Source of the DNA: Cladocopium goreaui
Taxonomy: Eukaryota > Sar > Dinophyceae > Suessiales > Symbiodiniaceae
NCBI GenBank assembly: GCA_947184155.2
Contig: CAMXCT020001719.1
Coordinates: forward strand, 62,001 to 126,000
Length of the DNA stretch: 64,000 nucleotides
Direction: 5' to 3'
Within the stretch, counting starts at the first letter, position 1, and each line of letters starts with the position of its first letter. The notes under the pieces are model-generated. The model ran no database searches. It was not told the DNA's origin and worked only from the letters and a program-made list of their open reading frames with translations. Of this stretch, positions 1 through 64,000 are shown one piece after another. The translations under genes and the position numbers were made by a program.

Positions 1-1
1 T

Positions 2-661
2 ATGTTGTCTTTACAAGAGGCATTTCAGGAAAGAGATGCTGAATGCGTTTACACGGAGCGATTGATTTCAGAACTTCAAGCATTTCAATCTGAGTTGCTG
101 GTGAACGAACAGAATGAACGGGCCTTTGTACATCGTGAACAACACGAGTTCTTGCAATCGGAATTTGAAACGTTGCAAGATGAGATGCAAACAGCTGCCG
201 AGAGCAATGCTGCAGTGGCCAGAACTTTAGAGGAAACGAAGGAAGCGAAGCGTCGTCGAGATGAGTTGATCATTGACAAAATCAACGAAACTCGTGAGAT
301 GCATTGGCAAAGTCAGCGAAATGCCTTGGAAGCTAAACGCCGTGGCAATGCCGTGTCCAGCCGAGCAGTAGCAGAGGAACAACTAAGAGCTTCAAGGGCG
401 CAGAAATCATGTGCTCAACTTTTGACAAATCAAAAGGCAGATTTCGAAGCTCAACTGGATGAGGCCTATCGTCAGTCTGCCTCCATCGAACAACGAATGG
501 AAGGACTTCGAGAACGAAATCGACAGTTGGAGCTTCAAATGACCAAGGAGAAGACGGAATTTGAAAAACAAAAGAAGGAAATGGTCCAAAAGTTGCGGAA
601 ACAAAGCGCTGCTTTCAGAACCTTTTCGAATCTGTTGGATGAGCCCTGGCTGGATGCATGA
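2..661 (+). CDS. Coiled-coil protein, 5' partial, terminal exon
   Basis: An open frame enters at the left edge and runs 219 codons to a TGA at 659-661. The product is almost wholly charged helix: Glu, Gln, Lys and Arg-rich heptad-like sequence with no glycine or proline breaks over the first 200 residues, which is typical of long coiled coils of structural or trafficking proteins. The last residues (NLLDEPWLDA) are less charged and look like a true C-terminus. The first ATG at position 2 is probably internal, because the frame is open to the edge. No domain allows a named function; golgin, kinesin-tail or basal-body type proteins would look similar. Nothing in the sequence shows regulation. 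Confidence 0.7.
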   Translation: MLSLQEAFQERDAECVYTERLISELQAFQSELLVNEQNERAFVHREQHEFLQSEFETLQDEMQTAAESNAAVARTLEETKEAKRRRDELIIDKINETREMHWQSQRNALEAKRRGNAVSSRAVAEEQLRASRAQKSCAQLLTNQKADFEAQLDEAYRQSASIEQRMEGLRERNRQLELQMTKEKTEFEKQKKEMVQKLRKQSAAFRTFSNLLDEPWLDA

Positions 662-951
662 GATTGAAAGAGGTCAACGATGGTCAACGATGGTCAATGT
701 CGGTGCGCGCCAAAAACGGTGTGCCAGTGCAGCAAAACTGGAGTATACCGGAGTCTAGTGACTTTATAATCTTTATAGTGAGTGTAGTAGGTGCATCCAG
801 GGAGTTCTCTGGCTTCAAAGCTCTAAGTTTAATGTGGTAAACCGCAAGCCCAATGTCATAAACCATCATAAACCATCATTAACCATCATAAACCATCAAG
901 ATTGACTTTACCAGACAGTTGTTTTTTTTCAACCATCACAATCAGCTGGTG
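662..951. other. Intergenic or intron spacer
   Basis: AT-rich DNA with a short tandem motif (cataaaccatc, about four copies at 856-897). Small open frames here are not protein-like. I see no gene or RNA. Confidence 0.4.
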
Positions 952-956
952 ATCCA

Positions 957-3900
957 CTGCAGATGGGCTCAGTCAAAGGGAGGAGTTCGGCAAGCGGCTT
1001 GGCATCAGGCAGGGTTTCAACATGTTTGAACTGACAGATTTTCGGATTTGTTTCACTTTTTGATGAAGATATGGAAATTCAAGATATATCGATATCTATA
1101 TTGATAGATATTTCATGATACATTTGTTACCGTGTTTGTTACATGGTGTCGTGTCGATTTCTGCAAAGCCCCAGCTGTTGCACGTCCAGGCTGTGATGCC
1201 AGAGGAGCCGCCGGAGCCCAGCCCGGGGCCAGTGACCATAGTGACATATAGTGACAAAGTGTAGATGAAGAAAGTAGATGAAGAAAGTAGATGAACATTA
1301 GTATATCAATGATTATCAGTGTTAGTATCAATGGTTAGATTTAGATGATTAGTAGATGATTAGTGTAGATGTATCACAATGTAGTACCGCAACAATGAAA
1401 TGTTTGTATATTTCTGTGTTTGAATTGTATTTGGATGGAATATGAATGGTACGCAATGTCGTATTGGTTACTGTAATACGAACATGACATTGCATTGACT
1501 TTTGGCCAGGACACAGCTGAAGTGGGCGACTCAGGAGATGCAAACAGCTTAAACAGCATCGAACAACGTATTTCATGATATATTCCAAGATAGAACAATG
1601 TTCGTAATGATCTTCATGGTGGTCCATAGTTCTCTCTCTATATTTGTTTCAATTGTTTCTGAAAAACACACAGACTCATATATATATATATTAATTACTA
1701 TAGAATACTACAGACATTGTGATATGTATCCATGTACATCAATGTGTACTACAAAAACCCTACAAATCGCAAAAACATATTGATCATAAATCAATGATAT
1801 TGTGATCCTGATGAGATCAGAATCTCAATGAATCTCATTTATCCAATTGATTCCAATTGATTCCAATTGGATCAATTGGTCCCAGGCCAACACAATTGGT
1901 TCAACACAATTGGTTCAACCGTTGGTTCAACCGTTGGTTTACCGAGGTGTTGGCCTGGGATGGCCTGGCACAATGTGTCGATCACCTGAGATCCTCCTTG
2001 GAATCCTGGAGTTGTCAGGAGCTCCGTGGAGTCCAGAGATCTCGTGGATATATGCTGGATATATGTCATATATATGTAATATATATATAGTATTATAAAA
2101 TTATATATTGGATATCTGAGATGATATGATTGAAAATTGAGATATTCAGAATATTCATGATCCCTTTTTCTATCTTTTGCTGTGTTTTCAGATGATTCGA
2201 AACTTGAGGAAATTCTTTTGATACCCTGAAAACAATATAGTTGATGATGATTTTTTCAAGTTTGCCTGACAGTTGAAGCACGAGTGTATCAATATATTCA
2301 TATATATCTATACTAACTCTATGCGCAGTATAGATATTGGATAACTTTGGATAGGGAAGATATCATCCCATTCACAAGCACTGCCGGGCACGAACGCACC
2401 AGGAGCGGGTTCGAGCTCTCGAGCGGCAAAGCGATGCTGCTCAGGCTCAACAGGCAGAACTCAGCTGGAAACGGAAAAAATACGGAACAAAAACCAGTGA
2501 AGAGATTCTTTGCGGAACTAATCATGTTTGATATAAGATGATCTGCGTATTTTCCCGTGAACGACTGGATTCTCACCAGGACGCTGCTGCTGTCACCTCC
2601 GCTTTGCGCAAAACCTCCTTTGAGGAGTGGTGGTGGCCATGGTGGCCATGGTGGCCATGGTGGCCATGGTGGCCATGCCATGGAAATGGGTAAATCCATG
2701 GGCAAATCATGGGAAAATCATCAAATAGGAAGTCCATGATATGGGCAAATCAGGGTAAATGACATCTATGAAATTCTATGAATGGGAAATTACCGGGTAA
2801 ATGGAGATCAAAAGGAGATAGATATCCAAAAATAGTGACGTCGCAAACCTATATTTCTTCCTCCTTAGAGGCTGTTCGAACAATTTTTGTCAAATGTGAT
2901 CGTTATTTTTTCATGTGAAAAAATCATTGTGCAGTGTATTTGCATGACATCCCCATGATTTTTGGATATGTTTGGATATATTCCCATGACATCCCCATAG
3001 AATCCCCATGTTGAAACCATCCAGGAGCCTTGGGAGCAAAGTGTGTCCGCCCTGTTGCGAAATGCCAAGACGCAGAGGGAGGAGTTCCTGAAGGTCTTGG
3101 AGCTGCTGCGGAAACACACCAAGTTCCTGAAATCCGAGCTGCGCTCAGATGAGATGTATGGAAGATGGAAACATATGGGAAGATATGGGAAGATGAATAT
3201 AATATTTAATCTGTATATATATTTAAAGATCATTGAAAGTTGCAGTCAGAAGTTGTTTCTATGGTTTTGAAGCTGTTGATTTGAGTCAGTTTATGTCAGG
3301 ATTCCAACTTGGCAGAGAAGATTCCGAAGGACCAAAGACTGGATGGGCAAAAAGATCTCCAGCCGAAACGTTAAAACATGGAAGACACAACCTTGTACCG
3401 TATCCAATCTGGGAGGGTTTTCCATGAGTCGAAGTCATCATGATCCAAGACATAATCCAAACAAATGATGAAACAGAAATGATGAAACAGACTTAAACAG
3501 ACTTAAACAGACATGATTTACTGATGATGTTTCACCATTTCTCACCATTTTTTCCATGAATTCATGGTGGATCCTTTGCGGATGCGGAGGATGCCCAGTT
3601 GGCTCCGGAGAAACTGCCGAGGCTTTGGATTTCGCGGTCGGGATGGCCAAAAATGGAGATGGCCACGAGTTCTGATAGTTTTTTTTCCTTTAAACGTTCT
3701 GTATATTTATATTTATATCATTTAATATCATTTATATCATATATCTTCAATCAATATTGAACATTAACCATGATACGAACCATGATACGAACCATTGTGA
3801 ACGATTCCTGGGACTAGGATGGTTGTGATTTTTTGATTCCATTCCCCAATTCGTACATGCAAAGATGTGAAGTACATATGGGTCTTTATATACATACACT

Positions 3901-4130
3901 CTCACACACACATAGACTCATATATATATAATATACACATAATGTTACTTGTATATCCATAGATCTACCCGTTCATAAAGATATGTCTTCGCATGTATGT
4001 TATATGCATGTTATTTCCATAGATTTCCATATAAAGATCACAATGGTGACATGTCCATGTCCCTTATCCTGCTCAGCCTGGTGACGCGATTCCTGGAAAA
4101 CATGGCCCAAAGCTCAAAGTGTCATGCCGT
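957..4130 (+). CDS. Dispersed small exons of a coiled-coil gene
   Basis: Short GC-richer islands that start after AG and read as charged helix lie in AT-rich introns. Candidate exons are about 957-1015 (DGLSQREEFGKRLGIRQ), 1160-1230 (Pro/Glu-rich), 1507-1548 (RTQLKWATQEMQTA), 1947-2035 (VLAWDGLAQCVDHLRSSLE), 2379-2495 (QERVRALERQSDAAQAQQAE), 2578-2620 (DAAAVTSALRKTSFE), 3025-3155 (EEFLKVLELLRKHTKFLKSE), 3570-3660 and 4088-4125 (VTRFLENMAQSSK). Most are coiled-coil-like, which suggests one protein, but the order, phases and connectivity are my inference. Some 3' ends would need GC donors (for example 1548). The downstream lysine-rich exons at 4561-5042 may belong to the same gene. Function unknown. 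Confidence 0.4.
1881..1959. repeat. 13-bp perfect inverted repeat around tandem caattggttcaac units
   Basis: cccaggccaacac at 1881-1893 is the exact reverse complement of gtgttggcctggg at 1947-1959. Between the arms lie short tandem copies of (ca)attggttcaac. The right arm coincides with the start of a candidate exon at 1947, so the left arm may be a copy of exon sequence in inverse orientation. Confidence 0.7.
2629..2680. repeat. 9-bp tandem repeat (ggtggccat)n
   Basis: About five perfect copies of a 9-bp unit containing the palindrome ggccatggcc-like core, directly after a candidate exon. Read through, it gives a Trp-Pro-rich frame that is not credible as protein, so it is taken as intron repeat. 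Confidence 0.8.
3670..4080. other. AT-rich intron-like stretch
   Basis: Low-complexity AT-rich DNA with atttatatc, (ca)n and (ta)n tracts. I see no exon, RNA gene or element. Confidence 0.5.
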
Positions 4131-4560
4131 CGTCCCTAAAACCACTTGGTTTGGCCATGGCTGAAGCGAAATTTTGGTCAACACAGTTTGCAAGTTGACT
4201 GACATTTTGAAGACGTTAAAACAAAGTCCAAGGTGTTGTTCATAGTGCCACAGTGCCATAGTGCCATAGTGCCTAGTGCCTGATTCAAGGTGGAAGTGAA
4301 ACCCAAGGTGCGACGCTGATACACGGTGATACTCATGGATACCTCATGGATACCTCATGGATACCTCATGATGTTTGTTTTTTCTGTTGTTCTTTGACAG
4401 CCTTGACAGCAGCATGTTTAGGCAAAGGAAAAGAAGACAAAGGACGAACTGCGAATATTTGGTGCCACAGTGCCACCTTTTGTTTTCATCATGGATGTTT
4501 ATCATTTCATTTGGATTCATTTGGTTGGATGCCAGTTGTGGTTCAGGCTGTCCTCATATG

Positions 4561-5042
4561 TTCAGGATGACAAAGAGAAAAAATCCAAGTCAACCGAAGC
4601 AGAAGATGAGGCTTGACATGGCCTGACAGCTTTGAAGTTGCGGCTCTTCGATTTTCGAGTGTGGATTCCTGTGCCCTTGGAAAAGTTGACAGGAGAAGGA
4701 TGAGGATGACGAGGATGATGAGGACGAAAAAGAGGAAAAAGAGGAGAACAAGTCGATTTGGTTTTCAATGTTTTCGATTCTCTGCAAGGTCATTCCTTGC
4801 TGCACATTGTGAGGAAAAAGTCAAAAAGAAAGGCAAAGAGAAGGGGAAAGATGGGAAAGATGGGAAAGATGGGAAAGACAAAACGAGCAAAACCAACCGG
4901 AACCGGAAAGAAAGGACCAAAGAGGCCAGACGTCGACATCGACATCGGATGCTGTGCCATCTGTACAAAATCCGACAAGTCGACTCCGATTCAGGATCGA
5001 AAGAGACGTCGAAAGTCCGGAAAGGACGAACTGAGCAGTTGA
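4561..5042 (+). CDS. 3' exons encoding an acidic then lysine-rich tail
   Basis: Three islands read well. 4559-4605 follows an AG and encodes DDKEKKSKSTEAEDE, and would need a GC donor (gcttga). 4695-4741 encodes an Asp/Glu run (EKDEDDEDDEDEKEEK). About 4811-5042 encodes KKSKRKAKRRGKMGKMGKMG followed by TGTGKKGPKRPDVDIDIGCC and a C-terminus ending in GKDELSS before TGA. The gggaaagat unit is tandemly repeated three times. Charged blocks of this kind are common in nuclear or nucleolar proteins, and the Lys/Arg runs could act as nuclear localisation signals; this is inference. A competing frame across 4613-5182 is also open, so frame choice is uncertain. It may be the end of the coiled-coil gene upstream. 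Confidence 0.45.
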
Positions 5043-5261
5043 ACTTGAACTTCATCACATGTTTAGACGTTGAAATCGTTTTTCCATTTTTTCCTCAGTC
5101 TTCAATCTTGAATCGAGACGCATCACACTGCATTTGTCTCAGAATGGGAATACCGGAAAATACTTTTCAACATACTAATTAGCAATCATTAATAATCATT
5201 AACAATCATTATTTAAGCGCTTACGCGCGACAGCCGGCCAGGGGCCCAACTATGTTGACCT

Positions 5262-5400
5262 GCTTCTTCTTGTTGTTGTTGTTGTTGTTGTTGTTGCGGT
5301 GGTTGTGGTTGTGGTTGTGGTTGTGGTTGTGGTCGTTGTTGTGGTTGTTGGTTGTTGGTGGCTGGTTGGTTGTTGGTGGTTGGCGGTTGGTTGTTGGTTG
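5262..5400. repeat. (GTT)n / (GGTTGT)n low-complexity tract
   Basis: Trinucleotide and hexanucleotide repeats of G and T. They create a poly-Leu/Trp frame on one strand and a poly-Gln frame on the other, neither convincing as protein. Confidence 0.85.
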
Positions 5401-5640
5401 TTGGGCCCATTTTGTGCCATCTTGGTCCGATGTTAGCCCATCTTTGGGCCCATGTTGCGCCCATCTTGGGGCTATGTTTGCTCATCTTGGGCCTATGTTA
5501 GCCCATCTTGGGCCCATGTTGCGCCCATTTTGGGGCAATGTTCGCCTATGTTGGGGCCATCGTGGGCCGATGTTGAGGCATCTTGGGGCTATGTTGGGGC
5601 ATCTTGGGGCTATGTTGGGCGATCGTGCGCGATGTTAGTG
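5401..5640. repeat. 21-bp tandem repeat array, block 1
   Basis: About eleven degenerate 21-bp units sharing the core cccatcttggggctatgtt. Because the unit is a multiple of three, long open frames arise on both strands (SWGYVGA-like on plus, MGQHSPK-like on minus). The block is preceded at 5233 by caggggcccaactatgttg and followed at 5665 by a caaaaaaacactgtaaa motif. Both flanking motifs recur around the second block, so the array is part of a larger composite unit. Confidence 0.85.
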
Positions 5641-5727
5641 CAAAAACATGTTGAATGTCACAGGGCCAAAAAAACACTGTAAATTACAGGGGTTTCTGTC
5701 GACACGCGCACCCCACCGCGAGGTCAG

Positions 5728-6182
5728 GGGCAGGGGCCCAACTATGTTGGCCCATCTGTTGGCCTATGTTGGCCTATCTTGCGGGCAATGTGGGCTCAGC
5801 TTGGAGCTATGTTGACCCAGCTTGGGGCTATGTTGGCCTATCTTGAAGGCTATGTGGGCCGATCTTGAGGCCTTTGTCGGCCGATCTTGAGGCCTATGTT
5901 GGCCCATGTTGACCCGTGCGGAGCCAAAAGATCCGAAAAATGGGAACAGCAAAAAAACGCTGTAAAACGCAGGATATTTTGAGGGTCGGCGGCCTATCTT
6001 GGGGCGATGTTGGCCCATCTTGGGGGCTATGTTGGCCCATCTTGGGGCTATGTTGGCCCATCTTGGAGCTATGTTGGCCCATCTTGGGGCTATGTTGGCC
6101 CATCTTGGGGCTATGTTGGCCCATCTTGAGGCCTATGTTGGCCCATCTTGAGGCCTATCTTGGCCCATGTTGACCCATCTTA
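5728..6182. repeat. 21-bp tandem repeat array, block 2
   Basis: Opens with the same caggggcccaactatgttg as block 1, then runs about twenty 21-bp units in two sub-blocks (5740-5925 and 5995-6180). They are separated and followed by the motif aaaaaacgctgtaaaacgc (about 5951, with a relative at 6215). Unit identity is higher in 6010-6140, suggesting recent expansion there. I see no sign of a real protein. Confidence 0.85.
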
Positions 6183-6264
6183 AACCACAGGATCCGAAAA
6201 ATGGGAAAAAATGCGAAGAGCACAAAACACCGTAAAACGCGGGGGGTTTTTGGCGGGCAAAGGT

Positions 6265-6380
6265 GTCGGCGGCTGGGGCGGCGGCCCCTCTCTCCTACGG
6301 AGAGGAGAGAACTGCCGTACGGCAATGCCACGGCCAGGGGGCCCCTGGCCGGATTAAGGGCTGCCGCCCCTGCCGCCGAC
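6265..6380. repeat. Nested GC-rich multi-hairpin element
   Basis: Outer arms 6265-6287 and 6358-6380 are inverted repeats matching at 21 of 23 positions. Inside lie three further palindromes: 6290-6304 (ctctcc/ggagag, 3-nt loop), 6313-6324 (tgccgtacggca, perfect) and 6331-6351 (cggccagggg/cccctggccg, 1-nt loop). The whole is far GC-richer than its surroundings. It resembles the compact hairpin elements known from some organelle genomes, so it could be organelle-derived, a mobile hairpin, or a structured RNA. The sequence alone does not decide. Confidence 0.8.
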
Positions 6381-6389
6381 CCCGGAAAA

Positions 6390-8205
6390 GAATAAGTAAA
6401 GGTTCTCTCGCCGAAGTAAACATTCGTAAGGTTCCGCATGTTTTGCGGACCATGCAACTGTTCGAGAAAGTGAAACAATATCTGGCAAAATATACTTGAT
6501 GCAGATGACTTATAGGCCTTGAGCAGGTGCCGCAATGTTCCAATTTGATCAAGGGCTGGTGAAACAGGCAAGAGTGACGAGACAGTTGACATGAAGCTTG
6601 CTCTGAACTGAACAACACATGTATGTGCATTTGGGCTGAGAGACCTAAGACTAAACTGCTAAAAGCTATTAGGACAAGAAAGCTCCAGCTTAGAGGTCAC
6701 CACATATCATCACAAAGACCTAAGGTGTGGTGCATCATTTTTTTGTGTGCCACGCAAAAGTTATTTGTTTAGAGTTGTTAGAACGACATGCTGCAGATGT
6801 GACTTGCCCATGGTTATTTTGGCTACACTTTGCCCTTGCAGACTTCGACCCAAGTGAGGGAGCCAAGCCGTGGATCAAGAGGAAATTTCAAAATGTGAAG
6901 AAGGAAAATGGATGACGATTGTATGGTTTCCATTAGGTATTGTGGAAAAACGGCATGTGGGGGTGCAACATGCAAGTTTGTGTAGTGAAGTGAGTCATCA
7001 GGTGTGGGATTTGAAGTTCGATGATGGATGTTTACTGAAATTATCATGAAGATGCCCACATATCTGTCTACTTTTGGATAGATTGACATTTGTTTCAAGT
7101 TGTTGGACTCGTTCGTGTCCTCCAAATGAGGCTGCAAAACTTGGAATGATGTCTTGTGCCAGATCGCTAAATACTCGCTGTAGTGAAGCTCTTTTTAGAC
7201 GAAACTATCCGAATCCAGGATGTGAATTTGCCCAACCTGAGTGGATAGATACTGAGGTTCATGGGTTGTACCCTCTGTTACACCTACAAGTTTTATTGTG
7301 AGAAGATGCCAGCTCGCCAATCACCAGATCTAATCGGTTTGTGCCTTCTACGGGTACGTTCGGATGGGAACTGGGGCCACAGAACCCCAATGATCATGGT
7401 TGACCATCTGACCATGGGGCCGATTTTGCAAGATCGCCACTTGGGGTCTGACACCTGTGGTATCATGTGGTCCTATGAGCTTGCCCAAAATAACGACCCT
7501 TCCGAAAAAATATCCTATATTTCTCGATTTTAAGAACTTCTTTGTATTTTATGATTAGGTGAAATTAGGTGTGTCTGAATTCTCTTTGGACATCCTTTTC
7601 TTGAACTTTTTGCCACAAAAGAAGCGCAGGCAGCAGCCATTGGCCAGTCGGGCTACCAGGCCTGGGGCCTAAGATGGGTCCAACACAATTTGGGGAATGA
7701 TATGATACGGTGCTGCTGGATGTGTATCTAATATATGTTATTCGGTCCAAAATTGGGAAATATACCACCTGAAAATGGCGATGTATAAACATATTTGAAT
7801 ATTTTCTTTGGATATCTGAGGATATACAACAAAAATGATATCTGGGTTCGTGCAGGAAGAATCGCCATTTCAATGGGGTACCACTTTTTGGGGACAAACC
7901 CATGTAGGCAATTCCAAGACTTGGTTGAACGGACCATCTACAAAAAAACATTTTCGGGAGTAACATTATGCTCTTCTGTCGCTCTTTGATTTGTTTTTGC
8001 CTGAATCCATTGAGTACATACAGTCCCTGTGGTTGATGTGCATGACGACCTCTTCCGAACTCACACAACGAATCCAACCCGCTGGTTGGTATATTTATGG
8101 TGATTCGAAATTGTTTCCTCCGTTGCCCTTGGAAGCTTGACCCATCTGGACCTGTTTTTGAATTTTCGAGGCTGGTTCAAGGAACAGGACGATCCTGGTA
8201 AACGT
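6390..8205. other. Long non-coding stretch
   Basis: Moderately AT-rich with only short, unconvincing open frames. A palindromic patch (gatcatggttgaccatctgaccatgg region, 7391-7416) is the only local structure I note. There may be an unrecognised exon near 7070-7300, but no frame is persuasive. No RNA gene recognised. Confidence 0.4.
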
Positions 8206-8212
8206 TGTAGCC

Positions 8213-9277
8213 ATGGAGGTATACGGTTGGAGCGCCAAGAGATATATGGCGTACCGGTCCCTGAGACGGCAGCTTTTTCTGAAGAATTGCTCCTTGGAAG
8301 ACTTGAAAGCTGGAGAGTACTGTGGGACGGGGAAGGGAAAAGTGTGGAAAAGCCAAAGCGGCTTACGGGATTTTATGGAGAGAAATGTCGACCTCTTTGC
8401 AACTCTAGAGCAGATGGAACATGCAATGGCGCCGAGATTTGCAGGCTGCTTGCATAAGGCCTGGAGTCTGAAATCTTTGTGTTCCCAAATATCATCCTTT
8501 GTTGGAATTTATACACAATATCATTACAAGATTATAGAACGCTCTTTCAAGATCCCATCGCCGCGATGTCATGTCATTTCAAACAAGCTCCAAGGCAAGA
8601 ATAGATTTGGAACACAACTTAACGTCAGGAAATTGTGCGGATTTGGTGCCTCACTGGCAGCATGGTTCATGTGTACCGCATTGCTCATTGTTCTGTCTCT
8701 TCTGATGCGATGTCACAAATTTGGGCAGGTTGAAGAAGCGCCTTTGCCAGTTCAGCAGCTCGCGTCGTATTTGCTCGCGTTCCTGTCTGCCAGTTTGAGC
8801 AAGACCGGGGGTCACCAGGCGCTGACTGTTCTACAACGTGCGATGTCTGAGTTTGAGAGCGGTCCATCAGTGCCAACGAGTGGAGTTCATTTTGCCCCAT
8901 GGCAGACCACAGTGGCAGTGGCGCGGCAACTTGTTGCAGAGGCAGTGGCAGATAGTCAGAAAAGGGTCGCTGAAGATGTGCAGGCCAAGGAGGAAGAAAT
9001 TGAGAGCAAAATTTCTGCCTTAAAACTGAAGCGGCAGAATTTGCAAAGTGAGAAGGCATCCCTTGAACAGGGCTTGAAGCGCGTGCAAGCTGAGCTTGTG
9101 CAGGAGGAGGACAGATTGGCGCAACTCATGGGAGCTCAGAGCGCGGAGACCGCTGCCATGGTTGTTGAGGAGAATTTGTCAGAAGATGAAGGCGCTTTCC
9201 CCCAGGCGTCTGAAGACCTCAGTCTCGAAAAGATTTCCAGCTTATTTGTGAAGCATTCTGACAGTGTTCGCCGCTTC
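8213..9277 (+). CDS. Two-exon gene, coiled-coil protein of unknown function
   Basis: A candidate exon at about 8213-8442 encodes a charged segment (LEDLKAGEYCGTGKGKVWKS; then RDFMERNVDLFATLEQMEHA). A clear exon follows an AG at 8727-8728 and runs 8729-9277, 183 codons in the same frame, ending at ...VRRF before GTTACA. The second exon has a helical N-part, then a long coiled coil (about residues 80-130 of the exon: KEEEIESKISALKLKRQNLQ), then an acidic patch. Both borders of exon 2 are phase 0. Start and end of the gene are uncertain. It may connect to the ORF at 9458, 180 bp downstream, but I could not find a splice that keeps that frame cleanly. Not recognised as a known family. Confidence 0.55.
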
Positions 9278-9457
9278 GTTACATTCGTTCATGGGAGAAA
9301 CTTGGCTCTGACATGTCTTTGTGTTGTTGATTTGTTCCATGTGTGAAAGTTTATTTAAGCGGTTTGTGGTTGGAGGCATTTCTTGGTGTCTGTAGGGGGG
9401 TTGCTAGACAGAAGCCTGATGCTGCGGAGTTTGTGCGTTTCCGTTTGCCAAGGAGAC

Positions 9458-10540
9458 ATGTTGAAGCAAAACATCGAAGCTGGCGTGCCGCGCAACCAGA
9501 ACATTCCTCCAGAACTTCACCAGGTTTTTTCGAACTACCAACTCCACAATGTTTCGCGCGAAGATGATCCCACGACGCAGCAATTCAAAACCTTTGTGGA
9601 GGTTGCTGCAGCTACTTCTTATCGCTTCCCTGGCCACGCTGACAAATTTGGACGCTGTGTGAGAATCAACCTTCTATTGGGGCGATGCATTTTTGGCACA
9701 AGTGCGATGGCCTTGTTGATTGGATTCTTGCATGGGTGGAGCGCGTGCGAAAAGAGTATTGTTGCTGCAGCTGTGGAGTTGATTGTGCGAAAAGGGGTTG
9801 TCGACATCTTCATCACGCGCGCGTATTCAGCGCCGCGGATTCTTCGAAACGCCCTCATGGCGAATGCGTTGGGAAATTTGGATGCGGTGTTGCGACCGTC
9901 GCCCAGCATCAAAAACATCAGGCCGCAATTTTGGAGGAGTGCAACTATTCCGGGGAAATTGGAGCAGGTATCTGCTTGCTGGGATGTGGCGCCGGACATA
10001 ACAGAAGTTTTCGATGCCAAGAACCGACAGAAGATTTGCTCCGCTTTGAGTTTGTTGCCTTACTTCGGGACGAGCTTACCAGACGGTTCGCGCGAAGCGG
10101 GCTTTTTTGCCAAGGAGCTGGCGGAAGACTTGAAAACTTGCGGCATGATCAGCAGCTTTTCCGATGAAGAAGAATACTGCGTTGTCGGACGCGGAGCTCT
10201 TGAAGCGCTGCAGCTGATGTTCGACCAGGACTCGCTTCCTCAACGGCACGCTTTGCAATTGATGATTGCGCTTTTGCCGCACGCACGTTCTGGTTGGCGA
10301 GGGCAGAGGCCGCTTGGGCTGCACGACGTGCAGTTTATGTTGTGCCAGTTCGGGAGGCTCTTGAAAGGTACAATGCGGCCACGGATGGTGTTGAGTTCGC
10401 GTGAGAAGCTGATACGTGAACATGTTGCCAATGCTTTCGCTTTGATGGCCGACGGGCAGGGTTCGATAGAGGTCATGTCGGCTTCCCGCGCTTTCTTGGA
10501 AGACATGCCGGACGTGCATGTAGTGCAGCCCAGCGCATGA
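9458..10540 (+). CDS. Unidentified 360-residue protein, intronless ORF
   Basis: ATG at 9458 begins a plausible N-terminus (MLKQNIEAGVPRNQNIPPEL) and the frame runs to TGA at 10538-10540. The start was preferred over the TTG/GTG-like positions upstream because the preceding codons look like intron or UTR. The protein is mostly helical, with a hydrophobic stretch near residues 70-100 (GTSAMALLIGFLHGW) and Leu-rich helices in the C-terminal half, which could be an armadillo-like or other alpha-solenoid fold. No catalytic motif is visible. GC content is higher than the flanks, supporting real coding. It follows the coiled-coil exon on the same strand and could be its continuation by splicing. I do not recognise the family. 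Confidence 0.65.
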   Translation: MLKQNIEAGVPRNQNIPPELHQVFSNYQLHNVSREDDPTTQQFKTFVEVAAATSYRFPGHADKFGRCVRINLLLGRCIFGTSAMALLIGFLHGWSACEKSIVAAAVELIVRKGVVDIFITRAYSAPRILRNALMANALGNLDAVLRPSPSIKNIRPQFWRSATIPGKLEQVSACWDVAPDITEVFDAKNRQKICSALSLLPYFGTSLPDGSREAGFFAKELAEDLKTCGMISSFSDEEEYCVVGRGALEALQLMFDQDSLPQRHALQLMIALLPHARSGWRGQRPLGLHDVQFMLCQFGRLLKGTMRPRMVLSSREKLIREHVANAFALMADGQGSIEVMSASRAFLEDMPDVHVVQPSA

Positions 10541-11277
10541 GTGCCAATGTGCATGGACATGCGGCTGCCATGAGCGAAGATCGAGAGTGACCTGAATTAG
10601 ATGTATCCAAATTTCGGTTGTGCAGCGAAAAGTGGGAAGGTTTGCTTGGGGCCACTGAAGCAGATCGTAGCCATATCAGTTTTTTGAGTGTATTGAGAGA
10701 GAAGTATTATGATGCAGAAGCAATTGGAATCACGAGAATTTGATACAGTACCTTTGGGATTGCACGGAGTTGATTCTGGACACCATCATTATTATCATTA
10801 TTATGCTTCTAACTATATATAGACCTGCATCTGATTTAGTAGGATGTGTTCTTGGCGTGTGGCTGACCTGGTGCGTCACCGTTTCAACCCATGTTTTAGG
10901 CCTTTGATGATCCGAGGCTTCGTTGGGAGTCCCCTTCAAAATCTTCAAATGGGTATGGATCAATACCTATTGACACACTGCCATATGTTTGTGAATTATG
11001 CCATAATTCCAGGTCAAGTTGGAATGATGGATGCGACACTCAGTACTTCAAGTAGGGGAGGGGTACCGTGCTTCTGTTGTCAACCTGTTGGCCAACTTTA
11101 GCCGACTTCACATGCCATGAGCCAAAGTGTTCCACATGTTGAATCTGAATACATATACATACATATATATATATGTTAAGTAGCCATCCTACCAAGTGGT
11201 GATATCATCAACAGTGGTCATGCTTGCACTTTGCACATCTTTGAATTATTTGATATGGCTCAACAGATCCAAAAACG
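10541..11277. other. Spacer with AT-rich tracts
   Basis: Contains (tca/tta)n near 10785-10805 and (ta)n near 11155-11175. An 85-codon open frame from 10844 has no protein-like features. Nothing else recognised. Confidence 0.4.
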
Positions 11278-11280
11278 GAG

Positions 11281-11355
11281 GCCCAAAATTGCCCGAGGCG
11301 GTGCTTGGGAAGTAGCCATTGCCTTGTTGGCGGAGGCTCGTCAGACTCCTGGAAG
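11281..11355 (+). CDS. PPR-like exon fragment
   Basis: A 75-bp island bounded by AG before 11281 and a GT donor at 11356 reads RGGAWEVAIALLAEARQTPG. The pattern of a small residue, Trp, alternating Ala/Leu and an acidic residue, then Arg-Gln is the first helix region of many pentatricopeptide repeat proteins, which bind organelle RNAs and are very numerous in dinoflagellates. Only one repeat helix is present, so it may be one exon of a larger gene or a stranded fragment. No neighbouring repeat was found. Confidence 0.4.
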
Positions 11356-11421
11356 GTGGTGATCTGTGACGTTGCCCACGACCTCACCATATCTCACCCA
11401 AAATGATGGTTAGTACATGGT

Positions 11422-11534
11422 AGTAATGTGGGTGAAACAATTGCATAAACCACCCATTTGGGAATAATCTATACCATCTATTTATGGTGATGATTGGGGG
11501 ATGGTAAACATGGCATTGTTTTACCCACATTACT
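11422..11534. mobile_element. Small TIR-bounded element (113 bp)
   Basis: Terminal inverted repeats 11422-11439 and 11517-11534 match at 17 of 18 positions (agtaatgtgggtgaaaca against its reverse complement). A 12-bp direct repeat acccaaaatgat lies outside (11396-11407 and 11562-11573), but not directly adjacent to the termini. The interior is AT-rich and non-coding. This is the build of a miniature inverted-repeat transposable element or an introner-like insertion; no second copy was seen in the window. Confidence 0.5.
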
Positions 11535-11574
11535 GGGATTTGGAACCATCAGTTCAGAGCGACCCAAAATGATT

Positions 11575-13000
11575 GCATCCAACTTTTTCCCCAAAATGCT
11601 GTGCCACTTGGAGTTACGAATTCAGTCTCCTAAAGCACTGGAACACTACCTTAACTACTGGGAAAAATCATTTCACCAAACTGATGTGTTGACGGAGTTG
11701 ACTCCAGATTTTTCCTACCCACATGAGACCCTGAGAAACCCACATGTCACCGCAAGGTAAGTCGAATGAAAAGTTGGTCAAAAGTGGGGTTTACCCCATG
11801 ATCACCATATTATTACAACGGTTAAAGTCCCATAATATGAAGGGAAATAGATCCTCATGGTTTATTTTAGACGGAAGTTCATATCATTATGTTTTAACAT
11901 TAATGCTAGTTCTATGATATATGTTTGCTTTCAATGATGTTATCATGAATCATAATGTGGCAAACCCAATCATAAACCATTCCATTCACTAACTGAGGGC
12001 CACCTAAAACATCCCAAATATGTCGGACAACCCCATTTCATAAATCTCTATTGGGGATGGGTTACAGGTATCCTATTCTCATCCCATTATATCATTATCC
12101 AATAAGCGCATGATTAACCCATTACCGGGGTCGAAATTCGAAACGCCAGATGCTTCAGAATGCGCAGGACATCGATGAGGCCCTTTAAAAAGTGGATACT
12201 GCTGGTAGTACCGGGAAGTCTTGGGTTTTCACCAACGAAAATGGGGGATTTCGCCACAAAATCTCCCGGTTTTTTTCTGTAGAACTTGGGGTCAAGGTAC
12301 CAGAGATTTGTGTTTTTTTTTGGCCGCCTTTCTTCGAGGTTTCTGACTGCAGAGAGGGCTACTGGTTTTTTCTGACATAGCAGGAGACTGCTAGGCACGA
12401 ACTTTGAGGTGTTGATATGCACAATATCAGTCCAAAATGAAGATCCTCCTGCTGGGCATCATAGTTTGCATCCCAAATTGTTCTATAAATATTCTATTCA
12501 TGTGTTTGAATTGACTGTATCTTCCAGCCCTATGGGAAGCCAATGCATTGATGTTTATCCCAACTCAGTGCCGCTATCGCCCTATCCTATCCCCACTTCA
12601 TATCCCAATATCATTTCCGAAATGAATATCCAACTTAGCATGTCTCAGCTATTCCCAGTTTACTGTCCAGTTTATTCGGAATCTAGTGTCTATATTAAAA
12701 ATAATTGTGCTTTTGTGTTTTTGTCCATGTTACCCCTTCGAAAAAAGTTTCCAACCAAATGCTACTGGGATCAAGTATTGTTAGATTATCTTCTTAGAAA
12801 AATCCTGAGGGGAATCGTCCCGCTTCAAAAAAATGGCCTTGTCTGAATATTTAGGGGAAAAACAAATTGATTGATGATGGTTGAGCAAACCATTTTCTTG
12901 ATTAAATTGCCATCATATTCAGTAGAATACATCATGGGAATATATTAGTGTATATAGACATACTGATATACTCTATACCACCGACATGATTGATGATTGA
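11575..13000. other. AT-rich region, at most one possible exon
   Basis: An island at about 12125-12178 reads NSKRQMLQNAQDIDEAL and could be an exon with a GC donor, but borders are weak. The 145-codon frame at 12409-12846 is AT-rich with no protein-like composition, and I do not call it. The end (12983-13025) has (gatgattgat)n repeats. Confidence 0.4.
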
Positions 13001-13092
13001 TGATGGATGATTGATGATTGATGATGATGGTAGTTATATGTCGAATCCACTTGGGTTCCGTTTGGTTCCGTTACGTCCAATGCCTGGCTCAG

Positions 13093-13315
13093 GCGACAGC
13101 TCATTGCCTTCAAAGCTGCATGCAGCGCCACAGCGGGGGCGCGAAGACTGGAAGTGGTTCAGGATGGTGGAGAAGGTGATGCTGAATAAGGTTTGAAGAA
13201 TGGTTAAACAAGGGTTAATAAGGGTTAGTAATGGTTAATGGTTCATCACATGACAATGTTTTTTATGGGATGTTTGAAGAGCTATGAGATCTGGATTAAC
13301 GAGGACCTCACGTGA
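13093..13315 (+). CDS. Two small exons, unidentified protein
   Basis: About 13093-13190 (after an AG at 13091-13092) reads in one frame as PQRGREDWKWFRMVEKVMLN and ends AAG before a GT donor at 13191. A second island after AG at 13278-13279 reads SYEIWINEDLT from 13280 in matching phase 0, then meets TGA at 13313-13315. It may instead use the GTGACT at 13312 as a donor. A competing frame in the first island (RQLIAFKAACSATAGARRLE) is also open, so confidence is limited. Function unknown. Confidence 0.4.
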
Positions 13316-14292
13316 CTGGAATGACGGTGTTTTTCGGGGAATCATCCCCAAATGACGCCCGCAGAGGAAGAACCCGGGGTGTTCCCAGCTATGAATAGTT
13401 GACAGACACTTGGATGACAGAATTTGTTTCCTGCGAATATGTCAGCACTCGACAAATCCAAACAAACTAAAGTACGCTGCGAGACCGCAGGTCGCAGCTG
13501 TTAAGACTTTGGGGGTTGAGTTTGCTTGGCTTTGAAGAGTCTGACGAGCAGTTTGATTTTGTAGGAAAAGCGGTAAATAATCTTAACCGTGTTTTTCCCC
13601 TCTGTGAAAGTCAATTACTATCGACAGGATGTCGAAAGGTAGTGCCCATGAGGTTCCGGCCAGATACAGCTTCTCCATCACCAGGTGCTCCGTCTTGATG
13701 CTGTTTTGCTTCGACGTCGCTTGCCATCACTTCCGCGCAGGCCCGAAGCAAGGATGTAAGTCGCAGCTAGGGGGAGGACGTACAGTCTACCGCTGTTATG
13801 TTAGATTGTCAATGTTTCATGTGATTTGGTTGAGATATATTTTGATTCATTTTCACCGTGTGAAATCGCATTGGTGTTGTTTTTGCACGTTCCTCACATC
13901 TTCTTGTCTTCATCTCTTCTTACGTCTTCTTAGTTTTTTTTTTTAAATATCTTCTTACAGCTTCTCAGCTTCACATTTTCTCATCTTCACACCTTCTCAT
14001 GTGTACTTTTTTTTGACAGCTTCTGATTTTCACAAATTCTACTCGCATCGTTTGATCGTCACAGCTTCTCATCTTCACACCTTCTTGACATCTTCTCATC
14101 TTCTCATCGTCACATTTTCTCATTTTCAGATCTTCTCATCGTCTCATTTTCTTCACATCTTCACATCTTCTCTGCCTTGTCTCTCTTGCCCTCTTGCGCT
14201 CTTGCTCTCTTGCCCTCTGGCCCTCTTGCCGCCTGGCACTCTCGCTACCTTTGCGTTTCTTCTTGTCTGAAAAATGTGAAAAACACAGGGTT
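13316..14292. other. Non-coding, including a CT-rich tract at 13880-14250
   Basis: A possible exon near 13640-13750 has no clear frame. From 13880 to 14250 the plus strand is almost pure pyrimidine with loose tandem copies of cttctcatcttcacac and, at 14180-14240, (ctcttgccctctggc). I read this as degenerate microsatellite in an intron or intergenic region. Confidence 0.5.
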
Positions 14293-14631
14293 TTGAGCAT
14301 TTTTCAGCTTCAAAATGGCTGAAAAAAATTGACGACAGTTGCAGGGCGGCGAGTCAGCCGATTCCCTTGTTTTTCAGACGTGTGGCATAGGTTGATTGTT
14401 TTTTTTTCCGGTGCTGATGGTTTCTTAGACCGTTTTGTTTGGGTCAACGGTTTGTTAGATCAGATTTGTGTCATACAGTAATATGTTTCTTTTCAGATAA
14501 TGATTTAGACGTGCTACATAGGTTGATTGTTTTTTCATTTTTTTTGCAGAACGTTTTCTGTGGATGATTGTTTCTTAGATCGTTTGGTTTGGGTCAATGG
14601 TTGGTTAGATCGGATCTGCGCCGTTGTGTTG
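14293..14631. repeat. Duplicated ~337-bp repeat, copy A
   Basis: Nearly identical to 14933-15267. Begins ttgagcatttttcagcttc and ends gatctgcgccgttgtgtt. It contains internal short repeats of (g)gtcaatggtttgttagatc and tgattgtttcttagaccgt. No coding potential seen. Confidence 0.8.
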
Positions 14632-14932
14632 GGTCAATGGTTTGCTAGATGGTTCTGCAGATGATTGTTTCTTAGACCGTTTTGTTGGGGCCAATGGTTT
14701 GTTAGATCGAAGTTGCGTAATAATGTTTTTGATCCAGCTAACTATAGTTATAACGACCATAAACTCTAGTTATTGTAGATATTGGCACCAAGTGGCCACG
14801 TCAGGACCTGGCCCTTCATCTTCAACATCTTCCTTGTCACTTTCGCGTGGCGCCTGGGTGTAAAAGGGTGGAAAACTTGGAACATCTCCAAAAATTTACC
14901 GATAATCCTCCAAATATCACCAGGAAAACGAC
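14632..14932. other. Spacer between repeat copies
   Basis: Starts with further partial copies of the gggtcaatggtttg motif (14630-14710), then unique AT-rich DNA. No gene seen. Confidence 0.4.
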
Positions 14933-15267
14933 TTGAGCATTTTTCAGCTTCAAAATGGCTGAAAAAAATTGACGACAGTTGCAGGGCGGCGAGTGAGCCG
15001 ATTCCCTTGTTTTTCAGACGTGTGGCATAGGTTGATTTTTTTTTTCCGGTGCTGATGGTTTCTTAGACCGTTTTGTTTGGGTCAACGGTTTGTTAGATCA
15101 GATTTGTGTAATACAGTAATATGTTTTTTTCAGATAATGATTTAGACGTGCTACATAGGTTGATTGTTTTTTCATTTTTTTTGCAGACCGTTTTCTGTGG
15201 ATGATTGTTTCTTAGATCGTTGGGTTTGGGTCAATGGTTTGTTAGATCGGATCTGCGCCGTTGTGTT
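14933..15267. repeat. Duplicated ~335-bp repeat, copy B
   Basis: Direct-orientation copy of 14293-14631, with a few substitutions (for example gagtgagcc for gagtcagcc) and shorter T runs. The 640-bp spacing and high identity suggest a recent tandem duplication. Confidence 0.8.
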
Positions 15268-15273
15268 TACCAG

Positions 15274-15338
15274 TAGCCATGGAAAATTGCCCATTTATAG
15301 ATGGTTTACCTATTAAAAATGGTGATTTTCCATGGCTA
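15274..15338. repeat. 14-bp perfect inverted repeat
   Basis: tagccatggaaaat (15274-15287) pairs with attttccatggcta (15325-15338). A second imperfect pair (agatggtttacc / ggtaaaccaccatct) overlaps, so the area can fold into alternative hairpins. It may be the remnant of a small TIR element. Confidence 0.6.
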
Positions 15339-15486
15339 TGTTAAATAACCAGATGGTAAACCACCATCTAACTGCGGAGAAAACATATCTATGTTTGGCA
15401 AATGAAAAATCCATCCACATCCTATCTCAATGATATCTCCATCATATCCAGTGTATTCCATTGTACCAGTGCATGTTTGACAAAAA

Positions 15487-15609
15487 CTGGTTGGTGGTTT
15501 GGAACATGTTTTATTGTTCATTTCATATATGGATATATGGTATGTCATCCGAAACCCATTGACGAACTCTTCATATTTTTCAAGATGGTTAGTTAAAACG
15601 ACCAACCAG
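15487..15609. mobile_element. TIR element of the CTGGTTGGTGGTT family, copy 1
   Basis: Left end ctggttggtggtt (15487-15499) and right end aacgaccaaccag (15597-15609) are inverted repeats matching at 12 of 13 positions. The interior shares gaacatgttttatt and catatttttca with the second copy at 16147-16246, so the two belong to one family. No target-site duplication is obvious here. Non-coding, 123 bp, MITE-like. Confidence 0.6.
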
Positions 15610-16146
15610 GTTGATTTTCCCATTAATAGCATGGTGGATCTTTCCTCACCAGGTTGATTTTCCATGAGCACATTGCACCAACCAGAAAACCCGATCTCAG
15701 AGTTTTCCATGTTGAACCCCGGAGACCTGGGGGACCTGGGGACCTGGGTGGGACCTTAAATCACGACACGTCGTTCTCCCGAGCCCGGGTCAATCATAAG
15801 TTAAGGGAAATCATCCCCTCTTATGGCCGAACAATTTTTGGGTGAGTGACATATGATAATTTCATAAATTTACCCAGAAATATGAATGTCACGAATAGTC
15901 TGTCCATGGAAATGGTGGTAGATCATTTCCATGTCCAATTTCTCTATGGATAGTCAATGGTAAAATATTAATGAAGCCATAGAGCCATTGCTGGCATATC
16001 CCCTTACACCTCCGCACGAGGTCGCTATGAGTGTCGTGGGACAAGCCAAAGGTATCATTCAACACCTTACCGAGGTGCAAGCTGAGAAAAACTGGACTGT
16101 GATTTAGATGATGATAACACTAGTTACTATGACTGTGTTTTTTTCA

Positions 16147-16246
16147 CTGGTTGGTGGTTTCGAACATGTTTTATTTTTCCATATATTGAATAACAATCCT
16201 AACTGACATTCATATTTTTCACAGGGGTAGGTCAACCACCAACCAG
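16147..16246. mobile_element. TIR element of the CTGGTTGGTGGTT family, copy 2
   Basis: Perfect 13-bp inverted termini: ctggttggtggtt (16147-16159) and aaccaccaaccag (16234-16246). A 14-bp direct repeat gttactatgactgt flanks it at 16123-16136 and 16247-16260; the right copy directly abuts the terminus and both copies are followed by T runs. This is the structure expected of a small DNA transposon with a target duplication. The right end reads ...accag|g, which could also serve as a 3' splice site. Confidence 0.7.
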
Positions 16247-16260
16247 GTTACTATGACTGT

Positions 16261-16452
16261 TTTTTTTTAAGTGTTTACATGTTTTTTACTCCGTTTGATC
16301 ATCTATTCGTGGGAACGAGGTTGATGATATTTCTGTCTCTATAAAATTGATCATCTATTTGATCATCTATTTGATCATCTATTCTTGATTCATTCAAACA
16401 AAAACATCATATTCATCTCTATTCATGCAGATGATTGATCCATCAGTTGTAG
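16261..16452. other. AT-rich spacer
   Basis: Tandem tgatcatctatt units near 16305-16385. No gene. Confidence 0.5.
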
Positions 16453-16750
16453 GCTATTGAACATGGCGGCCATGTGAATAGTTAATGTTCCAAAGGAAAC
16501 CGTTGAATTGCGTTCTTTGGTATTATTAGGCCTCGTAAAACGGATATGAAAACGTGCAAGGAAACATGGTGGACACATGGGGTTTATGGATGGTTATGGT
16601 AGATATATATCTAGTGTTAATGGTGAAATAGAATGAGGGCTGAAGAGCTCTAGATATCGAATGACTGGATAGTCTTGGAGGTGGACATGGTGCTCTGACG
16701 TAGGTGCAGTGATCAAACAGGTTAGTTACGTCCTTTGCATGGTTTGGTAG
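16453..16750. repeat. 298-bp dispersed repeat, copy 1
   Basis: Almost identical to 21502-21800, from gctattgaacatggcggcc to ctttgcatggtttggtag, both on the plus strand and 5 kb apart. There is no convincing ORF or long terminal repeat. It is probably a short non-autonomous mobile repeat. Confidence 0.8.
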
Positions 16751-17406
16751 TATTTGTTTTTAATCACTTCACAAGGTTTTTGCGAACAATTAGTGTATTA
16801 CATGAAACGTACCAAGAGTTTTTGTGATTGATAGTCGTCCTCAAATAGATGGAAGAGTAAATCATCATCATTTGTTTTTTTAATCCAATCTTTTCCATCT
16901 ATTTCTGGATGACTAAAGCCACGGTATATTTATGGTGTTTGGTCCTCCAGCGACGCAGGCTATGTGTGGCCAGCAGCGCATTTGGGAAAGGTTCCAGTGG
17001 ATCCCATTAGGTGCCGTAAACATTGGAAGATGGTCGATTTTGTTTTGTGGGACAATCATAAAATCATATAAAATCTATGGGAATTGAACCATCATTTTTG
17101 GAGATTAATTAATGGTGGTTAAACTATAGGAGTGACAACATGAAGTAATTTCAACCATGATGTCTGATGGGGATTAATGGGATTCATGTGGATATAACCA
17201 TCATTTTTTCGCATTTCTTCCTGGGAATTTCTAACGGGACGATAGGGGATTTATCATGGGATTTTAGGGCATCATTGGCGCCCGGCTTTTTGATGTTTTT
17301 TTTCGGTGATATTTGTTGGTTCTCTAATGGTTTCTTTTTGATGGTTTTTGATGGTGTTTGATGGTTTTTATGGTTACACCGAATCCTTGTGATGGCCTTG
17401 TTTGGG
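16751..17406. other. Non-coding with one doubtful exon
   Basis: AT-rich DNA. A small island at 16951-16995 after cag could be an exon (TQAMCGQQRIWER in one frame) but has no partner. The rest shows gatggtttttgatgg-type repeats at 17320-17370. Confidence 0.35.
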
Positions 17407-17457
17407 GGCGCAGACCAGGATGCGAGAGATTTCGAGATGTGGCTGGCTGAAGTATAG
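17407..17457 (+). CDS. Possible terminal exon
   Basis: A GC-rich island reads GADQDARDFEMWLAEV and ends in TAG at 17455-17457. The composition is clearly different from the AT-rich flanks. The exon start is not certain and the gene it closes is not identified. Confidence 0.3.
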   Translation, partial: GADQDARDFEMWLAEV

Positions 17458-17900
17458 AAACCCTTATAGAAGCCCTCATGTAAACTTGCTTAGAGCTTAT
17501 AGCAACCTCAATAATCCTTCATGCAATAGTGAGGCATTTATGCTGATTTATACATAATTATATATATATGTGTGTGTGCATGCATTTCTATTTACATGCA
17601 TGCATGCATGCATGCTAGCCAAATTTTGCTTAGTGCATGCGAGCAGATCCCTGGGTGCGGGATGTCACCCAGCAGGACCGCTTCTGAGAAGGGCTGGCCG
17701 GCAGTTTCATCTATGTATGCACATATATATATAACACTAATGATAATACTGATAAATACAAACATAAACAACATATATACATATAGATATTTATATATAC
17801 ACATACGTACATCCGCATATATATATATATAACATACATACATATATATATAAGATGTTTTTTTCCATCTTGAACGGCCCATAGACTGCACAGTGATGAT
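17458..17900. other. AT-rich spacer with microsatellites
   Basis: (tgtg)n, (catg)n at 17598-17615 and (atac/atat)n at 17740-17850. A GC-rich island at 17640-17712 (EQIPGCGMSPSRTASEKGWP) may be an exon of the gene that follows. Confidence 0.4.
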
Positions 17901-17904
17901 CATG

Positions 17905-18355
17905 TGACGGCATCCGTATTTATCCTGAGCATGCTGTCGTCAACGACATCAAACAGACCGGTGGTGATGCTGCGGCCGTGGCGGAATATTATAGAACATG
18001 TAACCATGTATATGTGTATACTATGATTTACACATACATATGTTTACATATATATATACACATATATATATGTATATATATATTTATATGTATGCATGTA
18101 TGTAATGTATGTATGTATGTATGCATGTATGGATGTATGTATGTATGTATACATGTATGCATGTATGCATGTATGCATGTATGCATGAATGTAATGTATG
18201 TAATGTATGTAATGTATGTAATGCATGTATGCATGCATGCATGCATGCATGTATGTATGTATTTATGTGTGTATGTATGTATGTATGTATGCATGTATGC
18301 ATGTATGCATGTATGCATGTATGCATGCATGCATGCATGCATGTATGTATGTATG

Positions 18356-18387
<32 letters not shown>

Positions 18388-19707
18388 CATGCATGCATGT
18401 ATGTATGTATGTATGTATGTAATGTATGTAATGCATGTATGTAATGTATGTAATGCATGTATGTATGTATGTATGCATGCATGCATGTATGTATGTATGT
18501 ATGTGTGTATGTATGTATGTATGTATGTATGTATGCATGTATGCATGTATGCATGTATGCATGTATGCATGTATGGTATGGTATGGTATGGTATGGTATG
18601 GTATGGTATGGTATTGACTATGATGGTGCCCATGACCTGCCAAATCCAATGTCATAAATTTTCAACAGCCCCAAGAGATCACTATAGATGGATGATATAA
18701 ACCATTCCTAGATGGACCATCTCCACCAGGTTTGGCTTGGACCTGTCACTGGTGGCACGTCTGGGTGGCCCTTTGCAGCCGCGCACGCACCGTGGAAAGG
18801 AATGCTTTCCAGGGATGACTATCACCTATGTGCCGTCACCGTTCCTGAGGCACTGATTCAAATGCTGGAGAAGGTGGCTGAAAAGACCAACCGCCTCAGG
18901 ATTAGCACCAAGGTGCGTGTCGTTGGAACCCGTGAGTTGTATAGGTATGATAAGGCTGGGCAATATCAGGGCTTAACTAGGAAAGAGAGAGAGAGAGAGT
19001 GAGTGAGTGAGTGAATGAGTGAGTGAGTGAGTGAGAATAGAACTTGCATATAAGTGTTAGCAACTACAGTCTCGAGACTGCCGTTCGTGGAAGTGACAGT
19101 CTGGAGCTGGGAATATGAATGAGTGGTTTTGGCATGTTGGCAAAGCAACGTTGTATGTGAAGGTGGTTTGGCTCAGGTTAGGCTTGTCAAGTCTTGGTGT
19201 GGCTGTTGTGCTGTGATGGCGCAATCGGGATTGATTGTGACGTTTCCAGGGGACATGGCGCTGCGAGATCATCAGCATGCCACGTCGCTGATTCATGCTG
19301 CTTTGCCCAATGATTTGCCGGACAATGCCATTTACAAGGTGGGGGTCGCGAAAAATATGTTCGCATTATGGAAGTTCTGATGCCGGGGTTGAATGTGATG
19401 TTGTTTTCTCGGTGTGAAGGTGCGGCGTCAATCGCAGCGCTCTGCCTATGTGGCGCTCAAGGTGGCTGCAGCCAGCGAAGTGGCAGATGGAATTGTGCGT
19501 GCTCTCCAGACCAGTTTCCAGGTGTTACGACTGCCGGACGATCAGTTTCATGCCCGCAACGACAGCGATGTTAGCCTCAAGCGCAAAAGAGATGGCCAGT
19601 TAGAGTCGCTCCAGGCTACACCTACGACTTTGCTGGAGAAAATCTTGAAGCTCCGTGGTGAAGGAGGGAGTGAGAAACAGAAGAGACAGGATGGGTGCTT
19701 TGGTTGA
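17905..19707 (+). CDS. Spliced unidentified gene, at least four exons
   Basis: Exon candidates: about 17909-17998 (DGIRIYPEHAVVNDIKQTGG); 18730-18912, after AG and before GTGCGT, 61 codons in phase 0 (VWLGPVTGGTSGWPFAAAHA ... EKVAEKTNRLRISTK); 19250-19338 (GDMALRDHQHATSLIHAALP, ending IYK before GTGGGG); and 19420-19707, after AG, ending in TGA (RQSQRSAYVALKVAAASEVA ... LRGEGGSEKQKRQDGCFG). The last two exons join in phase 0. A further exon between 18913 and 19250 is needed to keep phase. The C-terminus is basic (SLKRKRDGQ) and may be nuclear. The first intron holds the very large tetranucleotide array at 18080-18615. Family not recognised. Confidence 0.55.
18080..18615. repeat. (ATGT/ATGC)n tetranucleotide array ending in (GGTAT)n
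   Basis: About 490 bp of alternating tgta and tgca units with occasional taatg interruptions, then a (ggtat)n pentanucleotide run at 18571-18615. It produces 200-residue Met-Tyr-Val-Cys and His-Thr-Tyr-Ile frames on the two strands, which are artefacts of the repeat. Confidence 0.95.
18980..19036. repeat. (GA)n then (GAGT)n microsatellite
   Basis: gagagagagagag at 18985-18998 followed by tandem gagt units to 19034, inside an intron of the spliced gene. Confidence 0.9.
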
Positions 19708-20104
19708 AGTTGGCGGAGCTTGAGAGAAGGTGGGAAAGCTATCAATCCAATGACTAAATGTATGAACATCGAAAAGGTGTGATAGAATAAACTACTCCAA
19801 TGAAGTATGTCTAGGTTGGTAATTTATGGGGATCAATCTGAGAGAATCTCCTCTTCGAGGTGGGGAGATGATATGTCTAGGCGCAGAGCAGTGCAACACG
19901 TACACTTATGACAGGAGATGCACAGAAATCTAAGGTCTAGGGCTCTTGCAGTGGCTGCGCGACTCACAGCTGCCCAATCGCATTCTTTGCGAGTTTCGGA
20001 GATGGTAAGCACGAAGGTGGAGGAGCCACAGGAGTGAGTTCATTGACAGAGTGCAGCAGAGTTGAGGAGCATCCAATTGCTGTAAGCATATGCAGCTTAG
20101 AAGC
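19708..20104. other. Spacer after the spliced gene
   Basis: Low coding potential; no repeat or RNA recognised. It is the probable 3' UTR or intergenic region. Confidence 0.4.
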
Positions 20105-20432
20105 ATCATGCAGCTATCCACTGCATCGGTGCAGGATCCTGTTTGAAGCCGTCTTGTCCACTGTTACAAGTTAGTGTTAGGCAGACAGAAGCCTTGACCC
20201 TAGCTTTGCGTGTACAGAGCACTCATGCGCTGCGATGTTTTTCAAACTTTCAAGCCAGTTGGACCTATACAGAGGTTTGAGTTGGCTAACTATATCCACT
20301 GCATTGGTGGAAAATCTTGTTTGAAGCTGTTTTGTAGCAATTGTGTGGAACACATGCATTGGTGTCCACTGTTGCAAGTTAGTGTGAGGCAGATAGAAGC
20401 CTTGACCCTAGCTTTGAGTTACGCTTGTCATG
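20105..20432. repeat. Diverged tandem duplication
   Basis: The stretch 20108-20212 (atccactgcat... tgaagcc... gccttgaccctagctttg) recurs at 20294-20420 with substitutions and an insertion. Both end in gaagccttgaccctagcttt. An open frame across it (20210-20632) contains a plausible Cys-rich segment, but the duplication argues for a repeat rather than a gene. Confidence 0.6.
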
Positions 20433-20639
20433 CTGCAGTGCGTCGGAATCACCAATGTGACATAGGGCCAGAAATTGTCGTCGGTGAAAAACTGATTCAT
20501 TTTGGGAGTTCATTCGGCCAGTTTCGACCAGCAGCGGGACATGTGAAAGCAAAGTTGCACCGCTACATGTCAGCCGTGGTTGGGCCAGCATGTAGGCCTT
20601 TGGCAGATACAGAAACAGAGGCCCCTGCATAGGATTGAG

Positions 20640-21240
20640 TAGCGGCAGAAAAAAAAGCTGCTCAATGCTGTGATGTGATGTAATTTTCATTGTCCCAGGA
20701 GTGACAAACATACCAGGCACTTCGTGGTCCCTGAATTGACCATGTGAACCAGCTGTCAAACAGTTGGCAGTTGTGGAAGTTGGTTCCACCAAAAGATCGT
20801 TTTCTTTTTGTATGTTTTTTTTTCGCATCTGCAATGTGGTACCTGTCCAACAAGTCCAAACTTTGTTCTTAAGTAGTTCAAATATGTTTAAATATGGTTT
20901 TTAGATGTTTCTGGTAGATATATCTATAGTACTCTTGGGTAAACTAACATAGTTATGGAAAATCACCATGCTATCAATGGAAACAAGCAACTATTCTTAT
21001 GGCTTTGCTCCCATAGTTATGTTGATGTGCTATTTCAGGTCGATCCAAATTTATTCCATGAGACCACCATCAACGTTCCATGAAAAACCACCATGTTATT
21101 CACCATTTATATGTCCATATGAAGGTTGCCTAAAGTAGAGGTACGTGCAAATCATCCAAATTTTAGTCAGGTTTTCCCTAATAAACAAGCCAGCTATTGG
21201 GGTACCCTTCAGGAAACCACTTGTTTTTAACCCAGCCATC
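20640..21240. other. AT-rich non-coding stretch
   Basis: Contains short motifs shared with the 15.3-kb hairpin area (catagttatggaaaatcacc). No gene or complete element. Confidence 0.4.
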
Positions 21241-21243
21241 CAG

Positions 21244-21357
21244 GTCGTGGTGAATGACTTTGGTAGCAGTACCACAGGGACCGGTAGCTCTAGCTCAGCA
21301 GCAGTGACTTGGAAGGATCAAGCGCGAAACAGGGCGATGATCCATGTGGAGATTTAG
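21244..21357 (+). CDS. Possible exon upstream of the OTU gene
   Basis: After AG at 21242-21243 the sequence reads VVVNDFGSSTTGTGSSSSAA, then TWKDQARNRAMIHVEI, and ends at TAG 21355-21357. The Ser/Thr/Gly-rich linker followed by a charged segment and GC-richer composition look like an exon. Whether it joins the OTU exons 1.5 kb downstream, as an early exon of that gene, is not established. Confidence 0.35.
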   Translation, partial: VVVNDFGSSTTGTGSSSSAAVTWKDQARNRAMIHVEI

Positions 21358-21501
21358 GCTTGAGATTGAGATCCTAGATTTCAATCAGAGGGTTGAACGC
21401 CTTGGTGATTAATGGGATATTAACACTGGATATAGTTTGGTGATTTTACAATGGATTTGTCTGGCATTAAGGATCCAATTTTTAGTCTTACCATCAACAT
21501 A

Positions 21502-21800
21502 GCTATTGAACATGGCGGCCATGTGAATAGCTGATGTTCCAAAGGAAACCGTTGAATTACGTTCTTGGGTATTATTAGGCCTCGTAAAACGGATATGAAA
21601 ACGTGCAAGGAAACATGGTGGACACATGGGGTTTATGGATGGTTATGGTAGATATATATCTAGTGTTAATGGTGAAATAGAATGAGGGCTGAAAAGCTCT
21701 AGACATCGAATGACTGGATAGTCTTCGAGGTGGACATGGTGCTCTGACGTAGGTTGCAGCGATCAAACAGATGAGCTACGTCCTTTGCATGGTTTGGTAG
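21502..21800. repeat. 298-bp dispersed repeat, copy 2
   Basis: Direct-orientation copy of 16453-16750 with roughly a dozen differences. The identity stops sharply at ...tttggtag on the right, indicating a defined element end. Confidence 0.8.
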
Positions 21801-22771
21801 CTTGGCTCGATCGCAGAGAAGTTGCCCGGTGAAATGCCTTGTGATATCACCTAGAACTTCCGAAGTGCAAGTTTAACGTGTGCGTTCACCCAAAGTGCGT
21901 GCTTGCCATTGCGTGAAAATGGTCATTTCACAATGATACATGATGATACACCAATTATAAAAAACATATTTCTTGGGGAATACTATCCATTTACCAGCTA
22001 TTTTGATGACCGCTATGTGACCCCATATGTCAATCCGGGGGCTCGGCAACAAGAATTAGGATGCCATCTGGCGACGACGGAGGGAACTGGTCAGCAATCG
22101 TTGAAATGGTAGCAAATTCGGAGAAGAAACGATCAAAATATATCATTAACTATATATTATAAATATAGGAATTATATATGTATGTATGATAATATTTATA
22201 TATATATATGAAGCTTATAACGGGAACTTATAGATCTGATCTAACATTTAAATGAGGGTTGAGCTAATAGCTAGCACAAGGTAGGGTGTTGTCACTAACA
22301 GTTGGAACATTTTGGAAAGTGGAACTTTGGTTATGATCCATGAGTGCTGCAAGTTTCCGAATTAAACATATATCATATCTGATATTTCATGCAACAAATG
22401 GAATGGCCCATGGACCAAATGTTTCAGGGATGTTTTACAATAGCTCTAACAAACATAGCAACAGCATTAATTTCACATCAAAATTGGTTGAAGGGAGAAT
22501 ATGAGGACACCTCCAACACCTTAGAATTGGCGGTAAAAACCATATTTTGCTGTTTTTTTGGTGTTTTTCTCGGTCAATCAATTGACATTATGAAGTTACA
22601 GCCCGTTTCACACATAGCCACAGGGACTATCCCATTCAGAAAGCCATTTGGTGGCTGGGTTCACAACCAATCACCCACCATTGAACCACCAATCACACAT
22701 ATAATAACTATACAGTATCATTATTTCACTCACTAGTCACCTCCCATCAGATACGCCAGTGATCCTGTCAG
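21801..22771. other. Non-coding, one weak exon candidate
   Basis: Island 22060-22108 after tag reads DAIWRRRRELVSNR then stop; not well supported. (ta)n at 22140-22210. The remainder shows short inverted motifs (aaccacc/ggtggtt) at 22650-22690. Nothing else recognised. Confidence 0.35.
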
Positions 22772-24636
22772 GTAGCGCTGGTGCTGCCAGAAGTGGGGAC
22801 TTGGATGCAAGGTTGGACCCAGCGGTGAGTGCTCAAAAAACAATCCAAAAATCCCTGAAGATCTGGATGTTTCTGGGGTAAGATGGTGGTTTTTAACCAA
22901 CAAAATATCGACATCTTCGGCAACAAGTATGGTGGTTTATTAATGGTTCAACGTGATCGATATATATATATGATGATATATGATTTACATGGTGGTTTGC
23001 CGGGGATGATGTACATATCTAGGGATTTCGAAGTAAGCTGGGAATATCATAGGGTATATATGACCGACTTGATATTAATTGTACCGTTTTCCCGTTTCAG
23101 AACCAAGGGTTGCTACATACGAATGAGGAAGCATTCAACGACCTAATGCTGACTTTGTGCATGGGAGGAATAAACCGTCCAAGAGGAATGGGAAACTATG
23201 ACGAACAAGGCCTGAAGGTGCAGCCACAGGAAGCAGCAGACGTAGAACTTCCTTGGGACGACGCACGGCAACTGGTAGAAGCAGTCGTACTGTCTCGAGT
23301 TGACACACTAGATAACGCAGTAAAGGTGCTTGGACAGAGTTGGGTTCCAACTTGGAACGGCTGGAAAGAATTGCGCCAATGTGCGACAGAGCGCTGTTGT
23401 GTTGCAATCGCGGAGCGACTGTGCGACATCGCCCAGCAAAACACCCCTTACCAAAGCAAGACCGACATCCAAGCATTGCAGACTTTGACGTCCGAAGGGT
23501 TCATGTGGCGGAAAGCGCTGTCACACGGCGTGAATAACTGCTTGATCGATTCCCTCATATTGTGCTTGTCGTATGAACACATTTTGCCTCATAACTTGAC
23601 TGCAGATGTCACAGCCAGGTGACGCGTTGCAGCTGCATGCCGAAAGCATTTGATTCAAGAGATTGGGGACGAAGTGGCTCCAGGCAGCAATGGGCTTTTC
23701 CCATTCTTAGATGCGCATCGGGATGGCCCCAGAATTGTAGGTTTTTTATTCCATTGGTTTCGCGTAGTTGCGCGCAGGAATGTGTTAATTCATGTGCATA
23801 ACAGATTTGGTGAGCACGCTGCAGGTGCAGACGGGAATAAAATTGCAGTAAACTTTGGCCATGGGTACCCACAACAGCCTGTTTTGCAGCTACACATTTA
23901 TAACCACACGTCTGTTCGAGGTAGAGGGTATCATTTTGATAGCTTGCTCCCGATCACTGGGCGTGATACCGAACCAGGGAAAAAGAGAAGCCGTACCGTA
24001 GCGGCCATCAACGCAACGAAGATAGAAGCAGAGTCCGTTGCGACAGGATCACAACTCAATGCTCTGCAGCGAGAATCGCAGAGAAGCGGTGGTACACCTG
24101 AGAAGCTGAGTTGCAGCAAGGAGGGACTAGAACAGCAAGCAGATCAAAGAGCAGAAACCGTATTTGCAAAGATGGCGTGGTACTTTCATGGCACGACTTT
24201 CCCGATATCCTGGCTTGATGCACTACTAGCAAATTTGATTTTTCACGGATATATGTTACAGTGTCCAGATTTGCTTGCGCGTCAGGATGCACGCTTTCAC
24301 CTATGTAGAACATGCCAGGCAAATTTAGAACCGGAGCAACTAGAAGGCGACGAAGCCTGCGATTTACAGCATCATCTCGCGAAGGCAGCGTTTTTTTTCA
24401 CAAGTGGGAGCCGAAGTGACGTGAGTGCTGAGGTACATGTGTACGATTCAACTACCACTGACCTCAGTGTACCGCTCGATGTTTACACCATCGGTCGACA
24501 TGACAGCTTGCTGGTACCAGTCTTCCGCCTCTATCACTACAAAAACGGCCGTTACGCTGCCTTGTTGCCTGCTAACCCAGCAGAACGGCCTGTGTTCACA
24601 AGTGGCGGCTCGCAGATAGCAAACAAAATGACATGA
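22772..24636 (+). CDS. OTU-like cysteine peptidase, Helitron-associated, interrupted
   Basis: OTU peptidases cleave ubiquitin-type conjugates; OTU-like domains are known companions of Helitron Rep/helicase proteins. A short exon 22772-22824 (GSAGAARSGDLDARLDPA, donor GTGAGT) appears to splice in phase 0 to 23101 (NQGLLHTNEEAFNDLMLTLC). The nucleophile region is SHGVNNCLIDSLILCL (Cys about 144 of the ORF from 23110). After the in-frame TGA at 23620-23622 the same frame continues, and the histidine motif follows as QLHIYNHTSVRGRGYHFDSL. Further on there is a Cys pair (LCRTCQANLE), and the frame ends at 24634-24636. The TGA lies between the catalytic Cys and His, so this copy cannot make the domain without readthrough. 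The next ORF starts at 24633, overlapping by four bases. Confidence 0.65.
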
Positions 24637-26663
24637 GTGCAACGTGCACTGTAACGCCGCCGACAAATTCGTTTGGAACAATTGGCTGCGCTGCCGGCAT
24701 AGGCGCAGCGCCCGATTTGCGCGCGCCGCCGATTGAGCAAGTGCGTGAAATCTTACAGCGGTTCTGTGACCAAAGAGGCGCAGATGTGCAAGTTGACGAG
24801 AGAGACGCGCATCGAGTGAGTGATGCTTGGTGGAACTTAGATGCGCTGGGAATAATTTTGCACACCCTTCTGCAGGCAGGGTTAACTTTTGCAGATGCAG
24901 GCATGCATCACGCACGTAGATTAGCAAATCAGTGGCGCGGTTTCTATACTACACAGACGCAAGGTGCTGGGAAACGATTGTCAGATGGTTCAATGGAGAC
25001 AGCTCAGAAGGAAAATGTCGGTCATAAGACGGCTGCAACAGATGCAGCTGCTACCTGCTCTTTGCACAGCACACCAGCCGAGAGACAAGAACCAACTAGT
25101 ACCAGTGACGTGAATCTGAGCATTACGGCTCGAAAACGGCAGGCAACGCAGCAAGATGCAAGTGCAAGCCCAGCGCGCAAAACAGAGATGCGTGTGCCTC
25201 CTCGCCGTGTGCGCCACAAAGCACCGCCGGTCGGACCAACAACAGCACCAACATCCGAAACTGGTTCGCTTCACGGCGCTAGCACTGACGCAGAAGATAT
25301 CTATCCTTTGCGGCTCTGGAAGCCGTCGCAAGGAAACAAAGACCCTCGGGCAGCGTATGATTTTGCAATGCAAGATGCAACAGCTCTTCTTTCAGACAAG
25401 CCTACATTGCCGGAACGCCTGCATGCCGCAACTGACCCTGAGATGGCATATGACTTGCCGGATTACCATTGCGCATTTCGAAGCTGCGGGTTCGAGTGTG
25501 CGACACAGGCGACGCTCGCAGAACACGTTGCTCAGCATCATGCGACTGCGTTACATGACTTGGCATTACGGTGGTCATCACAGGTTGCCCCTGCGCAAGC
25601 GACATTCCAGGCATATCAAGACCTGCTAACGCAGCGCTGCCAACAGTCTGGTCCCCTTGCGACCTGTTCTATTGACCGACGCTGTTTGCGGAGATTCCGT
25701 TCTAACATGCTGGGTCACCATGTCGGTACCGCGATCTGCTTCGTGTGCGCGCGTCGGTTCCCATTCGTGGACGGTTTTCCGAACCAACAAATTGCATGGC
25801 TACGAGCATACGAGCCACGCACTGGATTGTTCTTCGACCATGTTCCTGAGATGCTCGAAGCTTTGTTGGGTATGAGCACGTATCACGCACGTTATGTGGC
25901 AACTCTGCCTGCTGATACGCAACCTGGTTTGCAAGTTGAATTGGCGCAGTGGACCTGTAACATCGTTTACGCCTCATATAATATGAGTGTGCTTGCATGC
26001 CCAGAAGATAAAAGATGCAGTCAGCGTTGTCCTTCGAATCGGCTGTGCACGCATTGCGAAATACCTATGTGCACGTCTTGCCACACCAGGATATATCGAC
26101 AAAGAATGAAGCCTCTAGAGGCACTGAGCAACGACTTGTTCCTGGGGCATCCGCCGAAAGAACTATATGGCCAAGAATGCACGATTTTGGAATTATTATG
26201 CGCAAGTCCGTGCATGACTGCATTAACGTGTTTCAGCATTGAATGGCGGTATCTTCAAGATCGCAGTCTAGCCCAAGATGCGCTCATGAATCGACATCGT
26301 CTGTGTGCAAAGGGCAATGCCACGACATTTCCGCTCCCCTGGGAAGACCTGCTAGCGGAATTTGAGCGTCTGGGAGCCTCGGCTACCAAGGCTTCCGTGA
26401 ATATGCTGCCGCACGTTGGTAAGGAACTAAGTGACAAGGTAGCCGTCATCATGAAAATCGGTGACAAGACAGATAAAGAGGCAATACGTCAACAAATTAT
26501 ACATCAGGCCGTCGTTCGTCGCCGGGTCGTTGTAGGGCTGATTGCTGCCATGGTTGCACGTAGCCATCAGGCATATCAGGGTATAGATATGGCAGTCGTA
26601 GAAACGCGCGCTGAGATGCTCCCCGATAATGACGTGCCGGCTGAAATCAATTGCGTTGCTTGA
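24633..26663 (+). CDS. Helitron-associated Cys-rich protein with C2H2 motif
   Basis: 676 codons. The N-terminal 250 residues are helical then low-complexity. At about residues 279-303 is a C2H2-type finger (YHCAFRSCGFECATQATLAE, then HVAQHH). Residues about 360-375 carry a CFVCARRFPF motif, and about 475-510 a dense cysteine cluster (CPEDKRCSQRCPSNRLCTHC ... MCTSCHTR), as in the DUF6570-like region that precedes Rep in many Helitrons. Such regions probably bind DNA. The frame ends at 26663, but homologous-looking sequence continues in the +1 ORF from 26629, so a single protein probably existed before an indel near 26640. The start at 24633 is the first ATG, and only the four-base ATGA overlap with the upstream frame supports it. 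Confidence 0.65.
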   Translation: MSATCTVTPPTNSFGTIGCAAGIGAAPDLRAPPIEQVREILQRFCDQRGADVQVDERDAHRVSDAWWNLDALGIILHTLLQAGLTFADAGMHHARRLANQWRGFYTTQTQGAGKRLSDGSMETAQKENVGHKTAATDAAATCSLHSTPAERQEPTSTSDVNLSITARKRQATQQDASASPARKTEMRVPPRRVRHKAPPVGPTTAPTSETGSLHGASTDAEDIYPLRLWKPSQGNKDPRAAYDFAMQDATALLSDKPTLPERLHAATDPEMAYDLPDYHCAFRSCGFECATQATLAEHVAQHHATALHDLALRWSSQVAPAQATFQAYQDLLTQRCQQSGPLATCSIDRRCLRRFRSNMLGHHVGTAICFVCARRFPFVDGFPNQQIAWLRAYEPRTGLFFDHVPEMLEALLGMSTYHARYVATLPADTQPGLQVELAQWTCNIVYASYNMSVLACPEDKRCSQRCPSNRLCTHCEIPMCTSCHTRIYRQRMKPLEALSNDLFLGHPPKELYGQECTILELLCASPCMTALTCFSIEWRYLQDRSLAQDALMNRHRLCAKGNATTFPLPWEDLLAEFERLGASATKASVNMLPHVGKELSDKVAVIMKIGDKTDKEAIRQQIIHQAVVRRRVVVGLIAAMVARSHQAYQGIDMAVVETRAEMLPDNDVPAEINCVA

Positions 26664-28365
26664 CAACGATGGGGGCTTAGATCAGGTGTTGCGCCAAAAG
26701 GCTGCCACACCGGTAAATGGTCAAATGACTGCCGAAGAAGCGAGACGGGAATTTGGTCACATGCTGAAACCCAATGCGGTTGTCCTGGAAAAGACAAGTG
26801 CTGGATACCAAGACGTGAATGCTCAACATATTTCTGCATTGGAAGAGATTGTGGCCTGCGCTGAGCCAGCATCTGCACAGCCTCTGCCCGAAGTGACATT
26901 GTATACTGGTACCAAGCTTCTGGACCAGTTCCAGCCGCTGTATTTTGCGTTGGCTTTCCCATTCGTCTTCCCGTACGGCATTGGCTTACCCGATGTTCCT
27001 AAGTGGAGCCGGCGACAGCGGCCACGAAGACACGCGGATGATCCATATGTGGAGCTGAACACGTGGGTGCGCGCCATGGCGCGACGCATCGAAGCCCAAG
27101 TCAGTCGTGATTGGGCTTTTGGCTTTACATCCTGGAATTTGCTTTTTCGATCGGCGCTGAACCTTTCACGTACTACAGACGCATATTCCCGCACATTCTT
27201 TGATGAGGACATCCAAGAATGGGTGCAACCGACTGGGCGCCATGTCGAAGCGGCTGCCCAACAATTGCTCCTTGCTTTGAAAGGTTCCTACATAGATGTC
27301 AATGGACAACCACGGCCCGTCAAGGGTGATGTCGCGAAGCTCCGCTATGTGCAAGGGCTAAAGCCTATGGCCCGAAAACTTTTGAACAACATGCGGCATA
27401 CAGCCCAAGGCTTGCCTGGGACTCAAGAAGCTCGGAAAAGGATGCGGTTCGAGATTCAAGCCATGCGTATCCGGTACGGAGTGCCGTTGTTTGTGACATT
27501 TACGCCAGATGAGGCGCATCAGCTACTTTTTGTGCGGATGACGCGCGTTCGCTCCTGTGACCCTGTTCGCGCCGCCTCCATAGGGCAAGATTTCCCGGCT
27601 GGGGAAATGTTTTTCCCGCATTTGGGATTGCAGAATGCTGTTGCCATGGGACCTTTCGAGCATGAGTTCACTTTACCGATGTCTTGGGCAGAACGCCGCG
27701 AAGTTCTAGCGCGGGATCCGTTGGCTGCCGTGGATGGGTTTCGGGTGCTGACACATTTGATGTTGAAGCATCTCTTCGGCGTTCGTGTGTGTCCATACTG
27801 TCCAGATTGCAATCGCTTCAGTGGATTGGAGCCGTGTCAAGACCTTGGCGGCAGCAGCGCAGAAGCAAACGGTGGCATATTCGGTCGCGTGGACGCAGTA
27901 TATATATCTCTCGAAGCGCAGAAGAGCAGCGGGGCGGAACATGGCCACATGCAAGTGTTTGTGCAGTGTTTGCATCAACACACTTCATTGGAGGAAATCT
28001 TCCGGCTTTCAGACGCCAAGTTGGCTGCGTTGCGCGCAGAATACGAAGCATACAATGCGCATGTGTGTCATGCAAGTTATGTGGGCCAATCGAACGAAGA
28101 CATGGAAAGCCGCATTGCCGCTGCGGAAGCATCCTGGCCAACGCACGAGCTGGACGTGACGATGACAACGGTTCCGACATATCAACTGCAACGTGCTACT
28201 GAAGCCGATAACGCCCAAAACGAAGCTGCAGACTGGCGAAGGCGCTACATGGCAGAAGACGTCGTCCAACTGCAGCTTCTGAAGCAGCATCATTACCATC
28301 CTTACAATGAAACTAGCCAAGGTCGCGTCCCATTGGCAGGCTGCCAAAAGAGTGACCGGCCAGGG
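26629..28365 (+). CDS. Helitron Rep (HUH) N-terminal region, truncated
   Basis: Rep nicks and joins DNA in rolling-circle transposition. The ORF from 26629 contains VLYTGTKLLDQFQPLYFALA-like sequence in the early part (FALAFPFVFPYG, about 106-117), the FVTFTPDEAHQLL segment (288-300), RMTRVRSCDPV (303-313), the Cys pairs VCPYCPDC (387-394), and IFGRVDAVYISLEAQKSSGA followed by HGHMQVFVQCLHQH (438-451), where H438-G-H440 is the HUH-type metal site. QGRVPLAGCQKSDRPGLF marks the region just before the conserved Helitron Cys-rich stretch. At 28366 the match to Rep ends and the frame continues for 31 codons in copied zinc-finger DNA to a stop at 28458. The catalytic tyrosines and helicase are absent. 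Confidence 0.75.
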
Positions 28366-28787
28366 CTCTTCGCAAAAAATTGCGTCGGACCCACGTGCTA
28401 CGCGAGACATGGGAAGCGATTGCAGAACACAGACAAAAACGCACGAGCCAGACCATGACGAGCGAAAAAGAAGGTACACATGAGATTGCAATCCCAAAAG
28501 AAAGAGAACAAAGTCCACCACCAGAAAAGAATTATGTGTACGTATGCCCTTTCTGCGAAAAATCTATTACTACTTCAATTGCTTCCGGACATGTCGACCA
28601 CCGACGCGTGTGCGGGAAACAATTTCGCGTGCAGGATGGAGTTCTTCGGCCGACAGCCCACTTTTCGCATACATGCCCTACTTGTGGAACCTGCGTCCAA
28701 AGCACCAAAGAATTTGGGCGAATCAAAAGCAAACACAAACAATCCAATGGTCGCGTGTGCCGCCGAACGGAATGGCATGCAAAGTAA
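28366..28787 (+). pseudogene. Truncated copy of the zinc-finger gene
   Basis: From 28366 the DNA matches 31715 onward at a constant offset of 3349 bp, with only a handful of differences across the coding part (for example GHVDHRR against GNVDHRR, KQFRV against KQIRV). The first 120 residues of the parent ORF, with the Cys-rich N-terminal domain, are missing. Its frame, open from 28380, retains VCPFCEK, HTCPTCGTC and the basic C-terminus EWHAK. It is out of frame with the Rep sequence it is fused to. Probably a non-functional fragment carried by a segmental duplication. Confidence 0.75.
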
Positions 28788-29714
28788 CAACAAAGAAGCT
28801 CTCAGCATGAAAACTTGCAACAAGAAAACAGGCTCGCAAATAATCACCTGCCGAAGAAAAACAACATGTCCTGGAAATCACCTCTCGTGGAGAAAACACC
28901 AGGGCTCTGAAGGACGACTGAGTTCCAGAACCACGCCAAAAAACTGCCTAACGTGTCGTCTGAAAGCCCAGAAACAGCTGTTTTTTTTTAAATAAGCTGC
29001 TGGCTACTGGCTGCTAGCTGCTACTGGCGCTGGCTGCTGGCTACTAGCTATGTGCACCTTTTGCGTGCTCTTGCCCATGTTCTTGACACCCATTGGTGCT
29101 ATATAAACGAGAAAACTGCCAAACGTCACGTTTGAAACCCTATAGAAATATATACAAGATATATAGAAGTGCCTAACGTGTTGTCTGACATCCTAGAAAA
29201 ACACAATTTTTCGATAGATTCTGTTGCTGGCGGCTGCTAGCAGTAAAGCAGGTTCGAAAAAATCACCTCCCGGGGGGGGAAACACCAGGGCTCTGAAGGA
29301 CGAGCGAGTGCCAGAATCACGCCAAAAAAGTGCCTGACGTGTCGTCTGAAATCCTAGAAAAATCTAGATTTTTGGTAGGCTGCTGGCTACTGGCTGCTGG
29401 CTGCTACTGGCGCTGGCTGCTAGCTACTGGCTATGTGCACCTTTTGCGTGCTCTTGCCCACGTTCTTGACACCCATTGGTGCCATCCTTGAAAAACATAA
29501 TTTTTCGTGCTGCTAGCTGCTGCACTGCTGCCGTTGCGCGTACTGCTGCTGCGTCTGCTTGTGTCTGCTGCTGCCTACTGATGCTTGCTGCTGCCTGCTG
29601 CTGCCTGCGGCGGCCTGCTGCCTGCTGCTGCTGCTGCTGCTGCTGGTGGCTGCTGCTGCTGTGGTGCTGCTGTCGTGCTGCTGCAATCAAACAGCTTCCA
29701 AAGCAAGAAACAAC

Positions 29715-29765
<51 letters not shown>

Positions 29766-30600
29766 TGCCCTTTTGCGTGCTCTTGCCCATGTTCTTGATA
29801 CCCATTGGTGCCATATAAATGAGAAAATTGCCAAACGTGACGTCTGAAACCCTATAGAAATATATACAAGATATATAGAAGTACCTAACGTGTCGTCTGA
29901 CATCCTAGAAAAACACAATTTTTCGACAGATTCTGTTGCTGGAGGCTGCTAGCAGTAAAACAGTTTCGAAAAAATCACCTCCCGGGGGAAAACACCAGGG
30001 CTCTGAAGGACGAGCGAGTGCCAGAACCACGCCAAAAAAGTGCCTAACGTGTCGTCTGAAATCCTAGAAAAAGCTAGATTTTGGGTAGGCTGCTGGCTAC
30101 TGGCTGTTGGCTGCTACTGGCGCTGGCTGCTAGCTACTGGCTATGTGCACCTTTTGCGTGCTCTTGCCCACGTTCTTGACACCCATTGGTGCTATATAAA
30201 CGAGAAAACTGCCAAACGTCACGTTTGAAACCCTATAGAAATATATACAATATATATAGAAGTGCCTAACGTGTCGTCTGACACCCTAGAAAAACACAAT
30301 TTTTCGATAGATTCTGTTGCTGGGGGCTGCTAGCAGTAAAACAGGTTCGAAAAAATCACCTCCCGGGGGGGGAAAGCACCAGGGCTCTGAAGGACGAGCG
30401 AGTGCCAGAACCACGCCAAAAAAGTGCCTAACGTGTCGTCTGAAATCCTAGAAAAATCTAGATTTTTGGTAGGCTGCTGGCTACTAGCTGCTGGCTACTA
30501 CTGGCGCTGGCTGCTAGCTACTGGCTATGTGCACCTTTTGCGTGCTCTTGCCCACGTTCTTGACACCCATTGGTGCCATCCTAGAAAAACACAATTCTTC
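28366..30600. repeat. Segmental duplication, left copy
   Basis: Matches 31715 to about 33640 in direct orientation, offset 3349 bp at the left and about 3356 bp at the right. It covers the zinc-finger gene tail and several 384-bp units. The left copy has one additional 384-bp unit (start near 30533). Confidence 0.7.
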
Positions 30601-30640
30601 GTGCTGCTAGCTGCTGCACTGCTGCCGTTGCGCTTACTGC
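28990..30640. repeat. 384-bp CTG-rich satellite, array 1
   Basis: Five units recognised by the marker accttttgcgtgctcttgcc at about 29056, 29439, 29768, 30149 and 30533, giving spacings near 383, 330, 380 and 384. Each unit carries ggctgctggctactggctgc tracts, cctaacgtgtcgtctga, the cacctcccggggg block and aggacgagcgagtgcc. Long (CTG)n runs sit at 29585-29775 and 30665-30830. Open frames (poly-Ala, poly-Gln, poly-Leu/Cys) are artefacts of the CTG runs. Confidence 0.9.
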
Positions 30641-30834
30641 TGCTGGGTCTGCTTGTGTCTGCTGCTGCCTACTGATGCTTGCTGCTGCCTGCTGCTGCCT
30701 GCGGCGGCCTGCTGCCTGCTGCTGGTGCTGCTGCTGGTGGCTGCTGCTGCTGTGGTGCTGCTGTCGTGCTGCTGCAATCAAACAGCTTCCAAGCAAGAAA
30801 CAACTGCTGCTGCTGCTGCTGCTGTATGAGTTCG

Positions 30835-31395
30835 TTGCACCTGCCGCTGCAGAAGCTTTTGCTGCTGCTGCTACTGGTCCCCGGATAGGAAAACACCATG
30901 GCAGTGAAGGACGGAGAAGCCCCAAAATTGCACCCCCGAAACCCATAGAAAATGATGATTTTGGCGGCTTTTTCCTCTTGCTGCTGCTATGAATATGAAG
31001 TTTGGCTACCTTTTCCTCCTGCTGGTCCCCGGACAGGAAAACACCATGGCAGTGAAGGACGGAGAAGCTTCAAAATTGCACCCCGAAAATGCCTAACGTA
31101 ACTTCTGAAACCCATAGAAAATGATGATTTTGGCTACTTTTTCCTCTTGCTGCTGCTATGAATTTTGGCTACCTTTTCCTCCTGCCGCTGCAGAGGCTTT
31201 TGCTGCTGCTGCTGCTGGTCCCCGGATAGGCAAACACCATGGCAGTGAAGGACGGAGAAGCCCCAAAATTGCACCCCGAAAATGCCTAACGTAACTTCTG
31301 AAACCCATAGAAAATGATGATTTTGGCGGCTTTTTCCTCTTGCTGCTGCTATGAATATGAAGTTTGGCTACCTTTTCCTCCTACTGGTCCCCGGA
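30835..31395. repeat. Second satellite family, 148-193 bp spacing
   Basis: Four starts of ggtccccgga at 30876, 31024, 31217 and 31386 define units containing aacaccatggcagtgaagga, gcctaacgtaacttctgaaa and atgatgattttggc(g)gctttttcctcttgctgctgc. It shares acgt-ctgaaa-ccatagaaa motifs with the 384-bp family and may be a distant relative. Its last unit supplies the apparent start of the zinc-finger ORF. Confidence 0.85.
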
Positions 31396-32136
31396 CGCGT
31401 CTGTATGTCATGTGATACAAAAAAAGCATGTTTTGTTTGCCAAAGCAAACAAACGAAAGAACACTTCGGCGCCTCAGCGTGGATGGCAAGGGAGCCCAAG
31501 CGAAGAGTGTGTTTGCAGTGCCAAACGAAAACGCGTGGTTCTTGGAAGTGCGCAGCATGTCAGCAACGCAAACCGCAGCAGCAATTTTCTGATTTCATTA
31601 GAAAGCGGTCTTCTGGCGAAAACGGTGCACAAACATGCAATGCATGTCGCGCCGTTCTTGCGCAAGCTGTTCTCCGCAAGCGGGCTGCTGCATCGAACAT
31701 AAGCCGACTGGAACCTCTTCGCAAAAAATTGCGTCGGACCCACGTGCTACGCGAGACATGGGAAGCGATTGCAGAACACAGACAAAAACGCACGAGCCAG
31801 ACCATGACGAGCGAAAAAGAAGGTACGCATGAGATTGCAATCCCAAAAGAAAGAGAACAAAGTCCACCACCAGAAAAGAATTATGTGTACGTATGCCCTT
31901 TCTGCGAAAAATCTATTACTACTTCAATTGCTTCCGGAAATGTCGACCACCGACGCGTGTGCGGGAAACAAATTCGCGTGCAGGATGGAGTTCTTCGGCC
32001 GACAGCCCACTTTTCGCATACATGCCCTACTTGTGGAACCTGCGTCCAAAGCACCAAAGAATTTGGGCGAATCAAAAGCAAACACAAACAATCCAATGGT
32101 CGCGTGTGCCGCCGAACGGAATGGCATGCAAAGTAA
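31351..32136 (+). CDS. Cys-rich zinc-finger protein (Stc1-like spacing)
   Basis: 261 codons. After a short N-terminus that lies in satellite DNA (MNMKFGYLFLLLVPG), cysteines come in regular pairs: C18/C21, C27/C30, C54/C57, C67/C70 and C96/C99, with KTRGSWKCAACQQRKPQQQF between. The W-K-C-x2-C-x-x-x-K-x(4)-F pattern resembles the Stc1 zinc-finger domain or related treble-clef/zinc-ribbon modules used for protein or nucleic-acid binding. This is a pattern judgement, not a search result. The C-terminal part has VCPFCEK with HRRVCGK and HTCPTCGTC, then a basic tail. The true start may be an upstream exon joined near 31394, since the first 14 codons derive from the repeat. It ends with TAA at 32134-32136. 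It is the parent-like copy of the fragment at 28366. Confidence 0.55.
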   Translation: MNMKFGYLFLLLVPGRVCMSCDTKKACFVCQSKQTKEHFGASAWMAREPKRRVCLQCQTKTRGSWKCAACQQRKPQQQFSDFIRKRSSGENGAQTCNACRAVLAQAVLRKRAAASNISRLEPLRKKLRRTHVLRETWEAIAEHRQKRTSQTMTSEKEGTHEIAIPKEREQSPPPEKNYVYVCPFCEKSITTSIASGNVDHRRVCGKQIRVQDGVLRPTAHFSHTCPTCGTCVQSTKEFGRIKSKHKQSNGRVCRRTEWHAK

Positions 32137-32324
32137 CAACAAAGAAGCTCTCAGCATGAAAACTTGCAACAAGAAAACAGGCTCGCAAATAATCACCTGC
32201 CGAAGAAAAACAACATGTCCTGGAAATCACCTCTGGTGGAGAAAACACCAGGGCTCTGAAGGACGACTGAGTTCCAGAACCACGCTAAAAAACTGCCTAA
32301 CGTGTCGTCTGAAAGCCCAGAAAC

Positions 32325-33645
32325 AGCTGATGTTTTTTTTAAATAAGCTGCTGGCTACTGGCTGCTAGCTGCTACTGGCGCTGGCTGCTGGCTACTAGCT
32401 ATGTGCACCTTTTGCGTGCTCTTGCCCATGTTCTTGACACCCATTGGTGCTATATAAACGAGAAAACTGCCAAACGTCACGTTTGAAACCCTATAGAAAT
32501 ATATACAAGATATATAGAAGTGCCTAACGTGTCGTCTGACACCCTAGAAAAACACAATTTTTCGACAGATTCTGTTGCTGGAGGCTGCTAGCAGTAAAAC
32601 AGTTTCGAAAAAATCACCTCCCGGGGGAAAACACCAGGGCTCTGAAGGACGAGCGAGTGCCAGAACCACGCCCAAAAAGTGCCTAACGCGTCGTCTGAAA
32701 TCCTAGAAAAATCTAGATTTTTGGTAGGCTGCTGGCTACTGGCTGCTGGCTGCTACTGGCGCTGGCTGCTAGCTACTGGCTATGTGCACCTTTTGCGTGC
32801 TCTTGCCCACGTTCTTGACACGCATTGATGCCATCCTAGAAAAACACAATTTTTCGTGCTGCTAGCTGCTGCACTGCTGCCGTTGCGCTTACTGCTGCTG
32901 CGTCTGCTTGGAAAAACGCAATTTTTCGATAGATTCTGTTGCTGGCAGTGCTGCTAGCTGCTGCACTGCTGCCGTTGCGCGTACTGCTGCTGCGTCTGCT
33001 TGTGTCTGCTGCTGCCTACTGATGCTTGCTGCTGCCTGCTGCTGCCTGCGGCGGCCTGCTGCCTGCTGCTGGTGCTGCTGCTGGTGGCTGCTGCTGCTGT
33101 GGTGCTGCTGTCGTGCTGGCACCTTTTGCGTGCTCTTGCCCACGTTCTTGACACCCATTGGTGCTATATAAACGAGAAAACTGCCAAACGTCACGTTTGA
33201 AACCCTATAGAAATATATACAAGATATATAGAAGTGCCTAATGTGTCGTCTGACACCCTAGAAAAACACAATTTTTGGATAGATTCTGTTGCTGGCGGCT
33301 GCTAGCAGTAAAACAGGTTCGAAAAAATCACCTCCCGGGGGGGAAAACACCAGGGCTCTGAAGGACGAGCGAGTGCCAGAACCACGCCAAAAAAGTGCCT
33401 AACGTGTCGTCTGAAATCCTAGAAAAATCTAGATTTTTGGTAGGCTGACTGGCTACTGGCTGCTGGCTGCTACTGGCGCTGGCTGCTAGCTACTGGCTAT
33501 GTGCACCTTTTGCGTGCTCTTGCCCACGTTCTTGACACCCATTGGTGCCATCCTAGAAAAACACAATTTTTCGTGCTGCTAGCTGCTGCACGGCTGCCGT
33601 TGCGCTTACTGCTGCTGCGTCTGCTTGTGTCTGCTTTTTTCTTTT
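32325..33645. repeat. 384-bp CTG-rich satellite, array 2
   Basis: Four units with the same marker at about 32407, 32788, 33121 and 33505 (spacings about 381, 333, 384). The order of long and short units parallels array 1, showing that the array was duplicated as a block with the zinc-finger tail. (CTG)n tracts at 32840-32945 and 33000-33115. Confidence 0.9.
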
Positions 33646-33860
33646 TGAAGTGTTCTGTTTTTTCTTTTTGTTTGTTGGTTTTTCGATTGTTCTCGGGTGG
33701 GTTTTTATTTGATTGGACTTTACGGTCCTCCCTGTTTTGATTTGAGCTGAGCGAAGACAATGAAGTTTGACGGCGGTGTTTTTTGTTTGTCTTTTTCCCC
33801 AGATAGCTGGCAAGCTATAGGGGTTCTTACTTCTCTAAGGTGGGGTCTCCGGTGGCGAAC
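33646..33860. other. Spacer between satellite and minisatellite
   Basis: T-rich (tttttcttttt) then unique sequence. No gene seen. Confidence 0.5.
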
Positions 33861-33864
33861 TTTT

Positions 33865-35325
33865 GAGCCAGGGTGCTGTGCAGGGTGCTGTGCAGGGTGC
33901 TGTCCAGTCTGCGGTGGCGAAGTCTGGCAAAGGTGCTGTGCAGGGTGCTGTGCAGGGTGTTGTTCAGACTGCGGTGGCGAAGTCTGGCAAAGGTGCTGTG
34001 CAGGGTGCTGTGCAGGGTGTTGTCCAGACTGCGGTGGCGAAGTCTCGCAAAGGTGCTGTGCAGGGTGCTGAGCAGGGTGCTGTCCAGACTGCGGTGGCGA
34101 AGTCTGGCAAAGGTGCTGTGCAGGGTGCTGTGCAGGGTGCTGTGAAGAGTGCTGTGCAGGGTGCTGTGCAGGGTGCTGTGCAGGGTGTTGTCCAGACGCG
34201 GTGGCGAAGTCTGCAAAAGGTGCTGTGCAGGGGTCTCTGGCAAGCGTGTTGTCTCATAGTTGCGGTGGCCAAGTCTGGCAATGCAGGGTGCTTTGGTCGA
34301 AGTCCTGGAAAGGTGCTGTGCAGGGTGCTGTGCAGGTGCTCTCAGGGCGTTGTCCGAGTGCGGTGAACTTCGCTGGCAAAGGTGCTGTGCAGGGTGCTGT
34401 CCAGACTGCGGTGGCGAAGTCTGGCAAAGGTGCTGTGCAGGGTGCTGTGCAGGGTGCTCTGCAGGGTGCTGTCCAGACTGCGGTGGCGAAGTCTGGCAAA
34501 GGTGCTGTGCACAATCCTGCGCAGGGTGCTGTGCAGGACTGCGGTGGCGAAGTATGGCAAAGGTGCTGTGCAGGGTGCTCTGCAGGGTGTTGTCCAGAGT
34601 GCGGTGGCGAAGTCTGGCAAAGGTGCTGTGCAGGGTGCTGTGCAGGGTGCTCTGCAGGGTGTTGTCCAGAGTGCGGTGGCGAAGTCTGGCAAAGGTGCTG
34701 TGCAGGGTGCTGTGCAAGGTGCTGTCCAGACTGCGGTGGCGAAGTCTGGCAAAGGTGCTGTGCAGGGTGCTGTGCAGGGGGGCTGTGCAGGGTGCTGTGC
34801 AGGGTGCTGTGCAGGGTGCTGTCCAGACTGCAGTGGCGAGTGCTCTTCAGACTGCAGTGGCGAAGTCTGGCAGAGGTGCTGTGCAGGGTGCTGTGCAGGG
34901 TGCTGTCCAGACTGCGGTGGCGAAGTCTGGCAAAATTGCTGTGCAGGGTCGTGTCCAGACTGCAGTGGCGAAGTCTGGCAAAGGTGCTGTGCAGGGTGCT
35001 GTGCAGGGTGCTGTGCAGGGTGCTGTGCAGGGTGCTCTGCAGGGTGCTGTGCAGTTTGCTACGCAGGTTTTGTCTAGACTGCGGTGGCGAAGTCTGGCAA
35101 AGGTGCTGTGCAGGGTGCTGTGCAGGGTACTTTGCAGGGTGCTGTGCAGGGTGCTGTGCAGGGTGCTGTGCGGGGTGCTGTGCAGGGTGCTGTGCAGGGT
35201 GCTGTGCACGCTGCTATCCAGACTGCGGTGGCGAAGTCTCGCAAAGGTGCTATGCAGGATGCTGTGAAGGGTGCTGTGAAAGGTGCTGTGCAGGGTGCTG
35301 TGCAGGGTGCTGTGCAGCGTGCTGT
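33865..35325. repeat. 12-bp minisatellite in a 60-bp higher-order unit
   Basis: The basic unit is gtgctgtgcagg (12 bp). It is grouped with a block gactgcggtggcgaagtctg to give exact 60-bp spacing at 33909, 33969, 34029 and 34089, then variable numbers of 12-mers. Every unit is a multiple of three, so frames stay open in both directions for 200-390 codons (GAVQGAVQ, CCAGCCAG and CRVLCRVL types on plus). I treat these as repeat artefacts. Confidence 0.95.
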
Positions 35326-35330
35326 GCTTT

Positions 35331-36085
35331 GGTTCCCACGTTGGGAACCATCAGTTCCAAGCTTTAGGAACTGGAAGTTCTTTGCAATGGTAACCTATGG
35401 TTCCCAGGTTGGGAAGCATGAGTTCCAACCTCTGGGAACCGGCAGTTGCTTGCAATGGTAACCTCTGGTTCCCAGGTTGGGAACCAGGAGTTCCAACCTG
35501 TGGGAACCGGCAGTTCCTTGCAATGGTAACCTGTGGTTCCCACGTTGGCAACCGTGAGTTCCAACCTTTGGGAACCGGCAGTTCCTTGCCATGAACCAAA
35601 CGCAAACATTCTGGTACCGGTCCATTAAGCAAAACAAAGCGTTCTTTACCGGTCCATTAAGCAAAACCATAAAGTTGTAAAGAAAATGTTTTCATATCAT
35701 TTTGACATGCACCTTTTTCGTGCAAAGACATTTATGCCGGCCCGGCAGCCGAACGCAAACATTCCACTACCGGTCCATTAAGCAAAACAAAAGGCCCTGT
35801 TACCGGCTCAGTAAACAAAACAAAACAACATTAAGAACCATTAGTTCGAACTTTTTGGAATCAACAGATCCTTCCACTGGTAACGTATGCTTTTTGAGGT
35901 TTGGAACCATGAGTTTCAAGCTTTCGCAACCGGCAATTCCTTACAATGATAGTTGCTTAGCTTCGAAAACATAAATTCTAACTTCTGGGAACCGGCAATT
36001 CCTTGCAATGGTAACCTCTGGTTCCCAGGTTGGGAACCGTAAGTTTCAAGGTCTGGGAACCGGCAGTTCCTTGCCATGGTAACCT
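35331..36085. repeat. 68-bp hairpin-bearing repeat, running into the gap
   Basis: Units begin ggttcccacgttgggaacc or ggttcccaggttgggaacc at 35331, 35399, 35467 and 35535 (exact 68-bp period), each able to form an 8-bp perfect stem. A degenerate continuation resumes at about 35965 and again at 36020, ending at the gap. Between them lie three copies of accggtccattaagcaaaac (35616, 35648, 35769). The array's repetition probably caused the assembly break. Confidence 0.9.
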
Positions 36086-36185
36086 NNNNNNNNNNNNNNN
36101 NNNNNNNNNNNNNNNNNNNNNNNNNNNNNNNNNNNNNNNNNNNNNNNNNNNNNNNNNNNNNNNNNNNNNNNNNNNNNNNNNNNNN
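36086..36185. other. Assembly gap (100 N)
   Basis: Exactly 100 N, the conventional placeholder for a gap of unknown size. Confidence 0.99.
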
Positions 36186-36530
36186 ATTTCCATGTTATCA
36201 TCCATCATTTCCGAATCCGCTGGTTTCAAGCCGTGCTAATCCGGCGGCGCCAAAGATCTCTCGATTTCAATATTTCCATCAAAATAGCTATGAACTTAAG
36301 ATTGAATCCCCATTGTCTACATGATCTATGATCTGATTTGGATGTGGAGATTCCTGCCTTTTTTCCCACCAATGATTGTTGATCATTATCAATTTTCCCA
36401 TCAAATCTATCATTTTCGATAAAACGCTTCTATGAATCCCATGAACCTCCTTATGTTTTGACCGTGTTTTCCCATGTTTCCATGTCATCAAGGCCCTATG
36501 GAGATGACATCCATGACATCCCTCCGCCAG

Positions 36531-39500
36531 GACTACTCCGACTACTCGGAGGACACGCCGTCTCCGCGGCGGCGGAGGCGGAGGCGAAGGAGGCGACGAC
36601 GGCGACGACCCAGTCCCAGCTACTCCAGGCACCGTAAAAAAAGAGATCCAAACGGAGAAAAACTGCTGGATTTTGATTGGATTCTGATTGGATTTTGATC
36701 GGATATTGATGGGGCTATGATGGGTATTGATCGGATTATGATTATTTGATGGATAACACCGGTATATATATATACACTTTGGAAGACATTTTGGGTTTGA
36801 CAATGCGAATTACCACACCTTTTTGCCACAGAAATGCTTTGCTGGAAATTCACCAGCATTCGGCCGAAAGGGTTGTGAAATCATCGAAATCCAAACAACA
36901 TCCCAACATCATAGCAATCGGACAAATTGCGATTAGCAACAGCACGCAAAAATACAAAATATCAATGAAGTTTGAACAAAGCAAAATTGCAAGAATCCAA
37001 TCATACCACAACCTAACTATGTTGACTATGTTGAATCTGTTTGTTTCCTTAGAAGACATCTTGGAGCAGCCCCATTGGAAATGCCGCACTATGGATTGGG
37101 GGTCCGCCTCTACAAAATTGAAGCCGTTTAAGCCTTGAACTTGGCGCTAAAAAATCCCGGCCTCAGAAGCAGAATGCACCATGATTGAAAGTTTTGGAGC
37201 CTTGGCAAGACAATAATTTGCAGCCCCGAGGCAAAAAAGACATAGAGTGAAAAAGCCAAGTCTTGACTTGACCCCTTTTTTGGCGTGAGAGCCATCCCGA
37301 TGTTCTGGCCAATCTGATGCTAACAAAGCTTAAGTTTGGGAAGCGTTTTTTTCTTTGGTGTCGTTATTTTTCAAAATGAGTTTCCCTTTTTGGAACCTTC
37401 AGAACCTTTTCTAAGTTTATGCCATTCTCATAGGGGATATGATCTTTTCAAGAGAGCTGTGATTGATCCATTTTGTGAAGGCCATCCTTGTTGGCGCCAT
37501 GATCTTGCTTCAAAACAGGTTCCAACTTTGGAGCCTTTTGGAACCTTTTGGGCCATTGTCTTTGTAACAGGCTTCCATTTTGGGAACAATTTGTTCTCTG
37601 ATGGAATCCCTAAGGGGCCCACCTTTTTCCAACACTTTCGAAGTGCAGATTCCGTCGCGCCAAGGAGGGAGACCTGATCCAGCCCATATGTGTCCATATA
37701 CATCCATATCATCTATGTGATCATTATTGATAATTGTAATGATTTATAACGATTTATGATAGATTTGCGGTGGGGCTACCATGTAATTCGGTATCCAACC
37801 ATGATCCAACCATGATGCATCCCAGCAATGGGCCATGACCCACTGGCAGGTCAGATAGCTACACTCCCTCGCGGGAGGCCAGTCGCCGGCGCCGTGGTCG
37901 CAGAAAAAGAAAACGCCGAGAGGACCTAGAAAGACATGGCCATGGTCAGCATGACATGGTCAGTGGCGGTATTTGACCATGGCAAAATGTGGCAGCTTGA
38001 AATGTGCTTCAAAATATGATATCATTGAAGCTGTAGCATTCTGTTATAAAGAAACCGAACATTGAGTAAAGAAACCGTTCTTCTTTTGTCGAGCTGTAGT
38101 CAGTTGAGTCGGTTGAGCTGACAAGTTTCAACCGACTCAACCGACTCAACTGACTCAACATCTAACGCAACGCTTGGCAGGACAAAGAGAAGTTGAACGT
38201 CACGTCCGAAATCGATCGCTTCGTGCGTGTGCCTTGGCTTCAACAGCTTCAACAGCTTCAACGTTTACCGGTGGTGGATGTTGACCATTCTGTCTGTTTC
38301 ATTTTTGAAGTCCAGGAAAATCCCTATCAGATTATCATCTCAATATCATCCAACAGATTTATCAACACATTTATCATCCAATCAACATCCATCCAACAAG
38401 AGGAACGCCATAGAATGCCAAAGGCCATAGAATGCCAAATTTATTCAACATCTTCCACCCATTTTCCACCCATCTTCCATCCATTTTAGGTGAACAAATT
38501 GGAGGAACGCTGCGAGAAGATCCTCCGAGATTTGGACGCGCCGTTGGCATTCAAGGTGCGGGATGGGATGGAAAACCCATGGAAAACCCATGGAAAACTT
38601 ATGGAAAATTGGGATATTCATGGGTATATTCTTGAGGATATATAAGAAATTAAGAGAATATGATTGAATGATAAAATCTACCAACAAAAAATCACTGGGA
38701 TGTTGGAGGATTAGTTTTTTTTTACAGGTTTTATTGCGCTTGACAAGAACCTATGAGCCATTCTGACACATCCGATCCATCTTACTCTACCAAAAAGAAT
38801 GAGTCACCCTACTTCAACATGACTCATATCATCTAATTTTAGCAGATATATCTCATATATCTCATATACCATCATATACCCACCTTGGTATCATCATATT
38901 TTCTCATCATATTTTTCATATTTTTTTACGGTTTTTCATGTTCTCATCTCATGTTTTCCCATGGTTTGCCCATGGTTTCCTCGAGGTCATGGGCCTCTCG
39001 GGCGGCACCAACACCTTCGAACTCAGCGGCGACGTGCGCGACCCCACGGCCGTGGTGCTGGCGCGGATCCGCAAGGCGCAGTTCGCTGCTGGGCTCGATG
39101 GGAAAACGGGGGAAAATCGGGGGGAAAATAGGGGAAATCCCTTGAGAAATGATGGATGATATATGGAGGATATGAAGGATATGGAGGATATGGAAAAGAT
39201 GGAGGAGGATTATATGAATGATGTGGATAGATGATGGATGGAGATTGGATAATGCTGTTTTCTGGCGTGATTGGAATATGCTTGGAGAACTTGCAGATGA
39301 TTGATTCATTAGAAATTGCTGCTTTTGGATTGGAAATGCATTGATGCGGTTGACCAACCTTTGTTTCTGATTGGCGATTTCGCGGGTGGATTCCTAGAGT
39401 TGGTTCATTCCTGTCGGTTCCTTCGGTAGATCAATTGCATTGTGATATTGGGATATTGCTCATGTCCTACTATATCTCTCCATTTTTTCTGGCATATGAA

Positions 39501-39760
39501 TAATTTGGAATCTCAGACATGCTTTTTAGTATCTATGGTTTGCTATCTGCTATCATTAAGAAGTCAGATATCATAAAAACTATTTTTTCGATTTTCATTA
39601 AGAAATTGGATTTCTAATTTAGGGTTTCCTATCAGTAGGCCACAAACTTTCGAATCAACTGTCATAGTTTCATTGGCTCAACGATCCAAGGCTCGAGACG
39701 TTCAGCCACAAGGGAATCGCCGTCGAAGGAGATCCAGCTCTAGAAGTGCCTTGGTATTGA
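36531..39760 (+). CDS. Arg-rich, multi-exon unidentified protein
   Basis: Six candidate exons: 36531-36633 after cag, donor GTAAAA, encoding DYSDYSEDTPSPRR then a 14-Arg run and PSPSYSRH (an RS-like segment); about 37878-37936 (in the phase following exon 1, SPAPWSQKKKTPRGPRK); 38181-38222 (DKEKLNVTSEIDRF, donor GTGCGT); 38490-38555 (VNKLEERCEKILRDLDAPLA FK, 22 codons, donor GTGCGG); 38986 to about 39080 (VMGLSGGTNTFELSGDVRDP, TAVVLARIRKAQ); and a terminal exon 39668-39760 (NDPRLETFSHKGIAVEGDPA ... VPWY, TGA). The three middle exons join in phase 0. The last junction may use a GC donor. An Arg/Ser N-terminus suggests a nuclear RNA-related role, but the conserved core is not one I can name. 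Confidence 0.55.
36640..37870. other. Large intron, no clear content
   Basis: AT-rich, with (gattggatttt)-type repeats at 36665-36740. The 130-codon frame 36746-37138 is not protein-like, though 37040-37140 might hide an exon. 37320-37680 has scattered ttttggaacc motifs faintly like the 68-bp repeat. Confidence 0.4.
38098..38155. repeat. 20-bp perfect inverted repeat
   Basis: agtcagttgagtcggttgag (38098-38117) pairs perfectly with 38136-38155, leaving an 18-nt loop. It ends 25 bp before the 3' splice site of the exon at 38181. Arms contain short tandem copies of gactcaac. Confidence 0.85.
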
Positions 39761-41304
39761 AAATGCCATGGAGAATGCGTTAAAATGGTTGTTTAACATC
39801 ATTTAGTAATATTTAATTTGATTTAACCATGGTTTAATATGGTTTAGCACTGGTGCTGGTAAGTGGAAATAAAAAGAGAGACCCCCAAGAGTATGATAAG
39901 ATGATGGGAATGGGGTCCCAAAGTCTATGGATATGGGCTTTAACCTTGTTTTTCACCATGAAAAAATATGGGGCTATAATTGACAGACTCCAGTTGGTTG
40001 ATGATGGGGGGTTGGGGGATTTTTGTCCATGGTGTTCCGTTTGTTCCCAGGATTCGGGTCTCAATACCATGTTGAAACTGGGGGTATGAAGAGATGACCA
40101 AAAATTAGACCATTTGGCGAACACACATTCTTTACAAAAATGCAGACGGTATTGCATGGTGCATTTTCCAGAACAGATTTGAACAGATCCTAAAAAAGTG
40201 GGTGTCAAAATTGAGGAGACAATATCAGTGGAGCCCATCACTGTGTCTTTTTCATGGATCCTGGGGAAACCAAGGTCGCTAGCTACGACACGAGGCAAAG
40301 AGATTTGCTGTTGGATGGCTGTTGATATGGAGAGTGATTGATGATTCTTTATTTCAAATATCTCAAAGATATGAACACAGATTTTATCCCATCGATGTTT
40401 TCACTTTTTGCTTTCAATTGTGAAGAAAGGATGAGTATCTGATCCGATTCTACTTTCACTGGTTGTTTTGTTTCAGACTGTTTAAGTAAGACCAAGTAAG
40501 ACCTATAGAGCCACGGTAGGTTCATCATGTCTTCATGTCTTCATCATGTTTTCAAGCAACTTGCCAGGTCTCTCCATCTCTGCGCCACGCAGTGTATCTC
40601 TGATGAAAAGAGAAAAGAGGGCGCGTGATAAAGACACGGGGCACAGCGGGTACAAGTTCGATCTGCGATGATTTTCATCCATTGAAGATTTTTGAATCTG
40701 ATGAATCTGATGAATCTGATGAACTCATTAGCCATTTAACATCATGTTGGATGTCACTCCCAAAAAAAGAATTCAGATGATTCAGGGAGAGATTTCAAGG
40801 CGTAGCTAGGGTGAATAAAAAAGTGATGTAGTGATGTAGCTAGGGTTAGTGAAGGCTGACTTGGTTCATCCTGGTTCAAGGCGGCTGGGCACCCCCTTGG
40901 GGCTTTTCCCTTGGGGCCCCAGTTGTCACTCACGCCATCCAAATTTAGCACTGCCCCACAGGGCTTCCATTTCAGGCCAGGCTGATCAGTCACACACTCT
41001 TTGAGTCTTTGGCTCTGCTTGGGGAGAAACCACCTTGAACATCTTTCAACCATCAGCTTGGTTGAAACGGTTGAAGTCCTTCTGTTTCACGAAGTTTCAT
41101 ATGTTTCGCATATCTGCGGCATTGACTTTTTCCTCCCAACTTGTTCAGTGATCAGATATCAGGCTGCTCCATGCCAGAAGAGGGCGAGGGAGGCGCTTCG
41201 CCTGATTCCATTCGATTCCATTCAATTCCATTCGATCCAGGCGACATGTCTTGCGTGTCTTCGGTGTCTCGGCCAATTTCGGGATGGTATCGGTGTGAGG
41301 CAAG
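39761..41304. other. Intergenic or intron stretch
   Basis: AT-rich to balanced, with gaatctgat and cttcatcatg short repeats at 40680-40715. The 154-codon minus frame (39834-40298) is not convincing. A possible small exon lies in 41150-41270, with tandem ttccattcgattcca. No RNA gene seen. Confidence 0.4.
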
Positions 41305-42110
41305 GATGTTGCTGAAAAGGAAGAGGAAGGAGGCTGCAAAAAGTGCTGCTTCGCTTTCCTGGACTGCATGGCCAGGGCACCCAGGGCCCAAGAGAAACAC
41401 CAAACACATCGATGTCAAGCCAGGTTCATGAGGGTTTTTGTTTTGACAACAGGTAGTATAAAGAACACCCAATATCTAGAGGATCATATGATTCATATGG
41501 GAATCATATCACACATATACGCATAACAACTATACGTATATATAGGCTATACACCAGCTTTTCTTATATAATATATTGTTACATACATAGATGTCATGAT
41601 ATTAGTGACCCAACCATGTGACAAGTTGTGTCAAGCGATGCTGCTCCACGAGGCCATGATCATCACCTCCATCATCGCCTGTTGTTCTGCCTGTTGGCGC
41701 GTCACCAAGGAGTATGCCATCTACCCAGTTCTACCCAGTGACCACTAAAGATCAGATAGATGATTTGCACATTTGATGACTTTATATGATTTTATGATGC
41801 AACAAACGGCAGAAATGGATGATCGTCAATCTTATTCTGATCTCTTCGCTTTGGATTTTTCATTGTTTACCATTGCTAGCATTGCATAGCTGTCAACATT
41901 TTTTCTCCAATTAGTCAGTGAATTAGTCGGTGAATTAGTTTGATTTTGTCATATGTAGTTGTTTTATTGTCTTGGATTATGTCATGTTTTTGTAATGTTT
42001 TTTAGGCCATCTACCCCGTGAAGCAAAGTCTGGTGGACACCTTTGACAGCGTCCAAGAGACGCTCTTCCCCTACAAGCAGGGCGTCAAGGCCGCGACCAC
42101 GGCCTTCATG
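41305..42110 (+). CDS. Membrane-like protein exons with GC-AG intron
   Basis: Exon candidates: 41305 to about 41368 after aag (DVAEKEEEGGCKKCCFAFLD C), 41636-41715 (AMLLHEAMIITSIIACCSAC WRVTKEY) and 42006 to about 42100 (AIYPVKQSLVDTFDSVQETL FPYKQGVKAATTAF). Exon 2 has a hydrophobic segment suitable for a membrane helix, followed by a Cys/Trp border. Exons 2 and 3 join in phase 0 if the intron 41716-42005 uses a GC donor and AG acceptor. The family is not recognised; a multi-pass transporter or an ER-shaping protein is possible. The 9-bp acgttcacg repeats at 42112-42147 follow the last exon. Confidence 0.5.
41716..42005 (+). other. Intron flanked by 11-bp direct repeat (introner-like)
   Basis: gccatctaccc occurs at the intron's first bases (41716-41726) and again as the first bases of the downstream exon (42006-42016). 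Removing one copy plus the interior gives a continuous reading frame (KEY-AIYPV). A direct repeat at intron borders is what a target-site-duplicating intron insertion would leave. Intron length 290 bp, GC-AG. Confidence 0.6.
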
Positions 42111-42323
42111 ACGTTCACGACGTTCACGATGTTCACGATGTTCACGATGTGTCTTAACAAACGAGGGTTTTCACCACTGGGATGATGCATGGTGATACCC
42201 TGATACCCATAGTTACAACATAACATGACATGGGTGACATGGTTCATATCAACGTGCATCAATGGTGAGACAGGTGTTTCAACATGTCTTAACATCATGG
42301 CTATGAAAAAACATGACATCCTG

Positions 42324-42422
42324 GTCTCCATTGGGTCTCCATTGGGTCTCCATTGGGTCTCCATTGGGTCTCCATTGGGTCTCCATTGGGTCTCCATTGG
42401 GTCTCCATTGGGTCTCCATTGG
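42324..42422. repeat. 11-bp tandem repeat (gtctccattgg)n
   Basis: Nine perfect consecutive copies. The 11-bp period is not a multiple of three, so no long repeat-encoded frame is possible beyond the three phases seen. Confidence 0.95.
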
Positions 42423-43030
42423 TCCATGAGTCTCTCTTTTTTGAAGCTTTTTGACCTCGGCGACGCTGCCAGGTACCTTATAGCTACACCGAGGCCGGAG
42501 ATGGGATCCGGGGTTGGCACTTTCTGCACTTTCTCAGCCTCTCCGCGTCGCAGGTACCCAGCTTCAAATTCCCTTGATGCGACAGCAAAAGCAATGCGAT
42601 CAAAAGAGTGCGTCGCAATTGCACTGGTTGACTGCAGGTTGCCTGCAGGTTGCGGCCTTGGGTACAGTTTAATAAGTTTTTAGCATGGCACCTGTACAGA
42701 CAGAAGACGGCAACTAAGACAGCAACTGGTTGGCGCACTGCAAAGCATGACAGATATTGACAGATTGTGGCCGTGCTTGCGTTTGGCTCAGGGCACAGAT
42801 CAAGATTGCACAATCGAAACATCGAAACGCACAGCTTCAGATCGTGGCAGATCTTGGCAGATAGTGGCAGAGTTTATGGTACAGATGGTGCAGTTAAACC
42901 TTTGACTTTCAACGATTTCCGATTTCCAGACCATTTTGATCCGTTTTTCATCTTTTTCCGCGATTTTGTCGACCTTCACGGGTCCAGGCCAGGGCCGTTT
43001 CCAGATTACGAAGCTCACTGAGCGGCGTGC
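42423..43030. other. Non-coding or unresolved
   Basis: The 152-codon plus frame ending at 42683 and the frame 42767-43021 (PLTFNDFRFPDHFDPF region) are not clearly coding. An upstream exon of the SUZ gene may be hidden here. Confidence 0.3.
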
Positions 43031-43034
43031 CAGG

Positions 43035-44588
43035 ATGAGTGACGATGATTGGCTCACAGATCGCACAGCAGCGGGCAGCCAGTCTACGAGCAATGCTGAT
43101 GGTGGCACTCAAAAAGTGGTTGCACCGGACCTGGAAACGAAACGAGGGAAATACGTTTGAAATTAACGTTTGAAACAGAAGAGACAAAATCGAGAAACCA
43201 AGAGAAACTGCAGTGCACTCTACATGTTTTAAGATGTTCGGAACATGTTTTCATTTGTGTAAGCATGATCCTTTCATGTAAACATGTTCATCTCTGCCTT
43301 TCAGATCTTTCAGTCGATGCCAGTTCAAGGCACCGCCAAAGCTGCTGCTACGGCCAAAGCCAGAAGAGACCTCCACCAACTCTGAGAAGGCTCCGGCGGC
43401 TCCGGCGGCTCCGGTTTCGGGTTTAGTTAGGTCCTTAAGTTATGTTCGGTTAGTTTCACAGCAGTTTCACACCATTCTGGCAACATTGGGTTTGGACATG
43501 TTTGGGCCTAAGAATGAACATGATTCTCAAGTTATGGCCATAATATAAAAGACCTTAAAAGATGCTGAATCAGTGAGTGAATGATCGAGAGATAGTGTGG
43601 TAAACCCAATTTTCGAACCAGGTGACGGATGGAGAATGGGGATTTCTATTGGGCACTGATGACGACCGCAGGTTGAGAAGCCTGCGCCGAAGACATTGAA
43701 GCAGAAGGCCATGGCCCTTGGTGGATCGCCAGAGTTTTCATCAGTTTTGTCATTTTTATGCGAAGATATCAGAAGATATTCGGCTTTATTCAGCTTTTGG
43801 ATTCAGATTCAGATCATGCCACTTCCATGACTTCCATGGCGCCATGGCGCGCCAAGGAAGCAGAATATGCTGCTGCCAGAGCTCGCATTTTCGGCTATTC
43901 CGCCAATGGCGGCCCCTTGGATCAAGCGGACACCAGTGAACAAGTGACAGGAAAAAAATGGAAAAAGAACACCAAAAGGAAAGAACACGAGAATTGCAAC
44001 AGACTGCAGGAACCGGACGAGGCCGTGGCCGGGCGAGTCAAGGTAGAGGCGTGGCCGCAGATGGTGGATGTAGCCTTTGCGGATCAGCTCAAATATGATG
44101 AAATGATCGAAATGTATGAAATGTATGATGAAATGGTGGATTTCCCCCAAATTCATGGGCCATGTCAGGGGAAGCATGATATACTCATGGTATACTGATG
44201 ATTTTGGATGGCGTGAGAAAAATCTGTTGGGGTAAAACCTATTTTGAGGCAAAGCCGCCGTACTTTCTGCATGGTTCTGGATGTGTTTATGACGCATTGA
44301 TTCCAGGGCAATCTCGAGCACAGCAGAACAATACCTCAGCCATGGGCCTCAGCGCAGTTTGGATTTGATCTGGTGAACTGCTTTCGGTATCCTTCGGTTG
44401 GTTTGGTGGTCTGGCCCGGGACATTGAGGAGAGGAAACCGCGTGTTGATGCCCATGATCCTGTCAGCTTCCCAAGTGGCAACATTTGATGTACAAAAGAT
44501 GCGGATTTTGCGAGTGCGATGCTCACATTCACTTTGGGCAGGATTACGACCGCAATCCACATCGATATGTCGGAAACCAAGGCCGCAG
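43035..44588 (+). CDS. SUZ-domain (R3H/SUZ-type) RNA-binding protein, spliced, partial
   Basis: SUZ motifs bind RNA and usually follow an R3H domain. Exons: possibly 43035-43154 (ATG; MSDDDWLTDRTAAGSQ); about 43306-43413 (KAPPKLLLRPKPEETSTNSE, KAPAAPAAP); 43672-43720 (VEKPAPKTLKQKAMAL); 43807-44042, the SUZ exon with RAKEAEYAAARARIFGYSAN and a basic tail (GKKWKKNTKRKEHEN), donor GTAGAG; 44307-44372 (GNLEHSRTIPQPWASAQFGF DL), donor GTGAAC; 44542 onward (DYDRNPHRYVGNQGRR). Junctions 43413/43672, 44042/44307 and 44372/44542 are phase 0; 43720/43807 splits a Gly/Asp codon cleanly. The E-x-E-Y-x(3)-R-A-R-I-F-G core is the SUZ signature. No R3H domain was found upstream, so it may lie in exons I missed. 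This is the best-supported host gene in the window. The 3' end is not located. Confidence 0.7.
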
Positions 44589-44599
44589 AGCAAAAACAG

Positions 44600-44690
44600 C
44601 CATATCTCTGTATATATATATATATTATCTATATTATGTATATATATATATTATATTATGTATATATATTATCTATATATGGTATAAGTT
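44600..44690. repeat. (TA)n-rich microsatellite
   Basis: Alternating tatata with interspersed ttat/ctat over about 80 bp, directly after the last recognised SUZ-gene exon, probably intronic. Confidence 0.9.
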
Positions 44691-45750
44691 GTAGATGTGT
44701 AATTGATATATCAGTTGACAATAGTTCCATAATCGCAATCCGACTGGCAGTCGATTTGGTGTTCGGCTGCATGGTGCTGAGGCACCACGGTTGGTTCCTG
44801 GAAACGAGTACGGCACCACAGGATTCTGAAATTCTGAGATTCTGAATAGAGATAAGCGCCTCGGACGCTCGGTCCGAATGTCATCCCATCAGGTCGCACG
44901 GTCCCAGTTCGAGGCAGGGAATTGAACTCCGGTAAACAGCTTCGAAATGCACACGTTTGAAACAGAGCACTAGAGGCATCCAAAAATGCAGCCATGTGCA
45001 GACGGGTACTGCTTAGATCTGCTTAGTACTGGGACGGAACTCTTAGAGTCTTAGAGAAGCATATGAAACATGAGCCCAGAACGGAATGGTGATGTCATGT
45101 GATGACTTTGACTGGCCTGGTGTTCGTCCTCTCCAAAGGTACATACCTCCCACGTATGAGACTGAATTCCCATCTTTGTGAGTTCACTTCAAATCAGCGG
45201 CCCATGCGGCCCCAGCGATCAATAGTTCTACAGTTCCAGCACGAGACTAAGATGGCATGTTGCTTTAAAGATCTTTAAAACAACAGGAACGAATTTTCAT
45301 CGTTCTAAACTTATACGTGATCAAGATGCGCGTTGAATCAGCCAGTTTTGGGCTTCGGAATGAGACCGCTGCGTCAAAGATTTGTTGTGGGGTCAGGAAT
45401 TCGACTCTGGCTGCAAAATGCAAGCCATATGCACTGTGTTGGGACAGGGCAAAGTCGGCAAAAAGCGCAGATCTCAATTTATGTGATTCAAGAAGAGGAA
45501 ATTCATAGGGCTTGCCCCGGCTTGGCCATGAAATCGAAGCATTCAGCGCCTGGCAATGCGGTTCAATATGGTGTAACGCAAGGTTTGGGATGAAACTCAT
45601 GGATGAACATTGAGTGAGACCTGGCACGGGCCAAAACCCTTCCCGAAGTTGTCGACAGGTCTCAGCTTTGAAGATTTTGGCTCAGCTGACTAGAACAGTT
45701 GGCATGCATTCTTGCACGTGTCGTGACATCTCGTGACTACCGGAAGCGCG
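44691..45750. other. No gene recognised
   Basis: Balanced composition with open frames of 85-120 codons on both strands (45265-45627 minus; 45333-45593 plus), none with protein-like features. A few short GC-rich islands could be exons but have no matching splice borders. Confidence 0.35.
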
Positions 45751-46068
45751 ATGCCACCTTCGATGTTTGTCACGTTTGTCGCGGTTGCGTTGCTGGCCTT
45801 GCTGGCTGTTGCTTCGGCCGAGTGTGACGGCTTGGAGTGTGACGCCGAGGACGCTCACATGGTCCAGGTCTTTGGCAGGCGCGAGTCCGATTCCGTGAGT
45901 CGCCTGAGGGATCCGGCTTTTTCGCGATTGGTGCCAAATGTAGCTTGGGAAGGAATATAGAAACAGCAAATTTCAACAAAACATGCTCAATATTTTGTAA
46001 TCACATCAAGCATCCAAGCGTTCGTGCAGGAAGTTGAACAGCAAGCGGCTCGGGAGTTGTCGCGCTGA
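45751..46068 (+). CDS. Small secreted protein, two exons
   Basis: ATG at 45751 starts a classic signal peptide (MFVTFVAVALLALLAVASAE from the second Met at 45766), with a small-residue cleavage site ASA-E, followed by a short acidic Cys-containing segment (CDGLECDAEDAHMVQV). Exon 1 ends at 45894 with a consensus GTGAGT donor. Exon 2 begins after GCAG at 46030 in phase 0 (EVEQQAARELSR) and meets TGA at 46066-46068, giving about 60 residues. It is possible that exon 2 instead ends at an apparent GC donor and the protein continues into the downstream exons at 46.4 kb, which would make this the signal-peptide exon of that larger protein. The GTG at 45733 is not used as start because the ATG gives the better leader. 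Confidence 0.6.
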
Positions 46069-46393
46069 GGACCAAGCGGCTGGGCCTCGATGCGTCCATC
46101 ACTTGCCATCGATTCAAATCGGATCTAATCGGATCTAATCGGCCACCCCCTTGACCATCCTTGACCATCCTTGACCCTTGATGATTTTGATTTCGTCTGA
46201 GGTCAGATGGCCATGCGGAACTCCTGTGGTGAGCTCCTTTGCCTTGCAGGTGGTCAACAATGACACAAGCTCAAGCAATTGCGCCGCGGACAATGTTGCG
46301 TCGCTTGCTTCAAAATTGCAGGCCCATCCAAGCCCCTGATTCTGGAAATTGTCTGAAAACCTCTCACAATCCATACAAAACTGTTCTCTCTAG
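46069..46393. other. Intron or spacer
   Basis: Contains tandem aatcggatct (46116-46140) and ccttgaccat repeats (46149-46180). No exon recognised. Confidence 0.4.
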
Positions 46394-47968
46394 ATACATC
46401 CGCGTTGCTGCTGAGGACTATCAGCGCGCTGAACATCGACACTGGTGATTATGCAAGTATTTGCCAGCTCCCAGAGGGCATTTGTGTGAATGCTTGCGGC
46501 ATTGACCCCACCTCGAATCTCGCATTCTGTGTCTCCCGGCCAGGGGATTTGAATCTGCTGCGGATTGATTGTGATTTCACTGGCAAGCTTGCAGAGCTGC
46601 AAGCAAGGTCTGATGCAGGCACTCTCAGTACCTTGGCAGTTTCAGTCTCGCCCTGTCATATCGTGTCATTGTGTATAGTGGGGCTGTGACGGTGCCACTA
46701 TGTGCCATTGGAACTCAGCAATCTCATCAACAAAAATGTCGGATTTGGTGTTTCTTAGATTTTTTGAGTTGCTATCCTGGCTATCCTTGTCGCTTAACTT
46801 ATGGTTAGGGCGCTGAACCCATCTGAGGCTCGTTCACACCAGTGGCGGGAGATGTCTGCTTCTACGGACTCGTTGCAAACACCATGCAAGGAGCCTTCGA
46901 TGCCAGTGGAAATTTCTGGTGCTGGGCTCACAAACAGGAAATTCATGCCATGTCCAGTTCAGGGCTTACCCAAAGCAGGCAAAATCTCAGAAAAGCTAAG
47001 AACCATATAGAAGCATGACACCCTATTTTTTCAGGAAGCATCGCTAGAGGTTTCTTGCGCACAACTGCCCCAACCCTCTGAAGCTTTAACCATCTTTAAC
47101 CTCATGTTCATGACATGTAGGGCGCGCTGGGTTGCGCAAATGTGCTCCTTAGCTTGGGGCCCCTTGTCCCGGCCACGGTGGTTTGTTGTGAAATTCCTTC
47201 GTTATCGACCGGGGGTCAGCGCAGCCAACAAGACCCTGGGGTATCTTGCCATGCCCTGTGCGCATCGCTTTTTGTTGCCGTGGATGCCAAGTTGTGTTGA
47301 CTGTTTTCTTGCGCAAGTGCACCACGCGAACCGGGATCATCCGGGATCATCCGGGATCATCCGGGATCATCCTGGATCATCCGGGATCTGTACCCCGCTA
47401 TGCACAGATTTAGCTGCAACACCAAGACGTAGCTCATGCAAGCTCTGTGCTCAGTTTTGTTTCTTTCAGCCTGCAGCTGCATGCTGTAAACCCCCGCATC
47501 CCGCATTTTGTACTGAACCATGACCATGACAAGTTTTTACATTTGGTGGACAGAAGAAATCCCGGGCCCCCGCCAAAACTAACGAGTCAACCTGCAGGTC
47601 TTGCAAAGCTTTTGATTAACGTACGCTGGATTCTGTTGATGTGTTGTCACCTATACATATTCAAGCTTTTGATGTTTGCTGTTGAATTTGCGCCCATAGG
47701 TATTTTGTGTCGCAAAAAAGGTGCTGAATAGCCGTCATCAAACAGAAACAGCGCTTCAAAGTCCAAGATCTCTGCAGCGATGGTCTGCCAATCTCTCAGG
47801 TTCTTGCGGAGCACTGGGAGGGTCTACCAGATCACCGATGCGACAATCGGAATGCTGTCCGGCGCGGCGAATCCAACCGTGCCGCCAAGCCCACCAATAC
47901 AAGGACTGCGAGTTGGTTTTGGACATGCTTACGTTTCCTGCGCTGCGGGTTGCTGCGGTTCGAGATGA
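46394..47968 (+). CDS. Propeller-like protein exons
   Basis: Exon candidates: 46394-46607 (TISALNIDTGDYASICQLPE, NACGIDPTSNLAFCVSRPGD LNLLRIDCDFTGKLAEL), donor GTCTGA; about 46838-46935 (VAGDVCFYGLVANTMQGAFD ASGNFWCWAHK); about 47119-47300 (GALGCANVLLSLGPLVPA ... CASLFVAVDAKLC); and about 47780-47968 (GRVYQITDATIGMLSGAANP). The recurring pattern of short beta-like strands, D-P/S-x-x-G-N/L and 'LNI/DTGDY' is what repeat units of a beta-propeller look like. Phases between exons 1 and 2 do not close with the borders I chose, so at least one border is wrong. The signal-peptide exon just upstream could be the start. The family is not named with confidence. Confidence 0.45.
47331..47387. repeat. 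10-bp tandem repeat (ccgggatcat)n
   Basis: Five and a half copies, one with a substitution (cctggatcat). Confidence 0.95.
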
Positions 47969-48470
47969 TTTCTACCTTGAGCCGTCATCCACGTAACAGA
48001 TATTATACAGCTTTTGGCGTTGTGATACTAGGCCCACTAGGCCTTGGAGTGTTGTGTGCTCTTGGGGGTCTAGCTGTTTGTCTGCAAAAGTTGCAAAGCT
48101 TCACGAGCCTTGTGGAGGAGCCGTTGCCGGTCAGGAATTTCTGATCTCTGCTGTTAACGTCGGCAACGTCGTGCCTCTGACGAACCGGTGACGTGTGCTG
48201 TTGTTGGGCAGCAAGCTTGCTGCGGGCATTATGTTCATGCATTAATCCGGTTAATCGCAAAACAAATAGGAACAAACTGATGCTTTATTTGCTAGGGGCA
48301 TCCGCCCTCATGTGTTGCTCTTGCATGGACCCTGGGGCTGGCCATTGGCAACAAGCATTTGGGTTTCGCACAGCATATGGAACAAATGACAGGGTCGCTA
48401 TGGTCCCGACCCCGGTTCTAGGGCACTTGGAAATGGAGGTCTATTTTTTTCGTTTTTTTTGTTTTCAAGC
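47969..48470. other. 3' region, one membrane-like frame
   Basis: A frame at 47950-48144 contains TAFGVVILGPLGLGVLCALG, which would make a membrane helix, and a Pro-Val end before TGA. It could be the last exon of the propeller gene in another frame or chance. The remainder (48145-48470) shows nothing. Confidence 0.3.
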
Positions 48471-48474
48471 CTGG

Positions 48475-48541
48475 TTTTTGTGGCTTTTGTGGCTTTTGTG
48501 GCTTCTGTGGCTTCTGTGGGTGTGTGGCTTTTGTGGCTTGA
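48475..48541. repeat. (tttgtggc)n / (ttctgtggc)n repeat
   Basis: About seven units of 9 bp. Confidence 0.9.
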
Positions 48542-48554
48542 CCATGCTTTACCT

Positions 48555-49350
48555 ATCTTCTAATCTAACATAATCTAACCTAATCTAACCTAATTTAATC
48601 TAATCTTATCTTATCTAATCTTATCTCATTTTATCTTGTTTTATCTTGTTTTTTCTTGCTTGATCTTATCTATCTTATCTATCTAATCTATCTAACCTAT
48701 ATAATCTATCTAACCTATCCAACCTATCTAATCTATCTAATCTATCTAATCGATCAAATCTATCAAATCTATCTAATCAATCTAATTTAATCTATCTAAT
48801 CTAATCTTTCTAACGTATCTATTAATCTATCTATTTAGTCTATCTATTTAACATGTCTATTTAATCTACCTCTTTAATCTGTCCATTTTATCTGTCTATT
48901 TAACCTGTCTGTTTAATCTATCTATTTAATCTATCTATTTAATCTATCTATCTAATTTATCTTTTTAATCTATCTATTTAACCTATCTATTTAACCTAAT
49001 CTAATCTAATCCAACCTAATCTTATCTAATCTCATCTAACCTAGTCTAATCAAATCTATCGAATCTATCTAATCTATCTAATCGATCTAATCGATCTAAT
49101 CTAGCTAATCTATCTAATCTATCTAATCTATCTAATCTATCTAATCTATCTAAGCTATCTAATCTATCGAATCTATCTAATCGATCTAATCTATATATCT
49201 AATCTATATATCTAATCTACTTATCTATCTAATCTATCTAATCTATCTAATTTATCTAAGCTATCTAATCTATCTAATCTACCTATTCTATCTAATCTAT
49301 CAATCTAGCAATCTATCAATCTATCTAGCTATCCATCCATCTATCTATCG
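48555..49350. repeat. Degenerate (TCTAATCTA)-type tetranucleotide/pentanucleotide array
   Basis: About 800 bp built from tctaatc, tatctaatc and tatttaatc variants with no stable period, gradually changing from taatctaacc to ctatctaatc. No ORF, no TIR. It separates the plus-strand host genes from the telomere-like block. Confidence 0.95.
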
Positions 49351-49374
49351 ATCTTTATAAACACACCTTGTATC

Positions 49375-50078
49375 CCTACATGTACCTTAATCCAACCCTC
49401 AACAGACTTTAATCCGACCATAAATCAACCCTAAATAACCATAAATAGCCCTAAACAACCCTAAATTACCATAAGCCAACCATAAACCAACCCAACATAA
49501 CCCTCCCTAAATAAACCCTAAACCAACCCGAAACTGAATAACCCTAAGCCAACCCTAAATAAACTTTAGACTAACCCTAAATAAACCATAAACCGAAACC
49601 CTAAACAAACCCTAAACCAACCCTAAATAACCCTAAATAACCCTAAATAAGCCCTATATAAACAAATTTTAAATAAACCGTAAACCAACCCTAAATAAAC
49701 CCTAACCCAACCCTAAATAAACCTTAAACCAACTCTAAAGCAAGCCTAAATAAACCCTAAACCAAGCCTAAATAAACCCTAAACAAACTTTAAATACACC
49801 GTAAACCAACCCTAAATAAACCCAAACCCAACCCTAACTAAATTTAAACCAACCCTAAATAACCCGAAATAACCCTAAACCAACCGTAAATAAACACTAA
49901 CCCCAACCCTAAATAAACCCTCAACAAACCCTAAACCAAGCCTAAATAGACCCCAAACCAACCCTAAATAAACCCTAAGCAAACACCAAATAAACCCTAA
50001 ACCAGACTTAAACATAACCTAAATGACCCTAAACCAACCCTAAACCAACCCTAACTAAATTTAAGCCAACCCTAAATC
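49375..50078. repeat. Degenerate telomere-like (CCCTAAA) block
   Basis: About 700 bp made of ccctaaa cores separated by taaa, cca and similar spacers (ccctaaataaaccctaaacc). CCCTAAA is the complement of the TTTAGGG telomere repeat reported for dinoflagellates and plants. Tandem register is lost almost everywhere, so it is not an active telomere. It ends sharply at the retroelement at about 50078. Confidence 0.85.
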
Positions 50079-51068
50079 ACGAAAGGTAGCGTCAGCTACC
50101 TGAGTTCTCCGTGCTTCAGCACAATCATAGGGGGTATTGGGGGGCCAGCCCGGGCTAAACGAGGAATTCTCGCCGTTATGTATTGGATATCAATTATAAG
50201 GGGGGGGGTGAAGAGGGGCCCTAGCGTCTACTTCAAGATCAGCTAAGGCGTCTTCCCCAATGACAGCACTCTTTTACTCAGCCTGTTGCCGGTCAGTGCT
50301 ATGTCTACAGGGTTACTCTATATACCTCTTGAGCCTTGAAGGGGCGCATATAAATGTGCTCAATACTCATGCATAATACCTGGTAGGTATTAGGTCGAAA
50401 CAAAAACACAGGCACAAATTCAAAAGCAATGAGTAGAGCACTACGCCTTGTCGTACTCAATCAGTATTAAGAGTATCTTCCTGTTTTCTCTACACAATGG
50501 CAAATAGCAAAAATAAACCGGAGTTACGCAGTGGCTTCGAATTGAAAAACACGTGAAAGCAGCGAATGTCCTAAAGACATGCCGAAAAAGAACAGCGGAT
50601 TCGCTAATTTTTCCAGTAGCGACCAATGGTGCTTCGCGCACGGTCTCTCCACAGGCAAAATGCCTCGCTCTACCGGTGAAAGTTCGAATTGAAAAGTTCG
50701 GTTCGCAAGATTCAGAAATAATTCCGGTCATACGAAAAACAATTGACCAAATCACGAAATAAACGGAAATAGCGGATCTCCAAAGTTGCTCATTCAAGCA
50801 ACAATGGACAGAAATCGAAGTTGGTAAATTTTTGGAGTTCGCTCCATTCGGAGTGGTCTGCTCGCAGAAAATTCATGGAGATAAATGTGTATAGTATCTC
50901 TATCTACAAGAGTATCTATTTTACATTAAATTGAAATTCAGACACTTGTGGCATTTTCTCTATCTCAAAGAGTATATGCCATTTTTGTGAAAAATAAGTT
51001 GATGCACAGAAAAACTGTACACGGCTTCTCATGCTGTGTTATCTTCATCTAAAGAAGTATACACTTTT
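50079..51068 (-). other. 3' non-coding end of the retroelement, probable LTR
   Basis: About 1 kb without credible ORF between the last coding region and the telomere-like block. It has two small perfect hairpins at the outer edge: 50085-50100 (ggtagc/gctacc, 4-nt loop) and 50111-50122 (gtgct/agcac). It also holds three diverged copies of a ~28-nt motif (tctctatctacaagagtatc; tctctatctcaaagagtata; tcttcatctaaagaagtata) at 50898, 50957 and 51048. This should contain the 3' LTR; the partner LTR is outside the window. Confidence 0.55.
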
Positions 51069-53444
51069 TCATCGCCACTCACTTTGTCTCCATGGTCTGG
51101 ACGTAGAAGATGAGGATCCACCCCAACTCATGTTGCCCTGCTGCGTTGATGCCTGATCTTCATATGCCTTTCTCTTTTTCTCCTTCTGTCTTTCCTTCCT
51201 GTGTTGAGTATACATCATCTTCTGCATGCCATGCTTGTAATGATGTTTCTCATTCCACGACATATCAGAAGGATCCAAATGCACAAGAATAGGATTATGG
51301 GCATCGCGATCGTTTGGAGCAACCATGAAGATATTATGATCACCATGTAAGCAAGTTTCATTTACCTTGAAGTAAAATTCACCCACATAGTTCATGTGAT
51401 CTTCATCTCCATCAAAGTCTTCTGGGTGTTCCTCACACATCAAACGTGAATGACCCCACTCAACAACTGAAAGCATACAACAATCACCTTTACCATTTGT
51501 CTTGTTCATGAGCTCGTCGGTGTATGTTGCTGTTGTAATGCCATCCAAGTGCGTTGCAAGAAAATCCAAGTCACGATAACTGCAAGAAATGAAATGCTTG
51601 ACCCTGACTGGAGGGCAAGATGAATCAAAATGCTTGCGCATGGCTTGTGTTGCAACACCCATCATTCTGTTGATCCAGAATTGTATGAGGCTGTGTTGAT
51701 ATGTAGGGACACCTGGAGATTTTGGTGTTGTGTAGTAGCATGCCTTGTTTCCATCACCTGCGATGACGTCAACTTGATATCTAGCACACTCAAAAGCCAT
51801 AACAGCTAAACACTCACCAACAATACCAGGAGAGTCTGATGCATACTTCTGTCCGACGTGATAAACGCACACACGTGTCATCTTCATCCTGCCTCTGGTC
51901 AAGTCAACAGTCTCATCTGTATCACGGTTCTTTGTCTTTCCCCAAGATACTTCAAAGATTGCCCATGAGACTTGTCGAACTCATGTGTCGTTTTCGTCTG
52001 TCTGATATCCAGCAATTTGCCTGATATATCCTTCCTTTCCGAGGCGAGCTGCCACCATCAAGTCATGATAATCATTGAAGCAAGTTTTAAAGTCAACCTC
52101 GTTGAGTCTCTCTCTGTGAGGATACAACGAACCAGCTTCACAATTCATGAAAAGATGTCCTCCAAAGTTCTTGATGACGTTGATGAAGTAATTGTTGAAC
52201 TGTGTCTTGTTCTCATCAAACCTTAAATGATCTTCATCAATTGTGTAGTCAATGTGTGGAATGAGTTGTTGAAATCTTTCTGGAACTGGGCATTTGTCAA
52301 ATCTGCTTCTGCACCAGTTTCCCAAATTCCAAAACATGACTGTAATGTGTGGAGAGGATCTGTATGGAAATTCGGCATCCTTGTATGTTGGGTCTGTTAG
52401 GCCTCCACCTAAATATCTGTAAGCCAAGCTATGCAAGATCACACAGTAAGGCAAGACCTTGTGGTCCTCAACATAATCTCGAAGTACCTTTGTCAGATTT
52501 CCAAAATCGTCATCAATTCTTCGTTCTGCTTCTTTTGAGGCTGCTTCTGCTTTGTTTTGATGAAGAGGATGCAATCTTGGATCACTACAACCATATTCAA
52601 TATGATTCTTGAGTTCTTCTAGTTCTTGTAGTGGTTGTTGATCCTTATGTCTGGCAATGTACTCCATCATCAACTGGTCATCTGTAAGATGGTACCAAAA
52701 ATCTTGATGTGCAGACATAGTCTTCCTGTACTTGACATGCCAAAACATGTGTCGATGCTTCGAAGACGCTGGAAAACCTTTGTTGTAAAATCCTGCCCAT
52801 TCACCATGGTAACCATCTGAAAAACAATCCTTCAATTTTCGAAAAACTGAATCATCTTCGTTTCCAGTGATATCTTGACCATAGTAAAATCGAACTGCAG
52901 GTTTCACTTCAGGAGCTGTCTCATCATCTTGAATGTCTGTCTTTTTCTCCCCTGATTCCTCCTTCTCTGAGGAGCGTTCAGGTGGAGCTGATTCCTCTTT
53001 CTCAAAAGAGCTTTCAGCTGGGACATGTGGCTCCTTTGTATCTTCTTCTCCTTCTTCTTCTTCGACAACAATCTCCTCTTCTTCATCTTCTTTTTCTTCC
53101 TCTTGTCGTTCTTCTTGTTTGACAAAACTATCCTTGATCTTTTGTTGAACATTCTTGTTGCACATACTGATCCACTTCAATGTACACTCAACCAATTTGT
53201 CATCATCTGTTTCCAAAATTATGTGCTTGTCCTCAATGTTCAAACTTTCAATAGTGTTCTTGTATTCAGGATCTGCACTACTTGGTCCTTGAAGGTCTGG
53301 TAGAAGAGTTTCTGGATCATCGTCTGCTAAATCTGGCTCCTCAACATCAAGGAAATTGTCTGATGTGATGTGCTCATTGTCCTTGAGAACCTTTGTAATA
53401 TCCAGTTTGAATGAACTCATGGTATTGATCATAGGAGATCTCAT
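51069..53444 (-). CDS. Accessory ORF with EEP nuclease-like domain, interrupted
   Basis: Frame from about 53420 (MSSFKLDITKVLKDNEHI is a natural start; the ORF is open from 53444) to 51981, where an in-frame TGA occurs; the same frame then continues to 51069. The N-terminal part is acidic (EE/ED runs, residues 110-175), then a conserved-looking globular region (VRFYYGQDI onward), then motifs of the endonuclease/exonuclease/phosphatase superfamily: ITVMFWNLGNW (367-377), MNCEAGSL (433-440), and after the stop VDVIAGDGNKACYY (45-57 of the second part) and VVEWGHSRLM (146-155). N, E, D-x-N and the final H correspond to the usual metal and catalytic positions. Such enzymes include AP endonucleases, deadenylases and LINE endonucleases. 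The TGA falls inside the domain. Confidence 0.6.
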
Positions 53445-56400
53445 AACCCATTGCTGGTGCCCAGTAGTCCATGAATATTCTGAATGTAGAATCTGCCAAT
53501 GCTACCATCATCATCATCAAGGAGAAATAACTGATGTCACCACGTTGCAAGGGCTGATCTCCCTCCAAATCATCACCTCTGAGGATGTTTTGGCCTGTGA
53601 GCGTAATCTCATGCAGGATTCTGCGGTGCTCTGGTTTGAGTTGCCTGATCAAGAATTGCCCATGTCGGTCATCAGGAGTTCTTCGAGGATGTGCATCAGG
53701 TAGTACATCTTGTTCATGTTCTTCTAAGTTCCACCATGCAATAACCTCTTCTGGTTGAGTAGGTATTTGTGTTTCCTCTCTCTCTCTGGAAAGCATACAC
53801 CTTCTTCCTCTCTTTCTTGAGAGCTTGTACCTTTTTCCTCCTGTGGCCTCACAAAAACATTTAATCGTGGCAAAAACTTGAGTTCTTCATCAGCATCATC
53901 ATCATCTTCGTGATCTTCCATGTCAATGTTTTGTTGCTCCTTCTCTGGAATGTGTGCAATCTTCTCCTTGCCTGCTATCCAGATGTAACCATCGAGCTTT
54001 GTAGATACATCAAAGTCACCTGAACCACATTCCTTGACCTTTGTTCGTGCTCTTGCAGATTGATGGAATGCTTCATGCTGAAAGAACTGGTTTTAGGCAT
54101 GTTCAACAAAGAATCTGTAGGATTGAGCTGTCAATTCCTTTCTGCTATCCACAAATTGTCGAAGCTTGTTCAAAGCAAACACTGTGAAATGGCTGAAGTT
54201 AGCAGGTGCTTCATCTTCATGCAGATCGATTGCCATGATCATCATCTTTGTGGAAAACGAGAAGTGCCGTTCAGGTTCAGGGATGACTGTTCTCTTGTTC
54301 ATGGGAACTGTAATTCCTTGGATAGTCATGTCATACCCATGTGTGTTCAACTCCAGTGCATCCAAAATGTTACCATCACGGTCTTTCTTTCTCTTGCAGA
54401 AATCTCCCCAGAGTTTGTTGTTCTCTCTAACGAACTGATCAAGATGCTTGGTGTAGAAGACAAAGACTGCTTCTGAGAGATACTCCATGTCCTTCTGTAT
54501 TGCTAAGTCTCTTTCATATAGCAAGAACTTCTCTCTCCAGTCTTCTCTGTTGATACTGAATCTGTCTTCCCAACCTGCTGGTTCAACTTGACCTCGCATC
54601 CAGTCTGTCCAATGTCGTCGACAAGAGTCCATGGCTTCAATGTTTTGTTCCTTATGGAAATGTGCCAACATGCGTCCAATTTCCCAGGCTCTGGTGAAGA
54701 GTAGGCATAAATGTCCTGTCCATGGAAGCTTCTCCCAGTCTGCGCGAGTGATAGATTGTCTACGAAGTGCTATCTTTTGTGAAGAAAGTAGGAGATTCCA
54801 TTCACGTAGAACTATCACTTTTTCTCCTGAGGAGTTCTTGATGAGTTCACCGTTCTCTTCTCTTGCACAGACAATACCAGCTTCATAAAGGACCCAGGGA
54901 TTCGATGCAGAAATTGAACTTCTGGTAGCCTGTTCTACAACAGTGTCTTCAATATCATCTGGTGGATCTTCTGCTTCCCAGAGGTTGACGATTTCTTCAC
55001 CCATTGGGTCGTCCTGGACTTCCACTGATGGCTCCTCCTGTTGATTGTCTTGAGCATCTTGTTGAGGATCATCTTGTTGTGGAGGTTCTGAACTTCCTGA
55101 TGATGAGCGTTGTTGCTCGCATGCATCTTGAGGTTCCTCTCTTTCTGGAGAGCGTCCTCTTCTTGATGGTTGTTCATATGGGTTTTCCATGGTTTCATCA
55201 ACTTGTGCAGATGCCTCTCTTTCTTGAGAGCTTTCTGCTACAGTACCATAGATTGAATCCATAGCAGGGTCAAAATCTCTCTCGTTGCATAATGGTGTAC
55301 CAAAAACCCATCTTCCATAGTTTTGTGGAACTTGTTGACCCATGAATTCCCATGCTGTGATTCTGACTTCATCAGGAATCTCTTGTCCAGGAAGAAAACT
55401 TGGACCTTTCTCCTTCATAACATGTTTCCATGTTGTGTTGGCATGCCATGAACCACCTGTAACTGATGGAGGTAGAGAATGACCACGTCCTTGATAAACC
55501 ACATTGCATGCTATTGTGGGAATCTGTTCCTTGACGTGGAGGTACTGGAAAGGAATGTCACCATGAAATAAAACGACACCATTCTTTGTCAGGTAGAGTT
55601 GGTTATCCACAATAAAACTTGGATCCAACACGAGGTACACTGGTCGTCTATATGTTCTTGGTGGCTTAGTGCCCTCTGCCATCCTGATGTAGCCCTGACC
55701 GTTGTCATTGTGGTACATGAAGTGTACTGCATCTCTTCCACCTTTTCCACTTCCTTTCACATTGGTCATTAGGCCTGATTGTTGAATGGAATCTAAGTTG
55801 GTGAAATCCGTGACATGAAAAATCCAGCCCAAACTCATAGCCTCATCATATGTCAGTTGGTGATGTGCCACAGTAGGATCGACAACTTGGTTGCTATGTC
55901 CCTGAAAAGCACCAAGACGAACGTCGAATGGATATTCTGCAGCTGGACTATATGGGAACCACCTCCATTTCAGTGAGATCTCGACAAAGAATCTTTGCTT
56001 AGGATTACACAGTAACATGGCAGCAAAATCTGCACCAGACATGTGATATTCCTTTGGATTGTCTCGCTGCATCTGATCGAATAAAAGAGAAATGTTCATA
56101 GCTCCACTGGACGTGAACAAAGTTCTGTCTCTGCAATGTCTCAACACTGACGACAACTTCTTGCTACACCTAATGTAGTAGCTCTGCCTCTGTGGGCCTG
56201 TCATGTCAATGTGAAAATCACTGCATCTTTTGTCAAACCAGTTCTCTTCTTCTTGGGTTGTAAAACCACAGAGATACTTCAGAAACTCAGCAATCCACTT
56301 CAGAGAATCATCAAACTCTCCATTGGCTGTGCCCCAATAAAGAATCCAGGAAATAGCATCCATGAACATCTCATACCTGTCTGTCGATCTCATGTTGTGT

Positions 56401-56756
56401 GGTCCCATCAACGTGTGTAGGTTCCTCTCTCTCATCTTCCTCACTCTACTGTGAGCCTGATACCAATCTGTTCGTTGCCTGTAATTGTAGCAAAATGCTA
56501 AATGGTCCTCGTTGGGTAGTGTTGATGGTGTTCGAAATCTTTCAGCTGGGATTTCCTCTGATCTTCTCAGAGCATATCCATCAGCTGAATGTGTTCCAGT
56601 AGCATCGATTCCAGACGTGCGATATCCTTGACCTCGAGTGTTAGATTGTGCCTGATCTCTAGATGCTGCGGCTGAGGTCCTATTCCACCGGCTAGAGCTC
56701 GACATGTTGAAGAAACAGTACGATCCTCGAGACTCTGCCTCTTGAGCCGCAGGCAC
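53374..56756 (-). CDS. Accessory ORF with Tpt1/KptA-like RNA 2'-phosphotransferase domain
   Basis: Likely start MSSSSRWNRTS at 56705. Tpt1/KptA transfers the 2'-phosphate of spliced RNA to NAD+. Counting from 56756, the family landmarks appear in order: KKLSSVLRH (199-207), RLGAFQGHSNQ (280-290, with H287 in the QGHS motif), IFHVTDFTNLDSIQQSGL (312-329; HVT where HGT/HAT is usual), GRDAVHFMYH (340-349) and VYLVLDPS ... YLTKNGVVLFHGDIPFQYL (373-406). A low-complexity Gln/Glu/Ser linker follows (500-600), then a helical region. An in-frame TAA at 54093-54095 ends the 887-codon frame, but the same frame stays coding-like (GYIWIAGKEKIAHIPEKEQQ) to about 53790, where a (GA)n run shifts to the frame ending at 53374 (PEEVIAWWNLEEHEQDV). 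Confidence 0.7.
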
Positions 56757-56771
56757 AAATTCAAAAAATAG

Positions 56772-59165
56772 TCAAGAATCCCTCAAGGTGTCACCTAACA
56801 GAAATACATCATGTCTGAAATCAACATGACTGCAAACTGTTGGCAACCATGACCTGAGGTACGCCTTGTGTTCCAGTAATGATCTAAATGGTGGATGAGC
56901 ATCAACTTCTTTAAGAACACCTTGTCGAACAGCATCAATAAGATTCTGAGGATTGGCAGACTTCTTAGTCAAACAATCAGCTAAACACCATTGAGTTCTG
57001 ATATGTGACAAGTCAGCAATGGAACCTGAACATGCTTCCTTCCTAAGCATCTGAATCATATGAATAGTCTCTTGTTGTTCAGGAACATGAGTGGTGCTGG
57101 CAGTAGTCACAAGATTGTTTGCATCAGTCCTCATATGAATCTCACTTGAAAGTCCAGTGATGTCCTTGATCAGTCCTCTCAACATTTGACATGTACCATA
57201 ACACTTCATGAGTGCCTACAACTCTGCAACAGTTGTGCTCAAAGTGGTTCGTTTGATTTTGGTTGGTTCAAAGAAAATAAGAGAACCTCTCGTGTTTCTG
57301 CTCTTTTCCTTTCTCGGTTCAGCCATGAAAATAACCATCGCGCGCTGTGAGGATTTGTCGCTGTTGTTCCTAAACGCTGCATCTGGCATTGCAACTAATC
57401 TAGGATCACCTTGAAGTGGCCAGAACATAAGTTCCATCGGGTCACCTACAATTTGCCTGCAAAGTTTGTTGAGCATTTTGCAATCACCTATGGTGGGGGC
57501 AGCAGCGGCAGAAGCACAACGTGAAAACTGATAACATGACTGAAATTGAGTTCTTGATTGTAACCAATTGATACTACCTAAGAGTGACCTATAGGCAGTG
57601 TGGAGATCCTTGTCACATTTGTCTTCATCCTTCAAGCCTTTAGGTATGACAACCTCAGTAAGTTCACTGACACAAAGTGACTGTTCAACTGTGATGTGTG
57701 ATTTCTTCTTGGTCTTCTCGTCAATGATCCATTTCACACGTTGACCAGTGAACATCAAGTCATTCACATCTTCATGACCAATCTTGAATTGTGACTTGAC
57801 AACTTTCTTGAACTTCTCCAGAAACTCTGGAGTTCCAGTGATAAACAAGTCATCAACATGCAAACAACACATGCCAATAGGTTTTCTTCCCTTGGCATTA
57901 CTGCCGTTCACAGGGTCCATGAAGTGTTCCAAGAGTTGTTCAACAATCTCAGGTGTCAACTGCGGTATCGTGGCAAGATAAGTACGCTCTGAAGGTAAGA
58001 AGACTGAAACAAGTACTTCAGCTTCTTCTTCCAAACTTGTGGAAACGTTTTCCTTGTTCATGTCATGATTCATCTCAAGCAACCACCAAACTCCTTTCCT
58101 CTTCACAATAGAAGTCCTCAAGTGAAACTTCTTTCGATCATAATGTGAATCAGGAGTTCCCAAAGCTTTTGCACGATAAGCAACTTGAGCATGACCATTT
58201 TCAAAAGGATACCAACCAGACTTGTGTTCAACAGATTCCAAAAACTTCAACAAGGTTTCATCAACAACAGGAGTCCAAGCACAATCTTCAACCTTCTTCT
58301 CCTTGAACTCTTTCCTATGTTTCCATGTTTGGGTTTGTTGATAGCAAGCTGAAAACAATCTTTCTTCAACCAAAAGAGACTTATGAACTTCCTCAGCAAT
58401 GTCGGAGGATTCATCACGCGTTTCCTCACTGTCTTGTGAGCTTACGTAGTATGTCACCGGTGCTGGTTCTGTTGCCTCAGAGTCAGCAAAGCTAACCTGT
58501 TTTGGCTCCTTAAAAGCACCATCATAGCATACATATGTACACCTGTCTGCTCTTGTTGGTTGGATACCAAGCGAAATCAGAAATTTGTCAAGGCGGTTCC
58601 ACCATCTACGTGGTGCGTCCGCAAGTCCATAGACGGAACGAGTGCACAAACCGACCAAGTAAGGAGGCAAACCAATGTCAGTAGGCAACTGAACATGGAT
58701 AACGCGGCGGTCTAAGTCGTATGTTTCCCCCTGAAGGAAGGCAGTTTTCAAGTCTAAATGGAGTAAATCCCAGTACATCGAGGCTGCATGCTGAGATGCC
58801 ACGCGAAAACCATACCTGGTAGCAGTAGGACTGTCAGTCTGTAAGTCATACTTTTGAGCATCTTGAAAGCCTCTACATACCCATCTAGCCTTGAACTTCT
58901 TGAACTGTCCATCCTTATCAACCTTGATGGTAAGCACCCATCTGCCAGTGACATAGTTGTCAATCTTATGACGTCTCTTGTCTCTGAAAGTCATGGCAGT
59001 AAAATCTAGAAAACTTCTGAATTCTTCAAGCTTGGCTTGTTTGATCTCCTTAGCATACTTTCTCAAGACTTCTTGAGTGATGACTGATTGCCTTTGGCTG
59101 CTTCTTTCCATTCTTGGCAAGATACTGTTCAAACTGTTTGAAACCAGTATCATCGTATGAACCAA
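56772..59165 (-). CDS. Reverse transcriptase and RNase H, Ty1/copia type, interrupted
   Basis: Copies the element RNA into DNA and degrades the template. In the ORF from 59165: GRWVLTIKVDKDGQFKKFKA (74-93) and the palm start HLDLKTAFLQG (136-146), RSVYGLADAPRRWW (176-189), then an insertion of about 215 residues, then the active-site box CCLHVDDLFITG (433-444; HVDD for YVDD). RNase H follows with DAAFRNNSD and STTVAEL, then an in-frame TAG at 57216-57218 inside the domain, then the rest from 57209 in the same frame (RTDANNLV, RTQWCLADCLTK), ending at 56772. The N-terminal 30 codons of this frame are probably out of phase with upstream coding; the frame changes near 59060-59110. Confidence 0.85.
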
Positions 59166-59390
59166 AGTCAGGTGCAGCTTGAATCTTGGGTCCTAAAGGA
59201 ACAAAAACAGTACCATCAATGTCAACAAAATGAGAGTGGTCTGATGTGTAAGGTTCAGTGTCCACATCTTCCTCCTGAAGCTGAGAAATGTCATCCTCAG
59301 TCAAAACAGGAGTGTCGTCTGTTTCATATGGTTCTGTTTCATCATCATCGTTTTGTGATGATAAAAAATTCTGGTGTTCCTTGTGAAGAC
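59050..59390 (-). CDS. Linker between integrase and reverse transcriptase, frame-shifted
   Basis: Coding continues in a third frame between the integrase ORF end (59345) and the RT ORF: acidic sequence SSQNDDDETEPYETDDTPVL, then DISQLQEEDVDTEPYTSDHS, FVPLGPKIQAAPDFGSYDD, and KQFEQYLAKNGKKQPK. It begins at the T6 run (59365-59370 on plus as AAAAAA) and returns to the RT frame around 59060-59110. Both changes are of the same direction (+1). This is the acidic inter-domain spacer of the polyprotein. Confidence 0.6.
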
Positions 59391-62300
59391 TGCTGTTGCG
59401 CTGGCTGCGCAAAGTCACCTGGCATAAACGATGTTGGTGTAGTAGTAGGCAATGGAATTGTATTATCATGTGAACTTGAGGCAGTAGGATCATGTGAAGG
59501 TCCTTCATCTTCATCTTCATGAGGTTTCTGAGTAGGAACTGAAATTGGCTGAACATGACCTGGTAATTGAACCTTTGGCCTCTTGATAATCACCTTTGCC
59601 TTTGCCTTTGGTAAAGCATCAGTAGAATCAGTTGAGATCTGTCTCTGTTTCCTTTGTACTCTGATAGGCTCTGACGTTGGATCAGGTCCTGGTGGAGAAT
59701 CGTCATCTTGTCCAGGATCAGCAATCTCTTCGATTGGAATGTCAGGATTGGAAAACGGAGTTGATGGTGAACTTGGTTGATGTGTTTCCCCCGAGTCCTG
59801 TATTCCTGGCATATCCAAATCATCATCAGGTGGTGGTCCATAATCATCTGGAATGATGTATTCTTGATCGTCATCATCATCTGGATCTGGTCCAGTGTTA
59901 TAATCAGGTTGATTATCATCATCCAGAGGATCTCCTGGTTCATCACCACTCCACATCTCATCATCATGTGGTGGTACATCACCATGCTGATCTGGATGAA
60001 TGAGATCGTCACCATTTGGTGGAGTGCTACTTGAACTAGGAGGATCTTCAACTCTCCTTTTGATAGCACCAGTCGTTTCACGTGAAAAGACGATCATACT
60101 CCATTCATGGATTCTGAACTGTTCATGATGTGGATACAACTGTGACACAAACATGAAGTAAACATGATCATAGTCACCAGGTTTCCAAATGAGTAAGACA
60201 GCATCTTCAGGATGTTGAAACAAAGGATTCACTCTTCCATAAGTTCCTCTGAACACACTGCAATCTTCAAAGTACATTTGAGGCAATGTCTTTTTCCTGT
60301 TATCCTGAAGTCCAGGAATCAATTCAATGATTCTGGGGTCAGTTGATTCTCTGACACTAGCCTCTGTACTCCTTGGCAACTGATCAATCTTTCTCAATGT
60401 TTGAACAAGTAACTGAGTGGTAAACCTCTGTGGAAGGATGTGCTTCAATGGCACTGGAATAGAGGTCTCAACATGATGCAAGTCTTGCAACAAACATGAG
60501 CACTCAGGTTCACGGTCCAAAAACATTGACGTGCCACACAATGCTCCATCATCAAAATGTTCCAACAGATCTTCAAACAAGAAATACTGTCTCATGTCCC
60601 TCAACGGTACAAGCTGTGTGAACTGCGCAATGAATGAACACAAGTAAGATGGTAAGACCTTCCATTGTGGATCATTCCAAAGCTTCCCTTCTCTACTGAA
60701 GGCATGCTGTGGTTCCAACATATCAAGGTCTTCATCATGATTGTAAAACACACGCAAGTTTTTGATTGAAGGATCACAACGACAGTAGTTTGTCATGTCA
60801 AGGTTGAAACAACTAATGTGATACTTGATTCTGTCATTCTGATGTTTCTTCCAAGCCAAGAACTGAGCAAATCCTGAATCAGGTGGTGCAATCACCAAGA
60901 AACCTTTTCCTCGGTCAACTTGCCATTTCATCACGTCGAGGCAAAACTTGAATACCGAGTATTTCCAGGAATTTGGTGAAGGATTTGTGATCAACACATA
61001 TTCAGGATCAAGCTTCTCAAGTTGTTTCCAAACTTGGTTTTTTTTCTTCTTACTGTTGAAACTCCATCCATGCTTGTGGTCAACAGGTTCACCAACCTTC
61101 ATGTTCAATCGTGCCATGTGCCAACTAAGACCAGTGTTGCTACTAAAGAGTTCCACAACATCACACTTGCCAGTCTGACAAAACCAGTGAGCTTGTTCAC
61201 CTAAGTAGGCTTCAGCATATTCAGCTATGTCTGGTTCATAGTTATCTTCATCTTCAACTGCAAGTGGAACAGGTTCTGATGTGTCAAGTCCAGGAACAGC
61301 AACATCATGCCATTCATCATGGTCACGTCTCACTTTTGATTGATTGACACGCATGACTGCGTTGTCAACATGAACATTGACCATAGCACCTTCCTGAGAG
61401 ATAACAGTACCTCTGATCCATCTTTCCTTTTTCCATGCCTTTGAAGCAATAGCATTAGCATTGACAGGGGAACTCCAAACGAAAACCTTGTCACCTGGTC
61501 TATAAGGTCCATCTGATGGCATTGTTCGCTTGGCCATGTCATGTCTGAGGTCAGCAGCTTGTCTGGCTTCCTGATGTGCCCTCAGTGCTAACCTTTGCAA
61601 CTCGAGTTGTGTTCTGTCTTCAGGTAAAGGGTCAACACTAAGTTGAGCAGGATCAGAAGTCTCAATGTCCAGAAGATCTGGTGGTCGTCTACCAGTGGCA
61701 ATTTCCAAAGGAGAATAACCACTAACAGTAAGTTGAGTGTTTCTGGCCCAAACAGTACGCTTCACAGCTTCTCTAATGGTAATTCCTCTGAACCTATCAT
61801 CTTCAAGGTTCTTTGACATGATTTGCCTTTGTCGTTTGAAAAGTCTGACAGCTGATTCAGCTCTGTTAGGCCATGGGGTTCTTGAACCACAGGGACATTC
61901 CTTGATACCATGAGTTCGGTAATAAGTCAGAAAGTCTTCTTGAAAGAAAGCTTCATCACCTACTATGGCTTTCGGCATACAATTATGTTCATCAGTCCAC
62001 AACCTTAGAGCCTGAATGGTCTCCTTGTTGTTCAGTGAGTTTTGTGCCGTAGCCCAAAGTAAGTTGGTTGCACCATCAAGAACAAGCAACACCATGTACT
62101 TGTTCTTCCTCAACTTAATTTCAGCATGATCAACAAAGATAACATCTCCAAAGTTGGTGGATCGTATGCCTGAAATCCTGGCTCTCGGCGGTGGTGCAAT
62201 TGAAGTACTACACACACGACACTTGTTGTACATTTCTTCATACTTCTCAAAAACAGAGTCAGGAAGTCCTAACATGGAAGTCCTTCGTCTGAATTGAGTA

Positions 62301-62422
62301 GGAGACATGTGATAGTGTTTGATATGAAGCTTGTAAAGTTCCACACTATCCTCCTGTTTCCTGAGCATCTTTCTGTATGCTGGTGTCATGGCTTGCACTT
62401 CACTACCAGGCGGTGGAATCAA
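59345..62422 (-). CDS. Integrase with C-terminal methyltransferase-like module
   Basis: Inserts the cDNA into the genome. From 62422: zinc-binding N-domain with histidines at 33-38 and C68/C71; catalytic core with D98 (FVDHAEI), D156 (VGDEAFF) and E189 (NRAESAVRLFKR), 32 residues after D156; GYSPLEIATGRRP (235-247), as in copia integrases; an SH3-like C-domain at about 308-365 (GDKVFVWSS ... RVNQSKVRRD). Beyond it, 420-575 has features of an S-adenosylmethionine-dependent methyltransferase: DVVELFSSNTGLSWHMARLN (421-440), VLITNPSPNSW (476-486) and GFLVIAPPDSG (507-517). An acidic Pro/Asp-rich spacer (about 830-1020) ends the ORF. The initiation codon is nominal; it is expressed by frame change from the protease frame. 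Confidence 0.85.
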   Translation of the reverse strand: MIPPPGSEVQAMTPAYRKMLRKQEDSVELYKLHIKHYHMSPTQFRRRTSMLGLPDSVFEKYEEMYNKCRVCSTSIAPPPRARISGIRSTNFGDVIFVDHAEIKLRKNKYMVLLVLDGATNLLWATAQNSLNNKETIQALRLWTDEHNCMPKAIVGDEAFFQEDFLTYYRTHGIKECPCGSRTPWPNRAESAVRLFKRQRQIMSKNLEDDRFRGITIREAVKRTVWARNTQLTVSGYSPLEIATGRRPPDLLDIETSDPAQLSVDPLPEDRTQLELQRLALRAHQEARQAADLRHDMAKRTMPSDGPYRPGDKVFVWSSPVNANAIASKAWKKERWIRGTVISQEGAMVNVHVDNAVMRVNQSKVRRDHDEWHDVAVPGLDTSEPVPLAVEDEDNYEPDIAEYAEAYLGEQAHWFCQTGKCDVVELFSSNTGLSWHMARLNMKVGEPVDHKHGWSFNSKKKKNQVWKQLEKLDPEYVLITNPSPNSWKYSVFKFCLDVMKWQVDRGKGFLVIAPPDSGFAQFLAWKKHQNDRIKYHISCFNLDMTNYCRCDPSIKNLRVFYNHDEDLDMLEPQHAFSREGKLWNDPQWKVLPSYLCSFIAQFTQLVPLRDMRQYFLFEDLLEHFDDGALCGTSMFLDREPECSCLLQDLHHVETSIPVPLKHILPQRFTTQLLVQTLRKIDQLPRSTEASVRESTDPRIIELIPGLQDNRKKTLPQMYFEDCSVFRGTYGRVNPLFQHPEDAVLLIWKPGDYDHVYFMFVSQLYPHHEQFRIHEWSMIVFSRETTGAIKRRVEDPPSSSSTPPNGDDLIHPDQHGDVPPHDDEMWSGDEPGDPLDDDNQPDYNTGPDPDDDDDQEYIIPDDYGPPPDDDLDMPGIQDSGETHQPSSPSTPFSNPDIPIEEIADPGQDDDSPPGPDPTSEPIRVQRKQRQISTDSTDALPKAKAKVIIKRPKVQLPGHVQPISVPTQKPHEDEDEGPSHDPTASSSHDNTIPLPTTTPTSFMPGDFAQPAQQQSSQGTPEFFIITKR

Positions 62423-64000
62423 ACTCGCCTAGGCTCAAGAGCATCACTACCTAGTTTCTCAACTTGACTTTCTGAATCTTGCTTACCACGTTTGCGCACA
62501 GGTGCAGAATGTTTTGGTTCAATGACTTGAGGTTCATCTGAATCAATTTTGTCCAAACCTAACTCCCTAGCTACCTTGTCAAGTTCATCTTCTTCATCAA
62601 GCTTGGGATAGGAGACAACAACCTTCTTTCTCGATGAACCTGATTGAGAGTCATCGACGACTTGAGGTTTCTGCTTACCTACGTGTCTCTTGGCTGCAGG
62701 TGGACCTACCTCAATCTTTTTCGAGCTTGGTCCTTTCGAAATCGGTTTGCCTTCCTCCTTCTTTAAGGAGCTTGGCTTCTTTTTCTGTACACCTGATGGC
62801 ACTGAAGAGGCTGACTCAGGGTGAAAAAGTTCATCAATGTTTCCCCGAAAGGGCCTTGCACGATCAATGTCACTTCTGACAATTTCATCTGGGATCACGT
62901 AGTCCTCCTTGATCTTGTAGATGGTCTTGCCCTTCCAGAACTCTTCACTCTGTTCAGAAAACCTTTTCCTTTCAGTGCGCCAGTTGTCCTTGTGAAGAAC
63001 CTTCTTCTTGCTCTTCTGGAATTCCATGTGAGTCTCTCTCTCATCAAGAAGTTGATCTTTTGGAATTGGAGTCTTCTCTGATCGAGTCATCTCATGTAAG
63101 TTCATTCTCTTGTCCTTGTGGTGCCTGATGAGTTCACGACGTAATGGATCAACCTGCCAGTAGTCACCAAGCACCAAAACTTCTCCTTCATGATCATCTT
63201 GTTTGACAGCAATCTGGCTGTACTCAAAGTGATCGTGTTGTGAAAAGAAACTCTTGACTTGAGGAGTCTTGAAATGAACTTGGCCCATGTGCCATGCTAC
63301 ACCTTGTAGGTCGAGAATGAGATGAGTACTGATGGCTGTCCTCAAAACCATTTTTCTCATGCCAATACGTGCACAGGACAAATAAGCCTTCTCTGGAGTA
63401 AGTTCAAATTGAAATCCAAGGTTTCTCATCTGTGGAAGTGACATCAACAATGGGACATTACCTTCTTCGACAATGTCGAATTCTGTGAACTGAGTGTTCC
63501 ATCCATGATCATACATGAATATCACGAGCTTCTCAGTACATTTGGATTGTTGTGAATTTGCAAAGAAGAATCTTGAACTTGTTGGCTGAATTTCATACCA
63601 GAGTCCACTGTTGGGATGTGAGTCAACATATCTGCGAAATGATTCAACTGCTCGTCGAGAGCCCATAGCTCTTGTGCATCCAAGATCCAGAATACACACA
63701 GTTGGTGGTGCAGAATTCTCTGTGTGAAAAGCTAGTCCATTCTCACATGCCAGATCAGTCTGTACAGTATGAAATGAAAAAGCACTCTGCTCTGATGGTT
63801 CCTCTATCTCTGTAGAGCATCCATGTGAAAACAATGTTGTGCCTTTTGCCAATGGCTTCCATGAAGCCTCACCTTCTTGAAGACCAACTTGCCTGGGCAC
63901 ACGAGCTGGACGTCGTTGTACACCTTGTCGAAGTGCATCAACTTCTCCACCCAGAACAGGGAATCTTTTCATTTCCCTTCTGTTTTGATGTGCTGTTGCA
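62419..64000 (-). CDS. Protease region of the copia polyprotein, 5' open
   Basis: The frame is open to the window edge and probably continues upstream into Gag. From the Met at 63972, the aspartic protease site is ILDLGCTRAMGSR (D96), in the position of DTGAT/DSGCS, and GNVPLLMSLPQMRNLGF (171-187) is the second conserved strand region (usually ILG). A basic Lys/Ser-rich region (residues 390-470: KPSSLKKEEGKPISK) links to integrase. The frame stops at TGA 62419-62421; the integrase frame lies at -1 and is closed by a TAG only about ten bases upstream, so any frameshift must occur in that very short overlap. Confidence 0.8.
   Translation of the reverse strand, partial: ATAHQNRREMKRFPVLGGEVDALRQGVQRRPARVPRQVGLQEGEASWKPLAKGTTLFSHGCSTEIEEPSEQSAFSFHTVQTDLACENGLAFHTENSAPPTVCILDLGCTRAMGSRRAVESFRRYVDSHPNSGLWYEIQPTSSRFFFANSQQSKCTEKLVIFMYDHGWNTQFTEFDIVEEGNVPLLMSLPQMRNLGFQFELTPEKAYLSCARIGMRKMVLRTAISTHLILDLQGVAWHMGQVHFKTPQVKSFFSQHDHFEYSQIAVKQDDHEGEVLVLGDYWQVDPLRRELIRHHKDKRMNLHEMTRSEKTPIPKDQLLDERETHMEFQKSKKKVLHKDNWRTERKRFSEQSEEFWKGKTIYKIKEDYVIPDEIVRSDIDRARPFRGNIDELFHPESASSVPSGVQKKKPSSLKKEEGKPISKGPSSKKIEVGPPAAKRHVGKQKPQVVDDSQSGSSRKKVVVSYPKLDEEDELDKVARELGLDKIDSDEPQVIEPKHSAPVRKRGKQDSESQVEKLGSDALEPRRV

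Follow-up and report, generated by a model that had tools for sequence, protein, structure and literature searches.

Tpt1/KptA enzymes remove 2'-phosphates using NAD+, and their retention in organisms without a yeast-type RNA ligase is a long-standing puzzle (PMC6333775). KptA domains have also been described in jumbo phages, sawfly nucleopolyhedroviruses, Bodo saltans mimivirus, and the polyproteins of a picorna-like virus and a nidovirus, where they were read as cleaning up ends left by RNases (PMC9503650). These viral carriers and the LINE and DIRS retrotransposons of Symbiodinium that carry a DNA methyltransferase (DNMT) (PMC5890265) are the nearest precedents for the elements reported here. 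The viral cases share a KptA domain on a replicating genetic element, in some of them within a polyprotein, but the carriers are not retroelements, and the word retrotransposon is absent from the text of that study (PMC9503650). The Symbiodinium elements are the nearest of all, being dinoflagellate retroelements that keep an acquired nucleic-acid-modifying enzyme; the enzyme is a different one, the Copia elements described there have no DNMT, and the main text contains none of the words phosphotransferase, KptA, or Tpt1 (PMC5890265).

A further point of comparison is Ty1/copia, including the half-tRNA-primed hemiviruses, in which cDNA starts at a 3'-OH inside the tRNA anticodon arm (PMC1181622). 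The Tpt1-bearing elements share with this group RVT_2, a putative integrase frame before the reverse transcriptase (RT), short TG...CA long terminal repeats (LTRs), and 5-bp duplications, but they are 12.6–15.8 kb long and carry a Tpt1-bearing second open reading frame (ORF2) or extension behind RNase H, joined in one family by an EEP-like domain. Literature searches combining KptA, Tpt1, phosphotransferase, or PF01885 with retrotransposon, dinoflagellate, or Symbiodinium gave no report of a Tpt1-bearing retroelement among the matches listed, subscription papers being mostly outside their scope.

Here we describe dinoflagellate LTR retroelements that stably carry, under selection, a divergent Tpt1 domain with its catalytic residues. 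In one family it forms the front of ORF2 behind pol, and in a second it lies within the polyprotein. Judged from the sequences, the domain is probably an enzyme that acts catalytically on RNA ends and has been kept by selection for use in the element's own replication, a reading to which we give a probability of roughly 55%.

The window analyzed was a 64,000-nucleotide stretch of the Cladocopium goreaui genome (contig CAMXCT020001719.1), and all element features given below lie on its minus strand. An open frame at 54093–56771 spans 892 codons from stop to stop; it is identical to the 887-codon ORF of the original prediction, which was counted from 56756, and the RNase H stop (TGA, 56774–56772) does lie 15 bp before that start, as had been claimed. 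String searches of this frame recovered the predicted Tpt1 landmarks LRH (56136–56144), KQRF (55989–56000), QGHS (55893–55904), HVT (55809–55817), RDAVH (55722–55736), and NGVVLFHGD (55557–55583). Both a search with the Pfam profile (PTS_2-RNA) and a structure prediction had been proposed as checks, and both identified Tpt1. PF01885, the sole Pfam family on the frame at E≤1, matched residues 200–402 with 35.9 bits (E 9.8e-9) against a curated cut-off of 26. For the predicted structure of residues 120–440, Foldseek gave 20 matches at E≤0.001, every one a solved Tpt1/KptA chain, and the model has the two-lobed Tpt1 fold. The TM-scores by target length (0.42–0.59 in the 20 best Foldseek rows) indicate a partial structural match and count against a catalytic role in replication. 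A phmmer search of the frame against PDB sequences gave three matches at E≤1 but no Tpt1. The domain is therefore very divergent, and it is identified by its Pfam profile, fold, and residues. PF01885 also matched other copies, with 36.8 bits in the sibling copy C5532 and 50.0 bits in the second family (group C, below). These results confirm that 54093–56771 encodes a divergent Tpt1/KptA domain, located at 55566–56174 and carrying an R-H-R-R tetrad and H-V-T.

The frame lies in an LTR element of 15,755 bases end to end (15.76 kb). Its 3' LTR (200 bp, TG...CA, 50209–50408) is 99.5% identical to the 200-bp 5' LTR, which lies in contig sequence past the window end (extended coordinates 65764–65963), with CCCCC on both outer sides. 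The gag frame is represented by its 3' part (62422–64000) and runs on past the window end, its start and the 5' LTR being outside the window. The putative integrase-bearing frame (59345–62428), in which D, D, and E were located by eye at 62120–62134, 61946–61960, and 61847–61864, had no Pfam match at E≤1. The RT frame (57216–59192) matched RVT_2 with 69.8 bits (cut-off 31.6), and past an in-frame stop the RNase H part, named by eye, reads on to 56775 and ends in a TGA at 56772–56774. ORF2 follows, with a first part of 892 codons (54093–56771) that is continuous with the remaining ORF2 in many siblings, and two further fragments at 51981–53501 and 51069–51980. The window copy is broken, since gag-integrase, RT-RNase H, and ORF2 are each split. 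TG...CA LTRs with a 5-bp target duplication were found in the window copy, in C5532, and in all five group C copies, the duplications being identified by eye. The bases following the 5' LTR of the window family, TGGTAGCGGAGC, resemble a whole tRNA end rather than a cut one, which again counts against the preferred reading. Directly 3' of the element, at 48558–50096, are dense tandem arrays with units of approximately 9, 11, and 13 bases. The sequence GGCTCAAGAGG occurs in the LTRs (the 50320–50335 region of the 3' LTR) and before ORF2 (56738–56748).

To find further copies, we searched the genome (1.17 Gb, 6,202 contigs) with the 892-aa frame and scored 51 of 2,010 candidates, obtaining at least 54 matches. 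Among the 54 listed, 48 were near full length and 46 of these had no internal stop; 22 of the 48 lay in frames of at least 1,838 codons without an internal stop. In many siblings the Tpt1 frame opens a second ORF of approximately 1,885 aa, and one ORF2 cluster of the protein collection (P0067) comprises 884 member sequences. Among the relatives, symbB.v1.2.031468, s3538_g6, and s3220_g11 (EukProt names) are presumably Symbiodiniaceae gene models; most of the others are nameless. The LTR stretches of C5532 are 99.0% identical to each other, and a GCCCT duplication was identified by eye; its RT-RNase H frame has 1,114 codons and its unbroken ORF2 has 1,882. Because the LTRs are near identical in the window copy, in C5532, and in group C (99.4–100%), the Tpt1 carriers fetched were inserted recently.

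The broken frames of the window copy could suggest a host gene or an unrelated insert lying beside one dead copia copy. We give this almost no weight, since the Tpt1 frame lies between matching LTRs, stands behind the RNase H stop in 20/20 loci, and is part of one unbroken polyprotein in group C. An insert confined to one locus is ruled out by the many copies on the same pol with matching LTRs. The search for RT and Tpt1 on a single element with matching LTRs, suggested together with the original prediction, thus succeeded, and neither of the outcomes it had named as fatal, namely the lack of a profile or fold match and an unrelated insertion at this locus, occurred. Its description of a Ty1/copia element with a Tpt1 gene stands with respect to RVT_2 and to PF01885 and the fold, but it had missed the larger ORF2, the EEP-like domain, and the presence of Tpt1 in at least one other LTR family and in a third RT-bearing frame.

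ORF2 begins immediately after the RNase H frame, which terminates in TGA-CTA, at each of the 20 loci compared, among them the window copy. In one additional copy, C3958, the stop is missing and the frame reads through. UGA-CUA is a weak stop context (PMC4207609), and ORF2 may be expressed through a leaky stop, although not universally, as it is in frame with the RNase H stop at only 16/20 loci. Expression from a separate start may also occur, and this too would be non-universal: the first start codon (MSSSS, 56703–56705 in the window) is ATG at 18/20 loci and GTG at 2/20. A third route, spliced-leader trans-splicing of the ORF2 mRNA, is a guess. It draws on GGCTCAAG, present before ORF2 and in the LTR, which equals the end of the dinoflagellate spliced leader but is altered before ORF2 in C5532. 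The leader had 172 exact genome matches, versus none for its reversed control. The junction also carries a 17-base repeat, TTTTGAATTTGTGCCTG, which is found directly behind the RNase H stop (56750–56766) and against the 3' LTR (50409–50425), identical in all three copies with both ends in hand. From sequence comparison, it may be a trace of the ORF2 segment having inserted where an earlier element ended on its 3' side, or it may serve as a second plus-strand priming site; only its placement favors a capture scar, since other internal repeats of 14–26 bases exist.

The end of ORF2 looks like an exonuclease/endonuclease/phosphatase (EEP) domain. The best Foldseek and VIA rows for this region, modeled from C5532, belonged to the EEP superfamily (DNase I, Nocturnin, TDP2, PDE12, CNOT6L, and ANGEL2), and EEP motif residues are retained. 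In the window, the N in FWNLGNW (52314–52346) and the E in NCEAG (52125–52148) lie in the fragment that starts the region, and GDGN (51735–51761) and DxH (51276–51308) lie in its C-terminal part. The ORF2 end resembles the superfamily in fold rows and motif residues, but it has no Pfam match at E≤5 and a low-confidence model (mean pLDDT 62.8), both of which count against the preferred reading.

Residue conservation in the Tpt1 domain was assessed by aligning 23 window-type rows with 18 cellular-type rows (17 bacterial-type and one canonical frame of the host genome). In the window-type rows, the tetrad residues were R in 22/23 (one gap), H in 22/23 (one gap), R in 23/23, and R in 22/23 (Cys in P0059). 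The H and T of the H-x-T motif were present in 23/23, with V as the middle residue in 21 and A in two. Among loci L020–L039 (n=20, window copy included), VLRHC, QGHS, FHVTD, and RDAVHF were found in 20/20 and KQRFF in 18/20. The original prediction had suggested that the change from HGT to HVT may alter NAD+ binding. In solved Tpt1, it is the His and Thr of HGT that contact NAD+ (PMC6333775), and both are retained throughout the window-type rows, so a loss of NAD+ binding is not indicated. Compared with Tpt1/KptA (PF01885), the element domain shares the profile match, the two-lobed fold, the Arg-His-Arg-Arg tetrad, and H-x-T, but is very divergent, has HVT or HAT in place of HGT, contains inserts between motifs, and sits in a retroelement ORF; group C additionally lacks the tetrad His.

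Group C emerged from a genome search with PF01885, in which 150 of 1,496 candidates were scored and all 150 were above the cut-off. Among the 150 scored, 14 lay in frames of at least 4,000 codons, and five copies of those 14 were sampled. All five have a single unbroken 4,026-codon frame with Tpt1 inside, in elements of 12.58–12.60 kb bounded by LTRs of 170–174 bp (100% identical in four copies, 99.4% in one), with 5-bp duplications in 5/5 (by eye) and GGGGGG before the 3' LTR. The sequence after the 5' LTR, GAGACTACGGCTGATAACC, reads by eye as an anticodon-arm complement. In a Pfam search of C5598, CCCH-type zinc fingers exceeded their cut-off, protease and RVT_2 matches (16.2 bits for RVT_2) fell below theirs, and Tpt1 scored 50 bits behind the RT region. 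We regard group C as a copia-like second family. BLASTP of window-family frames against its polyprotein gave no match covering Tpt1 at E≤1 and one weak match (E 2.2e-4) outside Tpt1. Between C5598 and C2546 (L010–L013), synonymous distance was uneven, from 0.0025 in gag to 0.113 in INT, which looks like recombination between lineages.

In group C, the tetrad reads R-G-R-R, the motif reads HRT, and Tyr replaces the later His, in 5/5 rows. The Gly in place of the tetrad His and the HRT motif count against a catalytic role in replication, and they would suit a captured domain that now binds nucleic acid or serves structurally without catalysis. We consider this improbable, since all five group C rows and nearly all window-type rows retain the three Arg residues together with the motif's H and T.

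A third set of loci (group A, L004–L008) holds a closer Tpt1 (95.8 bits for L005) that has the Arg-His-Arg-Arg tetrad and HGT in 5/5. In L004, L005, L006, and L008, Tpt1 lies behind an RNase H-like stretch, and in C2112 an RT-like stretch lies upstream of Tpt1 in the same frame. RT and RNase H of group A were named by eye only; the RT, by eye not copia-like, had no Pfam match at E≤1 and no PDB sequence match at E≤10. Group A is probably a mobile element. Among other PF01885-bearing frames, the 335-codon frame of L001 (contig C1209) is a canonical Tpt1 and a candidate host enzyme. The frames of L003 (contig C1, 7.38 Mb) and L002 (contig C5523) are of bacterial KptA type, that of L003 being 77% identical to a Pirellulales protein, which suggests that both contigs are bacterial contamination in the assembly. 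Contig C5927 carries two PF01885 matches of 61.5 bits (56561–57175 and 71715–72329), 15 kb apart and by score neither window type nor group C.

Selection was examined in both families. For group C, where two diverged lineages only were compared and Tpt1 had three non-synonymous changes, dN/dS of the C4889 lineage against C5598 and C2546 was 0.033 and 0.027 for Tpt1, 0.046 and 0.042 for RT-RNase H, and 0.053 and 0.034 for INT. Tpt1 of group C is therefore as constrained as RT (dN/dS about 0.03) and is clearly kept. For the window family, 153 pairs of 18 of the 20 loci (L024 and L035, without the MSSSS anchor, excluded) gave 0.21 for Tpt1, compared with 0.35 in the preceding stretch and 0.21–0.26 behind it; between C5532 and C274, RT-RNase H had the lowest value (0.068), with the EEP region at 0.17 and Tpt1 at 0.20. 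Window-family Tpt1 is thus kept, but its constraint is looser than that of RT-RNase H, which counts against the preferred reading. These values also bear on a counter-defense role, in which the domain would repair tRNAs of the host, or RNA of the element, after a host RNase response had cut them. This is one interpretation offered for viral KptA (PMC9503650), but a constraint level with that of RT in group C fits a core replication step at least equally well, and we consider counter-defense unlikely.

Phylogenetic analysis included 15 of 16 loci (the short match L061 was excluded) and 22 proteins from a set of 66, with P0077 and P0079 counted within the 22; two alignments were based on 30 and 14 hand-picked sequences. 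Three separate clades on long branches were recovered, one for the window type, one for group C, and one for group A. A branch with support of 94/69, which is not decisive, had the first two together on one side. Placing all retroelement Tpt1 in a single clade cost 2.17 log units (AU p 0.42, with long-branch warnings), and one origin for the Tpt1 of all three kinds is thus not rejected by these sequences. Separate captures are not a forced reading.

If the domain is used in replication, as we favor, it would act on phosphate-bearing nucleic-acid ends while the element replicates, and the likeliest step would be NAD+-dependent removal of a 2'-phosphate. The substrate could be an RNA end, either a tRNA-fragment primer or cut genomic RNA, once a 2',3'-cyclic end had been opened, or it could be the junction left after such an end is extended, which would resemble the splice junction normally cleaned by Tpt1. 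In the window family, the EEP-like domain of the same ORF could provide a second end-processing activity. The end clean-up proposed for viral KptA (PMC9503650) counts in favor of such a role. No tRNA gene was found in the window or in 14 loci. The half-tRNA primer of copia is reportedly produced by RNase P, leaving a clean 3'-OH, which speaks against a general need for primer healing.

A different outcome of the same chemistry would be capping, in which ADP-ribose is placed on 5'-phosphate ends of element RNA or cDNA and protects these ends against nucleases or ligation. Both RNA and DNA can receive 5'-phospho-ADP-ribose ends from Tpt1-type enzymes (PMC11833690), and KptA-DNA complexes were, by title, among the matched structures, but the present results do not set capping apart from 2'-phosphate removal, and as a separate account we hold it to be rather doubtful. 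We rank 2'-phosphate removal first, whether at an RNA end or where primer and cDNA join, followed by capping, counter-defense, and a non-catalytic role. The more specific proposal that an NAD+-dependent RNA-end step is built into the reverse transcription of more than one kind of dinoflagellate retroelement, either by clearing a 2'-phosphate from a tRNA-fragment primer or from its junction with the cDNA, or by 5'-ADP-ribose capping, with an EEP partner in the window family, is put forward tentatively.

These elements link Tpt1 to a single process, their own copying and spread, and they offer many young, unbroken copies, so that the substrate of the enzyme can be sought in a defined setting. 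If the reading given above is correct, an RNA-repair or capping enzyme would join the parts list of LTR elements, and dinoflagellate retroelements would have acquired a second enzyme class beside the DNA methyltransferase.
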